A DNA stretch of 64,000 bases from an uncultured Bacteroidota bacterium (GTDB lineage: Bacteria > Bacteroidota > Bacteroidia > UKL13-3): positions 1-64,000 of the forward strand of contig CAIVZR010000004.1 in NCBI GenBank assembly GCA_903910445.1, read 5' to 3'. The translations under genes and the position numbers were made by a program. Each line of letters opens with the position of its first letter. The stretch's first letter is position 1. The notes under the pieces are model-generated. The model did no database searches and had not been told where the DNA came from. It saw nothing but the letters and a program-made list of their open reading frames with translations. Shown here in pieces: positions 1-64,000 of this stretch.

Positions 1-265
1 AAGAACTATTGATTTCATTCAAAAATTTTTATCTTCAATACAACGGTATGAATTCTCGTAATTTAATTTGGATTTAGAACTAATAGCAAATTATGAGGAT
101 AGAGTTGTCTTTACAAGAACTATTGATTTCATTCGAAAATCTTCATACTTCAAAAATGTTGTATTGTCATCTCGACGAAGGAGAGATCTATTTACTTTTC
201 TACTAAAAAAAAACTACATTTCATTCTTCTTTTTTAGTAAAGGTTTATTCAATATCTTGATTAAA
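1..265. repeat. Left copy of palindrome-ended intergenic repeat, cut by the window start
   Basis: The sequence from about 36 to 265 is a diverged direct copy of 632-862. Bases 158-190 form the right terminal arm and are followed by about 75 bases that also match the other copy. The left arm is missing. In its place bases 1-35 repeat the interior of the same element (compare 115-154), so two units appear to have been joined in tandem at a spacing of 114 bp. A 73-codon open frame lies inside, but it is made of repeat sequence and is not called as a gene. The distal tail (245-265) coincides with the restored 3' end of the GIY-YIG gene. Confidence 0.8.
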
Positions 266-540
266 AAATCTCCATTCAGGATTAACTGAGTTTATAAGTA
301 TTTCCTTTTTTTTCTTGACCACCCTTTCAATTCATTTTCACGGAAGAGTGCTTTATCTATATATTTATACTTTTCCCAATAAACAAGATAAAAGGTATTA
401 TACTTTCCTGTAAAATGTCTTTTCGTAGTTCTTGCATCTAATTCATGCTCCAGCAAACGACGCTTTAAATTGTTAGTAACGCCAATATAGAGGACTCTTT
501 TAGTTATATTGGTCAGGAAGTAAATATAATATGTTTTCAT
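245..540 (-). pseudogene. GIY-YIG endonuclease domain protein, split by a one-base frameshift
   Basis: The intact reading frame gives 82 residues and stops at 292. Its N-terminus has the family signature: YIYFLTN near residue 5, then VLYIGVTNNLKRRLLEH (17-32) with the catalytic Arg, and RENELKGW (68-75) with the metal-binding Glu. Homologues of this compact type usually have 95-100 residues and end with an NPEW motif. That motif is present here in another frame: adding one A to the A8 run (306-313, T8 on the plus strand) gives a 98-residue protein with INSVNPEWRFF near its end and a stop at 245. The gene is therefore a recent frameshift mutant, a sequencing error in a homopolymer, or decoded by -1 slippage. 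It lies between two direct copies of a palindrome-ended repeat. The family includes homing-type and excinuclease-like nucleases; the target here is unknown. Confidence 0.8.
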
Positions 541-605
541 TCAGCTATGAATTTCATAAATTTATTTGTCGAAGATAATAAAATTGAAAAAAAACTTCAA
601 AAAAA

Positions 606-862
606 TAGATCTCTCCTTCGTCGAGATGACAATACAACAGCATGAATTCTCGTAATTTAATTTAGGATTTAGAACTAATAGCACATTATGAGGCTAGAGT
701 TATCTTTACAAGAACTATTGATTTCTTTCGAAAATCTTAATACTTCAAAAATGTTGTATTGTCTTCTCGACGAAGGAGAGATCTACTTACTTTTCCGCAA
801 AAAAAACCACATTTCATTCTTCCTTTTTTAGGAAAGGGTTATTCAATTTTCGGATTGCAAAC
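606..862. repeat. Right copy of palindrome-ended repeat with 33-bp terminal inverted repeats
   Basis: Bases 606-638 and 753-785 are inverted copies of each other (32 of 33 positions match; outer end TAGATCTCTCC), enclosing about 114 bp. Homology to the left copy continues past the right arm to about 862. The last part resembles the 3' end of the GIY-YIG gene, so this copy looks like a gene-less derivative of a longer unit. The bases between the GIY-YIG start and 605, and from 862 to about 970, hold no gene or other structure that I can support. Confidence 0.8.
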
Positions 863-975
863 TTCCTTTTAAGAGTTTAAAATAACTTTAATAATACATA
901 AAACTTGTTTGAATGGGTTATAAGTAAACTAATAAAGTGAGCAAATCATATACGGAGATACAAATAAAAATAAAT

Positions 976-1001
976 CCCCCGTTAATATAATTAACAGGGG
1001 G
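976..1001 (-). terminator. Rho-independent terminator of gldM
   Basis: A C5-GTTAA stem pairs with TTAAC-(A bulge)-G5 around a 5-base loop. On the minus strand it is followed by a T-rich stretch. It lies 25 bases after the gldM stop and shows that gldM transcription ends there, with no gldN following. Confidence 0.75.
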
Positions 1002-1025
1002 GTAAATTAGATATCTTACTAATAG

Positions 1026-2573
1026 TTACTTCACGGTATAAATCAAATTATTGCTCACATTGCTGACGGTGCCATTGGCACCTCTGCCTTTTATTTCGTA
1101 AAACAATATCAAATCACCTCTTTTGCATTTGGAAATGGTTGCCTTCATTTCAGGGGTGAGTTGGTTGCCAGTAGCCATCATTGGCGCTTTGTTTTCTCGT
1201 GATTTTACATAACATACAAAACTCATCACCTGATAAGGCTGCGTGGTGATTGGGAAATAAGGACCAAAGTCGCATCGCATAAAATTAAAAGTAGATGCTT
1301 CTTCTACGGTTACAATGCCACCTGTTTTTCCATTGATGGAGTTTTCGAGTGGTGGCATGGGGCGAATATTAAATTGCTGAACAAAACTTTTGGTGGTGCC
1401 ATCATCTGCTCTTGCTACTACATTTATTTTAACCGTTCTGTTTTGTGATATGCTGCTTGTTACCACATATTTCCCATTGCCTCCCGCAAGGTTAGCATTT
1501 TCAGCAGTAGCTGTAATTTGGTCGGGACGATATCCTGGAACGGTGATATCTACTGGGTTGTCGATGCCTGCATAAAACACGCGCATATTCGCTACCGATA
1601 CTGATGCCTGAGGTGCAAATACTTGATACTCTCCATTGGCAGGATATGATTTTAGAATATTCGTTTCAGGGTCGGGCACCATAATTTCGGCTTTATAATT
1701 AAATTTCCCTTCACTATTAGGAACCACACGATAGATACCTTTTCCATTCACTACATCAACAGGAGTTCCGTTCACCATAATTTTATAGTTGGAATTATTG
1801 TTGAAGGCTGTTAAAAATATTTCTGCATTATAAGGTTGCCCAGTGGATACCGACCCGAGCGGCGCCACAATGGTAGCTTGCAATTCATTAAAATGATGCT
1901 GCTTCTCAAAAATATTATCTGCAAGCTTCGCAATCACATCCGATTCGGTTTTCTTGGCGTCGTTCTGAACCTTGGTGAGGTTGGCAAAAACGGCAGCAAG
2001 TGGCAATCTTTCAAACGATTCTTCTAGCCATGTTTTCTTTATCCCTTCTTCATTGGGGCTTGGCTCGGGTGTAAATAAATCCGATTTGATACTCGTACGA
2101 TCTTTTGCATCTAATAAGGAAATCAGTTTCTCTCGTGTCGTATTAATTTTATCCATGAGCTCTTTCCCTTTTTGGTGGTCGTCCTTTTCATTTAGGAAAA
2201 ATCCCATCGCAGCGTCCATATTATCAGCTTCTTTCAATTCACCGTTTTCTAATCGGCCTCCATTTTGTTTTAAAAAATAATTCTTAAGCTCATCTACATA
2301 AGAAATAAATTCTTCAGAAGTTTTCTTGGCTTCGTAGGCTCTGTCTCGGTAATCCTTGGCCTTGGCGCCCTGTTTTACCACTTCATCATCCATACCCGCA
2401 AGGAGTTTCGAGTTGGTATCATCCAGGTTTCTGCCCGAATTCTCCAGGCTCGTTTCAAGTTTGTGAAAGGCTTTTAATATTTCAGATGAAACATTTAAAG
2501 CCAGCATGGCGGTTAACACGAGGTACATCATGTTAATCATTTTCTGACGAGGTGAACTTTTTGCTTGTGACAT
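1026..2573 (-). CDS. gldM: GldM-like gliding motility / type IX secretion protein
   Basis: The 515-residue product begins SPRQKMINMMYLVLTAMLALNVSSEIL, the typical GldM start: a short cytoplasmic N-terminus and one membrane helix (about 13-33), followed by a large periplasmic part. The C-terminal half has the Ig-like repeats of the family (for example NPVDITVPGYRPDQ near 345). GldM is the periplasm-spanning shaft of the GldL-GldM proton-driven motor that powers T9SS export and gliding. Family and length fit well. Unusually, no gldK, gldL or gldN is adjacent: the upstream gene is a hydrolase 236 bp away and a terminator follows directly. It may be the only gldM, moved out of the cluster, or a paralogue. 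Confidence 0.9.
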   Translation of the reverse strand: MSQAKSSPRQKMINMMYLVLTAMLALNVSSEILKAFHKLETSLENSGRNLDDTNSKLLAGMDDEVVKQGAKAKDYRDRAYEAKKTSEEFISYVDELKNYFLKQNGGRLENGELKEADNMDAAMGFFLNEKDDHQKGKELMDKINTTREKLISLLDAKDRTSIKSDLFTPEPSPNEEGIKKTWLEESFERLPLAAVFANLTKVQNDAKKTESDVIAKLADNIFEKQHHFNELQATIVAPLGSVSTGQPYNAEIFLTAFNNNSNYKIMVNGTPVDVVNGKGIYRVVPNSEGKFNYKAEIMVPDPETNILKSYPANGEYQVFAPQASVSVANMRVFYAGIDNPVDITVPGYRPDQITATAENANLAGGNGKYVVTSSISQNRTVKINVVARADDGTTKSFVQQFNIRPMPPLENSINGKTGGIVTVEEASTFNFMRCDFGPYFPITTQPYQVMSFVCYVKSRENKAPMMATGNQLTPEMKATISKCKRGDLILFYEIKGRGANGTVSNVSNNLIYTVK

Positions 2574-2650
2574 AAATAGGTAGATTTAATGTAATAGGTT
2601 TGATATTTAGCTTAGATAGTAAGCTCCTTCAAGGGCACAGCTTGTTCAGG

Positions 2651-2690
2651 TGGCCATGATGAATTTATTTTTTAATTCATCATCACGCCA
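2651..2690. other. Hairpin in the gldM upstream region
   Basis: Ten bases (2656-2665, ATGATGAATT) pair perfectly with 2674-2683 around a T-rich loop, and outer TGGC/GCCA can extend the stem. It lies between the hydrolase stop and the gldM start. It may end hydrolase transcription or be part of the gldM leader. No T-run follows on the minus strand, so a classical terminator is doubtful. Confidence 0.4.
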
Positions 2691-2809
2691 TTTGAGGGCA
2701 TCACAAAACACGAAAGATTCGAATAGCTAAACGGACGGAGAATACAATATCTGATTTACCTTATAACGGAGATTATTGTAAATTATTGTAAAGAAAAAAT
2801 GATAATTCT

Positions 2810-3625
2810 TTAAATGGTTTTTAAAACATGAGATATGGCTTTCATAAATGGGGGCTTAATCACGAGCATATGGTCGTCATCAATCTTATGCAAGATGTCT
2901 TTGCCCAGTGCCTTCACCAGGTTATTGGTAAGCAATACAGGCATTACAAAATCGCTGCTGCCATAAAAAAGATGTACTGAGATATGATTGTCTTTAATTT
3001 TTTGAATTAACGCTGGTGTTGGCACCAAAAGGTTTTTACACAATTTGATACGCTTTAAAATAAGCGCTCGTTTCTCTGGTGTATCATTCTTTCCAAGATA
3101 AAAATCTCTTGCCTCCCGGTCAATCATTCCCATTAAATAACCAAGCTTGATCCCACCTAAAAATAATTTTGGGTGTTTGATAAAGTAGTTGATGATTTTA
3201 TTTGTTTGCTTGATGCGAGATAAAATATCAATAATGGTTCCTCGCCTCAATCCATCAGCAGCAACTAAATAGAGCGCTTTTGTTTGATTGCTATAGGTTG
3301 CCATCAAACTCGTAGCCCATCGGCCTCCGAGGCTATATCCCATCACTGAAAATTGTTCTATCTGATGTTTCTTGAAAAATATTTGGAAGATGTTTTTGAA
3401 ATGATATTGAGAGAATTCCTCTGATTCCATCCATTCACTTTCTCCATGAGCAAATAGGTCGAAACTGTACACCGTAAAATACTTTAAGAGTTCAGGCATG
3501 ATATAATCGAAATTATAACAATTCCATCCATACCCATGAAAACAAATCAGAACAGGGGATTGAGTACCCTGTTTAGTATAATGTATTGTTGAGTTTTGGA
3601 AGTTAATAAAATGATGTTCCAACAT
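2810..3625 (-). CDS. Alpha/beta hydrolase
   Basis: A 271-residue alpha/beta-hydrolase-fold protein without signal peptide, so cytoplasmic. The oxyanion-hole motif HGYG is at 30-33, the nucleophile elbow GYSLGG puts Ser98 in place, an acidic residue lies in GSSDFVMP (about 225), and the catalytic His is probably His252 in DDDHMLVIKPP. The triad is complete, so it should be an active esterase, lipase or related enzyme; the substrate cannot be told from sequence. It is divergent from the T9SS-exported esterase at 3667, with 41 bases between them. Confidence 0.8.
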   Translation of the reverse strand: MLEHHFINFQNSTIHYTKQGTQSPVLICFHGYGWNCYNFDYIMPELLKYFTVYSFDLFAHGESEWMESEEFSQYHFKNIFQIFFKKHQIEQFSVMGYSLGGRWATSLMATYSNQTKALYLVAADGLRRGTIIDILSRIKQTNKIINYFIKHPKLFLGGIKLGYLMGMIDREARDFYLGKNDTPEKRALILKRIKLCKNLLVPTPALIQKIKDNHISVHLFYGSSDFVMPVLLTNNLVKALGKDILHKIDDDHMLVIKPPFMKAISHVLKTI

Positions 3626-3637
3626 GCCTTTATATTC

Positions 3638-3645
3638 TATATTTG
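3638..3645 (+). promoter_or_regulatory. Bacteroidota -7 element TATATTTG for the esterase at 3667
   Basis: It matches TAnnTTTG exactly and lies 21 bases before the ATG. No clear TTTG -33 box is visible. Confidence 0.5.
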
Positions 3646-3666
3646 TAAAAATACCGCTTTGTATTT

Positions 3667-4968
3667 ATGAAACGAATTCTTCTAAGTGCCTTTTTTTCAA
3701 CATTCGTATGCCTCTTGTTTTCGCAAAATTATTGCATCAAGAACAGGTTTTCCAATACCCCATTATTTTCTGATGCGCAAATTCAAAAAGATTCCAATAT
3801 TGTATTTGCTGTTGCTAAGCACTGGAACTCCACAGTAATGGATTCTTTAAGAATGGATATCTATTATCCCAATGCATCGGTGGAAACCTTACCCAAACGA
3901 CCATTGATAGTATTCGCCTTTGGTGGTGGCTTCCTCGAAGGTAACCGATTCGATATGGCATACTTCTGTAAAGAATTTGCAAAGCGCGGTTATGTAACGG
4001 CAACCATCGATTATCGAATTGGCTGGAATTGTTTGAATGGCACCGCCGCAGCCCTTTGTTTATGCAACGACTATATAGGAATGTATAATGCCACTTACCG
4101 GGCCATGCAAGACTTCAATGCTTCACTTCGTTTCTTGAGCTATAAAAGTGCACAATATAAAATCGATACCAATTTTGTATTCGTAAGTGGTGGAAGTGCT
4201 GGAAGCATTACCGCCATGAATGCCGCATTCACTAGCCAACAAGAGATTGATGCAAAGCTCAGCTGGGTACACTCGCAATTGGGAAGTATCGATTCATCAG
4301 GCAATACTTATCCAAAGAATTATAAAACAAAAGGTGTTCTCGATTTTTGTGGAGCAGTGTACGATACTTCCTTCATGAATGGAAATGCCGATATTCCTAT
4401 CGTGAGCTTTCATGATTCAGCCGATTGTGTGGTGCCTGCTTATAGAGGTTATATCATTAATTGTACTGGCAATTGCTATAACCTATTCCCGATGGAAGGC
4501 TCCGCACTCATTTACGCCAAAGCCATTAAGAGCGGTACTTGTGCGGAATTGAATATCAACCCTGCTGCCACACATTGCGGATCAAATCAACAATATGTTA
4601 TAAAAAATGGTGCCTGCTTTTTAAAGCGAGTGCTTTGCAATTCTTGCAGTTCGGCTCGTTACAAGGATGAGTCGAAACCCGCCAGTTGTGATTCAATGGG
4701 CTTTGGAAGCGGAATTGAAAATCCATTTTCAAGAGGCGTGGCGGTATATCCCAATCCTACCCAATCAATCCTCAATATTGAGTTACAAGAGGTGCAAGGC
4801 ACGGTGAGTTTGAGTTTGTATGATATAAATGGAAGACTTTCAATACAAAAGCAAGCAACACAAAAGAGTATTTCGTTGGATGTTTCAAATTTATCCAATG
4901 GAGTTTATTTCCTAAGTGTTCAATCCAAGGAGCAAATCAGTACCGTTCGTGTAATTATTCAACGATAA
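3667..4968 (+). CDS. Secreted carboxylesterase-like alpha/beta hydrolase with T9SS sorting domain
   Basis: The 433-residue product has a signal peptide (1-20, cleavage near FSQ). The hydrolase core has the oxyanion motif GGGF at 86-89 and the nucleophile motif SGGSAG with Ser177, as in the carboxylesterase/hormone-sensitive lipase group. The catalytic Asp probably lies in HDSADCVVP and the His in AATHCG. The last 75 or so residues are a type A T9SS sorting domain: VAVYPNPTQS, then LYDINGR, then LSNGVYFLSVQS. It is therefore exported by the Sec system and the T9SS to the surface or medium. Several Cys residues (NCLNG, CLCND, CNSCSS) suggest disulphides. The substrate is unknown. Confidence 0.85.
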   Translation: MKRILLSAFFSTFVCLLFSQNYCIKNRFSNTPLFSDAQIQKDSNIVFAVAKHWNSTVMDSLRMDIYYPNASVETLPKRPLIVFAFGGGFLEGNRFDMAYFCKEFAKRGYVTATIDYRIGWNCLNGTAAALCLCNDYIGMYNATYRAMQDFNASLRFLSYKSAQYKIDTNFVFVSGGSAGSITAMNAAFTSQQEIDAKLSWVHSQLGSIDSSGNTYPKNYKTKGVLDFCGAVYDTSFMNGNADIPIVSFHDSADCVVPAYRGYIINCTGNCYNLFPMEGSALIYAKAIKSGTCAELNINPAATHCGSNQQYVIKNGACFLKRVLCNSCSSARYKDESKPASCDSMGFGSGIENPFSRGVAVYPNPTQSILNIELQEVQGTVSLSLYDINGRLSIQKQATQKSISLDVSNLSNGVYFLSVQSKEQISTVRVIIQR

Positions 4969-4986
4969 TAAAATTATAATTCATAA

Positions 4987-5018
4987 AAAAAGCCTTTCAA
5001 TTTCTTGAAAGGCTTTTT
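4987..5018. terminator. Bidirectional terminator
   Basis: A perfect 14-bp stem (AAAAAGCCTTTCAA and its complement) with a 4-base loop and U-runs on both strands separates two convergent genes. Confidence 0.9.
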
Positions 5019-5036
5019 GTTTTTAAAACGGTCGGC

Positions 5037-5285
5037 TTATTTAGGCGACTGAGTAGTAGTAGTTGTTGCAGGCTTTGCAGCAGGTGCTGGAGTGGTTGAA
5101 GAAGATGCACTTCCTTTCTTCTCGCAGCATGATTTTTTCTCTTTACTGCAGCATGATTTTTTCTCACCAGCACATTCTTTCTTAGCAGCTGGAGCAGCAG
5201 CAGGTTTAGTCGTTGTTGGTCCTTGAGCGATAGCCATAGAAGCAACTAAAACAGTAGCTACGGCAAATGATAATAATTTTTTCAT
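5037..5285 (-). CDS. Small secreted Cys/Lys-rich protein
   Basis: An 82-residue protein with a clear signal peptide (MKKLLSFAVATVLVASMAIAQ). The mature part has a Thr/Pro/Ala-rich start, then a Cys-Lys core ECAGEKKSCCSKEKKSCCEKKG (about 38-58) with two KKSCC copies, then a Ser/Thr/Pro/Ala tail. The five Cys in a basic setting could bind metal or form disulphides, but no named family was recognised. A TAnnTTTG promoter lies upstream and a strong terminator follows, so it is transcribed alone. A frame-shifted open frame over the same bases is Leu/Gln-rich and is not a gene. Confidence 0.75.
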   Translation of the reverse strand: MKKLLSFAVATVLVASMAIAQGPTTTKPAAAPAAKKECAGEKKSCCSKEKKSCCEKKGSASSSTTPAPAAKPATTTTTQSPK

Positions 5286-5328
5286 GATGAATATGGTCGA
5301 TTAAATAATGAATTTTAAAATAGTATTA

Positions 5329-5336
5329 CAAATGTA
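5329..5336 (-). promoter_or_regulatory. -7 element for the Cys-rich peptide gene
   Basis: On the minus strand the bases read TACATTTG, an exact TAnnTTTG, 43 bases before the start codon. Confidence 0.5.
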
Positions 5337-5417
5337 AGGCTTTTTGTTTGAAAACAGTGGCATTAACAATTGATAATTGGTAAGTATTCGGTCATAAATT
5401 GAATGGTTGCCTGCAGC

Positions 5418-6068
5418 CTAAGAAAGCTCCGCAATCACACTTACCCCGCCTTTCACCACCTCTTGCAGGCTCACATTGATTTTGGTTCCCAATGGGAAAT
5501 ACAAATCAACACGCGATCCAAACTTAATAAATCCCATCTCACCACCAGTCACTGCCTTATCACCTTCCTTGCTGTACATTACAATACGTCGGGCCATGGC
5601 GCCAGCAATCTGACGGAAAAGCACCGCTGTCTTATCATTCTTCACTACCACGGTGGTTCGCTCATTTTCAGTCGATGATTTTGGATGCCAGGCCACTAAA
5701 TACTTTCCTGGATGGTATTTGGCATAATCGACTACACCACTTATTGGATAGCGATTCACATGTACGTTAAATGGCGACATAAAAATAGAAACCTGGATGC
5801 GCTTGTCTTTGAAATATTCGGGTTCTTCTACTTCTTCAATTACCACCACTTTCCCATCAGCAGGTGCAATTACCTGATTGGCATTGGCTACCGTATGACG
5901 AGGTGGATTGCGGAAGAACTGCAATACAATAACCATCACTCCCATACTCAAAACAACTACTGCCTTAAATAACCATTCGGGGGCCATGGCATGCGTACCA
6001 TAACATAAGAGGGTTAGTACCCCTAAACTTATTAAAATGGTTGGATATCCTTCTTTGTGTAAAAACAT
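5418..6068 (-). CDS. psd: Phosphatidylserine decarboxylase proenzyme
   Basis: A 216-residue protein of the short bacterial PSD class. It makes phosphatidylethanolamine by decarboxylating phosphatidylserine at the inner membrane. Two hydrophobic segments occupy the first 50 residues. The active core has NVHVNRYP (about 103) and WHPKSSTENER (about 128). The self-cleavage site is FGS (Gly184-Ser185) in IKFGSRVDLYFP, where the Ser becomes the pyruvoyl group. It is the last gene of the lepA-tyrS-B12-binding protein-psd run, 43 bases after its neighbour. Length and motifs are complete. Confidence 0.93.
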   Translation of the reverse strand: MFLHKEGYPTILISLGVLTLLCYGTHAMAPEWLFKAVVVLSMGVMVIVLQFFRNPPRHTVANANQVIAPADGKVVVIEEVEEPEYFKDKRIQVSIFMSPFNVHVNRYPISGVVDYAKYHPGKYLVAWHPKSSTENERTTVVVKNDKTAVLFRQIAGAMARRIVMYSKEGDKAVTGGEMGFIKFGSRVDLYFPLGTKINVSLQEVVKGGVSVIAELS

Positions 6069-6111
6069 AATTATGATCTAAATAAATTAAAATTTAAAAT
6101 TTGATTGGGGT

Positions 6112-6519
6112 TTAGAAACTGCGATTGTCTTTCACCCAATTACGAATATAATCTGCGATTTCATGCATGGGTGTTCCGGGAGGAAATAACTCTCCAACAC
6201 CTTGGGCCTTGAGCTTTTGCATGTCTTCATCAGGAATGATGCCGCCACCTGTGAGCAATACATCATTCATGTTTTTCTCTTTCATCAACAGTAAAATTTT
6301 CGGGAATACGGTATTGTGCGCCCCGCTCAAAATACTGACACCAATCGCGTCAACATCTTCTTGCAATGCGGTATTTACCACCATCTCCGCCGTTTGACGA
6401 AGGCCAGTATAAATTACTTCCATGCCAGCATCACGCAATGAAGTGGCTATAACTTTGGCCCCTCTATCGTGGCCATCAAGGCCAACTTTTGCTACAAGTA
6501 CTCGTATCGGACGGTTCAT
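6112..6519 (-). CDS. Stand-alone cobalamin (B12)-binding subunit, methylmalonyl-CoA mutase C-terminal type
   Basis: The 135-residue protein is a complete B12-binding domain. LDGHDRG at 14-20 is the DxHxxG motif whose His17 replaces the lower axial ligand of cobalamin. SILSGAH (about 63) and [12 protein letters not shown] (about 88) are the other two binding motifs. Such free-standing domains act as the small subunit of acyl-CoA mutases (for example IcmB/HcmB-like), or belong to a two-subunit methylmalonyl-CoA mutase. No large mutase subunit is nearby; the neighbours are tyrS (43 bases upstream) and psd. The partner must be elsewhere in the genome, so the exact reaction is open. Confidence 0.88.
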
Positions 6520-6562
6520 CTTTTTAGTTGATTTAACGTGTGATTAAAACTTTTCGAAGGAC

Positions 6563-7846
6563 TTATTTTATTTTAAAAGAGAAATAATTCTTCTTGCCAC
6601 TTTGAACTAAAATATATTTTTCCTTAATGATATTCTCAGCATTAACGATGAGGTTTATATCATTAATCTTCGACTTATTGATACTTACGCCACCTCCTTC
6701 AATCAATCGTTTGGCTTCGCCTTTCGATTTTGAGATGGTGGAATGGGTGGCTAATAAATCCATGATTCCAATACCAGCGCTAAGAATGCTTCGTTCAATC
6801 TCAAATTGCTTGATACTATCGGCTACTTCTCCAAATACACTATCAGGCAAGGCTGCTAAACCATCAATCGTATTGCCAAAGAGTGCTTCTGATGCAGCTT
6901 TGGCTTGTATTAATGCTTCAGCACTATGTACTCGGGTTGTGATTTCATCTGCCAGTGCTTTTTGTAATATTCGTAAATGCGGCGCTGCTAAGTGTTCGGC
7001 TTCGATGACTTCAATCTCTTCTTTGTTTTTCAATGAGAAGATGCGGATATAAGTAGCCACATCGGCATCGGCGGCATTGAGCCAGAACTGATAAAATTTA
7101 TAAGGCGATGTACGTTTTGGGTCGAGCCATACATTGCCACCTTCGGTCTTGCCAAACTTGGTTCCATCGGCTTTTTTAATCAATGGCGTGGTTAATGCAA
7201 ATGCTTCACCTCCATCTTTACGGCGAATGAGTTCGGTTCCTGTTACTATATTGCCCCATTGGTCGCTTCCCCCCATCTGTATCATTACCCCATGGTTTTT
7301 CCATAGGTAATAAAAATCGTATCCCTGCACCAGCTGATAACTAAATTCGGTGAAGCTCATGCCCGTTTCCAATCTCGATTTTACGGAGTCTTTGGCCATC
7401 ATATAATTCACACTCAAATGCTTTCCAATATCACGAATGAAATCAAGGAAAGTCATGGTCTTAAACCAATCGTAATTGTTTACGATGATGGCTCCATTTT
7501 CACCAGTAAAGTCTAGGAATTTCTCAAGCTGTGCTTTCTGGCAACTTAGATTATGATTGAGCGTTGTTTCGTCGAGCAAATTACGCTCTGCACTCTTTCC
7601 ACTAGGGTCGCCTACCATTCCGGTGGCGCCACCTACCAAAGCAATAGGCTTATGGCCGCAACGCTGAAAATGCAATAGCGACATGATTTGTACGAGGTTC
7701 CCAACGCCTAATGAGTCGGCTGTAGGATCGAATCCGATATAACCAGTTGTCATACCACGATTCAATAATTCTTCGGTACCGGGCATAATATCATGCAGCA
7801 TGCCCCTCCATTTTAATTCATCGATATAATTTTTGATCGTACTCAT
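6563..7846 (-). CDS. tyrS: Tyrosyl-tRNA synthetase
   Basis: A 427-residue class I synthetase that charges tRNA-Tyr. The Rossmann domain has GFDPTADS (about 38-45) and the tyrosine-binding region LVQGYDFYYL with MGGSDQWGNI. The KMSKS-type loop is KFGKTEGG. The C-terminal S4 RNA-binding domain includes SKGEAKRLIEGGGVSI. The HIGH motif position reads GVGN (DSLGVGNLV), so both usual histidines are absent; the codons confirm this. The rest of the protein is intact, and it lies seven bases after lepA in one operon. It is most likely the functional enzyme with a lineage-specific HIGH variant. Confidence 0.93.
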   Translation of the reverse strand: MSTIKNYIDELKWRGMLHDIMPGTEELLNRGMTTGYIGFDPTADSLGVGNLVQIMSLLHFQRCGHKPIALVGGATGMVGDPSGKSAERNLLDETTLNHNLSCQKAQLEKFLDFTGENGAIIVNNYDWFKTMTFLDFIRDIGKHLSVNYMMAKDSVKSRLETGMSFTEFSYQLVQGYDFYYLWKNHGVMIQMGGSDQWGNIVTGTELIRRKDGGEAFALTTPLIKKADGTKFGKTEGGNVWLDPKRTSPYKFYQFWLNAADADVATYIRIFSLKNKEEIEVIEAEHLAAPHLRILQKALADEITTRVHSAEALIQAKAASEALFGNTIDGLAALPDSVFGEVADSIKQFEIERSILSAGIGIMDLLATHSTISKSKGEAKRLIEGGGVSINKSKINDINLIVNAENIIKEKYILVQSGKKNYFSFKIK

Positions 7847-7853
7847 TTAATAT

Positions 7854-9641
7854 TTAATCAAGTTTCAATACTGCCATGAACGCCGATTGAGGAATTTCAA
7901 CATTTCCTACCTGACGCATACGTTTCTTACCTGCTTTTTGTTTTTCAAGTAATTTACGTTTACGAGAAATATCACCTCCATAACACTTCGCGGTTACATC
8001 CTTACGCATAGCACTGATGGTTTCGCGGGATATAATTTTAGATCCAATCGCAGCTTGAATGGCGATTTCAAATTGCTGGCGAGGAATTAATTCTTTTAAT
8101 TTCTCACATATTTTTTTACCCCAATCATATGCTTTATCTCGATGAATTACCGCGCTCAAAGCATCCACTGGCTCCTTGTTAAGCATGATATCAAGTTTCA
8201 CCAAGTGACTCTCACGATATCCAATGGGATGGTAATCGAGTGAAGCATAACCTCTGGATATAGATTTTAATTTATCGAAGAAATCGAATACAATTTCACC
8301 CATGGGCATCTCAAAATTAAGTTCCACTCGGTCGGTGGTTAAGAAATGCTGATTGCCAATGATACCGCGCTTTTGAATACATAATGAGATAATGCCTCCC
8401 ATGTATTCGCTTTTAGTAATTATTTGCGCTTTGATATAAGGTTCTTCTACGTAATCGGTTTTCGATGGGTCGGGTAAATCGCTTGGGTTGTTTACAATGA
8501 CCTCTTCACCATTGGTAAGAAATGCTTTGTAACTCACATTGGGAACCGTAGTAATTACGGTCATATTGAATTCTCTCTCCAATCGTTCTTGAATAATTTC
8601 CATATGAAGCATTCCTAAGAATCCGCAACGGAAACCAAATCCTAGGGCTGCCGATGATTCCGGTTCAAAAACCAAGGAAGCATCATTCAGCTGGAGCTTG
8701 GCCATGCTCTCGCGTAATTCTTCAAAATCGTCGGTATCTACCGGGTAGATTCCCGCGAATACCATAGGTTTCACATCCTCAAATCCTTGAATCGACTCCG
8801 TGCATGGGTCGGCTACATTGGTAATCGTATCACCCACTTTTACCTCTTTGGCGGCTTTAATACCCGAAATGATATATCCTACGTCGCCCGTCTTTACTAC
8901 ATCGCGAGGTTCTTTTTCGATACGTAATACGCCAATTTCTTCTGCAAAATATTCTTTTTCTGTGTTCACAAATTTCACTCGGTCGCCTTTACGCATCTCC
9001 CCATCTACAATTTTGAAATAGGCGATGATACCTCGGAAGGAGTTGAAAACGGAATCGAAGATCAATGCCTTCAAAGGTGCTTTTTCATTGCCTTTTGGAG
9101 GTGGTACCCGATCGATGATGGCATTGATAATATCGTAAACCCCTTCTCCGGTTTTGCCACTGGCACGTAAAATATCTTCGTATTTGCAACCAATCAAGGC
9201 TACAATTTGGTCGCTCACTTCTTCAGGCATAGAGCCAGGAAGGTCGATTTTATTAAGTACTGGGATAATCTCTAAATTGTTTTCAAGTGCCAAATACAAG
9301 TTCGAGATAGTTTGCGCTTGAATTCCTTGCGATGAATCAACAATTAGAAGGGCTCCTTCACAAGCGGCGATACTTCGCGATACTTCATAAGCAAAATCAA
9401 CGTGCCCTGGAGTATCGATCAAATTTAAAACGTAAGGTTGGTTTTTATAAATATAGTCCATCTGAATCGCATGACTCTTGATGGTTATTCCGCGCTCACG
9501 TTCAATATCCATATCATCTAAAATCTGCGCTTTTTGGTCGCGCTGACTCACCGTCTTGGTATATTCTAAAAGACGGTCTGCTAAAGTGCTCTTGCCATGG
9601 TCGATATGGGCTATAATACAAAAGTTGCGTATATGCTGCAT
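7854..9641 (-). CDS. lepA: Elongation factor 4 (LepA) GTPase
   Basis: The 595-residue length and domain order are standard. G1 is AHIDHGKST (11-19), G2 the RGITIKSH region, G3 DTPGHVDF, G4 NKIDLPG. Then come domain 2, the EF-G-like domains III and V, and the LepA-specific C-terminal domain ([18 protein letters not shown] near the end). It binds ribosomes and is thought to act in back-translocation or 30S biogenesis. It is the first gene of the minus-strand run lepA-tyrS-B12-binding-psd. The 257 bp upstream hold no recognisable promoter match or gene. Confidence 0.97.
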
Positions 9642-9898
9642 GAAGGGATTCTAAGGTAAAATTTCAAAACGCGAAGATAAGGAAAAGGAGGGAGGAAAAG
9701 GAAAGCGCTGTTTAAATGAATATGGGAAGATTTTGTGCTTTTGTCAAGTTTGGGTCATCCCCCTTTTTCAGGTCGAATGAAATGTCATTTTAGACTATTA
9801 CAATTGTATTACCTTACTCGTCATTCCTTGCTAAAAGGATACACATTATCTGCTAATTTTAGGACAAGCTTTTGGGGAACATCGAATTCTGATTTTTT

Positions 9899-10630
9899 TT
9901 AGAATCGAGTTTCTAAATAATGTGGTAAAATCGCTCTCCAGGTAGGCCAGTCGTGTTTCCATTCATGTCCCCATACATCGAGTTCATAAGTAATTCCTTT
10001 GCTGTAAAGCACCCCTGCAAATTTCTTCGACGATTCAGGATCTTCATAAGCGCCACTGCCGGTAACAATATGAATATGCTTGCTTTTTTGAATATTATTC
10101 AAAATACTTTCATCGGTTAAATTCGGAATGTATTGCATTGGGGAGTTGAAATATACTTGTTCGTCGTGATAGCCTTTGGTGTATTCGGCCAGGTCGTAAA
10201 CTCCGCTCATCGCGATAACCCCATCAATTAAGTCAGGGCGTTTTAGGAAGAGGTTCATGCTATGCAAAGCCCCAAACGAAGCCCCACAAAGTATTATAGG
10301 TGTTTCTTCAGATGTGTTCTTCTTGATGAAAGGAAGCACCTCATTATAAATGTACTCGTTAAACTGATTATGCCGAATGGCTTTATGTGCACCTGCCATA
10401 TTATTATTGAGCCAGCTTTCATTATTAATGCTATTCACTGAAAACACACGCACCTTGCCACCATCAATATAGGGGGCGAGCACATCCATCATTTGAAATC
10501 GTTCATATTCGAGGTAATCGGCAGCGGCGGTAGGCACAAAGAGCAATGCAAATCCAGCATGTCCGTAGGATACAATAGGCATTTCCGATTGAAGTGCCGG
10601 GCTAAACCAACTCGTAATTTCTCTATTCAT
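9899..10630 (-). CDS. Putative esterase (PF00756-like)
   Basis: A 243-residue cytoplasmic alpha/beta hydrolase of the esterase D/antigen-85-like group. The nucleophile elbow is CGASFGALHS (Ser about 137), the acid residue probably lies in VTGSGAYEDPES, and the catalytic His in HEWKHDWPTWRA near 228. No signal peptide is seen. Proteins of this type often have an uncharacterised ester or siderophore-like substrate; none can be named here. It stands alone between lepA and the radical SAM gene. Confidence 0.78.
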   Translation of the reverse strand: MNREITSWFSPALQSEMPIVSYGHAGFALLFVPTAAADYLEYERFQMMDVLAPYIDGGKVRVFSVNSINNESWLNNNMAGAHKAIRHNQFNEYIYNEVLPFIKKNTSEETPIILCGASFGALHSMNLFLKRPDLIDGVIAMSGVYDLAEYTKGYHDEQVYFNSPMQYIPNLTDESILNNIQKSKHIHIVTGSGAYEDPESSKKFAGVLYSKGITYELDVWGHEWKHDWPTWRAILPHYLETRF

Positions 10631-10807
10631 GATTTTTCAATTTCAGTTATTGTGATAAAGCAAAGATGTTAAATTATTTGATAATTCCTAAGAGAAAGTG
10701 GGAGCGAGGTTTGATTTCTTCTAAAGATAGAAAATTCTTGTTTCAATGAAAAAGGAGCTTGATCAAAGCTGCCTAATTGAAAATTATCCAATGAACTCTA
10801 TTTATAT

Positions 10808-12043
10808 TTAGTTCAATATTGCAAACTTGCCACACCCAAATTCTTTCATGCTATCTATGGAGTTTTCAACTTCATCGGCTAAGATATGAGTGGTTTTGTT
10901 TCTGCAAAATGGGCAAGAATTCATGTATCCATCGGTGTCTATATATAGGTATCGGGAACCCGCACCGGCACATCCTATGAGTCGCTGTCGGTAACCATGA
11001 TAAATTACTATAGGCATGTCTCTGAACTCTTTCTCATTATTCATTTTGAAATAAAAGTCGGTTAATGTTTTTTCATGCTCAGGAGTCAGTGAAACATCCA
11101 TCCCTTCATAATTCCCTACCGCTCTGGGTTCGAGAAGTTGAATAAAACTTGCACCCAGTTTTTTTGATAGTTGAATATACGCCATCAGATTTTCTTCGGT
11201 GCAAAAATCACGGGTTACACATACTGAAAAAGCAATCACGAGTTTTGCTTTTTGTGCATTTTTTGCGGCTTCTTCTACCCAATAGTAAGCATCATCAAAT
11301 CGTCTGAACTTATTATGGCTTTCTGGATTGTAATGATCTAAGCTAATTGCAGCACCTGTTAAGCCGGCTTTCTTTAAACGAAATGCATTTCCCAAGGTGA
11401 AGTTAAAACCAGAAGTAGCAATCCAAAAATCAGAAGTTTTTCGAGCGGTTTTTAATAGTTCCACCAAATCATTAATACGCACCATGGGTTCCCCGCCTCC
11501 AAATTGAAATTGCGAAATCCCAGCATCCTGCAGTTTTCTTAAAATCTTTTTGTGGTCATCGAGCGTTAATGTTTCCTTCTTATTTAACTCCTTCGATTCA
11601 TAACAATGTTCGCAATTGAGTGGGCATTTTTTGGTGAAACCAATCAATACCATTCTAAGGTTTTCGAGGTTAGATACTTTTTTGCCGAGCAATAGTTTTC
11701 CTTCAATATCAAAGAGGCGCATGAAATATTTTGCAGGAAAACCATTATTGTTAATATTGAAAAAATAACGCCCATCAACATGGGCTATTTTTCGGATTTT
11801 CCGGTCGAGTGTGAGCCTGTTTTTTAAGGCCATTACTCTTCTGATGATTTTGTAGAAATGAATGGGATTTGGGAAGCGTTGAAGAACACCTACGATAATA
11901 CTTCCCCACATTTTCAAAACAATAAGGTCCTTTTTATAACCACCAATAATGGGTGATTCAAAGAGTGTAGTTGCAAAGGCTCGTTTACTTTGTAGTGGTT
12001 CAACAACGATTTCCGCACTCTTAATTTCCATTCGATTTAGCAT
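10808..12043 (-). CDS. Radical SAM protein with C-terminal SPASM-like Cys cluster
   Basis: A 411-residue protein. Residues 1-125 form an N-terminal region without a known match. The radical SAM core starts at the CxxxCxxC motif (Cys140, Cys144, Cys147), which binds the 4Fe-4S cluster that cleaves S-adenosylmethionine. GGGEP (182-186) is the SAM-binding motif. The C-terminus has four more Cys (GCAGAGSRYLYID, SCPFC, GCGKF), arranged like a SPASM/twitch auxiliary cluster. Such enzymes modify peptides or act in cofactor synthesis; the substrate is not evident. The first 23 bases overlap the end of the lipoprotein gene. ATG codons at 12043 and 12031 are both possible starts. Confidence 0.85.
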   Translation of the reverse strand: MLNRMEIKSAEIVVEPLQSKRAFATTLFESPIIGGYKKDLIVLKMWGSIIVGVLQRFPNPIHFYKIIRRVMALKNRLTLDRKIRKIAHVDGRYFFNINNNGFPAKYFMRLFDIEGKLLLGKKVSNLENLRMVLIGFTKKCPLNCEHCYESKELNKKETLTLDDHKKILRKLQDAGISQFQFGGGEPMVRINDLVELLKTARKTSDFWIATSGFNFTLGNAFRLKKAGLTGAAISLDHYNPESHNKFRRFDDAYYWVEEAAKNAQKAKLVIAFSVCVTRDFCTEENLMAYIQLSKKLGASFIQLLEPRAVGNYEGMDVSLTPEHEKTLTDFYFKMNNEKEFRDMPIVIYHGYRQRLIGCAGAGSRYLYIDTDGYMNSCPFCRNKTTHILADEVENSIDSMKEFGCGKFAILN

Positions 12044-13670
12044 TGGTTGCGTTCAAGAAATTTTGAATTTCAATGTATTTTTTACGTGAGAAAACGGAGA
12101 AGCCACCTGGTTTTTTTACCTTCATGAGTTCTTTATAATTAGGTTTTCCAGTGTAGGTTTCAGTGCGATTATAGTATCCTTTACTATGAATGAAAACGGT
12201 TTGATTCATCGTGTTGTTTTTAGGAATTGAATCAAATTTAACGATCACATAATCGCTAATATTATAATGAATTAAGTAACTTGTATCATTCTCGAGTAAT
12301 GCATTCACATGGTCAACTCCTAAAGAATCAATCGCAGATAAAGGCTTCAAATAATCGACAGAAACTTTTTTGTCGGCGCTATAATCGATACCAATAGAAT
12401 TAAGTTCCCAAAAGTAGAACCCCGATTTCAACATGATTTGAAAGGTATCTCCTTCAATCTTTGAAAGGTCAATTGGCATTATCAAATCGCGTGAAGCCAT
12501 CGTGCCTACTAGGTTGTAGTAATCAATAAATTCCCAACTCTTTGAGGTTTTTAGATAGACAGATAATGGAATGCCTTGTTTTATGGAACCTGCTTTTATT
12601 TCTTCTGAAGGTTTCTGTGTTTGTTTTGCTACCCAATCTTCATATTTCTCCCCAAGTAATTTACATATCTCATTGTAGGCATATCCCGACCAGTCGGTGT
12701 TTTTAGCATTCACAACCAATTTGCTCGTGTTCGAATTTTTTGGTTTGGTGAAGGTTAGGATTAATGAATTGAGAGGGTCGGTTTCCGTTGGATCATTGAA
12801 TGCATAACTTGTATTATCTATAGCAGTTACTTCTTTAAGATGATCATTCGTTCCCGAAGAAACTGCCCCAATGGGCGCTTGCAGGTTTTCATAGGTATGT
12901 AAAACTCCTTCCTTATCATTCAATACATTGATGCCCTTTTCATGATTTACAATCATCAGCTCGAATTGATTGGTATACTGATGTTCCTTCTTTAGGTTCA
13001 TGATCTTAAATTGATATGAATTGGGAGAGGCATCTAAATTATTTAATTTTAAAAAATCGTTTCGTTCCACACTTTTATATACTGCGCCTGGAAACATTAC
13101 ACCAGTAAAATTATAATTAAGACTATCGCCAGTATAAACATAGGGGCAATTACAAAGAATCGTTAATAGTGCCACAAAGCCACCGGGTATAAATGGAATT
13201 GTATATGATGCCCCCGTTTTAATGTAATTGGATTCCAGCATTACTATTTTTGAAATGCTGTCAATTGGGATACTCACCTCCCCAGTACGTATCATCACGG
13301 CATCTTTTACATAGATGCCAATTTGGTTGGTTGCAAACCTTTTTTCTTCCTTATAAAATATTTGTCGACCATCCTTTTTCGATGAAAAATGAATATAAGA
13401 TGGATTCGCAGGTTTTACATTCCCACTAATTATTTTATTGGTGGTATCTACTTTGAAATTAACCAACAAATAGCCAGAATCTTGCTGATATATCAGTATT
13501 GTCTTACGATAGTAGTCAAGTTTTAATGTTGTCTTTTGAATTCTGCCATTCTCTTCATTTGCAAGGGTAGTCTTTTGATAATACCTGTGGAAACACCCCG
13601 ATAACATTCCTTGAAATGCAAGAAAAATAATTGCGAATAAGATTTTGTAGGCCTTGATTTTATTAAGCAT
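12021..13670 (-). CDS. Large predicted lipoprotein of unknown function
   Basis: A 549-residue protein with a lipoprotein signal: a hydrophobic segment followed by the lipobox LSGC, so Cys26 is probably acylated and the protein sits in the outer or inner membrane facing the periplasm or surface. No named domain was recognised. A hydrophobic patch near SYTIPFIPGGFVALLTILC (about 157-175) may be a membrane segment. The stop codon lies inside the next gene (radical SAM), so the two are translationally coupled and probably work together. Confidence 0.7.
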   Translation of the reverse strand: MLNKIKAYKILFAIIFLAFQGMLSGCFHRYYQKTTLANEENGRIQKTTLKLDYYRKTILIYQQDSGYLLVNFKVDTTNKIISGNVKPANPSYIHFSSKKDGRQIFYKEEKRFATNQIGIYVKDAVMIRTGEVSIPIDSISKIVMLESNYIKTGASYTIPFIPGGFVALLTILCNCPYVYTGDSLNYNFTGVMFPGAVYKSVERNDFLKLNNLDASPNSYQFKIMNLKKEHQYTNQFELMIVNHEKGINVLNDKEGVLHTYENLQAPIGAVSSGTNDHLKEVTAIDNTSYAFNDPTETDPLNSLILTFTKPKNSNTSKLVVNAKNTDWSGYAYNEICKLLGEKYEDWVAKQTQKPSEEIKAGSIKQGIPLSVYLKTSKSWEFIDYYNLVGTMASRDLIMPIDLSKIEGDTFQIMLKSGFYFWELNSIGIDYSADKKVSVDYLKPLSAIDSLGVDHVNALLENDTSYLIHYNISDYVIVKFDSIPKNNTMNQTVFIHSKGYYNRTETYTGKPNYKELMKVKKPGGFSVFSRKKYIEIQNFLNATNAKSNGN

Positions 13671-13792
13671 GGGTAATTTTTATATTAAAAAAGACGAATA
13701 TAGATTAATAAGTTGTTGAAAGTGAAAATATTAATAATCTTATAATTATGAAATTAAATCTATATCATTGCTTTTTAGAAATGAAATAGTTT

Positions 13793-14425
13793 ATGAGAAA
13801 TCAATTCAAAACACTCGTATTGATTATCCTTGGGTTAGTGATGGCTCCCGTTAATACTAAGGCGCAAATGCTAGAAGTAAGAAGCAATCTCATTTCCATG
13901 GGATATGGATTTCCGAGAAACTATAATCAGCAAGTTGGGAATTATGCTGGAATTAAAGACAACATAAAATCTACCGGTGTCGTCTATTTGAAATATGAAC
14001 ATTTCATCAGCACTAATTTTAGTATTGGGGCAACTGCTAATTTTATGAAACTTTCCGCAGTTGGTGATGTATATGTATATAAGACGGATTTACTAGGATA
14101 CCGCAGAGAGTATGTTACAAAAGGAACTATCTCGAGTTTTCGTTCGAGTTTCCTTTTTAGATTTAATTCCCATTTTGAGCTTTCCGATCATCTCGAAGCA
14201 TTTTGGGGATTGGGATTGGGTTTTAGAAAGGCTAATGAAAAGATAACTACTTCATCGAGTGTAACTATTTCTTCAGATTATGGCACCTATCTTGGGCTTC
14301 CCCTTGCGATTTGCCCTGACGCAAGTGTTGGGCTTCGTTTTAAATGTAATGAAAAAATAATGCTTTATACGGAACTGGGTCTGGGGCAATCTTACTTTCA
14401 ATTAGGAGTTGCCACCAAATTATAA
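13793..14425 (+). CDS. Outer-membrane beta-barrel-like protein
   Basis: The 210-residue product has a signal peptide (about 1-24, ending TKAQ) and then alternating amphipathic strands with aromatic and Gly residues (for example FWGLGLGFRK, LYTELGLGQSYFQLG). This fits an eight-stranded outer-membrane barrel of the OmpW/OmpA type. It has no recognisable substrate or plug domain. It is divergent from the lipoprotein gene at 13670 and is followed 56 bases later by a phosphatidyltransferase. Confidence 0.65.
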   Translation: MRNQFKTLVLIILGLVMAPVNTKAQMLEVRSNLISMGYGFPRNYNQQVGNYAGIKDNIKSTGVVYLKYEHFISTNFSIGATANFMKLSAVGDVYVYKTDLLGYRREYVTKGTISSFRSSFLFRFNSHFELSDHLEAFWGLGLGFRKANEKITTSSSVTISSDYGTYLGLPLAICPDASVGLRFKCNEKIMLYTELGLGQSYFQLGVATKL

Positions 14426-14481
14426 TTTAATTTGTTCTGAATACTTCAACGAGTATCTTGATGTCTTAAAAATAGTTAGTG

Positions 14482-15063
14482 ATGAAAGAAAATATTTATA
14501 ACCTCCCTAATTTCATCAGCGCCTATCGCATGGCGATGTTTCCAGTTATCTTGTTTTTCGCACTATATAATTATATAAATTATTTTACGCTTTTCATTTG
14601 CATCAACCTAGTGGCTGATATTCTTGATGGCTGGATTGCCCGTAAATTTAATCTGGAAACCAAATTCGGAGCCCAATTGGATAGTCTCGCCGATTTTGGC
14701 ACTTATATTATGGCAATTTTCGGCATATTTAAATTCAAGTGGAGCGATATTCAAAATGACTTTCGTCCTTTATTTTTATTCATCGCTATTTATTTAGTTT
14801 CACTGCTTGTTGGTTGGGTACGTTTTAAAAAGATGCCCGGACTTCATTTGTATTCCTGCGTTGCAACAGCGTATATACAAGGATTCTTTTTCTTTGTTTT
14901 GTTTGTATTGGGATTTAATTATTCAATATATCTATGTTCTATGCTCTTCGGCACACTCGCTTATTTAGAAAAAAGTATAGTCTTATTTAAACTTAAGGAT
15001 ATCAACTCCACTTCAAAAGGATTGTATTGGATGTTACGGAAGGAGAAGAAGATTTTAGAATAG
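14482..15063 (+). CDS. CDP-alcohol phosphatidyltransferase family protein
   Basis: A membrane enzyme of about 193 residues with four to six membrane helices. It carries the complete family motif D-G-x2-A-R-x8-G-x3-D-x3-D (ILDGWIARKF, then GAQLDSLADF), which binds the CDP-alcohol and metal. Members make phosphatidylglycerophosphate, phosphatidylserine, phosphatidylinositol or similar lipids; sequence alone does not decide which. The open frame begins with GTG at 14479, but the ATG that follows directly is the more likely start. The gene ends shortly before a strong terminator and the left end of an integrated element. Confidence 0.85.
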   Translation: MKENIYNLPNFISAYRMAMFPVILFFALYNYINYFTLFICINLVADILDGWIARKFNLETKFGAQLDSLADFGTYIMAIFGIFKFKWSDIQNDFRPLFLFIAIYLVSLLVGWVRFKKMPGLHLYSCVATAYIQGFFFFVLFVLGFNYSIYLCSMLFGTLAYLEKSIVLFKLKDINSTSKGLYWMLRKEKKILE

Positions 15064-15210
15064 ACTTGCGGCTTCGTGATTGCAAAATTGATTTTTATTG
15101 TATTTAGATTAGTAAAGGATAAATCAGTTAAAAACTTTTAGCTCATAATTTAGAAGAGTATCATTCAAACTTATTATGTTGATTGCTGCCTGAAAGGGCC
15201 ATAAAAAACA

Positions 15211-15244
15211 AAAACCCCTGAATAATTATATATTCAGGGGTTTT
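15211..15244. terminator. Bidirectional terminator, probably the original tRNA-Glu terminator
   Basis: A perfect 14-bp stem (AAAACCCCTGAATA and complement) with a 6-base loop. It ends the phosphatidyltransferase transcript. It also sits just outside the left attachment repeat, where the tRNA-Glu terminator would have been before the element inserted. Confidence 0.85.
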
Positions 15245-15257
15245 GCGGTTTAGGGTG

Positions 15258-15272
15258 GTAGCCCGTAGGGGA
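15258..15272 (+). repeat. Left attachment site (attL core)
   Basis: The 15 bases are identical to 19801-19815, the 3' end of tRNA-Glu. The bases beyond do not continue as a tRNA, so this is a fragment left by integration. Confidence 0.9.
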
Positions 15273-15385
15273 CTATATTAATTACTCTCTAGTTTTCTAT
15301 TTTTCTAATATTACTCCTATAATCCATTAATTGCAGGCTTTTGGTACTATCTAACAAATGTAATCAAAAGTAATTAAATGTAATA

Positions 15386-15420
15386 TTTGTGTAAGTATTG
15401 TGTAAGTATCCTTACATTTG
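15386..15420 (+). promoter_or_regulatory. Integrase promoter overlapping a 22-bp repeat
   Basis: TTTG at 15386-15389 and TACATTTG at 15413-15420 (spacing 23) form a Bacteroidota-type promoter 21 bases before the integrase ATG. The 22-bp repeat 15387-15408, two tandem TTGTGTAAGTA units, covers the -33 box and spacer. Integrase bound there could repress its own gene. Confidence 0.6.
15387..15408 (+). repeat. 22-bp repeat, probable integrase arm site (left)
   Basis: Two adjacent TTGTGTAAGTA units, identical over 22 bp to 19722-19743. It lies 114 bases inside the left att core. Arm-type sites of tyrosine integrases have this position and tandem form. Confidence 0.75.
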
Positions 15421-15441
15421 CAGTATTAAACTTCAAAATCA

Positions 15442-16659
15442 ATGGCAATAACTTACAACTTAATACTAAACAATAAAGCCAAAGAAGATGGCACTCATAC
15501 AATTCTTTTGAGAGTTACTGAAAATAGAAAGCATCAAGCTATTTCAACAGGAATTAGTGTGCCTTTTAAGGATTTCAATAAAAAAGCAGATTCAGGAAAA
15601 TGGATTCGAAAATCAAACTCAAGATTTAATCAACTAAATTCAGAACTCGATTCAAAGATTAATGAATTGAAGGATGCTAAGACAAAACTTCAAAGAAACA
15701 TTGCAGTTGTTACCTCTAAGCAAATTATAGCTGAAGCAAAGCAAAAGAATACAGATAGTTTTATTGAGTATTGGGAAAACATACTTCCTGTAGTTAGAGA
15801 AACAAAATCATACAACTTCTTTAAGAATTCTGTATCTAAATTGAAAAACCTAAATGAATTTTTAAAGGGTAGGGACCTTTTATTTACAGATTTAAACTAT
15901 GAATTCCTTACAAGGTATCAAGCCTATATGATTAAGAAAGGAAGTTCAATTAATACTATATATACTAACCTTAAAACAATAAGAATATATTTTTATAGAG
16001 CAGTAAAAGAAAAAAGATTGCAAGTGTATAACCCATTTAAAGACTTCCCATTGAAAGAAGAGGCAGGGCATAAGCAAAGACTTACCAAAGAGCAAATAAG
16101 GTCCTTAGAAGCCCTTGAAATTGATAGCAATTCAACATTGTATCATGTTAGGAATTACTTCCTATTTTCATACTATTGTGCTGGAATTCGGGTAGGTGAC
16201 TTTATTCAACTAAAATGGGAAAATATAGAAGATAATAAACTAATATATAGCATGGATAAAACAAGTGAAAAGCAAGTTCTTGAACTAATTGGTAAGGCTG
16301 AAGAAATTTTAAATCTTTACAAGCCTAAAAAGGTGCTAAAGAAAAATTTTATTTTCCCTCTACTTAGAAATGATATCGAATATACTGATGCTAAATTCCT
16401 GAATAGTCAAATAAGTTCTAAGACTGCATTGATAAATAAATACCTTAAAAAACTAGCCATCAAATGTGGTATTGAAAGTAATTTAACTTTTCATGTTAGC
16501 AGGCACTCCTATGCAGATATACTTATTAAGTCAGGGGCTTCAATCTATGATTTAAAAGGGTTGTTAAGACATTCAAGTACAAGCATTACTGAAAGGTATA
16601 TAGCTAGTTTAGATAATGAAGCATCTAATAAAGCACACAAAAAAGCTATGGAAGACTAG
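15442..16659 (+). CDS. int: Tyrosine recombinase / integrase
   Basis: A 405-residue site-specific recombinase of the type found in Bacteroidota mobile elements. It has an N-terminal arm-binding domain (about 1-95), a SAM-like core-binding domain (about 100-200) and a catalytic domain. The catalytic residues are all visible: Arg in CAGIRVGDF, His and Arg in HVSRHSY, His in RHSST, and the nucleophile Tyr in TERYIAS. It would catalyse integration and excision at the 15-bp core in tRNA-Glu. The gene is at the att end away from the tRNA and points into the element. The 3' end converges with the DUF4468 gene, 15 bases apart. Confidence 0.95.
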   Translation: MAITYNLILNNKAKEDGTHTILLRVTENRKHQAISTGISVPFKDFNKKADSGKWIRKSNSRFNQLNSELDSKINELKDAKTKLQRNIAVVTSKQIIAEAKQKNTDSFIEYWENILPVVRETKSYNFFKNSVSKLKNLNEFLKGRDLLFTDLNYEFLTRYQAYMIKKGSSINTIYTNLKTIRIYFYRAVKEKRLQVYNPFKDFPLKEEAGHKQRLTKEQIRSLEALEIDSNSTLYHVRNYFLFSYYCAGIRVGDFIQLKWENIEDNKLIYSMDKTSEKQVLELIGKAEEILNLYKPKKVLKKNFIFPLLRNDIEYTDAKFLNSQISSKTALINKYLKKLAIKCGIESNLTFHVSRHSYADILIKSGASIYDLKGLLRHSSTSITERYIASLDNEASNKAHKKAMED

Positions 16660-16674
16660 TCTAATTAAGAACTA

Positions 16675-17205
16675 TTACCACTCTGATTTTTTCGGACCAC
16701 TTAATTCAGCCTTCAAGCTATTCAACAAAGGGACAATTGAACCATCTATTGAAAGAAAACATTGCTTCATGTACTTTGTTTCAGACTTAGATATAAATGA
16801 ATTTATACTATAATAAGCACTTTCATCTGACCTATAATAGATTTCAGTCAATTCATATTTGTATTTGCCATCTTTGAAGTCAATTTGTAATCTGTATTTA
16901 TAGGTATAATTCATTGTTACTCCTGCATATTTATAGGGAATCGAAGTGCCTACCCCATTGATTATAATTCTTTCTTTATTGCTATCATCTTTATAGGAAA
17001 TAACCTTGTCTGGAGATACATATTTCTGGCTTATCCAACTTAATGCATTTTTGTATAAGATGTCTTTTGATGCACTATCAACTGAAATAACTTCTTGATA
17101 TATGACTTTAGAATTCTGTACAGGGATTCTTCCACATATAGTATCAATTTGCGCTATGCATTTTGTGGAAATGAAAATAACTAAGAAGAAAATTGAATAT
17201 TTCAT
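16675..17205 (-). CDS. Secreted DUF4468-like protein, element cargo
   Basis: A 176-residue protein with an N-terminal signal peptide (MKYSIFFLVIFISTKCIAQ). The pattern KVIYQEVISVDSASKDILY (about 33-51), NALSWISQKY, then a strand-rich YRLQIDFKDGKYKYELTEIYY resembles the DUF4468 (TBP-like fold) family, common in Bacteroidota and without known function. It is the only gene in the element on the opposite strand and the only one with an export signal. It may be a cargo gene that benefits or protects the host. Assignment by pattern only. Confidence 0.65.
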   Translation of the reverse strand: MKYSIFFLVIFISTKCIAQIDTICGRIPVQNSKVIYQEVISVDSASKDILYKNALSWISQKYVSPDKVISYKDDSNKERIIINGVGTSIPYKYAGVTMNYTYKYRLQIDFKDGKYKYELTEIYYRSDESAYYSINSFISKSETKYMKQCFLSIDGSIVPLLNSLKAELSGPKKSEW

Positions 17206-17320
17206 AAATGATGTATTAAATGTTTGATTTTGAATTTAGTTGATGCACAAAAATAGGATATATATTTAGTTACTAAAATTAATTGTTTATCAGTTTGAAC
17301 AAAGCAATATCCACATTCAT

Positions 17321-17490
17321 TTTGTGTTGTGGGTAAGTATGATTAAATGATGTAACTCAATAAAATCAATACTTACACAGATTATAAAACAAAAATTGCA
17401 TTTGTTTTTATATTTTGAACTGAATTTCATGTAACAGAAAGTCTGAATTCTTATTTATCAATGTAACAGGCAATAATTCTGTGTAACTCA
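17321..17490 (+). promoter_or_regulatory. Control region before the xis-rep-terS run, with repeated motifs
   Basis: AATACTTACACA at 17368-17379 is an inverted copy of half of the 22-bp arm repeats, and GGGTAAGTAT at 17331 is a degenerate direct copy. TGTAAC motifs occur four times: 17351 and 17482 as TGTAACTCA, 17430 and 17462 as TGTAACAG. The last one touches the start codon of the HTH gene. This looks like a cluster of binding sites for Int, Xis or another regulator, or an iteron-like origin. Confidence 0.5.
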
Positions 17491-17774
17491 TGCAATTCAC
17501 TTTAATTCCAGAAGAGAAATTCGAAGCACTTGTTTCTGACATTCAAGAAATCAAGGCAAAATTAGAATTGAAGCCAGAAGAAAATCTAGCTTCATCATTT
17601 ATTGAATCCAAGAAGGTCCCGAAAATTTTAGGGATTAGTCAAAAGACTTGGCAAACCTACAGGGATAAAGGTACTATCCCATTTATTCAATTTGGTTCAA
17701 AAATCTGGGTAAAACAAACAGATATTGAAGCCTTCCTGAATAGCCACTACATTAATAGAAATTCTAAATCCTAA
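17490..17774 (+). CDS. Excisionase-like helix-turn-helix protein
   Basis: A 94-residue protein. The first 40 residues form a coiled or helical region (KFEALVSDIQEIKAKLEL). The rest is a winged helix-turn-helix of the MerR/HTH_17 type: KVPKILGISQKTWQTYRDKGTIPFIQ, then a strand and GSKIWVKQTDIEAFLN. In Bacteroidota integrative elements such proteins act as recombination directionality factors (Xis) or transcription regulators. It starts the plus-strand operon; the next gene begins 5 bases after its stop. The TGTAAC repeats upstream may be its sites. Confidence 0.8.
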   Translation: MQFTLIPEEKFEALVSDIQEIKAKLELKPEENLASSFIESKKVPKILGISQKTWQTYRDKGTIPFIQFGSKIWVKQTDIEAFLNSHYINRNSKS

Positions 17775-17779
17775 AAGTC

Positions 17780-18262
17780 ATGAATCTAGAATTTATTAAA
17801 TCAAAACATAGTGTATTGGAATATACATTGAAGGAAGGGACAAAGGGAAGTTACTACTTGAATGAAAATTCGAAAATCGGAATTCTTCCACAAAGAATTT
17901 CATTGAGGTCATACGCAGGTGCAAAAGGTAGCAGATTCGCAAAGATTGAAATTAATGGCACTTACAAAAAGACTGAAGCTGGCATTTACAAGGACCTTAA
18001 TAAAGGGGTTATTCATTCTAAAATAATTGAAATTGATTCATACCCAATATTTTTAGGATGGGGGGAAATAGATGAAAGATTCAAAGTTTATGATTTGTTG
18101 GTTCTGTATAGTCCAGACAATTGTAAAACTATTCAAGTCAACTTATTCAATGGAATTGCAAAACCTGAATATCTAAATGCAGTTTGCAAGTATTTGCGAA
18201 GTAGTTTAATTGGGGGAAGAAATGAATCTAATCATGAGAAAGGGGATGGCAATGAATTTTGA
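17780..18262 (+). CDS. Unknown protein of the integrated element
   Basis: A 160-residue soluble protein with no signal peptide and no recognised family. Features: a Tyr-rich N-terminal part, YAGAKGSRFAKIEINGTYKK (about 45-64), and a central DSYPIFLGWGEIDERFKVYDLLVLY. The C-terminal residues GRNESNHEKGDGNEF are encoded where the next gene begins in another frame. It lies in the same position as small replication-linked proteins in other mobile elements, so a role with the next protein is likely but not shown. Confidence 0.6.
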   Translation: MNLEFIKSKHSVLEYTLKEGTKGSYYLNENSKIGILPQRISLRSYAGAKGSRFAKIEINGTYKKTEAGIYKDLNKGVIHSKIIEIDSYPIFLGWGEIDERFKVYDLLVLYSPDNCKTIQVNLFNGIAKPEYLNAVCKYLRSSLIGGRNESNHEKGDGNEF

Positions 18263-19205
18263 TTTTACAAGACTGATAAAAAATATAAAGAATGACAATG
18301 TTTGTCTTCATTCATTAACTCATAAAGCAAATTATTCAAATGGGGGTGAGAAGTTTATTCTAGAAGGATTGAAACCAATCACAATATTTTATGACCCTGT
18401 TGGAACTTCTTTGAAGATAGAAGCCAATCTTCCATACTTCTGGCAAGGTCATAACTTCCACTTTGAAAGGTCGCAAATGATTGAAGCAGTTAAATTTATG
18501 AATGACCAAATGAATCTAAATTTATTTAATGCAGAAGTGAATGAATTTGAATTTGGAAGCATTTTAGATATTGAATTTCCAGCTAATGTTTTTCTTCAGA
18601 ATCATATCAATTATAATGGTAAGCAGATGCAACCTTTTTTTCATAAAAGGTCTGGGAAGCTAACAGGAAAAACCTTTGAAGATTCAATTTTGATTCATAA
18701 ACTCTATGATGCTGGGCAGAATATTAAGAACAAGCTTTCTAAAGCCACTAGAGTTGATTTAAGCAATCAATATGGCTATGATAAAGAGAAGTATTACATC
18801 AAAATAGAAAACCACTATAAGAAGCCACAAATTCATTTTAAACAAAGAACTATTCTGATGAATGATGTTTTACAAAATGATTTCATGCAATTGTGTAAAG
18901 ATGATTTAATTAATTCATATAAAAGTATTATGAAAACAGGAATTGTGAAACTTCCAGATAGTAAAAGTGACATAAATGCAGGCACTCTCCCATTGATTTT
19001 ATTAAAAGAACTTGAAGCAATTTACCATTTTGATACAGAAGATTTATTAAGGGAAAAGATAAAGTCAATCTCTGAAGACAAATTGAGCAAAGAAGATAAG
19101 AAAGCAAGGCAAAAAATTTTGAAGGCAAATCTTCTTAAAATAAAATCTGAGCCAATAAGCAAATATGACATTTCGCAAAGACTTGAAGACAAGGAATTTT
19201 ATTAA
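18252..19205 (+). CDS. Candidate phage/plasmid replication initiator (gene II/X-like)
   Basis: The open frame starts at 18210, but the ATG at 18252 (11-base overlap with the previous gene) is the more likely start and gives 317 residues. The middle part has the pattern seen in replication initiators of filamentous phages and related plasmids: a strand-rich N-terminus with HSLTHKANYSNGGEKF, a helix EAVKFMNDQMNLNLFNAEV followed by NEFEFGSILDIEF, and ILIHKLYDAGQNIKNK. The C-terminus is highly charged (EDKLSKEDKKARQKI). If correct it would nick or open an origin so the element replicates after excision. No zinc finger or helicase domain is present. The assignment is by resemblance and moderate. 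Confidence 0.5.
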   Translation: MNFDFTRLIKNIKNDNVCLHSLTHKANYSNGGEKFILEGLKPITIFYDPVGTSLKIEANLPYFWQGHNFHFERSQMIEAVKFMNDQMNLNLFNAEVNEFEFGSILDIEFPANVFLQNHINYNGKQMQPFFHKRSGKLTGKTFEDSILIHKLYDAGQNIKNKLSKATRVDLSNQYGYDKEKYYIKIENHYKKPQIHFKQRTILMNDVLQNDFMQLCKDDLINSYKSIMKTGIVKLPDSKSDINAGTLPLILLKELEAIYHFDTEDLLREKIKSISEDKLSKEDKKARQKILKANLLKIKSEPISKYDISQRLEDKEFY

Positions 19206-19228
19206 CCCCTTTTATTAGTATTAAATTA

Positions 19229-19244
19229 GGTAAGATATCTTACC
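19229..19244. promoter_or_regulatory. Perfect 16-bp palindrome before the TerS-like gene
   Basis: GGTAAGATATCTTACC is fully self-complementary and ends 6 bases before the ATG at 19251. It may be an operator for a dimeric regulator or a hairpin that controls translation. Its GTAAG half resembles the core of the arm repeats. Confidence 0.6.
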
Positions 19245-19250
19245 CCATAG

Positions 19251-19703
19251 ATGATGGCAACACCACACACAGAAATTACACCTGAAGAAATTGAAGAACT
19301 TTCCTATAAGTATCTTGAAGATTGCCTAAGCAACAGAAGAGAGCAAGCTACTGCATCTGGGAAGGTAGTTTTAATTAAGGATAGGCATATACCTACAATT
19401 GATTACTTTCTTAGAATCTGGATTCCAAAGCAAGGGAAACCAACTATTTGCAGAACTACCTACTATAATTGGCTTAATGGGGTTGATGAAGTTAAGTTAA
19501 ACACTATAAAAAGGGTAGAGGGGCTATTTAAGGCATTGGCAATTGATGTTGTAGCAAATGATGGCAAAGGTATTTTCTATGCTAAGAATAGGCTTGGAAT
19601 GTCTGATAAGATTGATAAGTTCAATAGTGAACCTACTCACATAATAGTAACTTATGGAAAGGAAAATGAAAACCTCAAAAAACTTTCTTGGATAGACAAT
19701 TGA
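19251..19703 (+). CDS. Terminase small-subunit-like protein (gp3/TerS type)
   Basis: A 150-residue protein with the layout of small-terminase proteins of the P22 gp3 type. It has an N-terminal helical region with EELSYKYLEDCLSNRREQA, the linker KDRHIPTIDYFLRIWIP, an HTH-like CRTTYYNWLNGVDE (about 66-79), a helix KRVEGLFKAL, and the C-terminal GKGIFYAKNRLGMSDKI followed by a beta strand THIIVTYG. TerS chooses the DNA to be packaged by the large terminase. No large terminase is present, so it would have to work with one from a helper phage, as in PICI satellites. A plain HTH regulator is the main alternative. ATG codons at 19251 and 19254 are both possible. Confidence 0.6.
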   Translation: MMATPHTEITPEEIEELSYKYLEDCLSNRREQATASGKVVLIKDRHIPTIDYFLRIWIPKQGKPTICRTTYYNWLNGVDEVKLNTIKRVEGLFKALAIDVVANDGKGIFYAKNRLGMSDKIDKFNSEPTHIIVTYGKENENLKKLSWIDN

Positions 19704-19721
19704 AAAGGGCAAAACACACTA

Positions 19722-19743
19722 TTGTGTAAGTATTGTGTAAGTA
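19722..19743 (+). repeat. 22-bp repeat, probable integrase arm site (right)
   Basis: Identical over 22 bp to 15387-15408, in the same orientation, 57 bases inside the right att core. Confidence 0.75.
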
Positions 19744-19755
19744 GTAGAAATTAAA

Positions 19756-19795
19756 AAACCCTTGAACCTTTATCTAGTAAAGTATTCAAGGGTTT
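19756..19795 (-). terminator. Terminator of tRNA-Glu carried by the element
   Basis: AAACCCTTGAA pairs with TTCAAGGGTTT, and an inner CTTTA/TAAAG stem extends the hairpin. On the minus strand six Us follow. It replaces the terminator at 15211-15244, from which integration separated the tRNA. Confidence 0.8.
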
Positions 19796-19800
19796 AATAT

Positions 19801-19815
19801 GTAGCCCGTAGGGGA
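19801..19815 (+). repeat. Right attachment site (attR core) in the tRNA 3' end
   Basis: Exact copy of 15258-15272. It covers the acceptor 3' strand and part of the T arm, so the tRNA stays intact after integration. Confidence 0.9.
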
Positions 19816-19873
19816 GTCGAACCCCTCTTTCCAGGATGAAAACCTAGCGGCCTAACCGATAGCCGAACGGGCC
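19802..19873 (-). tRNA. tRNA-Glu (anticodon TTC)
   Basis: Read on the minus strand the gene begins GGCCCGTTCGGCTATCGG and folds as a cloverleaf. The acceptor stem GGCCCGT pairs with ACGGGCT (one G-T pair at the end), the anticodon loop TTTTCAT gives anticodon TTC, and the T arm is GAGGGGTTCGACTCCCC. The discriminator base is A and CCA is not encoded. Its 3' end serves as the attachment site of the element. Confidence 0.95.
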
Positions 19874-19925
19874 CTCTTTTTTAAAGGAGTGCAAAGGTAT
19901 AAAAATACATTTAATAAGCAAATAT

Positions 19926-19958
19926 TTTGGAATATTAGTTTTTAAAAATTTAACTTTG
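19926..19958 (+). promoter_or_regulatory. gapA promoter
   Basis: TTTG (19926-19929), a 21-base spacer and TAACTTTG (19951-19958) match the Bacteroidota consensus. The leader to the ATG is about 55 bases. Confidence 0.7.
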
Positions 19959-20013
19959 CCCCGAATTTAAGGCTTTGCCTTATATTATATATACATAAAC
20001 ATTTCAATTTTAA

Positions 20014-21009
<996 letters not shown>

Positions 21010-21030
21010 TTCCTTTTCAAACCCTATAAA

Positions 21031-21060
21031 AAAAAGCCATTTAGTTTTAAATGGCTTTTT
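21031..21060 (+). terminator. gapA terminator
   Basis: AAAAAGCCATTTA pairs with TAAATGGCTTTTT around a 4-base loop and is followed by more Ts. Confidence 0.9.
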
Positions 21061-21108
21061 TTATTTTCATTTGTATCAAATTAATCAATCATAAATACTA
21101 CATAACCG

Positions 21109-21414
21109 ATGCGTTACGATAAGCATATATTCATTTGTACCAACCAAAAACCCGATGTCAAAAAATGTTGCGGAGAAGTTGCCGGTATGGAACTTGTCAA
21201 AGAATTTAAACGACAACTTACCGAACATGGACTTAAAGGCACGGTGAGAGCGCAACGCTCAGGCTGTATCGATGCTTGTGAATTTGGTCCTTCACTAGTT
21301 ATCTATCCCGAAGGTACGTACTACGGCCATGTCACCATCGCCGATGTATGCCGAATTATTAACGAGCACGTCGTTGCTGGAAAAGTATTGGAAGATCTGG
21401 AATTGAAGTTTTAG
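21109..21414 (+). CDS. Thioredoxin-like [2Fe-2S] ferredoxin
   Basis: A 101-residue protein of the (2Fe-2S) ferredoxin, NuoE/shethna-type fold. Cys10 in FICTNQK, a Cys in KKCCGE (19-20), and the pair in SGCIDACEFGP (about 53 and 57) form the expected cluster ligands. VIYPEGTYYGHV is the typical C-terminal strand region. It probably carries electrons or Fe-S in the cytoplasm; the partner is unknown. The gene stands between gapA and floA. Confidence 0.88.
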   Translation: MRYDKHIFICTNQKPDVKKCCGEVAGMELVKEFKRQLTEHGLKGTVRAQRSGCIDACEFGPSLVIYPEGTYYGHVTIADVCRIINEHVVAGKVLEDLELKF

Positions 21415-21527
21415 TGGGGGTGACAAAAGACGGGACGACAGAAGACGGGAAGATGATGGAAAGAAATTTCTGAACTTCCTAATTTTCACTATTTTTACAA
21501 CGTATAAATCAAAACAAAATTTTTATC

Positions 21528-22490
21528 ATGGAACCGTTTTACATTTTCGTTATTGCATTAGGAATACTATTTATTAGTCTGTTCCTCTACTATATCCCTG
21601 TTGGGTTATGGATTACCGCCCTGGTTTCAGGAGTACGAGTAAGTATTGGACAACTCTTTGCAATGCGACTTCGTAAGGTTCCACCCACATTAATTGTCAA
21701 TGCTTTAATTACCTCAACTAAGGCTGGTTTAAATATTACTCGTAGCGATTTAGAAACGCATTTCATGGCTGGAGGAAATGTAAATAATGTAATTCGTGCG
21801 CTCATCAGTGCCGATAAAGCTAGTATCCCATTGGATTTCAAGTTGGCTACCGCGATTGACTTAGCGGGTCGTGACGTGAGTGATGCCGTGCAATTATCGG
21901 TGAACCCTCGTGTAATTGATACCCCACCGGTTGCTGCGGTTGCTAAAAATGGTATACAGTTGGTAGCCAAAGCGCGAGTTACTGTACGCGCCAATATCAA
22001 TCAGTTGATTGGTGGTGCAGGTGAAGAAACCATCTTAGCACGAGTAGGTGAAGGAATTGTAACTACCATTGGTTCGGCTCATGATCATAAAGAAGTATTA
22101 GAGAATCCAGATAAAATTTCTAAAACAGTATTAGCCAAAGGCCTTGATCAAGGTACAGCCTTTGAAATCTTAAGTATTGATATCGCTGATATCGATATTG
22201 GTGAAAACATTGGTGCAAAATTGCAAGCTGATCAGGCAGAAGCAGATTTAAAAGTAGCTAATGCAAGAGCAGAAGAGCGTCGTGCAGCGGCAGTTGCCTC
22301 TGAGCAAGAGATGAAAGCATTAGCACAGGAAGCTCGTGCAAAAGTAATTGAAGCAGAAGCTCAGATACCAATGGCGATTGCCGATGCATTCAGAAGTGGT
22401 AACCTTGGTATCATGGATTATTATAAAATGCAAAATATTAAAGCGGATACTACGATGAGAGAGAATATTGTGAATCCGCCTAAGAAGTAA
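21528..22490 (+). CDS. floA: Flotillin-like protein FloA
   Basis: A 320-residue membrane scaffold protein. The N-terminal hydrophobic hairpin (about 4-36) anchors it in the cytoplasmic membrane. The SPFH region follows, with RLRKVPP (about 46), [20 protein letters not shown] and [19 protein letters not shown]. The C-terminal coiled coil is Ala/Glu-rich ([22 protein letters not shown] in two parts). FloA organises functional membrane microdomains. The length is slightly under the usual 330. The following gene on the same strand is unrelated. Confidence 0.93.
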
Positions 22491-22591
22491 GTCGCGAAGC
22501 ACATGTATTTGGTACTAAGTATTTAGTATGAAGTATAGAAACACACTTTGATTGAAAGGTGTTGGAAGAAATAAAAAATAAAAACGAATTG

Positions 22592-22945
22592 ATGAATAAT
22601 TACAAAATGTTAGAAATCTGGAAAGTATCAATTGAACTTGTTCGAGATATTTATCAATTGACAAAGAAGTTTCCTAAGGAAGAAATTTACATTCTAACTT
22701 CACAAATTAGGAGGTGTAGTATTTCTATTCCTTCAAATATTGCTGAGGGAGCAGGAAGAAGAGGGAATAAGGAATTTATAAATTTTCTTAGCATTTCGGC
22801 TGGCTCTTGTTGTGAATTAGAGACTCAGTTGATAATAGCAGAACAATTAGGATATGTCAAAGTTGAAGAAACTAGTGCCTTATTCGAAAAGCTTTCATAT
22901 ATCATGCGGATGAATGTAAAATTAATTAGAAGTCTTAATAGCTAG
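22592..22945 (+). CDS. Four-helix bundle protein (23S rRNA intervening-sequence type)
   Basis: The protein is about 117 residues from the ATG at 22592; an upstream GTG at 22559 would add 11. It has the family signature LEIWKVSIELVRDIYQLTKKFP, then LTSQIRRCSISIPSNIAEGAGR and FLSISAGSCCELETQL. These proteins occur inside rRNA intervening sequences and as scattered genes between housekeeping genes in Bacteroidota; their function is unknown. The flanks hold short imperfect repeats (an 11-bp inverted pair at 22518 and 23130, AGTATTTAGTA), which may mark an insertion. Confidence 0.88.
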   Translation: MNNYKMLEIWKVSIELVRDIYQLTKKFPKEEIYILTSQIRRCSISIPSNIAEGAGRRGNKEFINFLSISAGSCCELETQLIIAEQLGYVKVEETSALFEKLSYIMRMNVKLIRSLNS

Positions 22946-22969
22946 AAAGCGAAATGTTATTGAGTTTTC

Positions 22970-22993
22970 AGGAAACATTGGGATAAGTTTCCT
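22970..22993 (+). terminator. Weak hairpin after the four-helix bundle gene
   Basis: AGGAAAC pairs with GTTTCCT around a 10-base loop and is followed by TTTT. It may end transcription. Confidence 0.4.
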
Positions 22994-23188
22994 TTTAGTA
23001 CTTAAGTTGTTTTTAGATTTATGAATTATAATTTACATACTTACTTGTCAATAAAATAATAGAATATGCATTTCATTTAGAAAATGAACTTTAATAGATA
23101 AAAATCCGAATATTCGCAACTTTGTCTTTTACTAAATACTAAAGACTTTATACCATATACTTTTATTAAAGCCCGCCCCCAAACAACC

Positions 23189-23842
23189 ATGCTAACTAAA
23201 GAACAAATAGCGCAACGTATTGCTAAAGAGCTACAAAACGGTTACTATGTTAACTTAGGCATTGGAATCCCAACCTTAGTTGCCAATTATATTCCAGAAG
23301 GTGTTGAAGTGGTGCTTCAATCGGAGAATGGACTTTTGGGAATGGGCCCATTTCCTACTGAAGAAAATATAGATGCCGACTTGATCAATGCAGGTAAACA
23401 AACCATCACGACGCTTCCAGGTTCTTCATTTTTTGATAGTGCCATGAGTTTTGGGATGATACGAGCTGGAAAGGTCGACCTTACTGTATTAGGCGCTATG
23501 GAAGTATCTGATAATGGCGATATCGCTAATTGGAAAATACCCGGAAAGATGGTTAAAGGTATGGGAGGTGCTATGGACTTAGTTGCTTCGGCAAAGAATA
23601 TTATTGTGGCAATGCAACAAGTTAATAAAGCAGGAGAAAGTAAAATGCTTTCCCAATGCGCTTTACCTATAACCGGATTGAAATGTGTCAAGAAAGTTGT
23701 CACCGAATTTGGGATGTATGAAATTACTCCTGAAGGTTTTCGTCTTATAGAACTCGCTCCAGGCGTGACAGTGGAGGACGTGAAGAAAAATGTCGCCGGC
23801 CGTTTAGTAATTGCGGATGACGTTAAAGAAATGGCGTTTTAG
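23189..23842 (+). CDS. scoB: 3-oxoacid CoA-transferase subunit B
   Basis: A 217-residue beta subunit of succinyl-CoA:3-ketoacid CoA-transferase, which moves CoA from succinyl-CoA to acetoacetate or similar acids. The active-site Glu is in SENGLLGMGPFP (about 50), after the glycine-rich NLGIGIPTLVANYIP. DNGDIANWKIPGKMVKGMGGAMDLV is also typical. The A subunit is normally directly upstream. Here the upstream gene is a four-helix bundle protein, so the A subunit must be elsewhere. Confidence 0.92.
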   Translation: MLTKEQIAQRIAKELQNGYYVNLGIGIPTLVANYIPEGVEVVLQSENGLLGMGPFPTEENIDADLINAGKQTITTLPGSSFFDSAMSFGMIRAGKVDLTVLGAMEVSDNGDIANWKIPGKMVKGMGGAMDLVASAKNIIVAMQQVNKAGESKMLSQCALPITGLKCVKKVVTEFGMYEITPEGFRLIELAPGVTVEDVKKNVAGRLVIADDVKEMAF

Positions 23843-23859
23843 GAATGATTCGAAACACA

Positions 23860-23885
23860 GGTCTAAGGACTTAAGACTTAAGACC
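23860..23885. other. Small hairpin between scoB and panD
   Basis: GGTCTAAG and CTTAAGACC form a near-perfect stem built from repeated TTAAGAC units. No long T-run follows, so it may be a repeat rather than a terminator. Confidence 0.4.
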
Positions 23886-23918
23886 AACTACATACCTGTC
23901 TAATTCCCGCGAACTCCT

Positions 23919-23926
23919 TATCTTTG
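23919..23926 (+). promoter_or_regulatory. -7 element directly before panD
   Basis: TATCTTTG matches TAnnTTTG and ends 8 bases before the panD ATG, so the mRNA should start at or next to the start codon. Confidence 0.55.
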
Positions 23927-23934
23927 CCGCTTCT

Positions 23935-24288
23935 ATGCTAATTCATCTTCTTAAATCAAAAATACACAGAGCACGTGTAACTCAAGCCGACCTCAACTAT
24001 ACGGGTAGTATCACTATCGACGAGGACTTAATGGATGCTGCTAACTTGGTTGCCAATGAGCGCGTTCAAGTAGTTAATAATAATAATGGAGAGCGCCTCG
24101 AAACCTATGTTATCAAAGGAATGCGTGGTAGTGGCGTCATCTGCTTAAATGGTGCCGCAGCGCGTAAAGTGCAAGTGGGCGATATTCTCATCATCATGTC
24201 GTACGCGTATATGACCGCCGAAGAAGCCAAGACCCATGTGCCACTTTCTGTGCATTTGGAGGAAGATAGTAATACCCTAAACCATTAA
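23935..24288 (+). CDS. panD: Aspartate 1-decarboxylase proenzyme
   Basis: A 117-residue pyruvoyl enzyme making beta-alanine for pantothenate and CoA. The self-processing site is Gly24-Ser25 in [22 protein letters not shown] and [17 protein letters not shown] form the rest of the active barrel. It begins next to a -7 element and is followed 4 bases after its stop by a membrane protein gene. Confidence 0.96.
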
Positions 24289-24292
24289 TAAA

Positions 24293-25288
24293 ATGTCGGT
24301 AAAGAAAGGACTCACGTATCTGCTCTTTTTTGGAATCAGTGCGTTCCTTCTTTATCTTACCTTTAAAAACACAGAGTTTTCTAAGATAGAAGAAAGTGTC
24401 GCCTCCTTGCATTGGGGTTATGTTTTCTTGTGTTTTATTACTACCCTCTTTGCCCATTTTTTACGTGCCTGGCGCTGGAAATTACTCCTTGAACCTATGG
24501 GCTATAAGGCCAGATTGAGTACGAGCTTCTACGCTGTGATGATAGGATATCTTACCAATTATGCCATTCCACGCGGTGGAGAACTGGCACGGTGTGGTGT
24601 GATGTTCGGCACAGATAAAATTCCGGTTGATAAACTTCTGGGTACCGTAGTCACCGAGCGAATCATCGACTTGCTGATTTTGATGGTGATTTTCATTCTA
24701 ACACTATTTATAGCATTTAGTACCATCAATAATTTCGTGCACTTCGATCAGCTTTGGTCACAACATCACCAGTTAATTTACGGACTGATTGGGGCCGCGA
24801 TCATTGCTTTAATACTCTTGGCAATCTTCAGAAAATCAGTTATGAAATGGGGGCCAATTCAAAAAGTATTGAATATCCTAAAAGGCTTCAACGAAGGACT
24901 TTTAAGCGTTTTTAAAATTAAGAATCAGCTATTGTTTTGGGCACAATCCATTGGAATTTGGATTGGGTTTTTCTTCATCAATTATACTTTCATGCACGCA
25001 CTTCCAATTACCGAAAACCTCTCGTGGGAAGTTGTACTGGTGGTGCTCGCCATGGGTGCGGTAGGCTTTGCCATTCCTACTCCAGGAGGCGCTGGATCCT
25101 ACCATTATATCATTAAAATAACCTTAATGTTCTATATGCTTTCTGCTGCCGATGCCGAAATATATGCTTTGGTATCACATACTGCACAAGCTGCCTTCAT
25201 CGCTATCTCAGGAAGTATCTGTTTATACCTCGCTTTTATCGAACGCAAAAAAACAAGTTATGAATCATCAACAAACGCAGAAGCATAA
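24293..25288 (+). CDS. Flippase-like integral membrane protein (LPG synthase TM / UPF0104)
   Basis: A 331-residue protein with about eight membrane helices. It has the family pattern HFLRAWRWKLLLEPMG (about 54), YAIPRGGELARCGVM (about 86) and the late glycine-rich FAIPTPGGAGSYHYI (about 260). It belongs to the group of membrane domains related to the lysylphosphatidylglycerol synthase flippase half, but the cytoplasmic transferase half is missing. A role in moving a lipid or glycolipid is likely. Its last 29 bases overlap the rfaE2 gene. Confidence 0.85.
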   Translation: MSVKKGLTYLLFFGISAFLLYLTFKNTEFSKIEESVASLHWGYVFLCFITTLFAHFLRAWRWKLLLEPMGYKARLSTSFYAVMIGYLTNYAIPRGGELARCGVMFGTDKIPVDKLLGTVVTERIIDLLILMVIFILTLFIAFSTINNFVHFDQLWSQHHQLIYGLIGAAIIALILLAIFRKSVMKWGPIQKVLNILKGFNEGLLSVFKIKNQLLFWAQSIGIWIGFFFINYTFMHALPITENLSWEVVLVVLAMGAVGFAIPTPGGAGSYHYIIKITLMFYMLSAADAEIYALVSHTAQAAFIAISGSICLYLAFIERKKTSYESSTNAEA

Positions 25289-25751
25289 GATACATACTTT
25301 AGAAACTTTGCTCCCTTTGGTGCAGTCGTGGAAGCAAGACAATCAAAAAATTGTATTCACCAATGGTTGCTTTGATTTATTGCACCCTGGCCACGTCGAT
25401 TATCTCAACAAGGCAGCCGATTTAGGTGACCATCTTATCGTTGCACTCAATACTGATGCCTCTGTTCAAAAACTAAAAGGGCCACATCGCCCCATACAAT
25501 CGGAAGCCGCTCGATTACAAATTATGGCTGGACTCGAATGCGTGAGTGCTGTATTTTTATTCTCGGAAGATACTCCATTAGAGGTGCTAACAGAAATACT
25601 TCCACATACATTAGTAAAAGGTGGTGACTATACCATTGAAACTATTGTTGGTGCCAGACTTATTATGCAACATGGAGGGAATGTAGAAGTGATTCCTTTT
25701 CTAGAAGGATATAGCACAAGCAGTATTGAAAAGAAAATTAAATTATCATAA
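25260..25751 (+). CDS. rfaE2: D-glycero-beta-D-manno-heptose 1-phosphate adenylyltransferase
   Basis: The frame is open from 25152, but similarity begins after the ATG at 25260, giving about 163 residues. Nucleotidyltransferase motif: FTNGCFDLLHPGHVDYL, with HxGH at HPGH; then LNTDASVQKLKGPHRPIQ and LVKGGDYTIETIVGA. It makes ADP-heptose, the heptose donor for LPS core. The usual HldE kinase half is not fused. It overlaps the flippase-like gene by 29 bases and converges with the TPR gene, 3 bases apart. Confidence 0.93.
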   Translation: MNHQQTQKHKIHTLETLLPLVQSWKQDNQKIVFTNGCFDLLHPGHVDYLNKAADLGDHLIVALNTDASVQKLKGPHRPIQSEAARLQIMAGLECVSAVFLFSEDTPLEVLTEILPHTLVKGGDYTIETIVGARLIMQHGGNVEVIPFLEGYSTSSIEKKIKLS

Positions 25752-25754
25752 AAT

Positions 25755-27638
25755 TTATCGACCGTATTTATTAAGTAGGTCCTGATATTTCTTGCCTTCA
25801 ACACTATCACCTTGTGCATAATACGAATCTCGAATTACACCGTACGCCTTGCCAGAGTTAGGAAATATATTCACAGTGCGTTTGCCATAACGAATCCCTT
25901 CGGTATAATTCTTATTCAAAAAGTATATCAAGGCCAAGTTCTCCGATGCCATCTGGCTTGATGAATCGGTTTCATACGATCGCTTTAAGTAAATCGTGGA
26001 ACTGTCAAAATCATTCCTAGAGCCATAAATCACTCCTAAATTATTAAGTGCAATAAGATGGTGTGAATCGTATTGAAGTGTTTTTTGATAAGCTTCGATA
26101 GCCAAAGCAGTATCTCCCTTTTCAGATCTAGCGACTCCTAAATTATATAATGCATCAGTGTTCGATGGAAGTATTTCAATACTTCTCTCATAATAACGAA
26201 TCGCATCTTGCATGTATTGCATCGCTTGCGCTCCATCTCGTTCTTTCTCTCCAAGCATTCGGTAGGTAGTTGCTAAGGCGTTGTTGGTACGGCTGCTATT
26301 CGGTGCCGCTTCTGCACCCGATTCGAATAGCGCTTGGTTCGATTTCCAACGACTACTCCCTGCAAATGTTAAAGTGCCATATACTAAAATCAATATAAAA
26401 AAACTAAGCATCATCGAACGATGCGCCTTGCCCTTAAGGTTAGTATCGTCAACTTTCAAAAGATGCGTAATGGCATATACCAAGGCAATGACGAAGCCCA
26501 AGGAAGGTAAGAATAAAAATCGTTCAGCAAGTGGCGTACCATTGATGAAAAATATATTACTAACGGGTAATAAACTGAGAAAGAAAAATAATATACCAAA
26601 TGCAATGGCTGGAATTCTATTCCAGCACCATATTAATATATAAATAAGTGAACCATATAAGAGTATTGAAAGCCATGGCAATAGTGCCATCCACCCTATA
26701 ATTGGAATTTGATTAAATGAGTAATCCCATGAAAGAGGCCATGGTGCAAGGAGCAGTTTTAAATCGTAAAATAATATTTCTAATCGTGTAGCAATAGATT
26801 CGGAAACAGAATTGGTGCCGTATAAAATATTCTGATATACACTGGTTTGACTTGCCGCCAAACTATTGCTGATGATTTGGTTACGAAGGGCAATAAATCC
26901 CACGCCAAGTGCCAGAAAGGGAATGGCAGTAATAATCCCTTCCTTCCACGATTTCTTATTGATTAAAATGATCATGAATGGAATAATTGCAACGATAGCA
27001 ATGGCACTTTCTTTTGAGCCCATCGCCATACAAAAAAAGAAACCACTATAAACTAAATTTCTAATCTTAGTAGCATTAAGCGCTTCCGATTTTAATACAA
27101 AAAGTAAAGAAAGAATTCCAAACAATGCTGCCTGTAATTCATCCCTGCTTTTTACGCTAGCCACCACTTCTGTATGCAATGGGTGTGATATAAATAGCAA
27201 TACAATAAATCCTGACAGATAAGGATGTAATCTCGGAAATAACTTAATAACGAAATTGAAAAGTACAATCCCAAGAATTAAATAGAGTAATAGGTTGATG
27301 GTATGCGCGGGAGCCGCTTTTTTGCCTAGAAATTCTTTCTCTAAAGCAAATGATACCAAGGTAATTGGGCGATAAGGCTGCTGCCCAGGGGCTCCGTCAA
27401 ATTTCTCTAAACTACCATGACTAAAAATTTCGGGAATGCCCTTTATTCCTTTTTGAACTGATTTATGCTGAAGAAAAAAAACATCATCATCCAATGTGAA
27501 TTCATACTTCACTGTTGCACCATAAAGTAATAATGTGAAGGCGAAAATTACAATTCGTATCTTATTATTTGATAAGGTTTCATTAGTCTTCGACGACTTG
27601 GTCGCTTTGGCTTTTAAATCAGGAACTTTTTTCGACAC
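25755..27638 (-). CDS. Membrane protein with TPR repeats, TMTC/O-mannosyltransferase-like
   Basis: A 627-residue protein starting with GTG (no ATG is available nearby). An acidic motif EFTLDDDVFF (about 45-54) follows the first membrane helix, as in GT-C glycosyltransferases. About ten membrane helices follow to residue 425, including FISHPLHTEVVASVKSRDELQ. The C-terminal 190 residues are TPR repeats (for example ALYNLGVARSEKGDTALAIEAYQKTL). This is the plan of the TMTC proteins, which are O-mannosyltransferases in animals. In bacteria the acceptor is unknown; T9SS-exported glycoproteins are a reasonable guess. Confidence 0.75.
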   Translation of the reverse strand: MSKKVPDLKAKATKSSKTNETLSNNKIRIVIFAFTLLLYGATVKYEFTLDDDVFFLQHKSVQKGIKGIPEIFSHGSLEKFDGAPGQQPYRPITLVSFALEKEFLGKKAAPAHTINLLLYLILGIVLFNFVIKLFPRLHPYLSGFIVLLFISHPLHTEVVASVKSRDELQAALFGILSLLFVLKSEALNATKIRNLVYSGFFFCMAMGSKESAIAIVAIIPFMIILINKKSWKEGIITAIPFLALGVGFIALRNQIISNSLAASQTSVYQNILYGTNSVSESIATRLEILFYDLKLLLAPWPLSWDYSFNQIPIIGWMALLPWLSILLYGSLIYILIWCWNRIPAIAFGILFFFLSLLPVSNIFFINGTPLAERFLFLPSLGFVIALVYAITHLLKVDDTNLKGKAHRSMMLSFFILILVYGTLTFAGSSRWKSNQALFESGAEAAPNSSRTNNALATTYRMLGEKERDGAQAMQYMQDAIRYYERSIEILPSNTDALYNLGVARSEKGDTALAIEAYQKTLQYDSHHLIALNNLGVIYGSRNDFDSSTIYLKRSYETDSSSQMASENLALIYFLNKNYTEGIRYGKRTVNIFPNSGKAYGVIRDSYYAQGDSVEGKKYQDLLNKYGR

Positions 27639-27664
27639 GGTGATTTTGAATTAGATGCTGATGG

Positions 27665-27672
27665 CAAATATA
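27665..27672 (-). promoter_or_regulatory. -7 element for the TPR membrane protein gene
   Basis: The minus strand reads TATATTTG, an exact TAnnTTTG, 26 bases before the GTG start. Confidence 0.5.
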
Positions 27673-27815
27673 AAATTATTAATATGAGTTGCAGAAGTTC
27701 TAATTCCGATGAGACTTCACGATTTGCACTTTTTTATACCCCATATACGGGCAATTAATCACCACTTGAACGATGAATTAAGTGATTCTAAAAACGGCTA
27801 TATTTTCAAAGGATT

Positions 27816-27823
27816 TATTTTTG
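27816..27823 (+). promoter_or_regulatory. -7 element for the C10 protease gene
   Basis: TATTTTTG matches TAnnTTTG. It lies 48 bases before the ATG at 27872, within the upstream extension of the open frame. This supports 27872 as the true start. Confidence 0.5.
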
Positions 27824-27871
27824 AGGTATTACTTTTTTATACTAATTTTCCACCTTAAATTGATCCTCATA

Positions 27872-30442
27872 ATGAAAAAATTACTCCTTCCTTTCTTGTT
27901 TTTATTTGTTGCAATACACGCCATTGCTTCGCCTGTATCGCCTATTGTGGCAATGCAAGCAGCAAGGGTATATTATACGCATCAAGGTGCAGCTACCTTC
28001 TCCAATGCCGATTTCAACCCAGTACAAATTCCAACATTGCAAATTTCAACAGTCTCTCCTGAGGTATACCTATACAATACCTCCAGTGGATTTGTGATTG
28101 TTTCTGGCGATGATGCAGCCATTCCGGTGATTGCATATAGCACAGAGGGAAACTTACAACCCAATAATTTGCCCGATGGATTTATCAAGTGGATGGATAA
28201 AGTGAAACGTGAAATTATATTCATTCGTGAAAATCATCTCGTAGCTAATGATGAAATAAAAGCCAACTGGGACGATTTAAATAATAACCGATTCAATACA
28301 ACCCTCACCAATGCAGTGAATCCGTTGATTGCTACTAAATGGGACCAATCGCCTTATTATAATGCATTATGCCCATATGATTATACTCAAGCCGATCGCA
28401 CCGTTACGGGTTGCGTTGCTACAGCCATGGCGCAGATTATGAAATACTATAATTATCCTGCACAAGGCACTGGCTCTCATTCTTACAATCATAGTCGTTA
28501 TGGCACTTTATCAGCGAATTTTGGTGCTACAACCTATAGCTGGACGTCCATGCCTAATAGCATCTCATCATCGAATAGTGCCATTGCTACTTTAATGTAC
28601 CATTGTGGTGTATCGGTTGATATGGATTATAATGTAGGTTCACAAGGCGGAAGTGGGGCCTATACCTCAGCATTGCCGGGATCATACAAAAATTATTTTG
28701 GCTATCAAGCTACTGTTCAAAGGGTAACAAGAAGTACTTATAGTGATGCAAACTGGATTGCTTTGATGAAGACTGAATTAGATGCTTCCCGACCTATTCA
28801 ATACGCTGGAAGTGGCACGCATGGCGGTCACTCTTTTGTAATGGATGGATACGACAATTCAAATAACTTCCATTTCAATTGGGGATGGAGCGGTTCTTCT
28901 GATGGTTATTTTGCAATCAATGCCTTAAATCCGGGTTCTTTAGGCACAGGCGGTGGTGCTGGTGGATTTAATAATTATCAAGATGCAATCATAGGAATCA
29001 AACCTCCTGCAGGCGGCGGCGGAGGAGGAGGCTCCACTTCAGATATGAGATTGTATAGCAGCATCGTAGTGAACCCCAATCCAATTCAATACAATACGGG
29101 CTTCAATGTTACTGTAAATGTTGCTAATTATGGCACTACAACAGCAAGTAATTTTACTGGTGATTATACCGCAGCAATATTCAATTCAAGCAATCAATTC
29201 GTATCCTATATTGAAACAAAAACAGGATATACCCTGAATTTCAATAACTATTATACCAATCCATTAGTATTCACTACTTCAAGCATTTCGGCACTAACAC
29301 CAGGAACCTATACTATTGGTATTTATTATAAGGCTACCGGAGCCACTCAATGGTCGGCATTTGCGAACGGAAGTTATCAGAATTTTATTAGTGTTCAGGT
29401 AGAAGGCAATGACGTTAATACCTTGAAGCTATATGCTGCGATAACTACCACACCAACTATCATTGTGCAAAATCAAACCTTCACTGTAAATTTCGATATT
29501 GCTAACTTCTCAGCATCTGCATTTAATGGTGATGTATCGGTAGATATACATAAATCCGATGGAACTCATATCCGTGAGTTAGCAATTAAAACAGGTTTAT
29601 CGTTACCTTCCAATAATCACTTTATCAATGGGCTAACATATACTATAACTGGAGGATTGCCAGATGTTCCAGGGACTTACCAATTATTTGTTTGGGACCT
29701 ACCTTCGGGAGGTAGCTGGGAATTTTTAGGCAATGGTGCCTATGCAAATCCTATAACTATTCAAGTGGTAGCACCAGGGCTTACTCCCGATGGCTATGAA
29801 GTAAATAATACGCAATCACAGGCCGCTCCATTAACGATGAACTTTAGTGGTAATAATGGCAATGCTAAAACCAATGCAGCCAATATTCACCTCGGTACAG
29901 ATATCGATTACTACTATATCGATTTCGCTCCTAATTTCAATTATACATTAACACCTCGTGTACACGATAGTTACAACGCTGCCGATGGCGGAAACTATAC
30001 CGTTGATGCGACCTTTGTTTATAGTACCAATGGCGTAAACTATAGTGCAAGTATTGATGATCTTATGAGTGGTAATATTATTGTAAATAATGGTGGACGA
30101 GTATATTTCCAGGTATCTCCATACTATACTGGAAAGACGGGCACCTACGCATTGGAAGTGAAAGCCACTCGTGTGGCTGCATCTGCCGGTATCAATTCGC
30201 AAAACACAAAAGGAATTCAATGTTATCCGAATCCCACCTCAACAGTATTGCATATTGTAATGGATAATCCGAGTGAAATGCATTATGAAATTACAGATAT
30301 ATCTGGAAAAGTAATGAGTGCATTTGATGATGGATCAGGAAATATTAATTTAGATGTGCAGGTTTGGAGTCAAGGAATTTACTTCATCAAAGCCTCGAAT
30401 AACGAAACTTCCTACACTACTAAATTTGTTGTTACCCGATAA
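27872..30442 (+). CDS. Secreted C10 (streptopain-like) cysteine protease with T9SS sorting domain
   Basis: The open frame runs from 27782, but the ATG at 27872 precedes a signal peptide (MKKLLLPFLFLFVAIHAIAS), giving 856 residues. Residues 21-125 are an SpeB/Spi-like propeptide. The C10 domain has catalytic Cys181 in TVTGCVATAMAQIM, His320 in GTHGGHSFVMDG and Trp/Asn in FHFNWGWSG. A Gly-rich linker follows (about 380-390), then two CARDB-like Ig domains, a pre-peptidase C-terminal-like domain (about 670-790) and a T9SS type A sorting domain starting IQCYPNPTST. It is predicted to be a secreted or surface protease made as a zymogen. Confidence 0.92.
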   Translation: MKKLLLPFLFLFVAIHAIASPVSPIVAMQAARVYYTHQGAATFSNADFNPVQIPTLQISTVSPEVYLYNTSSGFVIVSGDDAAIPVIAYSTEGNLQPNNLPDGFIKWMDKVKREIIFIRENHLVANDEIKANWDDLNNNRFNTTLTNAVNPLIATKWDQSPYYNALCPYDYTQADRTVTGCVATAMAQIMKYYNYPAQGTGSHSYNHSRYGTLSANFGATTYSWTSMPNSISSSNSAIATLMYHCGVSVDMDYNVGSQGGSGAYTSALPGSYKNYFGYQATVQRVTRSTYSDANWIALMKTELDASRPIQYAGSGTHGGHSFVMDGYDNSNNFHFNWGWSGSSDGYFAINALNPGSLGTGGGAGGFNNYQDAIIGIKPPAGGGGGGGSTSDMRLYSSIVVNPNPIQYNTGFNVTVNVANYGTTTASNFTGDYTAAIFNSSNQFVSYIETKTGYTLNFNNYYTNPLVFTTSSISALTPGTYTIGIYYKATGATQWSAFANGSYQNFISVQVEGNDVNTLKLYAAITTTPTIIVQNQTFTVNFDIANFSASAFNGDVSVDIHKSDGTHIRELAIKTGLSLPSNNHFINGLTYTITGGLPDVPGTYQLFVWDLPSGGSWEFLGNGAYANPITIQVVAPGLTPDGYEVNNTQSQAAPLTMNFSGNNGNAKTNAANIHLGTDIDYYYIDFAPNFNYTLTPRVHDSYNAADGGNYTVDATFVYSTNGVNYSASIDDLMSGNIIVNNGGRVYFQVSPYYTGKTGTYALEVKATRVAASAGINSQNTKGIQCYPNPTSTVLHIVMDNPSEMHYEITDISGKVMSAFDDGSGNINLDVQVWSQGIYFIKASNNETSYTTKFVVTR

Positions 30443-30453
30443 TTGTAAAACCT

Positions 30454-30942
30454 ATGAAATATGTAATCCCGATGTTACTACTGATCCTAGTAGCATGCAC
30501 ATCACAAAAGAAGAAGAAGGAATTGGAGTCGAAAGTTAATTATATTGGAGCACCTACTATTGTTTATAAAACAAAAAAGGATTATTCAGGGAATGTTCCT
30601 GTAATGCTCAATGCCACAAAAGATACCATCGTTTCGTATCCTGCGAAGGAGGATTTGAAACCGAATGGGAATTGGGCATATCCTTCTTTACTTCATAAGG
30701 ATTACTTGCTCGATAATCGTGGAATTGGCCCCAATGTAGCCTTCCTGAGATATTCCTATGAAGAGTATTATAACTTGCCCTCTATCCCTTCCGAAAAGGA
30801 GCTGTTGCTTTCGATACTTGACAAAGACCCAATCAAGGAAATGTATAATTTAGGTAGCCGTTATCAATATAAAAATCTGGTCGACAGCATCAATTCTCTC
30901 ATCGATAATGGGGATATTAAACTTTATAAGAAAATAAAGTAG
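30454..30942 (+). CDS. Small lipoprotein of unknown function
   Basis: A 162-residue protein with a lipoprotein signal, MKYVIPMLLLILVACTS; Cys15 is the acylation site. A Lys-rich stretch follows directly, then a region rich in Tyr and Pro with KDYLLDNRGIGPNVAFLRYSYEEYY. No family was recognised. It begins 12 bases after the C10 protease stop and may be co-transcribed. Confidence 0.65.
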   Translation: MKYVIPMLLLILVACTSQKKKKELESKVNYIGAPTIVYKTKKDYSGNVPVMLNATKDTIVSYPAKEDLKPNGNWAYPSLLHKDYLLDNRGIGPNVAFLRYSYEEYYNLPSIPSEKELLLSILDKDPIKEMYNLGSRYQYKNLVDSINSLIDNGDIKLYKKIK

Positions 30943-30973
30943 GAGAGAGACATTATCTCATTAAGTTAAACGA

Positions 30974-31405
30974 ATGCATATCAACGAAATTAAAATTGAT
31001 ACCCCCGAGTATCAGGAAATGATAACTTTACGCGATGATGTATTGCGCAAGCCTCTTGGAATTACACTCGACCTAACTAAGTTAGGAAATGAAGCCACCG
31101 ATTTTCTAATTGGTTGCTATGAAGAGGAAGAACTCATTGGATGCGTCATACTTACTCCTCTGAATTCACACGAATTAAAATTACGTCAGATGGCGGTACA
31201 CGCCAATTGGCAAGGATGCGGCATTGGTTCAGAAATTGTTGGATGGGCCGAAGACTTTGCTCGACATCAAGGATATTCATTGATTAGAATGAATGCTCGT
31301 AAATACGCGATTCCGTTTTATGAAAAACTAGGTTATAGTACTTATGGAGATGAGTTCTTGGAAGTTGGGATCCCACATCTAGCAATGCAAAAGGAGCTTT
31401 TATAA
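30974..31405 (+). CDS. GNAT family N-acetyltransferase
   Basis: A 143-residue acetyltransferase using acetyl-CoA. The binding motif is QMAVHANWQGCGIGSEIV (about 76-93), corresponding to the R/Q-x-x-G-x-G/A loop. The C-terminal part, RMNARKYAIPFYEKLGYSTYGDEFLEVGIPH, is typical of the ElaA/YjcF-like subgroup. The substrate is unknown. The gene is 31 bases after the lipoprotein gene. Confidence 0.88.
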   Translation: MHINEIKIDTPEYQEMITLRDDVLRKPLGITLDLTKLGNEATDFLIGCYEEEELIGCVILTPLNSHELKLRQMAVHANWQGCGIGSEIVGWAEDFARHQGYSLIRMNARKYAIPFYEKLGYSTYGDEFLEVGIPHLAMQKELL

Positions 31406-31462
31406 GTAATTGTTTAATAAGAAACAATAATCTCCATCACTTTATTTTTCCTGATTTATTGA

Positions 31463-31470
31463 TACATTTG
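31463..31470 (+). promoter_or_regulatory. -7 element for the M48 protease gene
   Basis: TACATTTG matches TAnnTTTG and lies 28 bases before the ATG at 31499, favouring that ATG over the upstream TTG at 31478. Confidence 0.55.
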
Positions 31471-31498
31471 ACCGCAATTGAAATCAATACTTATTGAA

Positions 31499-32908
31499 AT
31501 GAGAAGTCTCCTTTACCTTTTTCTTTTTTTTTCTTTATCAAGCATAGCACAAGATTATAAGCCCATCATATCTGATGCTGCTTTAATAAAAGAGTATAAG
31601 GCTTTCCTTAAAACAAATTTAAAACTATCGAAATCAAGTTATCCCAAAAAATACAAAAAGGAATTTTCTATACTCTACAAGTCGCGATATGAAAGCTTAA
31701 ATAGCAGAGTGAAATTCGATTATTTTATTTTTACTAATTCTTGGAATAACTATTTTAAGAAGGTTATCAATGCTGTGGCGAAAGCCAATCCCACTTTCGA
31801 TTTTAGTCGAATTCATATTTTAGTTTCTAGAGATGAAGATTTTAATGCGTATTCTACAGGGGAGGGGACCATCGTGGTTAATATTGGGTTGCTCAATAGA
31901 ATTGAAAATGAAAGTGAATTAGTATTTATTTTATGTCATGAATTTTCACATTTCATACTAAATCATTCCGACAGTGCGATTTATAAAAAGCTACAGTCGA
32001 GAAACGCTAAAGCATTCAAGGCGCAAATCAAGGAAATTAAAAAAGCAAAGTATGATCAATTGTCTAAATTGAAAAAAGTGTTACGTGAAGATATTTATCT
32101 CGAAAAACAAAACAGCAGAGACGCCGAGCGACAAGCCGACTCATTGGGTTTGGTTTTTCTGAGAAACACACGTTATTCTGAAAGTGGTGCGGTAAATTCA
32201 ATTCAACTGTTGATGAAATTAAAGAATACTTCAGCCTATGAGAATTTGAATATTTTTGAATACCTGAACCGACAACCAAATGAAATAAAGCAATCAACAT
32301 TTATAAAAGGAGGAAAGCATGTCGATGAAGAAGATTATTTGGATAGTTCTCTTATTAAATCTCATCCCGAGTTGGAAGAAAGGTACGAGTCTTTTCTGAA
32401 GAAAGTAGCTGCAAACAATACAAACACGGAAAATAGTGCAGGATTTGAGGCGGTAAAGAGGGATTGCTTTTTTGAATTTGATGAAGCGCTTATAAAGATG
32501 GGACATTTTGATCAAGCACTACTCTACGCCCTTAAACAACTCAAGAACAATCCCGAATCATCTTACTTTAGAGAAGTGGTAATATTTACGTCCTATATGC
32601 TCTATGAGTCAAGAAAAGAGCACTTCTCTGGATTGATGTTTCAATATACTTCTATAACATTTGACTCCGCAAGATATTGGATGAAAAACTATGTTGTCGA
32701 CTCAAAGCTTTCACAATTATTAATGGATGCAAAAAAACTCACTGAGCAATATCAAGAAGGAACAATGATTTCTGAACGTTTGATATATGCCAAGGCCATG
32801 TTGGCCTGGGTAAGTAATGACAAACATCATTATATGGAATTGCGTAATAATTATATACTTTCGTACCCTAAAGGTATTTATTCTAAAATATTTAAAATAA
32901 GGAAATGA
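31499..32908 (+). CDS. Secreted M48-type zinc metalloprotease
   Basis: The protein is about 469 residues from the ATG at 31499 and has a signal peptide ending FSLSSIAQ. The zinc motif HEFSH is at 147-151, and the third ligand Glu is probably in SRDAERQADSLGLVFL (about 210). The C-terminal 200 residues are helical and resemble TPR-like repeats (HFDQALLYALKQLKNNPES). It would degrade periplasmic or envelope proteins, similar to BepA/YfgC. Its stop codon overlaps the next gene's ATG (ATGA), so the two are translationally coupled. Confidence 0.85.
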   Translation: MRSLLYLFLFFSLSSIAQDYKPIISDAALIKEYKAFLKTNLKLSKSSYPKKYKKEFSILYKSRYESLNSRVKFDYFIFTNSWNNYFKKVINAVAKANPTFDFSRIHILVSRDEDFNAYSTGEGTIVVNIGLLNRIENESELVFILCHEFSHFILNHSDSAIYKKLQSRNAKAFKAQIKEIKKAKYDQLSKLKKVLREDIYLEKQNSRDAERQADSLGLVFLRNTRYSESGAVNSIQLLMKLKNTSAYENLNIFEYLNRQPNEIKQSTFIKGGKHVDEEDYLDSSLIKSHPELEERYESFLKKVAANNTNTENSAGFEAVKRDCFFEFDEALIKMGHFDQALLYALKQLKNNPESSYFREVVIFTSYMLYESRKEHFSGLMFQYTSITFDSARYWMKNYVVDSKLSQLLMDAKKLTEQYQEGTMISERLIYAKAMLAWVSNDKHHYMELRNNYILSYPKGIYSKIFKIRK

Positions 32909-34473
32909 AATTACTCAACTCAAAACACCTGCTCACCGTTGTATTCTCACTAATTCTTTCAGTATCATTTGCACAAGATTACGACCTTTCTGGTGTAGAT
33001 AGATTCAGAATGCGTAATGCCGGCTCAATTATTAGCAACCGCGTAATAAAAGGGTATTACTTCTTTTACGAAAGCTCCAAACACGCCAAAGGGAAGAGGA
33101 ATTATACAATTGTTATCCTAGATGAGAATTTAAAAGAACTCACTTCTCAAAAAATGATTGAGAGTGATAAGGTTTACCTTGTTGAAGCCAGTTATAACAA
33201 TACCTCTATCCTATTAAAGTTTTTCGATTTAAAGCAAAAGAAAGTGATGTATCGATCAGTGAATAACGAAGGGGAATTAAGTGATAAATCAACAAGAGTT
33301 GCGAATAAGTATGAGGTGTCGAGTTACCAGCAATCCTATGCTACCGATGTTAGTAATCTAACCCTAAACCCTTTCGGGACTAATATGTTTCTTGATTATT
33401 ATATTTTCAAAGGGGGCAAAGGATATACGTTTAAGCTAGATGCGGTAGATTCAAAGGGCGAGAAACTTTGGACCTATGCTCCTGCGCATACAGGAGGGAT
33501 TGATGCGGCTACCTATATGGCAGCGGATAATGATCAAGCATTGTTCCTTGTTTATCGCACCGAAAAAACCATGTCTAGAGACTATAAATTTTCTGTTTTA
33601 TCGATAGATGCTTCTGGAAAGAAGCGCTTTCAGATAAAAATGGAAAGCCCAAAACATAACCTAATGCCACATCACGCTTATATTGATAAGGATGCGGGTA
33701 CAATTATGATTGTTGGCGAGTATTATGATAGTAAGGATAAATCATTCAAAGCGGCAAGTAAAGGTATTTTCATTAAGATGCTATCGTTGGACGGTGAAGA
33801 ACTCTCTCAAAAATTCCTCTCTTGGGAAAAGAAAATATATGCAAAACTTAGTGAAGACGAGAGAAGTGATGCCGCAAAATATTATATGTACTTTCATCAG
33901 ATAATTAAAACTGCGGATGGTAAAATTATCGCCGTGGCAGAGCAGTATAGAAAGCAAGTAAGTGCTACAGGAGTTGCTATGAAAGTTGCAGCGAGCGCAC
34001 TTGGTGGCACTACCAATGCAAGTGCTTTGGAAATTAAAATTGGCGATTTAGCCATTATCGTTATTGATACTGCTTTAAAAGTTGATGAGGTGAAAATCAT
34101 TGATAAACATTCGAATCATATAGTGCTGCCTCAAGGCTATGAATATGTGAGCCAGCACTTATTGGCTCGAATTATAAAATCGGAAGGTGGCTTTGATTAT
34201 TACTTTACTCAGGCGGATAGCGCTAATTCGAAAGTTACATTTGGATATATTGACCGTGAAAAGGTGGAAGGAAAAAATGGTCGCAAGGATGTATTTAACG
34301 CTGTTAATTATGCTTCCGAAGGTGATGGTAAATTTACTTCTGATAAGATAATTCTGTCAACCAACGCATACGAAATGGATGTTATGCCTGCAAAACCAGG
34401 CTTTATTCTTATCTATGAATATTTCAGAAAAGACAAAAAGGTTTCAATTCGTTTGGAGCCGATTAATTTCTAA
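32905..34473 (+). CDS. Secreted protein of unknown function coupled to the M48 protease
   Basis: A 522-residue protein with a signal peptide (MKLLNSKHLLTVVFSLILSVSFAQ). The rest consists of repeated beta-strand segments (for example YTIVILDENLKELTSQKM, YTFKLDAVDSKGEKLWTY, FSVLSIDASGKKRFQI), suggesting a beta-propeller or similar fold. A hydrophobic Ala-rich segment sits near 355-372. No family name can be supported. It starts at the ATGA overlap with the M48 gene, so it is probably a partner, substrate or inhibitor of that protease. Confidence 0.65.
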   Translation: MKLLNSKHLLTVVFSLILSVSFAQDYDLSGVDRFRMRNAGSIISNRVIKGYYFFYESSKHAKGKRNYTIVILDENLKELTSQKMIESDKVYLVEASYNNTSILLKFFDLKQKKVMYRSVNNEGELSDKSTRVANKYEVSSYQQSYATDVSNLTLNPFGTNMFLDYYIFKGGKGYTFKLDAVDSKGEKLWTYAPAHTGGIDAATYMAADNDQALFLVYRTEKTMSRDYKFSVLSIDASGKKRFQIKMESPKHNLMPHHAYIDKDAGTIMIVGEYYDSKDKSFKAASKGIFIKMLSLDGEELSQKFLSWEKKIYAKLSEDERSDAAKYYMYFHQIIKTADGKIIAVAEQYRKQVSATGVAMKVAASALGGTTNASALEIKIGDLAIIVIDTALKVDEVKIIDKHSNHIVLPQGYEYVSQHLLARIIKSEGGFDYYFTQADSANSKVTFGYIDREKVEGKNGRKDVFNAVNYASEGDGKFTSDKIILSTNAYEMDVMPAKPGFILIYEYFRKDKKVSIRLEPINF

Positions 34474-34646
34474 ATAAGGATTGCTTTGGGGAAAGATTGC
34501 TGCTTTGTAGTGAAAACTTCAAGTAGCCCACGAATGTTTCGTTTTCAATCTACATATTGAACTTTTTCATGGCAGAACTCGCATTTAGAGTATAACGATG
34601 ATGCAAAATTTCTTTAATTTGCAACTCCAATTAGCTCCATAGCCCT

Positions 34647-36593
34647 GTGATTCCACGCCCCCTTGTCGATACCATTATCAATACCGCTCGCATAGATGAG
34701 GTGATTGGCGATTTTGTTGTGCTCAAAAAGCGTGGCGTCAACCTCATGGCATGCTGCCCTTTCCATGGCGAGAAAACACCCTCTTTCTCCGTCTCAGTAA
34801 CGAAAGGGATCTATAAATGTTTTGGTTGCGGTAGGGCAGGCAATGCGGTGAACTTTGTGATGGAACACGAGAGTTTAACCTATGTAGAAGCACTCCGCTA
34901 TCTCGCTAAAAAATACAATATTGAAGTTGTTGAAGAGAATATCAATCCAGAGGAAGCCAAGGCGCTTAGTACCGAAAGGGATAGTGTTTTCATCGCACTC
35001 AATTATGCTGCTAAATATTTCCAAGAGCAACTAACTAACTCTGAAGAAGGAAAAAATATAGGACTCAGCTATTTCAAAGAACGAGGATTTCGCGATGAAA
35101 CCATCGAGAAGTTTCAATTGGGGTATAGTCACGAAAACCGTACTTCTTTCTATAATAGTGCTTTGAAAAATGGACTCACCGAAGAGTTCATTCTCAAAGC
35201 AGGATTAATAAGTAAGCTCGAAAGTGGTGAGGTGATTGATCGTTACCGCGGTCGCGTTACCTTTCCAATTTATAATTTAAGTGGAAAAATCATCGCCTTC
35301 GCAGGCCGAATTCTAAAAACGAATGACAAGGTTGCGAAGTATGTGAATAGTCCGGAAACATTGGTATATCACAAAAGTGAGCACCTTTACGGATTGCATA
35401 TAGCGAAGACTGCTATCAAAAAAGCCGACCTAGTATACCTGGTTGAAGGATACACCGACGTCATCACACTCGTACAAAGTGGAGTGGAAAATGTAGTGGC
35501 ATCCTCTGGTACATCACTCACCGATGGGCAAATTAGGTTGGTAACCCGGTTCACTAAAAACATCACGGTATTATACGATGGGGATGCCGCGGGAATCAAA
35601 GCCGCCTTGCGCGGTATCGATATGCTTTTGGCCGAAGGTATGAATGTGAAGGTGGTGCTCTTCCCCGATAACGACGACCCTGATAGTTATTGCCGCAAAG
35701 TAGGGGGCACTGCTTTCGAAGAATATATTGCAGAGAATGCGAAAGACTTTATCCTCTTTAAATCGCAGCTACTACTCGATGAAGTAAAACAAGATGTAGC
35801 CCAGCGAAGCAATGCCATTCACAATATTGTGGAGAGCATCAGCAAAATCCCCGACCCAATAACCCGAAGCCTCTACGCCGCCGAAAGCAGTAAGATTCTG
35901 CAAGTGGAAGAACAATTGATTATAAACGAAATCAATAAGCAACGGGGTATTAAAATTCGGGAGCAAATACAACCTGTAGATTTTCAATTGCAGCAAGCCC
36001 AACAAATTATTGAACAGGCCGAGCAACTTGAAAAGGAAAATACAAAATCGGATTTCGAAACAGGCATGATGCGTTTGTTGTTGAAATACGGCACCAAAGA
36101 ATATGACGATTCGCAATCAGTAATGCAACATGTGGTAAACGATATCATTCAGAATGAATTTGAATTGGAGAATGAATCGTTTAGAAAATTGCTTCAGGAG
36201 TTTGTTTCCAACCTCGATAACAAAGAGTTTAATTCCGAGGACTTCTTTAAAAGTGAAGACCCTGAAATAAGTAAGACCAGCATCGATTTAATTTACGACT
36301 TCGATAAACATAATATCAGCCCTAACTGGCTAATACGGCAAGAAATAAGCATCCCAACGCCCGATGATAACTACAAATTGAGCATCGACAAATCATATTC
36401 TCAATTTAAGATTTATCGTATCGGTAAAATTTATAAGGAAATTATTCGTGAATTCGAAGAGCTGAAAAATGCTACCGACCTTACCGAAGAAGATCGCATT
36501 GCCAAAGAAATTCATTTAATGCAAACCCAAATGAAGGTGAAGCAAATCGAACGCGGACTCTCAGATACCACTGGCACAGTAATATCACGCTAA
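34647..36593 (+). CDS. dnaG: DNA primase
   Basis: A 648-residue primase. It starts with GTG (MIPRPLVDTII), matching the usual family start. The zinc-binding domain has the CHC2 ligands Cys37, His40, Cys58 and Cys61. The catalytic core follows with RVTFPIYNLSGKIIAFAGR, and the TOPRIM motifs VYLVEGYTDV and LYDGDAAGIKA. The C-terminal helicase-binding part (about 440-648) is divergent, as is normal. It makes RNA primers for DNA replication. Confidence 0.96.
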   Translation: MIPRPLVDTIINTARIDEVIGDFVVLKKRGVNLMACCPFHGEKTPSFSVSVTKGIYKCFGCGRAGNAVNFVMEHESLTYVEALRYLAKKYNIEVVEENINPEEAKALSTERDSVFIALNYAAKYFQEQLTNSEEGKNIGLSYFKERGFRDETIEKFQLGYSHENRTSFYNSALKNGLTEEFILKAGLISKLESGEVIDRYRGRVTFPIYNLSGKIIAFAGRILKTNDKVAKYVNSPETLVYHKSEHLYGLHIAKTAIKKADLVYLVEGYTDVITLVQSGVENVVASSGTSLTDGQIRLVTRFTKNITVLYDGDAAGIKAALRGIDMLLAEGMNVKVVLFPDNDDPDSYCRKVGGTAFEEYIAENAKDFILFKSQLLLDEVKQDVAQRSNAIHNIVESISKIPDPITRSLYAAESSKILQVEEQLIINEINKQRGIKIREQIQPVDFQLQQAQQIIEQAEQLEKENTKSDFETGMMRLLLKYGTKEYDDSQSVMQHVVNDIIQNEFELENESFRKLLQEFVSNLDNKEFNSEDFFKSEDPEISKTSIDLIYDFDKHNISPNWLIRQEISIPTPDDNYKLSIDKSYSQFKIYRIGKIYKEIIREFEELKNATDLTEEDRIAKEIHLMQTQMKVKQIERGLSDTTGTVISR

Positions 36594-36597
36594 TTTT

Positions 36598-37623
36598 ATG
36601 GCCACTATCAATAAAAGACTCTATGCCCTGGATTCATTTCGTGGAATTGCTGCATTTGCGGTAGCGCTTTTTCATTTTACCATGCTTACTCCTCAAGCCA
36701 ACCTAGGTTTTAAATATGGTGTAACAGGGGTAGATATATTTTTTCTGTTTAGTGGATTTGTGATTTTAATTTCCGTAAAAGAAACGGCAACACTTCGACA
36801 ACTTATTATAAATAGAATTGCACGATTGTACCCAGTCTATTGGGCTGCTGTGCTTTTTACGGGATTTCTGTTTTGGTTTTACAATGTTAACTCTCAAGCC
36901 GATTGGAATGCATTTTGGAAAATGTTGCTTGCCAATCTCACGATGTTTCAATACTATTTACAGCAACCCAATTTGGATGGCCCCTATTGGACCATGACCT
37001 ATGAATTGCTCTTCTACACATTTATGTTATTGGTGTTTTTATTCAAAGGGTTGAAATCAATAGAGCACATTGCCCTTGCAGGAATTGCATTCACTGCAAT
37101 TCATAGTTTGTTTTTCAAAAATTATACGCCCGTATTATTTAATTCAATACAATTATGGGTGCCAATTCTAAGTCATTTCTCTTTGTTCATGGCTGGAATT
37201 TTATATTACAAAATCCGAACCGAGGGTGCCAATTTTCAACGTATTGCAATTATTATTGCGGCTTGGCTGGTGCAGCTTTCCTGCTTCGAAAATGGAGGTA
37301 TGAGTCATGTATATATATCGTTCTATGAATATTTTGTATTGCTCACTTCCTATTTCATTATTATGTTTCTATTGGTTTATGACAAGCTTAATTTTCTAGC
37401 CATCAAGCCACTCCTGTTTTTAGGTAGTATTTCCTATCCATTATTTCTCATTCATCAATTCATTAGTAGAAGTGTAATTATTGCGGTTCTTGTAACCTAC
37501 GAGCACTATTCCTTTTGGGCCGCAGCCAGTATAGCATTGGTTGTTTCCATTTTGTTGGCAACCTTAATTATGAAAATGGAAAAGCCAGTAAGCGATTTTA
37601 TTAAAACGCGATTGTCAAAATAA
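36598..37623 (+). CDS. Acyltransferase 3 family membrane protein
   Basis: A 341-residue protein with about ten membrane helices. The N-terminus LYALDSFRGIAAFAVALFHF has the family's Arg-Gly and catalytic His. GVTGVDIFFLFSGFVI and YWTMTYELLFY are also typical. These enzymes O-acylate sugars of LPS O-antigen, exopolysaccharide or peptidoglycan. The SGNH half present in some members is missing. It starts 4 bases after the dnaG stop and is followed by a terminator. Confidence 0.9.
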   Translation: MATINKRLYALDSFRGIAAFAVALFHFTMLTPQANLGFKYGVTGVDIFFLFSGFVILISVKETATLRQLIINRIARLYPVYWAAVLFTGFLFWFYNVNSQADWNAFWKMLLANLTMFQYYLQQPNLDGPYWTMTYELLFYTFMLLVFLFKGLKSIEHIALAGIAFTAIHSLFFKNYTPVLFNSIQLWVPILSHFSLFMAGILYYKIRTEGANFQRIAIIIAAWLVQLSCFENGGMSHVYISFYEYFVLLTSYFIIMFLLVYDKLNFLAIKPLLFLGSISYPLFLIHQFISRSVIIAVLVTYEHYSFWAAASIALVVSILLATLIMKMEKPVSDFIKTRLSK

Positions 37624-37637
37624 AATCTTTTATAAAT

Positions 37638-37670
37638 AAAAAACCCCTCGCTGTTTACACAAGGGGTTTT
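37638..37670. terminator. Bidirectional terminator
   Basis: AAAACCCCT pairs with AGGGGTTTT around a 13-base loop between the convergent acyltransferase and dnaN genes. Confidence 0.85.
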
Positions 37671-37689
37671 AACAATAAAATTTTTCGAA

Positions 37690-38817
37690 TTAGTTGTAGG
37701 TGTTCAACATTAAAGGCATCACCAGCATTGTAATTTCCTCACCTTCATTTTGTGATGATGGAACCAATACACCCGCACGGTTTGGTGTGCTCATGTTGAG
37801 TATAACGTCATCGCTTTGAAGAGCTGATAACATATCGCTTAAGAAGCGCGCGTTAAATCCAATTTCCATATCTACACCATCGTAGGTGCAACCCAGTTCT
37901 TCTTTTGCTTCATTGCTAAAATCTAAATCTTCAGCACTTACAGTAAGGCTGCTTCCCGCCATTTTCAAACGAACTTGATGGGTGCTCTTATTACTGAAGA
38001 TAGAGATACGACGAATAGATCCAAGAAACTCCAAACGATTAATTAAAAGCTTGTTCGGATTTTCTACTGGAATTACAGCTTTGTAATCAGGGAATTTTTC
38101 GTCAATTAAGCGACAAATCAAATTTACATCTCCAAAAGAGAAAAAAGCATTTGATTTATTGTAATCAACTTTCGCTATTGCATCATCGCTATTTGGTAAC
38201 GACGATTTTAAAAGGTTCAACGCCTTTTTAGGAATTACAAAATTGATTTCTTCTGTAGGTTTTACAGCGGTATTTTTAAAACGTACCAAACGATTTGCAT
38301 CTGTTGCAACGAAATTGATACCGTCTTTCTTTAATTCAAATAATACACCGGTAAGCGCTTGACGCATTTCATCAGTACCTGTAGCAAAAATGGTTTTACT
38401 AATGGCATTACCCAATGACGCTGCTTTTACAGAAATGCTTGAAGCCGATTCAATCTTCGGCATCTTTGGAAAATCATCAGGTTTTTGTCCCGATAATTTA
38501 TATCGACCGCTATCTGTAACGATTTCGATATTCAACGTCTCTGTATCAGCATTGAATGTGATTGGTTGTTCAGGAAGTGCTTTTAATGTTTCCAACATAA
38601 TTTTTGATGGAACTGCAATCTTTCCGTCAGCATTGCTCTCTACGTTTACTACCGTAGTCATGCTGGTCTCCAAATCGGTGGCAGATACCGTAAGACGCCC
38701 TTTCTTCAGGTCGAATAAAAAATAATCCAATATAGGAAGCACCGATTTCGGATTGATAACTCCGGCAATCTGCTCGATAGGCTTTAGTAAGGCTGATGAT
38801 GAAACAATAAACTTCAT
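37690..38817 (-). CDS. dnaN: DNA polymerase III beta sliding clamp
   Basis: The frame is open from 38850, but the standard start MKFIVSSSALLKPI is at 38817, giving 375 residues. Three clamp domains are recognisable: SVLPILDYFLFDLKKGRLTVSATDLE, FATGTDEMRQALTGVLFEL and LEFLGSIRRISIFSNKSTHQVRL. The C-terminus is VMPLMLN, as usual. It tethers polymerase to DNA. A complete promoter lies upstream. dnaA and recF are not adjacent here. Confidence 0.96.
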   Translation of the reverse strand: MKFIVSSSALLKPIEQIAGVINPKSVLPILDYFLFDLKKGRLTVSATDLETSMTTVVNVESNADGKIAVPSKIMLETLKALPEQPITFNADTETLNIEIVTDSGRYKLSGQKPDDFPKMPKIESASSISVKAASLGNAISKTIFATGTDEMRQALTGVLFELKKDGINFVATDANRLVRFKNTAVKPTEEINFVIPKKALNLLKSSLPNSDDAIAKVDYNKSNAFFSFGDVNLICRLIDEKFPDYKAVIPVENPNKLLINRLEFLGSIRRISIFSNKSTHQVRLKMAGSSLTVSAEDLDFSNEAKEELGCTYDGVDMEIGFNARFLSDMLSALQSDDVILNMSTPNRAGVLVPSSQNEGEEITMLVMPLMLNTYN

Positions 38818-38847
38818 AGTAGATAAATTACACTTTAATACTTCACG

Positions 38848-38877
38848 CAAAAGTATCAGTATTCGCCTTATTTACAA
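38848..38877 (-). promoter_or_regulatory. dnaN promoter
   Basis: On the minus strand TTG (38877-38875), a 19-base spacer and TACTTTTG (38855-38848) match the consensus. The leader is about 25-30 bases, which supports the start at 38817. Confidence 0.65.
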
Positions 38878-38999
38878 GATATGAGGGTAAAAAGTGAATA
38901 ACTAAAAATAGTACTGATTGTTGGTCAGAATCCCTTTGAATGTAAGGAATTGGCCTTCAGATATGGTTCCTTACTTTTCAATAGGTGGGAATCAACAAA

Positions 39000-40223
39000 T
39001 TAAAGGGTGGGAATCAACAATTCAATATCCTTGAATGGAATATCAAATCGGTTGGCAATATGCTTATTGGTAAGACGGCCTTTGTAAATATAAATTCCAT
39101 CTCGTACTCCATTTTTCTCCCAGATGTATTTTCTCAATCCACCCGAATTGGCAATTTTCAATAACAAAGTACTGAAAATATTACTCAATGCATAACTGGC
39201 AGTACGTGCTACTCGTGACGAAATATTTGGAACACAGTAATGAATCACATCATGTTTTGTAAACACTGGATTTTCATGAGTGGTAACTTCCGAAGTATCG
39301 AAACATCCACCCTGGTCAATACTCACATCAATAATCACTGAGTTCTTTTTCATGTTCTTAACCATGTTTTCTGAGACTACAGTGGGTGTTAATCCATCTT
39401 CTGCACGTAGCGCCCCAATTGCAATATCGGCCGTGGTTAATGCCTTGCCCAAAATTTTGGGATTCAATAATGAAGTATAAATACGATTTCCAATATTGTT
39501 TTGTAATCGACGTAATCGATACAAACTGTTGTCAAAAACTTTCACCTCCGCTCCCAATCCTAAAGCAGCACGTGTGGCATATTCACCAACAGTTCCGCTA
39601 CCTATGATAATAACTTCTGTTGGTGGAACTCCGGTAATTCCTCCGAGTAATTCTCCTTTTCCTCCATATACATTGCTTAAATATTCGGCACCAATGAGTA
39701 TGCAGGTATTTCCCGCTATCTCGCTCATGCTGCGTATTACAGGCAGCGAACCCCACTCGTCTCTTAAGTATTCGTATGCAATGGCAGTGACGCCACGGTT
39801 CATCAACTCATGAATATAATGTGGCTTTAAATCTGTTGGTTGAATAGCAGAAATTAAAATCTGTCCCTGACTCATCCAATTGATTTCTTCAAGGGTAGGC
39901 GGAGATATTTTCAATACAATCTCACACTTGAAAAGCTCCTCAGGATTGTAAGAAATTTTTGCACCAGCATCGCTGTATTCTTTGTCGCTGAAGTTGGCCT
40001 TTAAACCAGCACCACTTTCAATAATTACCTCATGTCCATTGTTAATAAGCAAGTGAACAGCAGTAGGGGTAAGGGGAATACGGTTTTCCTGATAAGTGAT
40101 TTCTCGAGGTACGGCAATCTTTAAATTATGATCGTGCTTGCGCTCTTCTAGTAAAGCCTCTTGGGGTTGAAGTCCGGCTTTCTTGGCCAGCTCTTTAATA
40201 TCGTTGGTGTAAACGTCCTGCAT
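39000..40223 (-). CDS. ald: Alanine dehydrogenase
   Basis: A 407-residue NAD-dependent enzyme interconverting alanine and pyruvate plus ammonia. The N-terminal substrate region IAVPREITYQENRIPLTP and GAGLKANFSDKEYSDAGAKI are clear. The Rossmann motif is IIGSGTVGEYATRAALGLGAEV. VPNISSRVARTASYALSN closes the active site. The N-terminus is about 30 residues longer than in well-known Ald proteins, a form common in Bacteroidota. It lies 28 bases after tsaE on the same strand and has its own promoter. Confidence 0.93.
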   Translation of the reverse strand: MQDVYTNDIKELAKKAGLQPQEALLEERKHDHNLKIAVPREITYQENRIPLTPTAVHLLINNGHEVIIESGAGLKANFSDKEYSDAGAKISYNPEELFKCEIVLKISPPTLEEINWMSQGQILISAIQPTDLKPHYIHELMNRGVTAIAYEYLRDEWGSLPVIRSMSEIAGNTCILIGAEYLSNVYGGKGELLGGITGVPPTEVIIIGSGTVGEYATRAALGLGAEVKVFDNSLYRLRRLQNNIGNRIYTSLLNPKILGKALTTADIAIGALRAEDGLTPTVVSENMVKNMKKNSVIIDVSIDQGGCFDTSEVTTHENPVFTKHDVIHYCVPNISSRVARTASYALSNIFSTLLLKIANSGGLRKYIWEKNGVRDGIYIYKGRLTNKHIANRFDIPFKDIELLIPTL

Positions 40224-40246
40224 ATTATATTCAATAACTCAAGAGC

Positions 40247-40276
40247 CAAATTTAAGTAAAGTTTCCGGTTTGCAAA
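40247..40276 (-). promoter_or_regulatory. ald promoter inside the tsaE 3' end
   Basis: On the minus strand TTTG (40276-40273), an 18-base spacer and TAAATTTG (40254-40247) match the consensus, 23 bases before the ald ATG. Confidence 0.6.
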
Positions 40277-40698
40277 AAATTAATTATTTCACTTGTGAAG
40301 ATGCGGGTTTCATCCTCTTGCTCGATCTTAATCTTTAATAGGGGGTATGGTAATAATGGAGCCACCATTTCGGCCCATTCCATAAGGCATATCGCATCTT
40401 TTGCAAAATATTCTTCCAGCCCAAAATCATAGGCTTCCTGCATCGATTTAAGTCGATAAAAATCAAAATGATAAATAGTTAATGCCCCATTTTGATACTC
40501 GTTTACCAGGCTATAAGTAGGGCTGTGAATCTCTTCTTCACGAACTCCCATCGCCATACATAACGCTTTGATAAATGTCGTTTTCCCAGCTCCCATCGGG
40601 GCATCAAAACTTACTACCCGTTGCGATAAAATTTCAGGCAATAAAGCTTCAACGATTTTTGGGAGTTCCGCTAAACTTTTACAGATATGTTTACTCAT
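40252..40698 (-). CDS. tsaE: tRNA threonylcarbamoyladenosine biosynthesis ATPase TsaE
   Basis: A 148-residue P-loop protein. Walker A is APMGAGKTTF (33-42); SPTYSLVNEYQ and HFDFYRLKSMQEAYDFGLEEY are the switch and base motifs; CLMEWAEMV is the TsaE signature. It works with TsaB and TsaD to modify ANN-decoding tRNAs. It is divergent from the membrane protein gene at 40752. Confidence 0.95.
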   Translation of the reverse strand: MSKHICKSLAELPKIVEALLPEILSQRVVSFDAPMGAGKTTFIKALCMAMGVREEEIHSPTYSLVNEYQNGALTIYHFDFYRLKSMQEAYDFGLEEYFAKDAICLMEWAEMVAPLLPYPLLKIKIEQEDETRIFTSEIINFLQTGNFT

Positions 40699-40713
40699 TC
40701 TTTTTATAAAGGT

Positions 40714-40721
40714 TATTTTTG
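40714..40721 (+). promoter_or_regulatory. -7 element for the membrane protein at 40752
   Basis: TATTTTTG matches TAnnTTTG and lies 30 bases before the ATG. No -33 TTTG is visible. Confidence 0.5.
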
Positions 40722-40751
40722 CCCGTAATTATTATCGAGCAAAGTTAACAA

Positions 40752-42269
40752 ATGAAAGATTTCTTCAAGAATAAAGTGTCCTTTGGTTTTTTTTTGTTTT
40801 TCCTCCTCTTCGGATTGAGTCAGATTTTCTTTGGTGAAAAAACAGCAGTCCGGGGCGGTTTTTTTTATGATGGATCGGTTTACGCCGATATCACCATGCA
40901 TTTTGAAGAATTGGTTTTTCATAAAGGAGCAGGTGCCGATGCCTTCAAACCCGATTCGGAACAATTCACACATGGAATCAGCGATTACTTGTTGCAACGT
41001 ACGCTACCGTTGGGATTGGTACATTATTCATTGAAATTTTTCGGTGCGGAGTTTTCTAATTTTAATGTGGTTCGTGCCTTCGAATATTGGAATATAATTT
41101 ATCTGCTAATCAGTATCATCGCTTGGCATTTTATTATTAAAAAACTTAACCTATCACCCAACTTACAATTATTTAGTTATTTACTAATATTTGGAAATTT
41201 TGCATTTCTAAAACTCAATTTCTACTATCCAGTATTAACCGATACCCCAGCTTTTTTGCTCATGATGCTCACCCTCTATGCATGGCTTTACCAAAAGCCA
41301 GTATTGCAATTGGTGATATTGTTAATGGGCGCTTTCACTTGGCCTTCCTTCTTTTATTTGAGTGGGGTACTATTGTTTTTTATGCCTAATCAAAACGACG
41401 ATTTATATGAAGAAAAAAGTTGGATCAAATGGTGGGGAACAGCTGGTGCCGCAATCATCGCAATGGTGTTTTTATTTTGGGTGTTTTATTTCAAACACAA
41501 TAACGATGGGGTGATGAGCTATTTCGAAGGGGAATGGGACGCGGAGAAAATAAATCGTACTTGGCTTCCATTAAGCTTAATACTTTTGATGGTATACTGG
41601 TGTGGATTGTATTTCAACCTTCTCAAACTAAATGTGAGTAAGGTTTTTAATATTCGAAACTATTTAAAGTCGTATCATATCTGGATGGGAGTAATTCTGT
41701 TGGTGCTCTTTGTTGCGATAAAATTGTTGATTAAGCAGCTGCAAGGTCCTGATACCGTTTCGGGAATGAAACTCTATATAAGAAATGCGTTTTTACGATC
41801 GTGTACCGACCCTTTAACATTTCTCGTTTCTAATATTCAGTATTTCGGATTGATATTTATCTTGTTGCTTTTTTATGCACGCGGTTTTATTCGTCAAGTG
41901 CAATCGCATGGCCCTGGAGCCGTGATTGTTTTAGCAATGATTATCGTTTTTAGTATTAATTCGGAGAGCCGACAAATCACTTATATAATCCCGATTTTGG
42001 TCTACTTCTTTATGCCGGTAATTCGTAATTGGAATCTATCGATGCCTAAATTTATTGGGTTTTGTGTTGTTGCTTTCGCGCTTTCTAAATGTTGGCTGCC
42101 ATTAAATCATGGCAATTATGTGAATATACCCGTATCCTTCCCCGATCAATGGTATTTCATGAACATGGGGCCATGGATGAGTCACGTAAGTTATCTGATC
42201 TTCGCAGCCACAGCTTTACTAGCCACATTACTTGTATGGCTTTTAGCGCGTACCGAGAAAATTAATTAG
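40752..42269 (+). CDS. Polytopic membrane protein, possibly a GT-C glycosyltransferase
   Basis: A 505-residue protein with about eleven predicted membrane helices. Between the first two helices is a long extracytoplasmic loop with YDGSVYADITMHF (acidic) and an HGISDYLLQRTLP segment. YPVLTDTPAFLLMM follows at about 160. The acidic loop after helix 1 suits the GT-C fold, but no specific family was recognised. The gene stands alone, divergent from tsaE and convergent with fabH. Confidence 0.6.
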   Translation: MKDFFKNKVSFGFFLFFLLFGLSQIFFGEKTAVRGGFFYDGSVYADITMHFEELVFHKGAGADAFKPDSEQFTHGISDYLLQRTLPLGLVHYSLKFFGAEFSNFNVVRAFEYWNIIYLLISIIAWHFIIKKLNLSPNLQLFSYLLIFGNFAFLKLNFYYPVLTDTPAFLLMMLTLYAWLYQKPVLQLVILLMGAFTWPSFFYLSGVLLFFMPNQNDDLYEEKSWIKWWGTAGAAIIAMVFLFWVFYFKHNNDGVMSYFEGEWDAEKINRTWLPLSLILLMVYWCGLYFNLLKLNVSKVFNIRNYLKSYHIWMGVILLVLFVAIKLLIKQLQGPDTVSGMKLYIRNAFLRSCTDPLTFLVSNIQYFGLIFILLLFYARGFIRQVQSHGPGAVIVLAMIIVFSINSESRQITYIIPILVYFFMPVIRNWNLSMPKFIGFCVVAFALSKCWLPLNHGNYVNIPVSFPDQWYFMNMGPWMSHVSYLIFAATALLATLLVWLLARTEKIN

Positions 42270-42317
42270 CGATTTGCTTTTGCGAGTTACGATTCACTAT
42301 TTACAAGGAAACAATTC

Positions 42318-43310
42318 CTAAAACGCCCACTTCAACCAGATACTTCCCCAAGTATATCCACCCCCAAAAGAAGCAAGGATAAGGTTATCGCCTTTTTTGA
42401 GTTGGTTCTGATAGTCGTATAAACACAATGGAATAGTAGCAGCAGTTGTGTTGCCGTAACGTTGAATATTTACCATTACTTTTTCTGGATCAAGTCCCAT
42501 TCGTTCGCGGGTAGCATCAATAATTCGCAGGTTGGCTTGATGTGGAACGAGCCATTGAACATCATCAGCAGTAAGATGATTTCGCTCCATAATTTCATAG
42601 CTAACATCAGCCATGCCGGTTACTGCTGCTTTAAATACAGGTTGGCCTTCTTGGTAAACAAAATGTTCTTTATTTGTAACGGTTTCAATACTTGCAGGCT
42701 TTACCGATCCTCCTGCTTTCATATGAAGATGTTTTCTTCCAGCACCATCACTTTTAAGGATACAATCAATTACACCAAGTCCTTCGAAGTTCGGTTCTAA
42801 TAAAACCACCCCACATCCATCTCCGAATATGATACAAGTATTTCTATCAGTATAGTCAATGATACTACTCATTTTATCTACACCAATCACCAATACCTTT
42901 TTATATCGTCCGCTTTCAATTAAAGCGGCACCTGTTTGTAAGCCATATAAAAATCCAGAACATGCTGCACTCATATCAAAACCCCAAGCATTTTTCAAGC
43001 CCGCCTTATCGCTTATGATATTGGCTGTTGCAGGAAAAACCATGTCGGGGGTTACCGTCGAACAAATCACCACCTCAATACTTAATGGGTCGATATTGTT
43101 TTTTTCTAAGAGACTCTTAATGGCTTCAGTTGCCATGTCGCTCGACCCCAATCCAGGGGTTTTCAATATTCGTCTTTCGGTGATACCTGTACGAGAGCGA
43201 ATCCACTCATCGTTGGTGTCGACCATTTTTTCAAGATCGAAATTTGTTAATTTATCGGGAGGCAAGTATGCATCGATGGCGGTTATAGCAGCGGTAATCT
43301 TTTGCGTCAT
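42318..43310 (-). CDS. fabH: Beta-ketoacyl-ACP synthase III
   Basis: A 330-residue thiolase-fold enzyme that starts fatty acid synthesis by condensing an acyl-CoA with malonyl-ACP. The catalytic triad is Cys117 in [10 protein letters not shown], His257 in VPHQANLRI and Asn287 in [11 protein letters not shown]. Length and the C-terminal FGGGYTWGS are standard. A -7 element lies 8 bases before its ATG, so the mRNA is probably leaderless. Confidence 0.96.
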
Positions 43311-43318
43311 ATTGGGTG

Positions 43319-43326
43319 CAAAGTTA
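43319..43326 (-). promoter_or_regulatory. -7 element directly before fabH
   Basis: The minus strand reads TAACTTTG, an exact TAnnTTTG, 8 bases from the ATG. Confidence 0.55.
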
Positions 43327-43498
43327 AAAAATATGTTGGTTATGAAGAATTGAAAATGTTAAAGGCCCGTCAATCCTATGTTTATAGTATTTAACCATAA
43401 TTCCTGCTGCTTTTATTCAGTTGCAGCTTGCCGCGAATCCATGCTACGCAATTCTCATATTTATCTTTAAATTCGCACTCCTATATTAAAAAAAGTTC

Positions 43499-44503
43499 AT
43501 GCAGGCAAAAGTGTTCGAATTAGCAGCAATGCTTAATGGTAGCGTAGAAGGAAATGGTGAAACAATACTCAATACCATTTGTAAGATTGAGGAAGGACAA
43601 CCCAATGGGTTGAGCTTTCTATCTAATCCCAAATATATCCCGTTTATCTATGACACCAAGGCGGGAGCAGTGCTGGTTAATAATGATATGGTTTTTGAAA
43701 AGCCAGTGAGCGCTACACTCATTCGTGTGCCTGATGCATATTCTGCCTTCACTAAGATTCTTGAAATTGCCCAAAGCAATCAACATAAAACGGGAATTGA
43801 ACAACCAAGTTTCATCGACCCAACAGCAAAAATTGGCAAGGGTGTTTATATCGGTGCCTTCGCCTATATCGGAGCACATGCTCAAATTGGGGATAATGTG
43901 AAAATCTATCCACAAGTATGCATTGGCGATCATGCCATCATTGCCGATAACACCGTGATCTATGCCGGAGTGAAAATTTATAATGATAGCCTTATTGGCC
44001 AAAATGTAATTATCCATGCCGCTACAGTTATAGGTAGCGATGGCTTCGGACATGCTCCGCAAGCCGATGGCACCTATAAGAAGATTCCTCAAATTGGAAA
44101 TGTGATTATTGAAGACAATGTGGAAATTGGTAGCAACTGCTCTATCGACAGGGCTACTTTTGGAAGTACCATCATTCGTAAGGGCGTGAAACTTGATAAT
44201 CTCATTCAGGTAGCGCATAATGCTGAGATTGGTGAGAACACTGTTATCGCAGCACAATCAGGAGTTTCGGGAAGCACCAAGATTGGCAAACAATGTAAGG
44301 TTGGCGGCCAGGTGGGATTTGTAGGTCATATACAAGTAGCCGATGGAAGTCATATTGGTGCCCAAAGCGGTGTACATCATGCCATCACCGAGCCCAATCG
44401 CGAATGGTTTGGCTCTCCCATCATGGATAAACGAGAAGCATTCCGAATCAGTTTGCTATTAACTAAATTGCCTGAATTATTTAAGAAAGTAAAATCTTTA
44501 TAA
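43499..44503 (+). CDS. lpxD: UDP-3-O-acylglucosamine N-acyltransferase
   Basis: A 334-residue enzyme of lipid A synthesis. It has an N-terminal uridine-binding domain (LAAMLNGSVEGNG, LSFLSNPKY) and a left-handed beta helix of hexapeptide repeats (about 105-300). The catalytic His is in NLIQVAHNAEIGENTVIAAQ. HAPQADGTYKKIPQIGNV is another signature. It adds the N-linked acyl chain to UDP-3-O-acylglucosamine, using acyl-ACP. It is the first gene of lpxD-lpxC/fabZ-yqeY. Confidence 0.97.
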   Translation: MQAKVFELAAMLNGSVEGNGETILNTICKIEEGQPNGLSFLSNPKYIPFIYDTKAGAVLVNNDMVFEKPVSATLIRVPDAYSAFTKILEIAQSNQHKTGIEQPSFIDPTAKIGKGVYIGAFAYIGAHAQIGDNVKIYPQVCIGDHAIIADNTVIYAGVKIYNDSLIGQNVIIHAATVIGSDGFGHAPQADGTYKKIPQIGNVIIEDNVEIGSNCSIDRATFGSTIIRKGVKLDNLIQVAHNAEIGENTVIAAQSGVSGSTKIGKQCKVGGQVGFVGHIQVADGSHIGAQSGVHHAITEPNREWFGSPIMDKREAFRISLLLTKLPELFKKVKSL

Positions 44504-44547
44504 TCGAATCCAGTATCGATTCATATTTTAAAATAGAAAATCAAAGC

Positions 44548-45951
44548 ATGTCATCAATTAAACAACATACCATTAAAAAGGCAGTAAGCATCTCGGGAGT
44601 CGGATTGCACACAGGTAGCGACTGCACCCTTACGTTTCAGCCGGCAGTAGAGAATTACGGATTCAAATTTCAACGCATCGATTTGCCTAATCAACCCATC
44701 ATGAATGCCGATGTGGATTATGTAGTGGATACCTCTAGAGGTACAACACTTGAGCACAATGGCTGCCGAGTAAATACAGTAGAGCATGTGCTCGCTGCAT
44801 TGGCTGGCATGGAACTCGATAATATACTCATTCAACTCGATGGCCCCGAACCGCCCATTATGGATGGTAGCTCCAAGCCTTTTGTTGACTTACTATTGGA
44901 AGCTAAAATTATTGAGCAGGAAGCCGATCGCGAATATTTTGTAGTGCCAGAAAACGTGCATTATGCCGATGTAGCCCGTAAAGTGGAGATGGTAGCCATG
45001 CCTGTTGATGATTATCGCTTGACCGTAATGGTAGATTATAATTCATCGGTACTTGGTAGTCAACATGCATCGGTTACCGATATCAAAGAATTTGAAAAGG
45101 AAATCTCAAGCTGTCGTACATTTTGCTTTTTACATGAGCTCGAAATGTTATTGGCCAATAATCTCATCAAAGGTGGCGACCTCAATAATGCCATCGTTAT
45201 CGTTGATCGTAAAGTGGAGGATGATGAACTCGACCATTTAGCCGGATTATTTAATAAACCAAAAGTAAGTGTGCGTAAAGAAGGCATTTTGAATAATTTG
45301 GAAATGCGTTTTCAAAACGAACCTGCCCGACATAAACTCCTTGATTTAATTGGTGACTTGGCACTTATCGGAATGCCCATCAAAGCACAAATTATGGCTG
45401 CACGCCCAGGGCACGCTGCCAATGTTGCTTTTGCCAAAAAGATAAAAGCGCTCATCAAAAAACAAAAGAGAGGCTCTAAAGCACCAGCATACAATCCTAA
45501 TATAGCGCCATTGTATGATGTGGTTCAAATACAAAAATTCTTACCGCATCGCCACCCATTTTTATTGGTTGACAAAATCATAGAGAAGAGTGACAAACAT
45601 ATTGTTGCATTAAAAAATATCACGTTCGATGAGAACTTTTTCAGCGGACATTTCCCAACAGAGCCTTTATTCCCCGGTGTATTGCAAGTAGAAGCGCTTG
45701 CTCAAGCTGGTGGTGTAATGATTTTGAGTACTTATCCCGATCCCGAAAATTATATCACCTACTTCATGAAAATTAATGAAGTGAAGTTTAAAGATAAAGT
45801 GGTGCCCGGCGATACGCTCATCATGCGACTGGAACTTACACAACCCGTTCGTAGAGGAATTGTGCAGATGAAGGGTGTGGGATATGTAGGCGATAAAATT
45901 GTAATTGAAGCCGAGATGATGGCACAAATTGCACGACGTACCGAAAAATAA
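44548..45951 (+). CDS. lpxC-fabZ: Fused LpxC deacetylase / FabZ dehydratase
   Basis: A 467-residue two-domain protein. Residues 1-310 are LpxC, the zinc deacetylase that commits to lipid A: SGVGLHTG, zinc His in VEHVLAALAGM, zinc His and Asp in RHKLLDLIGDLALIG, and catalytic His in ARPGHAANVA. From about 325 the FabZ domain follows: LPHRHPFLLVDKI with the catalytic His, and GHFPTEPLFPGVLQVEALAQ with the catalytic Glu. FabZ dehydrates 3-hydroxyacyl-ACP, the shared branch-point substrate with lipid A. The fusion is known in Bacteroidota and joins two competing pathways in one chain. Confidence 0.97.
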   Translation: MSSIKQHTIKKAVSISGVGLHTGSDCTLTFQPAVENYGFKFQRIDLPNQPIMNADVDYVVDTSRGTTLEHNGCRVNTVEHVLAALAGMELDNILIQLDGPEPPIMDGSSKPFVDLLLEAKIIEQEADREYFVVPENVHYADVARKVEMVAMPVDDYRLTVMVDYNSSVLGSQHASVTDIKEFEKEISSCRTFCFLHELEMLLANNLIKGGDLNNAIVIVDRKVEDDELDHLAGLFNKPKVSVRKEGILNNLEMRFQNEPARHKLLDLIGDLALIGMPIKAQIMAARPGHAANVAFAKKIKALIKKQKRGSKAPAYNPNIAPLYDVVQIQKFLPHRHPFLLVDKIIEKSDKHIVALKNITFDENFFSGHFPTEPLFPGVLQVEALAQAGGVMILSTYPDPENYITYFMKINEVKFKDKVVPGDTLIMRLELTQPVRRGIVQMKGVGYVGDKIVIEAEMMAQIARRTEK

Positions 45952-45974
45952 ATTATTACTAAAAATTGAATCTC

Positions 45975-46424
45975 ATGAGTTTTACCGAAAAAATAAACCT
46001 GGAAATAACTACCGCAATGAAAGCTCGTAATGAAGCCGATTTGCGCGCCCTTCGTTCCATCAAAGCTGCCCTCTTACTAGCAGCAACTAGTGAAGGTGCA
46101 GGCGATGCCATCACCGACGAACAAGCAATAAAAATTGTTCAGAAACTGGCAAAACAACGTAAAGAGAGTTTGGATATTTTCAAACAACAAAACCGTGAAG
46201 ATCTTGCTGCCAAAGAGCAAGAAGAGCTTACCGTATTTGAAAGATACTTGCCTAAGCAAATGGGCGATGATGAAGTTATGGTGCTTTTAAAAGAAATATT
46301 GCAAGCCAATAATATCAGCGCTGCATCCGACTTTGGAAAAGCCATGCCACTCGCCATGAAACATCTTGCAGGCAAAGCCGATGGGAAAAAGATTTCCGAG
46401 TTGTTGAAAAAAGCTTTAGTATAA
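45975..46424 (+). CDS. GatB/YqeY domain protein
   Basis: The protein is about 149 residues from the ATG at 45975; the open frame begins three codons earlier at TTG. The pattern INLEITTAMKARNEADLRALRSIKAALL, KQRKESLDIFKQQNREDLAAKE and FGKAMPLAMKHLAGKADGKKI defines the YqeY family. This helical protein is related to the tRNA-binding tail of the GatB amidotransferase. Its function is unknown. It follows lpxC-fabZ closely and ends at a strong terminator. Confidence 0.92.
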   Translation: MSFTEKINLEITTAMKARNEADLRALRSIKAALLLAATSEGAGDAITDEQAIKIVQKLAKQRKESLDIFKQQNREDLAAKEQEELTVFERYLPKQMGDDEVMVLLKEILQANNISAASDFGKAMPLAMKHLAGKADGKKISELLKKALV

Positions 46425-46486
46425 AATTTCTAATAGCGCAATGCTATCGCTGCCTTTTAATTCAAGGAGCATTTCATAAAAAAAAA

Positions 46487-46512
46487 GGACCGTTGCAAGC
46501 TTGCAACGGTCC
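46487..46512. terminator. Bidirectional terminator
   Basis: GGACCGTTGCAAG is followed by its exact complement to form a 26-bp perfect palindrome. It is flanked by A-run and T-run, between the convergent yqeY and dnaK genes. Confidence 0.9.
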
Positions 46513-46536
46513 AAATATTTTTTAGAAGTTGTTATA

Positions 46537-48435
46537 TTATTTCACTTCTTCGGCTTCAACGTCTTGTACATTTCCGCTTGCGTTTCCTCCGGTATTGGCT
46601 TGCTCATTAGCACCTCCACTATTCGGGTCGTTTCCTTGGCTATACATATGCTGACTAGCTTCTTGCCATAGGGCATTGATTTCTGCTAATGAGGTGTCGA
46701 TGGCTGCAAAATCTTTCGCTGCGTGAGCAGTTTTTAATTTAGCCAAGATTTCTTCAATCTTCGTTTTGGCTTCTGCAGGAACTTTTTCACCATATTCTTT
46801 CAGTTGCTTTTCAGTTTGGAAAATCATCTGATCGGCACTATTCAGTTTATCAGCTTCCTCTTTCAATTTCTTATCACTGTCAGCGTTGGCAGCTGCTTCT
46901 GCTTTCATTTTCTTAATCTCATCATCGCTTAAACCTGTTGACGATTCAATACGAATTTTTTGTTCTTTACCTGTACCTTTATCTTTAGCACTTACATGCA
47001 TGATACCGTTGGCATCCACATCAAAGGTAACCTCTACTTGAGGTACACCACGTGGTGCTGGTGGAATTCCATCGAGGTGGAAACGACCCAAGGTACGGTT
47101 ATCTTTAGCCATGGCGCGCTCTCCTTGCAATACATGGATTTCAACACTTGGCTGGCTATCTACTGCGGTAGAGAACACTTCCGATTTCTTTGTAGGAATG
47201 GTAGTATTTGCATCAATCAATTTGGTAAATACATTACCCATGGTTTCGATACCCAAACTTAATGGAGTAACATCCAAAAGCAATACATCTTTTACTTCAC
47301 CTGTTAATACACCTCCTTGAATCGCTGCTCCAATGGCAACCACCTCATCAGGATTAACTCCTTTGCTTGGTGTTTTTCCGAAGAATTTCTCAACGGCTTC
47401 TTGCACCGCAGGGATACGAGTTGAACCTCCAACAAGGATAATTTCATCGATATCGCTAGTAGACATTCCTGCATTCTTCAAAGCCGATTTACATGGCTCA
47501 ATAGTTCTGCGAATTAAATCATCACACATTTGCTCAAACTTGGCTTTGCTCAAGGTACGAACTAAGTGCTTTGGAATGCCATCAACAGGCATAATATATG
47601 GCAAGTTAATTTCAGCATTTGAGCTCGACGATAATTCAATCTTCGCTTTCTCTGCAGCTTCCTTCAAACGTTGTAACGCCATCGGGTCCTTACTTAAATC
47701 AAGGCCTCCATTTTCGTCTTTAAATTCGGCAACCAACCAATCAATAATTTTTTGGTCGAAGTCGTCTCCTCCCAAGTGAGTATCACCATCGGTACTTTTT
47801 ACTTCAAATACACCGTCGCCTAATTCTAATACCGATACGTCATGGGTTCCACCTCCGCAGTCAAACACCACAATCTTCATGTCTTTTCCTTTCTTATCCA
47901 TACCGTAAGCCAAAGCCGCTGCGGTAGGTTCGTTAATGATACGTTTTACAGTAAGTCCGGCAATTTCACCAGCTTCCTTTGTAGCATTACGTTGTGCATC
48001 GTTAAAATATGCTGGAACCGTAATTACTGCTTCAGTTACTTCTATGCCTAAATAATCTTCAGCCGTTTTTTTCATTTTTTGTAAAATGATAGCCGAAATT
48101 TCTTGAGGGGTATACATACGGTCGCCAATGGCAACACGTGGGGTATTATTATCTCCTTTTGCTACTTTGTAAGGTACACGGGCAATTTCTACCGATACCT
48201 GATCAAACGTATTGCCCATAAAGCGCTTAATCGACGATACGGTATTGGTGGGGTTGGTTACCGCCTGACGTTTCGCCGGATCGCCTACTTTACGCTCTCC
48301 GTCTTTTAAAAATCCAACGATGGAAGGGGTTGTTCTTTTTCCTTCGCTGTTGGCAATCACCACAGGTTCATTACCTTCCATTACTGAAACGCATGAGTTG
48401 GTGGTTCCTAAATCTATTCCTATGATTTTTCCCAT
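46537..48435 (-). CDS. dnaK: Chaperone DnaK (Hsp70)
   Basis: A 632-residue Hsp70. The ATPase domain has [12 protein letters not shown] (4-15), [19 protein letters not shown] and [13 protein letters not shown]. The substrate-binding domain has [16 protein letters not shown], and the lid ends with an acidic tail DVEAEEVK. In the phosphate-binding loop the usual DLGGGT reads DCGGGT. grpE and dnaJ are not adjacent. No promoter match was seen in the 209 bp to the rhodanese gene. Confidence 0.97.
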
Positions 48436-48644
48436 TGTTGTAGAGGTTAAAAATTATATTTTTTCCCTATTCAATCAATGGTAGTGCCAAAGGGCAAGTG
48501 TCAGATTTTAACGAAATTGTGGCAGAAAAGGTCATGGAGCAAGGTTTCAAACTTGACAAACTTGCATACTAATTTATTAAGCTATACGCCATCATCAAAG
48601 GTGTAGAAATGCCCCTGAAAATTAAGATTGAAAAATATTTTGAA

Positions 48645-48941
48645 TTACTCTGCTCTCCAAGCAAGCATCCCTCCCAACAAATTACGAACCTTGGTGAATC
48701 CGTTTTGAGATAGATAAGCTTTTGCTGTAGCACTTCTTCCGCCCGATTTACAATGAACAATGATTTCCTTGTCTTTAAGGTTGTTCATCTCAAACATCGC
48801 ATCTGGTAAAATGCCCAGTGGGATTAACTTTGCGCCGATATTAAATTCATCGTATTCGAATTGTTCACGCACATCAATGATGTTTAGTTTTTCACCTTTC
48901 GCAATGCGTTCTTTTAGTTCTTGTACTGTGATATCCTCCAT
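48645..48941 (-). CDS. Rhodanese-like sulfurtransferase
   Basis: A 98-residue single-domain rhodanese without signal peptide. IIDVREQFEYDEFNIGAKLIPLG is the CH2A-type region. The active-site loop is VHCKSGGRS with catalytic Cys64, which carries the persulfide. It starts one base inside the stop codon of the T9SS protein gene upstream and may be co-transcribed with it. The sulfur acceptor is unknown. Confidence 0.92.
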   Translation of the reverse strand: MEDITVQELKERIAKGEKLNIIDVREQFEYDEFNIGAKLIPLGILPDAMFEMNNLKDKEIIVHCKSGGRSATAKAYLSQNGFTKVRNLLGGMLAWRAE

Positions 48942-50827
48942 TATTGTATGATAAATTTAGTAGTGTAATTTGTGTTTTTTGAAGGGTCGAAAATATTTAA
49001 AATATAAATGCCTTTCGATAATGTTTCTACATTAAGCACATTGCCATCAAGCATTTGATCGATCACCAATTTTCCTTGCATATTCATTACAGTTAAGTGA
49101 TTTTCTGAATTGGTAGGAAGCTCAATATAAAGCAGGGTATGCGCTGGATTGGGGTAAACTCGAAGGGTATTGGCTTTTGAAGTATTTGGTTTTTGAATTC
49201 CTACAGGTTTTGTTAGGCCTACTACTGGGCGCATCATTAGCGTTCCAGGGAATCCACTCACCTGCCAGCTTCCAGTGGTCATATAATAAAGTTCCGGATT
49301 GAATGCCGTTCCAAAATTATCAGGATAATTCATATCAAAACCAATATTAAGCATATAGGTACTGTTTTGTACCCAGCCAATATAAAATTTGCCCTTTGGA
49401 AGAAACCTTGGTGTATCCAATTCAAAGCGAGTAAAGCCTCCCATGGCATCTCTATAGCTGTATTTATGATCCGGAACTAATACGGTTTGGTAATGTAGCT
49501 TCTTTTCTTGTTGCCCATTAATGCCTAGCGTGCTCCAAACAGTCATCGAAAAATTGATGCCCGAATTGGTGGCCAGCGATTGGTTGAAATAAATATCAAC
49601 GGCTCTTAAAGTATCTTCAGTATTTGTTTCAAAGCCCAAGGCTACCTTCCCTGAACCAAAGGCAATTCCATATCCTGCTTCTGCTGTTCCGTCATCATAA
49701 GCATAGTAATTGGCAAAGAGTTGATCCTTGTAAACACTATCGTTCGTTCTTCGTACATCACTATTTTCACTAGCAGTATACAGGCTGCGTACCACTACAG
49801 AATCACGTTTTGTAGTAAGGGTATCAATGCGAGTATTAAACGAATAAGTAATCTTTTGAGGTATTTGATAGGTTAATGAACCTAAGGTAAATAACTGATT
49901 GGTAAGTAAATTGGAATATTGCTTATTGAAGGTAAAATACTTTGAAGGCACCTGAACATTGGTGTTTTTTAGGTTGCGAACATAGAACGACGTACTGGCG
50001 CTGCTTTCAAGTATCGTGTTAGACTTATATTGATTCCACGGCATGCTGTAATAACGTTTCAAAATAGGAGTGGGCATGGTCATGATGGCGACATCGGTAT
50101 ACAATGTATCTGTCAAGCTACGCCCTCTATGCATATAAATATAATCTACATTCCAATGATTCAAATTGCCGCTCAGATTGGCAAAATTTACAAAGCGAAA
50201 TTGAAATGCCCCATGAATATAAATGGTATCCTTTACCGGAATAACAATCTGTGTAAACATTGTCTCTGCTTTGCCTCCAGCTTTCGACCATACCGTATTC
50301 CATTTGCCTCCTGCAGTTAAAAATTGCAAGAGCAAAGAGTCACCTGAAAGTGGCAAAGTTCCATATCCACACATTTGATAAAAGAAACTCAAATGAATAC
50401 CCGATTTGGTAGAATAAACTCTGAAATCGCGTGGCACGGAAGTCAAGGTATCGGCCGGGCCGTAACCACTGCCGGTGCTTAGGTTGTAGGCATTTCCATC
50501 TTTATCTAAACCATCAAAAGTAGCAACATTATAACTTGGAGGATTGATGGCAAATCCATTATTAATGAATACATTATGGTCCATCCATTTTAATGTATCA
50601 GTCACTATATTACTCGATGTAAAATCGTCGAAGAAGGGCAGGGAATCCAATGCTGCATTAGTTTTGCTCAGAACCGATTTTAATCCATAGCTTCGGTCAA
50701 TATTCGGATGCTGCAATAAAAATTGTTTTAGTGCAGCATTTGATTTTATAGGTAAAATTTGCTGCTGTGCAACAAGGTTAGAAGCAACCAAGCTAACGAG
50801 TAAAAATATTAGGTTTCGTAATTTCAT
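48941..50827 (-). CDS. Large secreted protein with T9SS sorting domain
   Basis: A 628-residue protein with a signal peptide (about 1-20, ending NLVAQ). Residues 60-215 look like a jelly-roll/MAM-like module starting LPFFDDFTSSN. The middle is beta-rich without a recognised family and contains YAYDDGTAEAGYGIA. The last 75 residues are a T9SS type A domain: LRVYPNPAHT, MNMQGKLV and LSKGIYILNI. It is expected at the cell surface. It lies between the PASTA gene and the rhodanese gene, all on the minus strand. Confidence 0.85.
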   Translation of the reverse strand: MKLRNLIFLLVSLVASNLVAQQQILPIKSNAALKQFLLQHPNIDRSYGLKSVLSKTNAALDSLPFFDDFTSSNIVTDTLKWMDHNVFINNGFAINPPSYNVATFDGLDKDGNAYNLSTGSGYGPADTLTSVPRDFRVYSTKSGIHLSFFYQMCGYGTLPLSGDSLLLQFLTAGGKWNTVWSKAGGKAETMFTQIVIPVKDTIYIHGAFQFRFVNFANLSGNLNHWNVDYIYMHRGRSLTDTLYTDVAIMTMPTPILKRYYSMPWNQYKSNTILESSASTSFYVRNLKNTNVQVPSKYFTFNKQYSNLLTNQLFTLGSLTYQIPQKITYSFNTRIDTLTTKRDSVVVRSLYTASENSDVRRTNDSVYKDQLFANYYAYDDGTAEAGYGIAFGSGKVALGFETNTEDTLRAVDIYFNQSLATNSGINFSMTVWSTLGINGQQEKKLHYQTVLVPDHKYSYRDAMGGFTRFELDTPRFLPKGKFYIGWVQNSTYMLNIGFDMNYPDNFGTAFNPELYYMTTGSWQVSGFPGTLMMRPVVGLTKPVGIQKPNTSKANTLRVYPNPAHTLLYIELPTNSENHLTVMNMQGKLVIDQMLDGNVLNVETLSKGIYILNIFDPSKNTNYTTKFIIQ

Positions 50828-50886
50828 GTTGAGATGAAGGCATGTTCGCTAGTCTAACGGCGCATTCAGCGTTTTATTGTAGTATA

Positions 50887-51657
50887 CTAGTTCTCTTTGA
50901 GTTTTAAATAAATATAGATGGGATCTGTTTGATACATCGTTACCATTCCCGTGCTATCGGGTTCCGGCTTCTGCCTTTCAACAATGGCATTCGGGTCGTT
51001 CTCTAAATTTAGCGGGCTCACAATGGGAGGCGATAGCTCCTGATCTTTTACCATCTGTAGCACCTCTTGCATTGTTTTGCCAACAAAATCGGGGATTGCA
51101 ATTGAATTACCTCCATTGCCTCGCTCTACAAACAATTCTACAGTACTTCCTTTGGGCAATAAATCGCCCGGCTTCATTATATTTCCATTGTATTTGGCTT
51201 GCACTACATAATCATTATGCTGACCTGCTATAGGAATTACAACCGAATTCAAGCCCCTGTTTTCAAGTTGATTTTGTGCATTCCGCAACGACCCCTCAAT
51301 ACCCTCTGGAAACTTAACATTTGGGGGATTATCTGCATTGATGGTTAGGTAAATTACTCGTCCTTCCTTCACATGGCTCTCTGGCAATGGGTCTTGTTCG
51401 AGTATACTTCCCTTGCGTTTATTGTCGAAAAATACAGTATCGCGTACTTTATATTTTAGATTCGACTCTTCTAATGTTTTTAATATTTCATCGATTGTTT
51501 TACCTCTAAAATCAGGAACGGTAATGGCGATACCATGATGGGTATATGGCCCAAGCAATAAAATGCCAAGAAATAAAATGGCAATCACAGCGCCGATGGC
51601 CAGAAAAAAATGTTTTAAAAATTGTCGGGTTATTAAGAACTTTAAATATTCCTTCAT
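50887..51657 (-). CDS. PASTA domain membrane protein
   Basis: The product is about 256 residues from the ATG at 51657; the open frame starts at a TTG three codons earlier. One membrane helix (about 15-38) is followed by three PASTA domains: VPDFRGKTIDEILKTLEE, PEGIEGSLRNAQNQLENRG and IPDFVGKTMQEVLQMVKD. PASTA domains bind peptidoglycan or lipid II. Unlike in Firmicutes no kinase or PBP domain is attached. A role in cell-wall sensing is plausible. A -7 element lies 6 bases before the ATG. Confidence 0.88.
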   Translation of the reverse strand: MKEYLKFLITRQFLKHFFLAIGAVIAILFLGILLLGPYTHHGIAITVPDFRGKTIDEILKTLEESNLKYKVRDTVFFDNKRKGSILEQDPLPESHVKEGRVIYLTINADNPPNVKFPEGIEGSLRNAQNQLENRGLNSVVIPIAGQHNDYVVQAKYNGNIMKPGDLLPKGSTVELFVERGNGGNSIAIPDFVGKTMQEVLQMVKDQELSPPIVSPLNLENDPNAIVERQKPEPDSTGMVTMYQTDPIYIYLKLKEN

Positions 51658-51663
51658 TCCTTG

Positions 51664-51671
51664 CAAAGATA
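51664..51671 (-). promoter_or_regulatory. -7 element directly before the PASTA gene
   Basis: The minus strand reads TATCTTTG, an exact TAnnTTTG, 6 bases from the ATG at 51657. This supports that start and a leaderless mRNA. Confidence 0.55.
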
Positions 51672-51765
51672 TTAGTTTAAAACAAATTTTGGAACTATAA
51701 AATAGGGAAACAATAATACCCTGATAATAGGATAAATCATGAATATAAAAAAGCCATCACAAAAG

Positions 51766-51801
51766 AAAACGGCCTTGGAACATTGTTCCAAGGCCGTTTT
51801 T
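51766..51801 (-). terminator. Terminator after the Omp28-like gene
   Basis: AAAACGGCCTTGGAA pairs with TTCCAAGGCCGTTTT around a 5-base loop, with T-rich flanks. Confidence 0.9.
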
Positions 51802-51815
51802 AAGAATGTCTATAA

Positions 51816-53975
51816 TTATTTAGTAACTACAAATTTAGCAGATGCTTGAGTGAAGTTGTTTCCACTCACGATTGCAAAATAAACACCAGTAGGCAATTCG
51901 CTTACATTGAAGTTTACTTCGTGATTACCTTCTTCCAACCCATTTTCGTTGAATGATTTAATTTCTTGACCTAAAGCATTTACAATTTTCACTGTAACAT
52001 CAGAAGTTTGAGTTAAAGTAAATTGAACTTTAGTTTCTCCATTGCTTGGGTTAGGATAAACATCAGCACTAATCGTGTTCATGTCGATTACCTTAGTATC
52101 CATACCAGTTGACCATAAAGAAACTTCTGAACTATTAAGGATTTGTCTTTTGTTGATATCAGCATCATAATAAGCAACAAAACCTAATAAAGCCATATCA
52201 TTTAATTTGTTCATTCCCCAACCGTTTACAGTTGACCATAATGCATTAGTGGTTTGTGGAGTTACGGTGTAAGTAACCTTAGTAGCATTAGGAACAGTCC
52301 ATGTGTAAGTTTTAGAGTAAGATCCAGCAGGAGCAACAACAGCAGGGATTATACCAGCAGTACCAAAAGCACCTGAAGGGATTGCTCTTACAACGTGACG
52401 GTGTAAATAACCAACCATCCATTCTGGTTCATTATACAATTCATGTGATGCACCACCAGCAGCTCCACCAGTTGGAGAATAATAATTATGTTGAGTCCAA
52501 GTATTGTGAACATCGTTACCACGTACATTATCTTCAATTACCATAGCACCAATACGTAAATCGCCTGCTGCATAATCCACAAAGTTTGCGTTTACTGTAA
52601 AGGTAATTACTTTGGTTGTAGCATTATATGATTTGTTAGTGATTGTAACATTAACAGGAGAAGCGTTAGCTAATTCAGTTGTAACTGTTGAACCCCAGAT
52701 ACTGCGATTTAAGCCTACAGCTCCACCAACCGGTACACGGTTGATATAACCACTAGGATATCCAGCTGCAAAAGTTGAATTAACTAAATCACTTTCAGTA
52801 TTTATCATTCCATCAGCATTGTGATGCGTTACACCAATTAATTTTGTATTAGCGGCTAATAAATCACGCATTTTTAAGTGACCATCAGGGCAATATCCAC
52901 ACCATCCACCAGTAGCTTCTTCCAATAATACATACTTAACTGCAGGTGTACCGTTATTTAAGAACACTTTAGCAACGATAGTATCGTTTGAATTCTTCAT
53001 ATCAGTTGAACCATTGATATTGTCAGCCCATATTTTAATTGTGTGAACAATACCTGGAGTTCCACCGGAATATGCTGTTGCGTGAGTGAAATTATATGAC
53101 GCTCCACTAGCAAGGCTTAATCCTGTTTTTGGATCAGATTTAACAGCGCCTCCGTCAACTTGATAATTCAAAGTTAAAGAAGTAACAGCAGTAGTACCTA
53201 AATTCAAAAGTTTACCAGCAATTGCAACCGGTGTAGTTTTAACTTGAACAGCAGGAATTGTATGAGACAAAATTGTAATGTCACGAGCTTGTGTTAAATA
53301 AGCAAATTTGTAAACATTAGATAAGCTTGCATCATAATTACCTTGATTCAATGTGTATGCTGGGCTTCCTGCAACTTGTGCACCAACAGTTCCAGTGGCG
53401 TTATTTACCCCAATAGTTGATGAAAAGGCAGCAAATCCGTAGTTAATTACAACATCAAAATCACCAGCTTCGTATATTCTAATTGCGAAATAGATAGCTT
53501 GTGTAGTAGCAGAACCTTCAACTTGTGAAAGTCTCCATTGTACTACATGTACACGATTTGGAGCAGTTCCATAATTAAATGACACAGCACCATATGGGTA
53601 TGTTGATAGTGGCTTTAATTCTAAATTATCCCAAAATGCGAAGATTGCATTTTTAGGTCCTGTAGTGGTTGGCAAACCAACATTTGCTGATGGATTGCTT
53701 GTTTCGTTTACATCAAAAGTAATGAAACCGTTATCACTCACTTTATATTGAGTAACCGGATTGCCATAAAGGCTCCACGCAAATGGAAGCGTTTGATTTG
53801 AGGAGTAAACATCATTAGCAGAACCACCAGAAGTTGCAGGAAGCAATAATGAAGATCCTGATTGATTCCAGTTGTATTCGGAAGTTGTTCCGACACTAGA
53901 AATAATGGCGTAATTCTGAGCAACAGCAAATTGAACTGCTATGGCAGCGAGAAGTGTAAGTAGAAACTTTTTCAT
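51816..53975 (-). CDS. Secreted Omp28-like protein with CxxC and T9SS sorting domain
   Basis: A 719-residue protein with a signal peptide (ending IAVQFAVAQ). The first 220 residues are a beta-sandwich. Residues from about 345 form an Omp28-like module that begins VLLEEATGGWCGYCPDG, a thioredoxin-type CxxC (Cys about 358 and 361), and continues IGVTHHNADGMI. The C-terminus is a T9SS type A domain: ADVYPNPSNGE, VNALGQEIKSF and LPTGVYFAIVSG. It should be a surface or secreted protein; Omp28 relatives are abundant T9SS-linked antigens. It has its own terminator. Confidence 0.85.
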   Translation of the reverse strand: MKKFLLTLLAAIAVQFAVAQNYAIISSVGTTSEYNWNQSGSSLLLPATSGGSANDVYSSNQTLPFAWSLYGNPVTQYKVSDNGFITFDVNETSNPSANVGLPTTTGPKNAIFAFWDNLELKPLSTYPYGAVSFNYGTAPNRVHVVQWRLSQVEGSATTQAIYFAIRIYEAGDFDVVINYGFAAFSSTIGVNNATGTVGAQVAGSPAYTLNQGNYDASLSNVYKFAYLTQARDITILSHTIPAVQVKTTPVAIAGKLLNLGTTAVTSLTLNYQVDGGAVKSDPKTGLSLASGASYNFTHATAYSGGTPGIVHTIKIWADNINGSTDMKNSNDTIVAKVFLNNGTPAVKYVLLEEATGGWCGYCPDGHLKMRDLLAANTKLIGVTHHNADGMINTESDLVNSTFAAGYPSGYINRVPVGGAVGLNRSIWGSTVTTELANASPVNVTITNKSYNATTKVITFTVNANFVDYAAGDLRIGAMVIEDNVRGNDVHNTWTQHNYYSPTGGAAGGASHELYNEPEWMVGYLHRHVVRAIPSGAFGTAGIIPAVVAPAGSYSKTYTWTVPNATKVTYTVTPQTTNALWSTVNGWGMNKLNDMALLGFVAYYDADINKRQILNSSEVSLWSTGMDTKVIDMNTISADVYPNPSNGETKVQFTLTQTSDVTVKIVNALGQEIKSFNENGLEEGNHEVNFNVSELPTGVYFAIVSGNNFTQASAKFVVTK

Positions 53976-54439
53976 GTGTGAAATAAGAGATTTTTGATTT
54001 AGGGTTGCAATATAATCTAATTTTCAAATACAAAAAGGGGGGAGTGGAAAATTTGACAAATAGATGAATGTTTTTTTATTTTTGTTCGAACCCTCTCAGA
54101 AATGCTCATCCTGTAAGTGTTTCATTATTATTTATTACCAATCATAATTCCTTATATGTTATAAAGGAATAAATTGCATTCACTTCAATGCGAAGCCATT
54201 ATGCCAATTAAGTCGATTGAAATCCTCCAAATAGGAAGGGATATAAGGTTGTGTTCAAACTAAATTCCAGCTAATGTAAAAAATCTACATGGATATCAAA
54301 GCCTTTATAATAAAGAACATTTGATAGTTCATTAAAAAATCTTTGTAAAACGTTTTTGGTTATCGAAAATAATGTTACCTTTGCACTCCATTTTTTGGAA
54401 AGTATAGATTTTTCACAATCTGCAAAACCGTAAACACAC
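53976..54439 (+). promoter_or_regulatory. 464-bp intergenic region with the ribosomal operon promoter
   Basis: The promoter is TTTG at 54355-54358, a 17-base spacer and TACCTTTG at 54376-54383, giving a leader of about 50 bases before rplD. In the rest I see no gene, repeat or clear hairpin; there is in particular no trace of rplC or rpsJ, the normal upstream neighbours. Confidence 0.65.
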
Positions 54440-55069
54440 ATGGAACTTGGAATTTTAAGCATCACCGGAAACGATACAGGCCGCAAAGCAGCCTTGAACG
54501 ATGCAGTATTCGCTATCGAACCTAACGATCACGTTATTTGGTTAGATGTAAAACAATATTTAGCAAACCAGCGTCAAGGTACCCACAAGGCCAAGACGAA
54601 GAACGAAATTCACCGCACTACCAAAAAGTTGATGAAACAAAAAGGTACAGGTGGCGCCCGTAGAGGTAGCTTGAAATCACCTTTAGTTCGAGGTGGTGGT
54701 AGAGTTTTCGGTCCGGTTCCCCGCGATTACTTTTTCAAAGTAAATCACAAAACCAAGCAATTAGCCCGTAAATCAGCTTTATCTTATAAAGCGAAAGAAA
54801 ATAACATTTTAGTTATCGAAGATTTCAATATCGATACCGTAGGTACTAAACAGTATCTAAGTATCTTAAAAGGATTGAACATCACGGATAACAAAAACCT
54901 CGTGTTATTGGGCGCTCACAACGAAAATATTTATCTCAGCAGTCGCAACGTACAGAGAAATCAAGTACTTTTGGCTAATGATGTAAACACTTACGCCATC
55001 CTTAATGCTCAGAAGTTAGTAGTAACTGAAAGCGCATTGAAAGCTCTTACTGAAGTATTGGCAAAGTAA
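54440..55069 (+). CDS. rplD: 50S ribosomal protein L4
   Basis: A 209-residue protein. The globular fold binds 23S rRNA domain I, and the long basic loop GTGGARRGSLKSPLVRGGGRVFGP lines the exit tunnel. It is the first gene of this ribosomal cluster, behind its own promoter. In most bacteria rpsJ and rplC precede it. In E. coli L4 is also the regulator of the operon. Confidence 0.97.
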   Translation: MELGILSITGNDTGRKAALNDAVFAIEPNDHVIWLDVKQYLANQRQGTHKAKTKNEIHRTTKKLMKQKGTGGARRGSLKSPLVRGGGRVFGPVPRDYFFKVNHKTKQLARKSALSYKAKENNILVIEDFNIDTVGTKQYLSILKGLNITDNKNLVLLGAHNENIYLSSRNVQRNQVLLANDVNTYAILNAQKLVVTESALKALTEVLAK

Positions 55070-55163
55070 TTTTTCGTTATCCTTATTTTTCAAGCACAAA
55101 ATTTAGAATTATTTAATCGCATTAAGGTTATATTTTAACTGTAAGCTAAAATAAATTTCAACC

Positions 55164-55454
55164 ATGAGTATTTTAAGAAAGCCTGTTATTACAGAAAAAG
55201 CTACCGCCAAAAGCGAAAAGCTTGCACAATTTAGTTTTAGGGTGGATGTAAATGCCGACAAGCCAGCTATTAAAAAAGCCATCGAAAAAATGTATGGCGT
55301 TAATGTAGTAGGTGTTAGCACTATGCGCTACGCCGGTAAGAAAGTAGTGAAGAATACGACCAAAGGGTTGAGCATCGGAAGAAAGGAATCGTATAAAAAA
55401 GCTATCATTACCTTGAGAGCAGGACAAACCATTCAATTCTTCGAAAACGTTTAA
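55164..55454 (+). CDS. rplW: 50S ribosomal protein L23
   Basis: A 96-residue protein starting MSILRKPVITEKATAKSEK, a standard L23 N-terminus, with the rRNA-binding loop AGKKVVKNTTKGLSIGRK. It sits at the exit of the tunnel and is a docking site for nascent-chain factors. It lies 94 bases after rplD in the same direction. Confidence 0.96.
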   Translation: MSILRKPVITEKATAKSEKLAQFSFRVDVNADKPAIKKAIEKMYGVNVVGVSTMRYAGKKVVKNTTKGLSIGRKESYKKAIITLRAGQTIQFFENV

Positions 55455-55484
55455 AGTTCTAAACTAAATTAAAAAAGTTAAGCC

Positions 55485-56309
55485 ATGCCGGTAATTAAAT
55501 TAAAACCCACTACAGCGGGTACTCGCCATAAAATAAAAAACTCATACGTTGAAATTACAACCAACGTACCTGAGAAAACGTTGTTAATGCCAGTTCGCAA
55601 ATCAGGCGGACGTAACCAAACAGGTAAAATGACCATGCGCTATATCGGTGGTGGTCACAAGCAACTATATCGTATCATCGACTTCAAACGCGATAAACAC
55701 GGCATTCCAGCTGTTGTTAAATCGGTAGAGTACGATCCAAACCGTACTGGTTTCATCGCCCTCTTGGTTTATGCTGATGGAGAAAAACGTTATATCTTAG
55801 CTCCTCAAGGTTTGAAAGTTGATCATAAAGTAATGAGCGGTACTGGTATCTCTCCAGAAGTTGGTAATGCCATGCTTCTTAGTGAAATTCCTTTAGGATC
55901 AATCATTCATAATATCGAATTAAACCCTGGACAAGGTGCGAAAATCGTTCGTAGCGCTGGTGCAAGTGCACAATTGGCTGCCCGCGACGGTAAATACGCT
56001 ACCATCAAATTGCCTTCAGGTGAAACTCGTAATATCTTAATCACTTGTATGGCAACCATCGGTACGGTAAGTAACGGTGACCATCAATTGGAACGTAAAG
56101 GTAAAGCAGGTGCAAATCGTTGGAAAGGTCGCCGTCCTCGCGTGAGAGGGGTTGCCATGAATCCAGTGGATCACCCAATGGGAGGTGGTGAAGGAAGAGC
56201 TTCAGGAGGTCACCCACGTTCACGTAAGGGATTGAAATCTAAAGGATTGAAAACTCGTTACCCTAAAAAGGCTTCAAACAGAGTAATTGTAGAACGTAGA
56301 AAGAAATAA
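55485..56309 (+). CDS. rplB: 50S ribosomal protein L2
   Basis: A 274-residue protein with all L2 features: [21 protein letters not shown], the SH3-like middle part, and the C-terminal [22 protein letters not shown] with the conserved His near the peptidyl-transferase centre. It ends [14 protein letters not shown]. Confidence 0.98.
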
Positions 56310-56341
56310 TATAATCGCCACGTAAGTGGATAGTTAAAATG

Positions 56342-56360
56342 GTCTCGGTTCAACCGAGAC
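56342..56360 (+). other. Intercistronic hairpin between rplB and rpsS
   Basis: GTCTCGGTT pairs exactly with AACCGAGAC around a single base. A small CCAC/GTGG stem precedes it at about 56318. No U-run follows, so it is not a terminator; it may be an RNA-processing site or a protein-binding site. Confidence 0.5.
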
Positions 56361-56381
56361 AAATAAACAAATTTAAATAAC

Positions 56382-56651
56382 ATGCCTAGATCACTAAAAA
56401 AAGGACCTTTCATCGATTACCACTTAATGGAAAAGGTGGAGAAAAATTTGGAAACCAAAAAGAAGACTGCTATCAAAACTTGGAGCCGTCGTAGTTTGAT
56501 TATTCCAGATTTCGTAGGACAAACATTCGCTGTACATAATGGAAATAAATTTATTCCTGTGTATGTAACAGAAAACATGGTGGGACATAAATTAGGTGAA
56601 TTTGCACCTACCCGCACATTCAAAGGTCACCCTGATAAAAAAGGTAATTAA
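56382..56651 (+). CDS. rpsS: 30S ribosomal protein S19
   Basis: An 89-residue protein with the standard start [20 protein letters not shown], the rRNA-binding [14 protein letters not shown], and [18 protein letters not shown]. It binds the 30S head near the A site. Confidence 0.97.
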
Positions 56652-56678
56652 TAACTAAACTCCATTTAAAGATAACCC

Positions 56679-57023
56679 ATGGAAGCCGTAGCACGTTTAA
56701 ATAATTGCCCCAATAGCGCTCGAAAAATGCGCCTGGTGGCCGATAACATTAGAGGCATTAAGGTTGATACAGCCTTAAGCATCTTGAAGTATAGCCCTAA
56801 AAAAGGATATGCCCCATTTATGTACAAGCTTTTGAAATCAGCGATTGCAAATTGGGAAGTAAAAAATCCAGCCGACCGTAACCAAATTGATTCTCTAGTA
56901 GTGAAAACAGTTTTTGTTAACGCAGCCGCAATGGAAAAGCGTATGTTGCCTGCTCCACAAGGAAGAGGTTACAGAATTCGCAAACGTACAAATCATATAA
57001 CAATAGTAGTAGATACAAAATAA
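56679..57023 (+). CDS. rplV: 50S ribosomal protein L22
   Basis: A 114-residue protein with the tunnel hairpin region MEKRMLPAPQGRGYRIRKRTNHITIVV and the N-terminal NCPNSARKMRLVADNIRG. It lies 27 bases after rpsS and 6 bases before rpsC. Confidence 0.97.
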   Translation: MEAVARLNNCPNSARKMRLVADNIRGIKVDTALSILKYSPKKGYAPFMYKLLKSAIANWEVKNPADRNQIDSLVVKTVFVNAAAMEKRMLPAPQGRGYRIRKRTNHITIVVDTK

Positions 57024-57029
57024 TACATC

Positions 57030-57881
57030 ATGGGTCAAAAAGTTAATCCAATTGGTTTACGCTTAGGTATCATCCGCGGATGGGACAGCAACTGGTACGG
57101 TGGTAATAATTACGCCGACAAAATCGTTGAAGACGAAAAAATTCGTAAATATCTACTGGTGCGCGTACCGAAAGGTGGCATCGCTCGTTCAGTAATCGAA
57201 CGTACATTGAAGCGCATCACCATCACTATCCATACTGCTCGTCCGGGAATCGTTATCGGAAAGGGTGGTCAGGAAGTTGATAAAATCAAAGAAGAATTAA
57301 AACAACTTACCAAGAAGGAAGTTCAAATCAATATCTACGAAGTTAAGAAACCTGATTTGGATGCTAAATTGGTAGCCGATAATGTGGCCTCTCAATTAGA
57401 AGCTCGTATCTCTTTCCGTCGTGCCGTGAAATCAGCAATTGCTGCTTCTATGCGTGCAGGTGCTGAAGGAATCAAGATCCGCGTTTCAGGTCGTATCGGT
57501 GGAGCTGAAATGGCTCGCTCTGAACAATATAAAGAAGGAAGAACTCCATTACATACTTTACGTGCTGATGTTGATTACGCTTTAAGCGAAGCATTAACAG
57601 TATACGGTAAATTGGGTGTGAAGGTTTGGTTATGCCGCGGTGAAATCTACGGTAAACGTGACCTTTCTCCAAATGTAGGAATGGAAGCTCGCAACGAAGG
57701 TGGAAACGCTTCAGGTGGTTTCCGTGGTCGCGAAAGAAGCGATGACCGTAGAGAACGCCCTGATCGTAGAAGCGGTGGTGGCGACAGAAGAGGCGGAAGC
57801 GGTGCTGGTGGCGATAGAAGAGGCGGAAGCGGTGCTGGTGGAAATCGCGGTGGCAACGGTGGAGGCGGATTCAAACGCTAG
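57030..57881 (+). CDS. rpsC: 30S ribosomal protein S3 with a long Gly/Arg-rich tail
   Basis: A 283-residue S3. The KH domain contains [17 protein letters not shown], and [17 protein letters not shown] with [14 protein letters not shown] defines the C-terminal domain, ending near 213. A tail of about 70 residues rich in Gly, Arg and Asp follows (for example [17 protein letters not shown]), encoded partly by a 30-bp tandem repeat (57780-57839). Typical S3 proteins have 210-240 residues. The cluster ends here; rplP, rpmC and rpsQ do not follow. Confidence 0.96.
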
Positions 57882-57898
57882 TCTATCTTATAAATATA

Positions 57899-57936
57899 AA
57901 ATATCCGGTGTGGCTTCCATACCGGATATTTTTTTT
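57899..57936 (+). terminator. Terminator of the ribosomal cluster
   Basis: AATATCCGGT pairs with ACCGGATATT around an 11-base loop and is followed by eight or more Ts. It lies directly after rpsC. Confidence 0.9.
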
Positions 57937-58040
57937 ACTAAAAAAGAATTTTTCTTTCGTAGGTTTGAATACGAATTTTGGCGATACTCTTAAAGAAATC
58001 ATTTAGCTTTAAACCTAGTATTTGGAATTGTAGTTGAACA

Positions 58041-58772
58041 ATGTATATCATCATTATCATATCCTTATTTACCCTCATTCCGCTTGGGCTTTCCTTTATT
58101 GGAAAAAATCCATTTTATAAGGATTTTCTTTTTGCAATTCCTGCTATCATTATTCCTGTTGTTTTTTTTGCTCTTATCGAATTCTTCTTTATTTCATGGG
58201 GTATCTGGGGCTTAAATTCAGATAAAACTAGCGGTGTACAATGGATAGGAATACCTCTTGAAACTTACGGATTATATGCCTCCATCTCATTCTTTAACTT
58301 ATTCATCTATTCTCTAAACATCCGAATACTTAAACGGGAATTCTTTATCCATTTCCATAAAATAATTACCACAATGCTATTACTGGGTTTCCTGGCGGGC
58401 ATTATAATTTTTAGAAAGGATTTGATTACCGCAATGGGTGCCTTGTTATGTGCATTCTTTCTAGGTTATCGCAGCTGGGTTGGGAAACCAAAATCGATGG
58501 CTCGCTTTTATATGGCCTTCGCTACCGCTCAACTACCAATATTTCTTGCCTATATTCTGCTTACAGCTACGGGTACATTTTGGTTTAGCGATACCCAAAT
58601 AATAGGAATTAAATTAGGCCCACTCCCAATCGATATCATCCTCTTTGAACTAGCACTCTTCTTGTTAAATGTGGGGATTTTTGATTTGTTGGTGCTCTGG
58701 AAAGCCCCTAATACACAGGTGGAATTTCCAGATGAGATTGATACGCTATCACCACCTTCGATATTAGATTGA
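58041..58772 (+). CDS. Lycopene cyclase-domain membrane protein with altered motifs
   Basis: A 243-residue protein with seven or eight membrane helices in two halves, each resembling the CrtYc/CrtYd (CarR) lycopene cyclase domain. First half: FFFISWGIWGLNSDKTSGVQWIGIPLETY (about 48-76). Second half: FWFSDTQIIGIKLGPLPIDIILFELALF (about 178-205). In active cyclases these positions read PxE(E/D). Here they are PLET (72-75) and PIDI (196-199), so the key acidic pair is not kept. It could be a cyclase-like protein with another role or a decayed enzyme. No other carotenoid genes are near. Confidence 0.7.
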   Translation: MYIIIIISLFTLIPLGLSFIGKNPFYKDFLFAIPAIIIPVVFFALIEFFFISWGIWGLNSDKTSGVQWIGIPLETYGLYASISFFNLFIYSLNIRILKREFFIHFHKIITTMLLLGFLAGIIIFRKDLITAMGALLCAFFLGYRSWVGKPKSMARFYMAFATAQLPIFLAYILLTATGTFWFSDTQIIGIKLGPLPIDIILFELALFLLNVGIFDLLVLWKAPNTQVEFPDEIDTLSPPSILD

Positions 58773-58818
58773 TATCAACTTTAGATTAAATGATGAATGG
58801 CAGTTCGATTTCGTGCAA

Positions 58819-59796
58819 TTAGTTTTTGTGACGGCGCTTTTTAATCATTCCACCCTTCGTATCCTTTATACTATTCATCACTACAAAGGCATGTGGGTCT
58901 ATCTTTTCTATCTCTGCCGTTAATTTACTAATTTCTAATCGGGTGATAACTGTAAATATAATGTCTACATCGTTTGTGGGGCCATGCTTCCCATAACCCC
59001 GCTTTCCGTTATATACAGTTACTCCTCTTCCTACCTTTTCGATAATTGCTGCTCTAATTTCTTCGCTATGTGCGGAAATAATTGTTACACCGGTGTATTC
59101 TTCAATACCTTCAATAACGAACTCTAAAGTTTTTGATGCCGATAAATAAGTTACCATCGAATACAATACACTATCCATGGTTAAATACCGGGTGGCAATG
59201 GCAAATACCAAAATATTAAAAACAATGATAATATCTCCAATGGTAGTGCTGAATTTTCTACTAAGTCGAATCGCCAATATCTCCGTGCCATCCAATACCG
59301 CCCCGCCTCTTACGGCAAGTCCAATTCCCATTCCTAAAAAGAAGCCACCAAACACGGATACCAAGGTATTGTCGTGAGTGACCTGTGGGAAATGCACTGT
59401 TGCAAGAACAATAGCCAAGCCCGTAATAGCCAAGGCTGCCTTAATAGTAAACTCCTTTCCAATGATAGTGTAACCAATAATGATAAATGGAATATTTACT
59501 ATAATCAATACATAAGATAACGGAATCTGATTTACTTCAGAAACAAGCAGGGCAATGCCAGTGGCACCTCCATCAATAAAATTATTGGGTAATAAGAAAC
59601 TCTCTAATCCAAATGCCGCACATATAATACCGATGATGATTAATACGCCATCTCTTAATAAAGAGGAAATCATTATCTGGAGCTCCTTAAAACCTAAGGC
59701 AATTTCATACCTACTATATTCAGTGCCTCGATCGTGTAAATGCTTCTTATGTCGAAGCACCCATCTTATAATGAATTTAGAAACCAGGTTTTTCAC
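58819..59796 (-). CDS. YitT family membrane protein (DUF161/DUF2179)
   Basis: The open frame begins at a TTG (59838), but a -7 element sits at 59803-59810 inside that extension and a GTG follows at 59796, which I take as the start (325 residues). Five or six membrane helices occupy about 45-210, with NNFIDGGATGIALLVSE and RGGAVLDGTEILAIRLSRK. The C-terminal DUF2179 domain has GRGVTVYNGKRGYGK and is followed by a basic tail KKRRHKN. The family is of unknown function, probably transport. Confidence 0.87.
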   Translation of the reverse strand: MKNLVSKFIIRWVLRHKKHLHDRGTEYSRYEIALGFKELQIMISSLLRDGVLIIIGIICAAFGLESFLLPNNFIDGGATGIALLVSEVNQIPLSYVLIIVNIPFIIIGYTIIGKEFTIKAALAITGLAIVLATVHFPQVTHDNTLVSVFGGFFLGMGIGLAVRGGAVLDGTEILAIRLSRKFSTTIGDIIIVFNILVFAIATRYLTMDSVLYSMVTYLSASKTLEFVIEGIEEYTGVTIISAHSEEIRAAIIEKVGRGVTVYNGKRGYGKHGPTNDVDIIFTVITRLEISKLTAEIEKIDPHAFVVMNSIKDTKGGMIKKRRHKN

Positions 59797-59802
59797 GTTG
59801 GG

Positions 59803-59810
59803 CAAAGATA
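59803..59810 (-). promoter_or_regulatory. -7 element directly before the yitT-family gene
   Basis: The minus strand reads TATCTTTG, an exact TAnnTTTG, 6 bases before the GTG at 59796. Confidence 0.55.
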
Positions 59811-60048
59811 TGAATAGAACTTTGGATAACTGATGCAACTAATTTGAAACAACAGAGTCAAAGATTAAATTAAGGAGTACTATTTGCCAATTTTAGTAGT
59901 TATCCCAATAAATTGCTTTATTTCCTAAATTGATTAATAACTCACCAACGTTTTAAATACATCAATTGTATAAGCATTAGACAACCGGGAATGCCGAAAA
60001 CCGAAAAAACAGAGTAGGCACTAAAAATTATCATAAAATCACCCCTTA

Positions 60049-60717
60049 ATGAAAAAGTTTTACATCACCGCCCTTTTCTTCTTAGCACTATTACTTTCCA
60101 AATCCGTATCAGCCCAAATTGCTTGTCATGCAAGCTTTTATCTTGATACTACCGCTTCGACTTCATTTAATGCCGTTATTGTTAACAACAGCACATTTTT
60201 TCCAGCCCTTACTCCACCCGATTCCGGTGTTTATTTCTGGTCATGGGGCGATGGCTCTACCTCAACAGGAAGATACCCTACGCATACCTATACATCGGCG
60301 GGTACTAAATATATTTATCTTGATGTTACCAATGCAAATAGAACCTGTGGCGATTCGCTCTTAAAAGCAATTTTCATCGATACCTTAGGTGGATTTCATA
60401 AAACCAATGGTAGCTATACCATCAAAGTGGTAGCTCCTAAGATTGCTGGAATTGCTGTTGAACAAAACAATTCGGCAATTACTCTTACCTCTAATTTGGT
60501 TCGTGAAACTGCTGAATTGAATTTTAAATCAATTGCGACTGACGAATCTGTTAAGATTGAAATTCTTTCGTACGATGGTAAAAAAGTAATGTCATTGAAT
60601 GAAAATATTACAGGTGATAAATTAATGATCAATACCGCCAAACTGAGTCAAGGAATGTATTTCATGACTATTTCAGTAGGCCAAAATACAAGCTTAGTAA
60701 AATTCATAAAAGAGTAG
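60049..60717 (+). CDS. Small secreted PKD-domain protein with T9SS sorting domain
   Basis: A 222-residue protein. Signal peptide MKKFYITALFFLALLLSKSVSAQ. A PKD domain spans about 25-115, with VYFWSWGDGSTSTGRYPTHTY as its core motif in the usual place. The C-terminus is a short T9SS domain with IEILSYDGKKVMSL and LSQGMYFMTISVG; the usual YPNP start is absent. It is likely a surface protein. The function is unknown. Conserved Cys residues (CHAS, RTCGDS) may form a disulphide. Confidence 0.8.
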   Translation: MKKFYITALFFLALLLSKSVSAQIACHASFYLDTTASTSFNAVIVNNSTFFPALTPPDSGVYFWSWGDGSTSTGRYPTHTYTSAGTKYIYLDVTNANRTCGDSLLKAIFIDTLGGFHKTNGSYTIKVVAPKIAGIAVEQNNSAITLTSNLVRETAELNFKSIATDESVKIEILSYDGKKVMSLNENITGDKLMINTAKLSQGMYFMTISVGQNTSLVKFIKE

Positions 60718-60737
60718 ATTAAGTTTTTCTTCGTGTG

Positions 60738-60771
60738 AAAGCCTGAGAATTGCCATTCTCTGGCTTTTTTT
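60738..60771 (+). terminator. Terminator after the PKD protein gene
   Basis: AAAGCC-T-GAGAAT pairs with ATTCTC-T-GGCTTT (one mismatch) around TGCC, followed by a T-run. Confidence 0.85.
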
Positions 60772-60870
60772 ATGGATTTTAACGAAATGCTGAATGAATT
60801 ACTAATTTTGTATTTAGATTTAGAATAACAATATTTGTAAAAAATAAAGTTCTAAGGCACCAAATTTTCC

Positions 60871-60878
60871 TATTTTTG
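60871..60878 (+). promoter_or_regulatory. -7 element for the transglutaminase-like gene
   Basis: TATTTTTG matches TAnnTTTG, 29 bases before the ATG. Confidence 0.5.
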
Positions 60879-60907
60879 TTGCACATCTAATCAAAACCAA
60901 AATCAAC

Positions 60908-62224
60908 ATGAAGAATCTATTCCTTTTTATTTTCTTATTTTCTTTCGTTTTAGGAAATTCACAAACAGAGCCTAAGATGAGAGGTGCCGAAAGTACTACT
61001 CCAAAAGGCGTGAGTTCAAATACTGCTCCAGCTAAGGTTTCAGGCGTTAATCAAAACAATGCGAGCACTACTTGGGAACCTCTTATTGAAATGGAAGGAA
61101 ATATCTATACATCGTATATTTATGCGGCATCTTTAATGCCTAATCGTACTCAAGATAAGGATGATTATAAAGGTGATAAGAATGGTCAAATGGGAATTAA
61201 AGTGACTCCCGCTACCGCCAATGCACATATTAAGCTCACCATCGATGCCCCCGAAATAATGAATACAACAGTATATGAGGAAGATTTGAAAGAGGTGAAA
61301 GAGTATGAGATTTTTCCAATTATTAAATACAAGTATGATGAATTATTGAAAATTAAACAAAATAAAATTGTTACTGTAACTTTTAAATTATCGATTAATG
61401 GAAAGGATATCGGCGAAAAACCTAAAGTAACTCCCATAAAAGGAATTAACGAATGTCTATTAGGATATATCCATCGTACAAGCCCTACAGTAATTAATAT
61501 GACCGACTGGATGTGTGCTGCGTATGTAAATGAAAACAATCCATTACTTCAAGATGAGATTTTGCCATTGGTTAGAAAAACCAATATCATCAATCAAATG
61601 ACGGGCTACTTAACTTATAGTGATGATAATACTTCAAAATGTACCGAAGAGGTTTTCAAACAAGTATTTGCAGTATGGGCGGCATTACAACAGCGTGGAG
61701 TAAGCTATAGCAATATCACAGGCAGCAATGCCAATGCTAAAGTATTCAGTCAATACATTCGTTTCACCAATGATGCTTGGAAGTCAAATCAAGCCAATTG
61801 TGTAGATGGCACTGCCTTATTTGCATCTATCCTTTATAAAATGGGAATTGAACCAGTGATGGTTTTGATTCCAGGACATTGCTTCCTAGGTTTCTATGAT
61901 CGCCCCCGTGTGAATAGCAAAGGCGAACAAATTCAAGATCGTGAGAGCAATTTATTCTTCCTTGAAACAACGATGATTGGAAGCAAAACTGTTGATGAAT
62001 CAAAAATTTCAGATCGTTTATTAGATGCTTTCAATGCCATGCTAAGCGATGATGCGAAAAGAGATTATGATTTTGCTAAAAAATCTTTTCTTGCAGCATT
62101 ATTAGTTGGTGCCCAAGAAGCCAAAGATTATAAAGAATATTTCGGCGACCCTACAAAACATTGTTACATGATTGATGTTGATCAATCGCGTAAGGAAGGG
62201 GTTACCGCAATACCGGCTTATTAA
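60908..62224 (+). CDS. Secreted transglutaminase-like protein
   Basis: A 438-residue protein with a signal peptide (MKNLFLFIFLFSFVLGNSQ). A low-complexity Ser/Thr/Ala region follows (about 20-55). The C-terminal half has a transglutaminase/papain-like active-site layout: Cys298 in ANCVDGTALFASILYKMGI, His324 in IPGHCFLGFYDRP, and an acidic residue in NLFFLETTMIG. N-terminal part 65-190 is beta-rich. It may be a cysteine peptidase or amidase acting outside the cell. The family name is not certain. Confidence 0.65.
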   Translation: MKNLFLFIFLFSFVLGNSQTEPKMRGAESTTPKGVSSNTAPAKVSGVNQNNASTTWEPLIEMEGNIYTSYIYAASLMPNRTQDKDDYKGDKNGQMGIKVTPATANAHIKLTIDAPEIMNTTVYEEDLKEVKEYEIFPIIKYKYDELLKIKQNKIVTVTFKLSINGKDIGEKPKVTPIKGINECLLGYIHRTSPTVINMTDWMCAAYVNENNPLLQDEILPLVRKTNIINQMTGYLTYSDDNTSKCTEEVFKQVFAVWAALQQRGVSYSNITGSNANAKVFSQYIRFTNDAWKSNQANCVDGTALFASILYKMGIEPVMVLIPGHCFLGFYDRPRVNSKGEQIQDRESNLFFLETTMIGSKTVDESKISDRLLDAFNAMLSDDAKRDYDFAKKSFLAALLVGAQEAKDYKEYFGDPTKHCYMIDVDQSRKEGVTAIPAY

Positions 62225-62286
62225 TCGATTGATTAATACTCGGTATTGTAGAACCTTTAATTACCTCTAAATACAAATTATTTCAA

Positions 62287-63369
62287 GTGCTGATAACGAA
62301 GTTTGACTGGTATATAATCCGAAAGTTTGTATTAACCTTTATCTTCATTTTACTGATTCTTATAGTAATCTGTATTGTGTTTGATATCTCCGAGAAGATT
62401 GATGATTTTTTAGGTAAGAATATCCCTGTTTCAAAAATCTTTTTTGAATATTACTTGAATTTTATTCCCTGGTTGGTGAATACTTTCAGCGCCTTATTTG
62501 TATTCATTACAGTAATCTTCTTCACCTCCAATATGGCATCGAAAACCGAGTTCGTTGCGGCATTGGCAGGGGGTGTAAGCTTTAATAGAATTATCCGGCC
62601 CTATATTTTGGTGGCGACTGTAATTGCAATATTGTCATTTCTGCTTAGTAGTTATGTATTGCCTAAATCGAATAAAAAGCGATTTAAATTTATGGTGGAA
62701 TACATTAATAATAAGCACAATGGTTGGAGCCATAATGTGCATCAACAAATTTTTCAAGGGCAGTTTATATATATCCAAAATTTCAATGCAGAGGATAAAA
62801 TTGGATACAAATTCACACTCGAAAAATTTGAGAATTCCCGACTTATACAAAAAACGGAAGCGGATAGAATTATTTGGAATGATACCGCCAAAAACTGGAA
62901 ATTGGAACATTTGGTGATTCGTGATTTTAAAGATGGTGAACAGTTGCTTTCTACGGAACATGAAAGAATTGTAGTGATGAACTATAAACCCGAAGACTTT
63001 GATGATAAAAGTACTGATATCACAACCATGACCGACCCCGAGCTGCATGATTTTATTGCACTTCAAAAGCAACGGGGTGTTGGAAATATAAAAGAATACT
63101 ATGTTGAATTATACAAGCGAAAAGCACTCCCATTTGCCGGAATAATTCTTACTTTTATTGGTGTAAGTATTGCTTCTCGTAAAATTAGAGGTGGCATCGG
63201 AATGCACCTGTTTTTGGGCATTGCTCTGGCATTCACCTATATCTTAATTATGCAAGTGGCCAATACCTTTGCCACCTATAGCGATCTTAATCCATTGATT
63301 GCAGTATGGTCTCCCAATATTATTTATACTATCATTGCATTTGTAATTTATAAATATGCCCCAAAATAA
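62287..63369 (+). CDS. LptF/LptG-type LPS export permease
   Basis: A 360-residue protein starting with GTG. It has the YjgP/YjgQ fold: three membrane helices before and three after a large periplasmic beta-jellyroll domain (about 125-260). The N-terminus ITKFDWYIIRKFVLTFIFILL and the motif KTEFVAALAGGVSFNRIIRP are typical. With LptB and LptC it extracts LPS from the inner membrane. Which of F or G it is cannot be told. It overlaps the following transporter gene by 14 bases. Confidence 0.92.
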   Translation: MLITKFDWYIIRKFVLTFIFILLILIVICIVFDISEKIDDFLGKNIPVSKIFFEYYLNFIPWLVNTFSALFVFITVIFFTSNMASKTEFVAALAGGVSFNRIIRPYILVATVIAILSFLLSSYVLPKSNKKRFKFMVEYINNKHNGWSHNVHQQIFQGQFIYIQNFNAEDKIGYKFTLEKFENSRLIQKTEADRIIWNDTAKNWKLEHLVIRDFKDGEQLLSTEHERIVVMNYKPEDFDDKSTDITTMTDPELHDFIALQKQRGVGNIKEYYVELYKRKALPFAGIILTFIGVSIASRKIRGGIGMHLFLGIALAFTYILIMQVANTFATYSDLNPLIAVWSPNIIYTIIAFVIYKYAPK

Positions 63370-64000
63370 TTCCAATCAAGAAGCGAAAGGCCTTTCGCCA
63401 TACGCTATGCTTCATGTATTGGTTATCATTTATGGATTTACACCCATCTTAGGTAAATTAATAAGCATCGATGCGTTGCCTTTGGTATGGTGGCGATTAT
63501 TAATGTCGACCATCGTATTGATTGGTTATTTCATGTATAAAAAGTTTACACTGGAAATGCCAACCAATATATTGATTTTAATGATTCTTACTGGCTTTGT
63601 TGTGGGTTTGCATTGGGCCACATTTTATCAATCAATCAAAGTGTCGAATATCAATACAGCCATGTGTGGGTTTGCCACCATGACTTTATTTACAGCACTG
63701 CTCGAACCACTCTTTTTTAAACGAAAAATTTCATTAATTGAAATCTTGCTAGGGTTGAGTACACTGATTGGCTTGTTTATTATAGCCTATAAGAATGATG
63801 TGCAAATGGAAGGAATTTATTATGGCATGGCGGCAGCTTTTACTGCGGCAATTTTTGTAAATATCAATGTCAAGTTTGCTCGTCGTCATCACGCCTATAG
63901 CATCACCTTTTTCGAATTTGTTGGGGCTTTTTTATGCCTTTCTATAATTTCACTCCTGCTTGGCCAGCAACCCTGGTTATTACTTAAAACTCCTATCGAT
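63356..64000 (+). CDS. EamA/DMT-family transporter, cut by the window end
   Basis: The ATG at 63356 overlaps the end of the LptF/G gene. The frame stays open for 215 codons to the end of the window. The product begins MPQNNSNQEAKGLSPYAML, followed by at least six membrane helices with VIIYGFTPILGKLI, ALPLVWWRLLMSTIVLIG and LTGFVVGLHWATFYQSIKVS, typical of the first EamA repeat. Members export amino acids or metabolites; the substrate is unknown. The C-terminal part lies outside the window. Confidence 0.88.
   Translation, partial: MPQNNSNQEAKGLSPYAMLHVLVIIYGFTPILGKLISIDALPLVWWRLLMSTIVLIGYFMYKKFTLEMPTNILILMILTGFVVGLHWATFYQSIKVSNINTAMCGFATMTLFTALLEPLFFKRKISLIEILLGLSTLIGLFIIAYKNDVQMEGIYYGMAAAFTAAIFVNINVKFARRHHAYSITFFEFVGAFLCLSIISLLLGQQPWLLLKTPID

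Follow-up and report, generated by a model that had tools for sequence, protein, structure and literature searches.

The element and its insertion site

The DNA analysed here, hereafter called the window, is a stretch of 64,000 nucleotides from an uncultured Bacteroidota bacterium, and contains a 4,543-bp element at positions 15258–19815 bounded by exact 15-bp repeats of the 3' end of a tRNA-Glu gene. The tRNA-Glu(TTC) gene (19801–19873, minus strand), identified with ARAGORN and Rfam RF00005, is the integration site; its 3' 15 bp (19801–19815) form attR, and the attL-side copy of the same sequence, GTAGCCCGTAGGGGA, lies at 15258–15272. The site is empty in a genome of the same genus (G022), in which the flanks are joined with a single 15-bp copy: the left flank aligns with L113:5995-6788 and the right flank with L113:6774-7373, so that the two alignments overlap by just 15 bases and nothing there corresponds to the 4,543 bp of the element; the repeats are not a product of chance. 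The GAPDH gene beside the site is 100% identical in the window's host and in G022, and the element is carried by one of five genomes of the host genus. The original prediction of a 4.56-kb insertion in tRNA-Glu with exact 15-bp att repeats is thus confirmed, and the six genes were also placed correctly.

All the genes of the element are open. Pfam, PHROGs and further searches recognized none of them as a structural, lysis or relaxase gene, in agreement with the earlier claim that structural, lysis and conjugation genes are missing, and Pfam and PHROGs revealed no coat or morphogenesis gene of filamentous phages (inoviruses). Family searches gave no primase match among the element proteins, and no plasmid match to the element was found.

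Integration genes, cargo and conserved gene order

The first gene encodes a tyrosine integrase of 405 amino acids (15442–16659, plus strand) with a match to PF00589 (3.7e-19) and with SAM-like and arm-binding domains (PF13102, PF17293). The complete integrase had been predicted together with a Xis-like HTH gene, and both were recovered: the excisionase-like HTH_17 protein (xis; 17490–17774, plus strand) matches PF12728 (3e-8) and the excisionase/regulator family phrog_66 (1.1e-6).

A search with the replication protein (Rep) described below in 64 genomes of the host's family yielded three relatives at 54–57% identity (L005, L006 and L007), and a scan of the genome contig collection added L016. 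The order xis-orf160-rep is found in these four other genomes, with int upstream wherever the contig reaches that far; the full order int-cargo-xis-orf160-rep is present in L005, L007 and L016, and xis-orf160-rep in L006, at a contig end. The relatives' att repeats are 14–16 bp long and delimit elements of 4.1–7.6 kb where both ends are present (L005, 4,060 bp; L007, 4,897 bp; L016, 7,551 bp). A look for the same six-gene order next to tRNA-Glu in related genomes had been proposed as a check; the order is conserved, but the sites differ, three relatives lying beside tRNA-Phe and L016 near tRNA-Arg. Integrase homologues are 48–49% identical in L005 and L007, and xis is 61–68% identical in relatives.

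Tandem 11-mers, TTGTGTAAGTA repeated twice, are found at 15387–15408 (plus strand), and an identical 22-bp copy at 19722–19743 (plus strand), so that they lie inside both ends of the element. Tandem 11-mers of related sequence have the same layout at both ends of L005, L007 and L016, the counterpart in L016 being AGTTTCAGTAA, present twice at each end. These 22-bp repeats are inferred to be arm-type sites of the integrase, because their layout is typical of such sites and because the integrase has the arm-binding domain PF17293.

Between int and xis, on the minus strand, lies a gene (16675–17205) for a DUF4468 protein with a signal-like N-terminus (PF14730, 3.1e-14; phrog_4002, 2.2e-19). Other genes fill this position in L005 and L016, and since its content varies among elements the gap between int and xis can be considered a cargo slot, which upholds the earlier reading of the DUF4468 gene as cargo. 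DUF4468 genes also adjoin Rep relatives in L125 and L132. Downstream of xis, orf160 (17780–18262, plus strand) is a conserved partner upstream of rep with no assigned function; it is 49–54% identical in L005, L006 and L007, and forms its own family, without detectable homology to the protein occupying the same slot in other satellites.

The replication initiator and the block that follows it

The 317-residue protein encoded at 18252–19205 (plus strand) has no direct match in Pfam, PHROGs or a further family search. Iterative profiles started from five close relatives, with only matches below 1e-4 added, reached a broad set of Bacteroidia Rep proteins and, in the second round, the PF05144 members L150 (5e-9) and L149 (5e-8). 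Among 491 background frames, only Rep genes or pieces of Rep loci scored below 0.1 against the Rep profile. An earlier structure model made from four sequences was useless (pLDDT 40), whereas an alignment of 35 sequences including distant relatives gave a model with a pLDDT of 93.6, for which the only PDB matches with E <0.01 were the plasmid rolling-circle initiators 4cwe and 4cij (RepD/RepDE), with Z scores of 11.4 and 10.3, respectively, the next fold scoring 7.2. A likeness of the model to TBP (Z about 7) reflects a common arrangement, and kinship was rejected. The second BFVD match is an Inoviridae protein, and in the 35 Rep sequences Y152 is invariant and E186 and N68 are nearly so. Other approaches were uninformative: the Rep profile gave only chance matches to PDB sequences, and nothing was found with single-sequence Rep scans of the viral contig and genome contig collections, with an alignment scan of the viral contig collection, or with the PF05144-type Rep of L112 as a scan query. 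Profiles and predicted fold together place the 18252 protein among the rolling-circle initiators of the G2P superfamily, related to G2P of filamentous phages, and nicking via the tyrosine is inferred. The phage-like replication initiator anticipated at this position is therefore supported by both the profiles (PF05144 members) and the fold (4cwe, 4cij).

A Rep relative of the L009 type is present in 35 of 395 Bacteroidia genomes, including the window's own. In the wider Rep superfamily, a TerS-like or DUF5681-like gene lies next to Rep in about 11 of the 30 loci inspected; as only about a third of these loci have a TerS-like neighbour, Rep alone is no marker of satellites. That DUF5681 proteins are terminase small subunits (TerS) is only a guess, and the identification of a TerS after rep is supported only in the PF03592 and PF20901 cases and for the type found in the window.

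A non-coding block at the rep stop codon (19203–19244, plus strand) consists of ACCCCTTTTATTA followed by a perfect dyad, GGTAAGATATCTTACC (19229–19244). The first sequence or a close variant, followed 12–14 bases on by the dyad or a close variant, is present in all five elements with a window-type Rep, the other four being L005, L006, L007 and L016, and it is kept whichever gene comes next (a window-type TerS, a Terminase_2 TerS or none). The dyad occurs again after int in L006, L007 and L112. The repeat search listed no iteron set 3' of rep; the conserved block with its dyad occupies that position. The dyad GGTAAGAnATCTTACC was also considered as a packaging or late-gene signal shared with phages, but this was rejected, because only one weak match was found in 751 kb of phage contigs. 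The block may be an origin or an operator, and both readings stand.

The terminase small subunit and candidate helper phages

The last gene (19251–19703, plus strand) encodes a protein of 150 residues that matches no Pfam or PHROG family by itself, and its profile gave only chance matches to PDB sequences. It is 57% identical, over 108 residues, to a phage protein (L055:9977-10378), and an alignment scan of the viral contig collection retrieved 173 relatives. In 79 of 80 viral contigs carrying the best 80 of these 173 relatives, a homologue of the large terminase subunit (TerL) lies directly downstream. The 400-residue protein following TerS was checked in L055 and L092 and contains the domain of terminase large subunits (PF03237, 1.8e-20 in L055); annotated TerLs that match the L055 protein include those of Thermus phages P23-45 and G20c. 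On the strength of homology and genomic context, the 19251 protein is thus a TerS and not an ordinary regulator, as originally predicted, although DNA binding, stimulation of TerL and a role in packaging are inferred. No pac site was identified.

The satellite TerS genes are under purifying selection (dN of 0.14–0.31 versus dS of 0.8 or more), as is Rep, but dS is near saturation and only the direction of this contrast is safe. In a phylogeny, a branch with 100/100 support separates the satellite TerS proteins (n=7) from 46 phage TerS proteins; the phages were drawn from the best 80 of the 173 relatives, and deeper sampling might alter the picture.

In two contigs of the TerS-bearing phages, of 32,237 and 32,120 bp, the ends are exact repeats of each other over 127 and 260 bp, respectively, and a size of about 32 kb is therefore probably that of the complete genome. 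No integrase was detected in ten records of these phages, some of which are fragments. Nothing in the 64 genomes of the host's family closely matches the TerL of this group, as expected if the helpers are not prophages there. The TerS has no match in 50,697 phage records, and no cultured helper phage is known. Helpers are probably uncultured and perhaps virulent, and the kinship of TerS leads us to infer that uncultured IMG/VR phages of about 32 kb (L055, L095 and others) may be candidate helpers of the element.

Exchange of replication and packaging genes

The slot after rep is variable. L005 has the same module without a TerS, which is thus not universal in the module. In L016 the slot holds a Terminase_2 protein (PF03592, 6e-21), and in L146 and L147 a TerS of the Sf6 type (PF20901), the order in L147 being HTH gene, gene for a 158-residue protein, PF05144 Rep and TerS. 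Among the relatives, the TerS proteins found in the slot belong to at least three families unrelated to each other.

The reverse exchange is also seen. A TerS alignment search of the host's family found six genomes. L112 has int, xis, a gene for a 180-residue protein, a G2P-type Rep (PF05144, 1.6e-21) and a TerS 77% identical to that of the window; in L111 a DUF6371 protein precedes TerS, and L110 has another Rep. The sole exception to the TerS-before-TerL arrangement among the viral contigs, L019, encodes an integrase (PF00589), an HTH protein, an AAA ATPase, a DUF6371 protein and a TerS of the same lineage, and is itself a satellite. The first and last 114 bp of this contig, which fall in terS, are the same, and this exact self-overlap indicates a 7,050-bp circle or a concatemer. 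The TerS lineage of the window is found in combination with more than one kind of replication module.

Nature of the element

The element comprises an integrase, an exchangeable cargo slot, an excisionase-like HTH protein, a replication module (orf160 and a G2P-type initiator) and a phage-type TerS. It is very probably a minimal, integrative, TerS-encoding phage satellite with rolling-circle replication, in which excision, the use of a helper and packaging are inferred. The compact satellite originally proposed is in this respect supported by the context of TerS, by the profiles and fold of Rep and by the conserved gene order, with packaging still a matter of inference. Upon infection by a tailed helper phage, the integrase and the HTH protein would excise the element as a circle, and Rep would nick the origin, which may lie in the conserved block that follows rep, and generate head-to-tail copies. 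The element's TerS would then mark its own DNA and recruit the large terminase of the helper. Helper particles of full size could in this way take up a concatemer of several copies, about seven for a 32-kb head; the injected DNA would circularize and integrate at tRNA-Glu again. Seven times 4,543 bp is close to the size of the helper genome, but this near-integer fit was not counted as evidence, because headful packaging needs no integer. It is unproven that a G2P-type initiator makes double-stranded concatemers fit for terminase, and there are no data on excision, induction or packaging for this element.

The element could instead be an integrated rolling-circle plasmid or the remnant of a filamentous phage, moving by excision and uptake or with conjugative helpers, with its terminase-like gene reused, in regulation for example. 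The membership of Rep in the G2P superfamily fits such an origin, as do the many Rep relatives with no TerS-like neighbour and the lack of TerS in L005. It nevertheless seems improbable: no filamentous morphogenesis gene, relaxase or plasmid match was found for the element, purifying selection maintains TerS, which comes after replication modules of different kinds, and the presence of three unrelated TerS families in one slot is explained by packaging rather than by regulation.

Very little credence can be given to the idea that the satellite, although its genes are intact, is immobile and has been domesticated, for phage defence for instance; the lack of activity data and its presence in only one of five genomes of the genus leave room for it, whereas this patchy distribution, the clean empty site and the intact att and arm sites favour recent movement. 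Least credible of all is a degraded tailed-phage prophage that has kept only its integrase, replication initiator and terS: the integrase and TerS are of phage type, but all the genes are open, the same compact order is found in several genomes, the att ends are complete, the satellite TerS clade is separate from that of phages, and the candidate phages have no detected integrase.

We lean, with considerable reservation, towards the view that Bacteroidota have their own large class of minimal satellites, with a core formed by a small integrase-xis unit and terS, around which unrelated replication modules (a G2P-type Rep, a DUF6371 gene with an AAA ATPase, and others) and unrelated TerS families are exchanged, with every TerS suited to its own group of helpers, most of them virulent.

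Comparison with known satellites and phages

As far as can be judged from sequence alone, the element fits what is generally defined as a phage satellite (PMC11389934): the empty site and the absence of recognized structural genes correspond to a discrete mobile element without virion genes, and TerS, identified by context and homology, to a gene favouring packaging, its role in this being inferred. It is neither a PICI nor a PICMI as these are defined. PICIs, including SaPIs, have a site-specific integrase, xis and rep, and some have their own terS, which redirects helper packaging (PMC6092414). The original comparison with PICIs holds for the integrase acting at a specific site, xis, rep and terS, but not further, as there is no divergent master regulator (rpr/stl), int and xis being on the same strand with only the DUF4468 gene between them, and no primase-type pri-rep module, Rep being a rolling-circle initiator of the G2P type. 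No interference or capsid genes were recognized in the element, which is only 4.5 kb long and has a Bacteroidota host. PICMIs, which encode int, alpA and a primase, are located beside fis in Vibrionaceae between 17-bp repeats and have no terS homologue that could be found; for PICMI115 (6,110 bp), rolling-circle replication, packaging as concatemers and a virulent helper have been reported (PMC10803314). The element resembles them in its six genes, short repeats (15 bp versus 17 bp), small size, lack of capsid remodelling and probable concatemers, but differs in its tRNA-Glu site, the absence of a primase and the possession of terS and a G2P-type Rep.

VEIMEs and tycheposons are packaged as concatemers. 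Like the element, these marine bacterial systems, to which PMC10803314 and PMC11389934 refer by name, are integrative, and they have been found in environmental virions; an overlap with the element's family is possible and would lower its novelty. No Bacteroidota satellite of this make-up is described in the literature searched, the marine VEIME set being outside the comparison. Charybdis elements (PMC12324425), of similar size, were rejected as a counterpart: as far as the available part of that report describes them, they have an archaeal host and no integrase-Rep-TerS order.

Rep is a distant member of the superfamily of filamentous-phage G2P/Phage_CRI proteins (PF05144), of which L112 has a clear member in the same slot, but the element, unlike filamentous phages, has no structural or assembly genes. 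Its TerS shares 57% identity with that of phages of about 32 kb (L055, L095 and others), in which the gene is directly upstream of that for TerL, whereas the satellite lacks TerL and its TerS belongs to a separate clade. This kinship with a defined group of uncultured phages makes the choice of helper testable, and the fact that replication modules are exchanged while TerS is conserved is relevant to the origins of satellites. The element, at 4.5 kb, is smaller than the PICIs compared and the 6.1-kb PICMI, yet it has a gene for packaging specificity, and in it a rolling-circle initiator of the plasmid and filamentous-phage type is combined with the TerS of tailed phages.

In most relatives, terS is followed by a gene for a small protein of 70–85 amino acids that is absent from the window element. 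This small protein is encoded in relatives with the xis-orf160-rep gene order (L006, 8721–8936; L007, 8117–8341), in family loci with the TerS lineage of the window (L110, 2318–2554; L111, 5708–5953; L112, 8524–8781) and in L019 (203–430), a contig from a viral collection with the same TerS lineage; its function is possibly helper-related. L019 (1–7164) holds an entire satellite that encodes an integrase, an AAA ATPase and a DUF6371 protein in addition to TerS, and the ends of this contig overlap by 114 bp.

In G020, a genome from the same genus as the host, a different tyrosine integrase gene directly adjoins the same tRNA-Glu (L115, 1434–2651), and this site therefore seems to serve more than one element. 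Outside the element, the host DNA of the window contains a copy of the satellite dyad with one mismatch (24541–24556; GATAGGATATCTTACC), a short tandem repeat (57776–57841; 30-bp unit, 2.2 copies, 97% matches) and a DUF805b cis-regulatory RNA (59984–60020; Rfam, 42 bits) unrelated to the element.

In Bacteroidia, genes for DUF5681 or DUF5681-like proteins repeatedly lie one or two genes downstream of a rolling-circle Rep (L117–L121, L124 and L129), and these proteins may constitute a further type of TerS. L129, a satellite of another family, possibly also encodes a similar small post-terS protein (566–778), as judged by eye.
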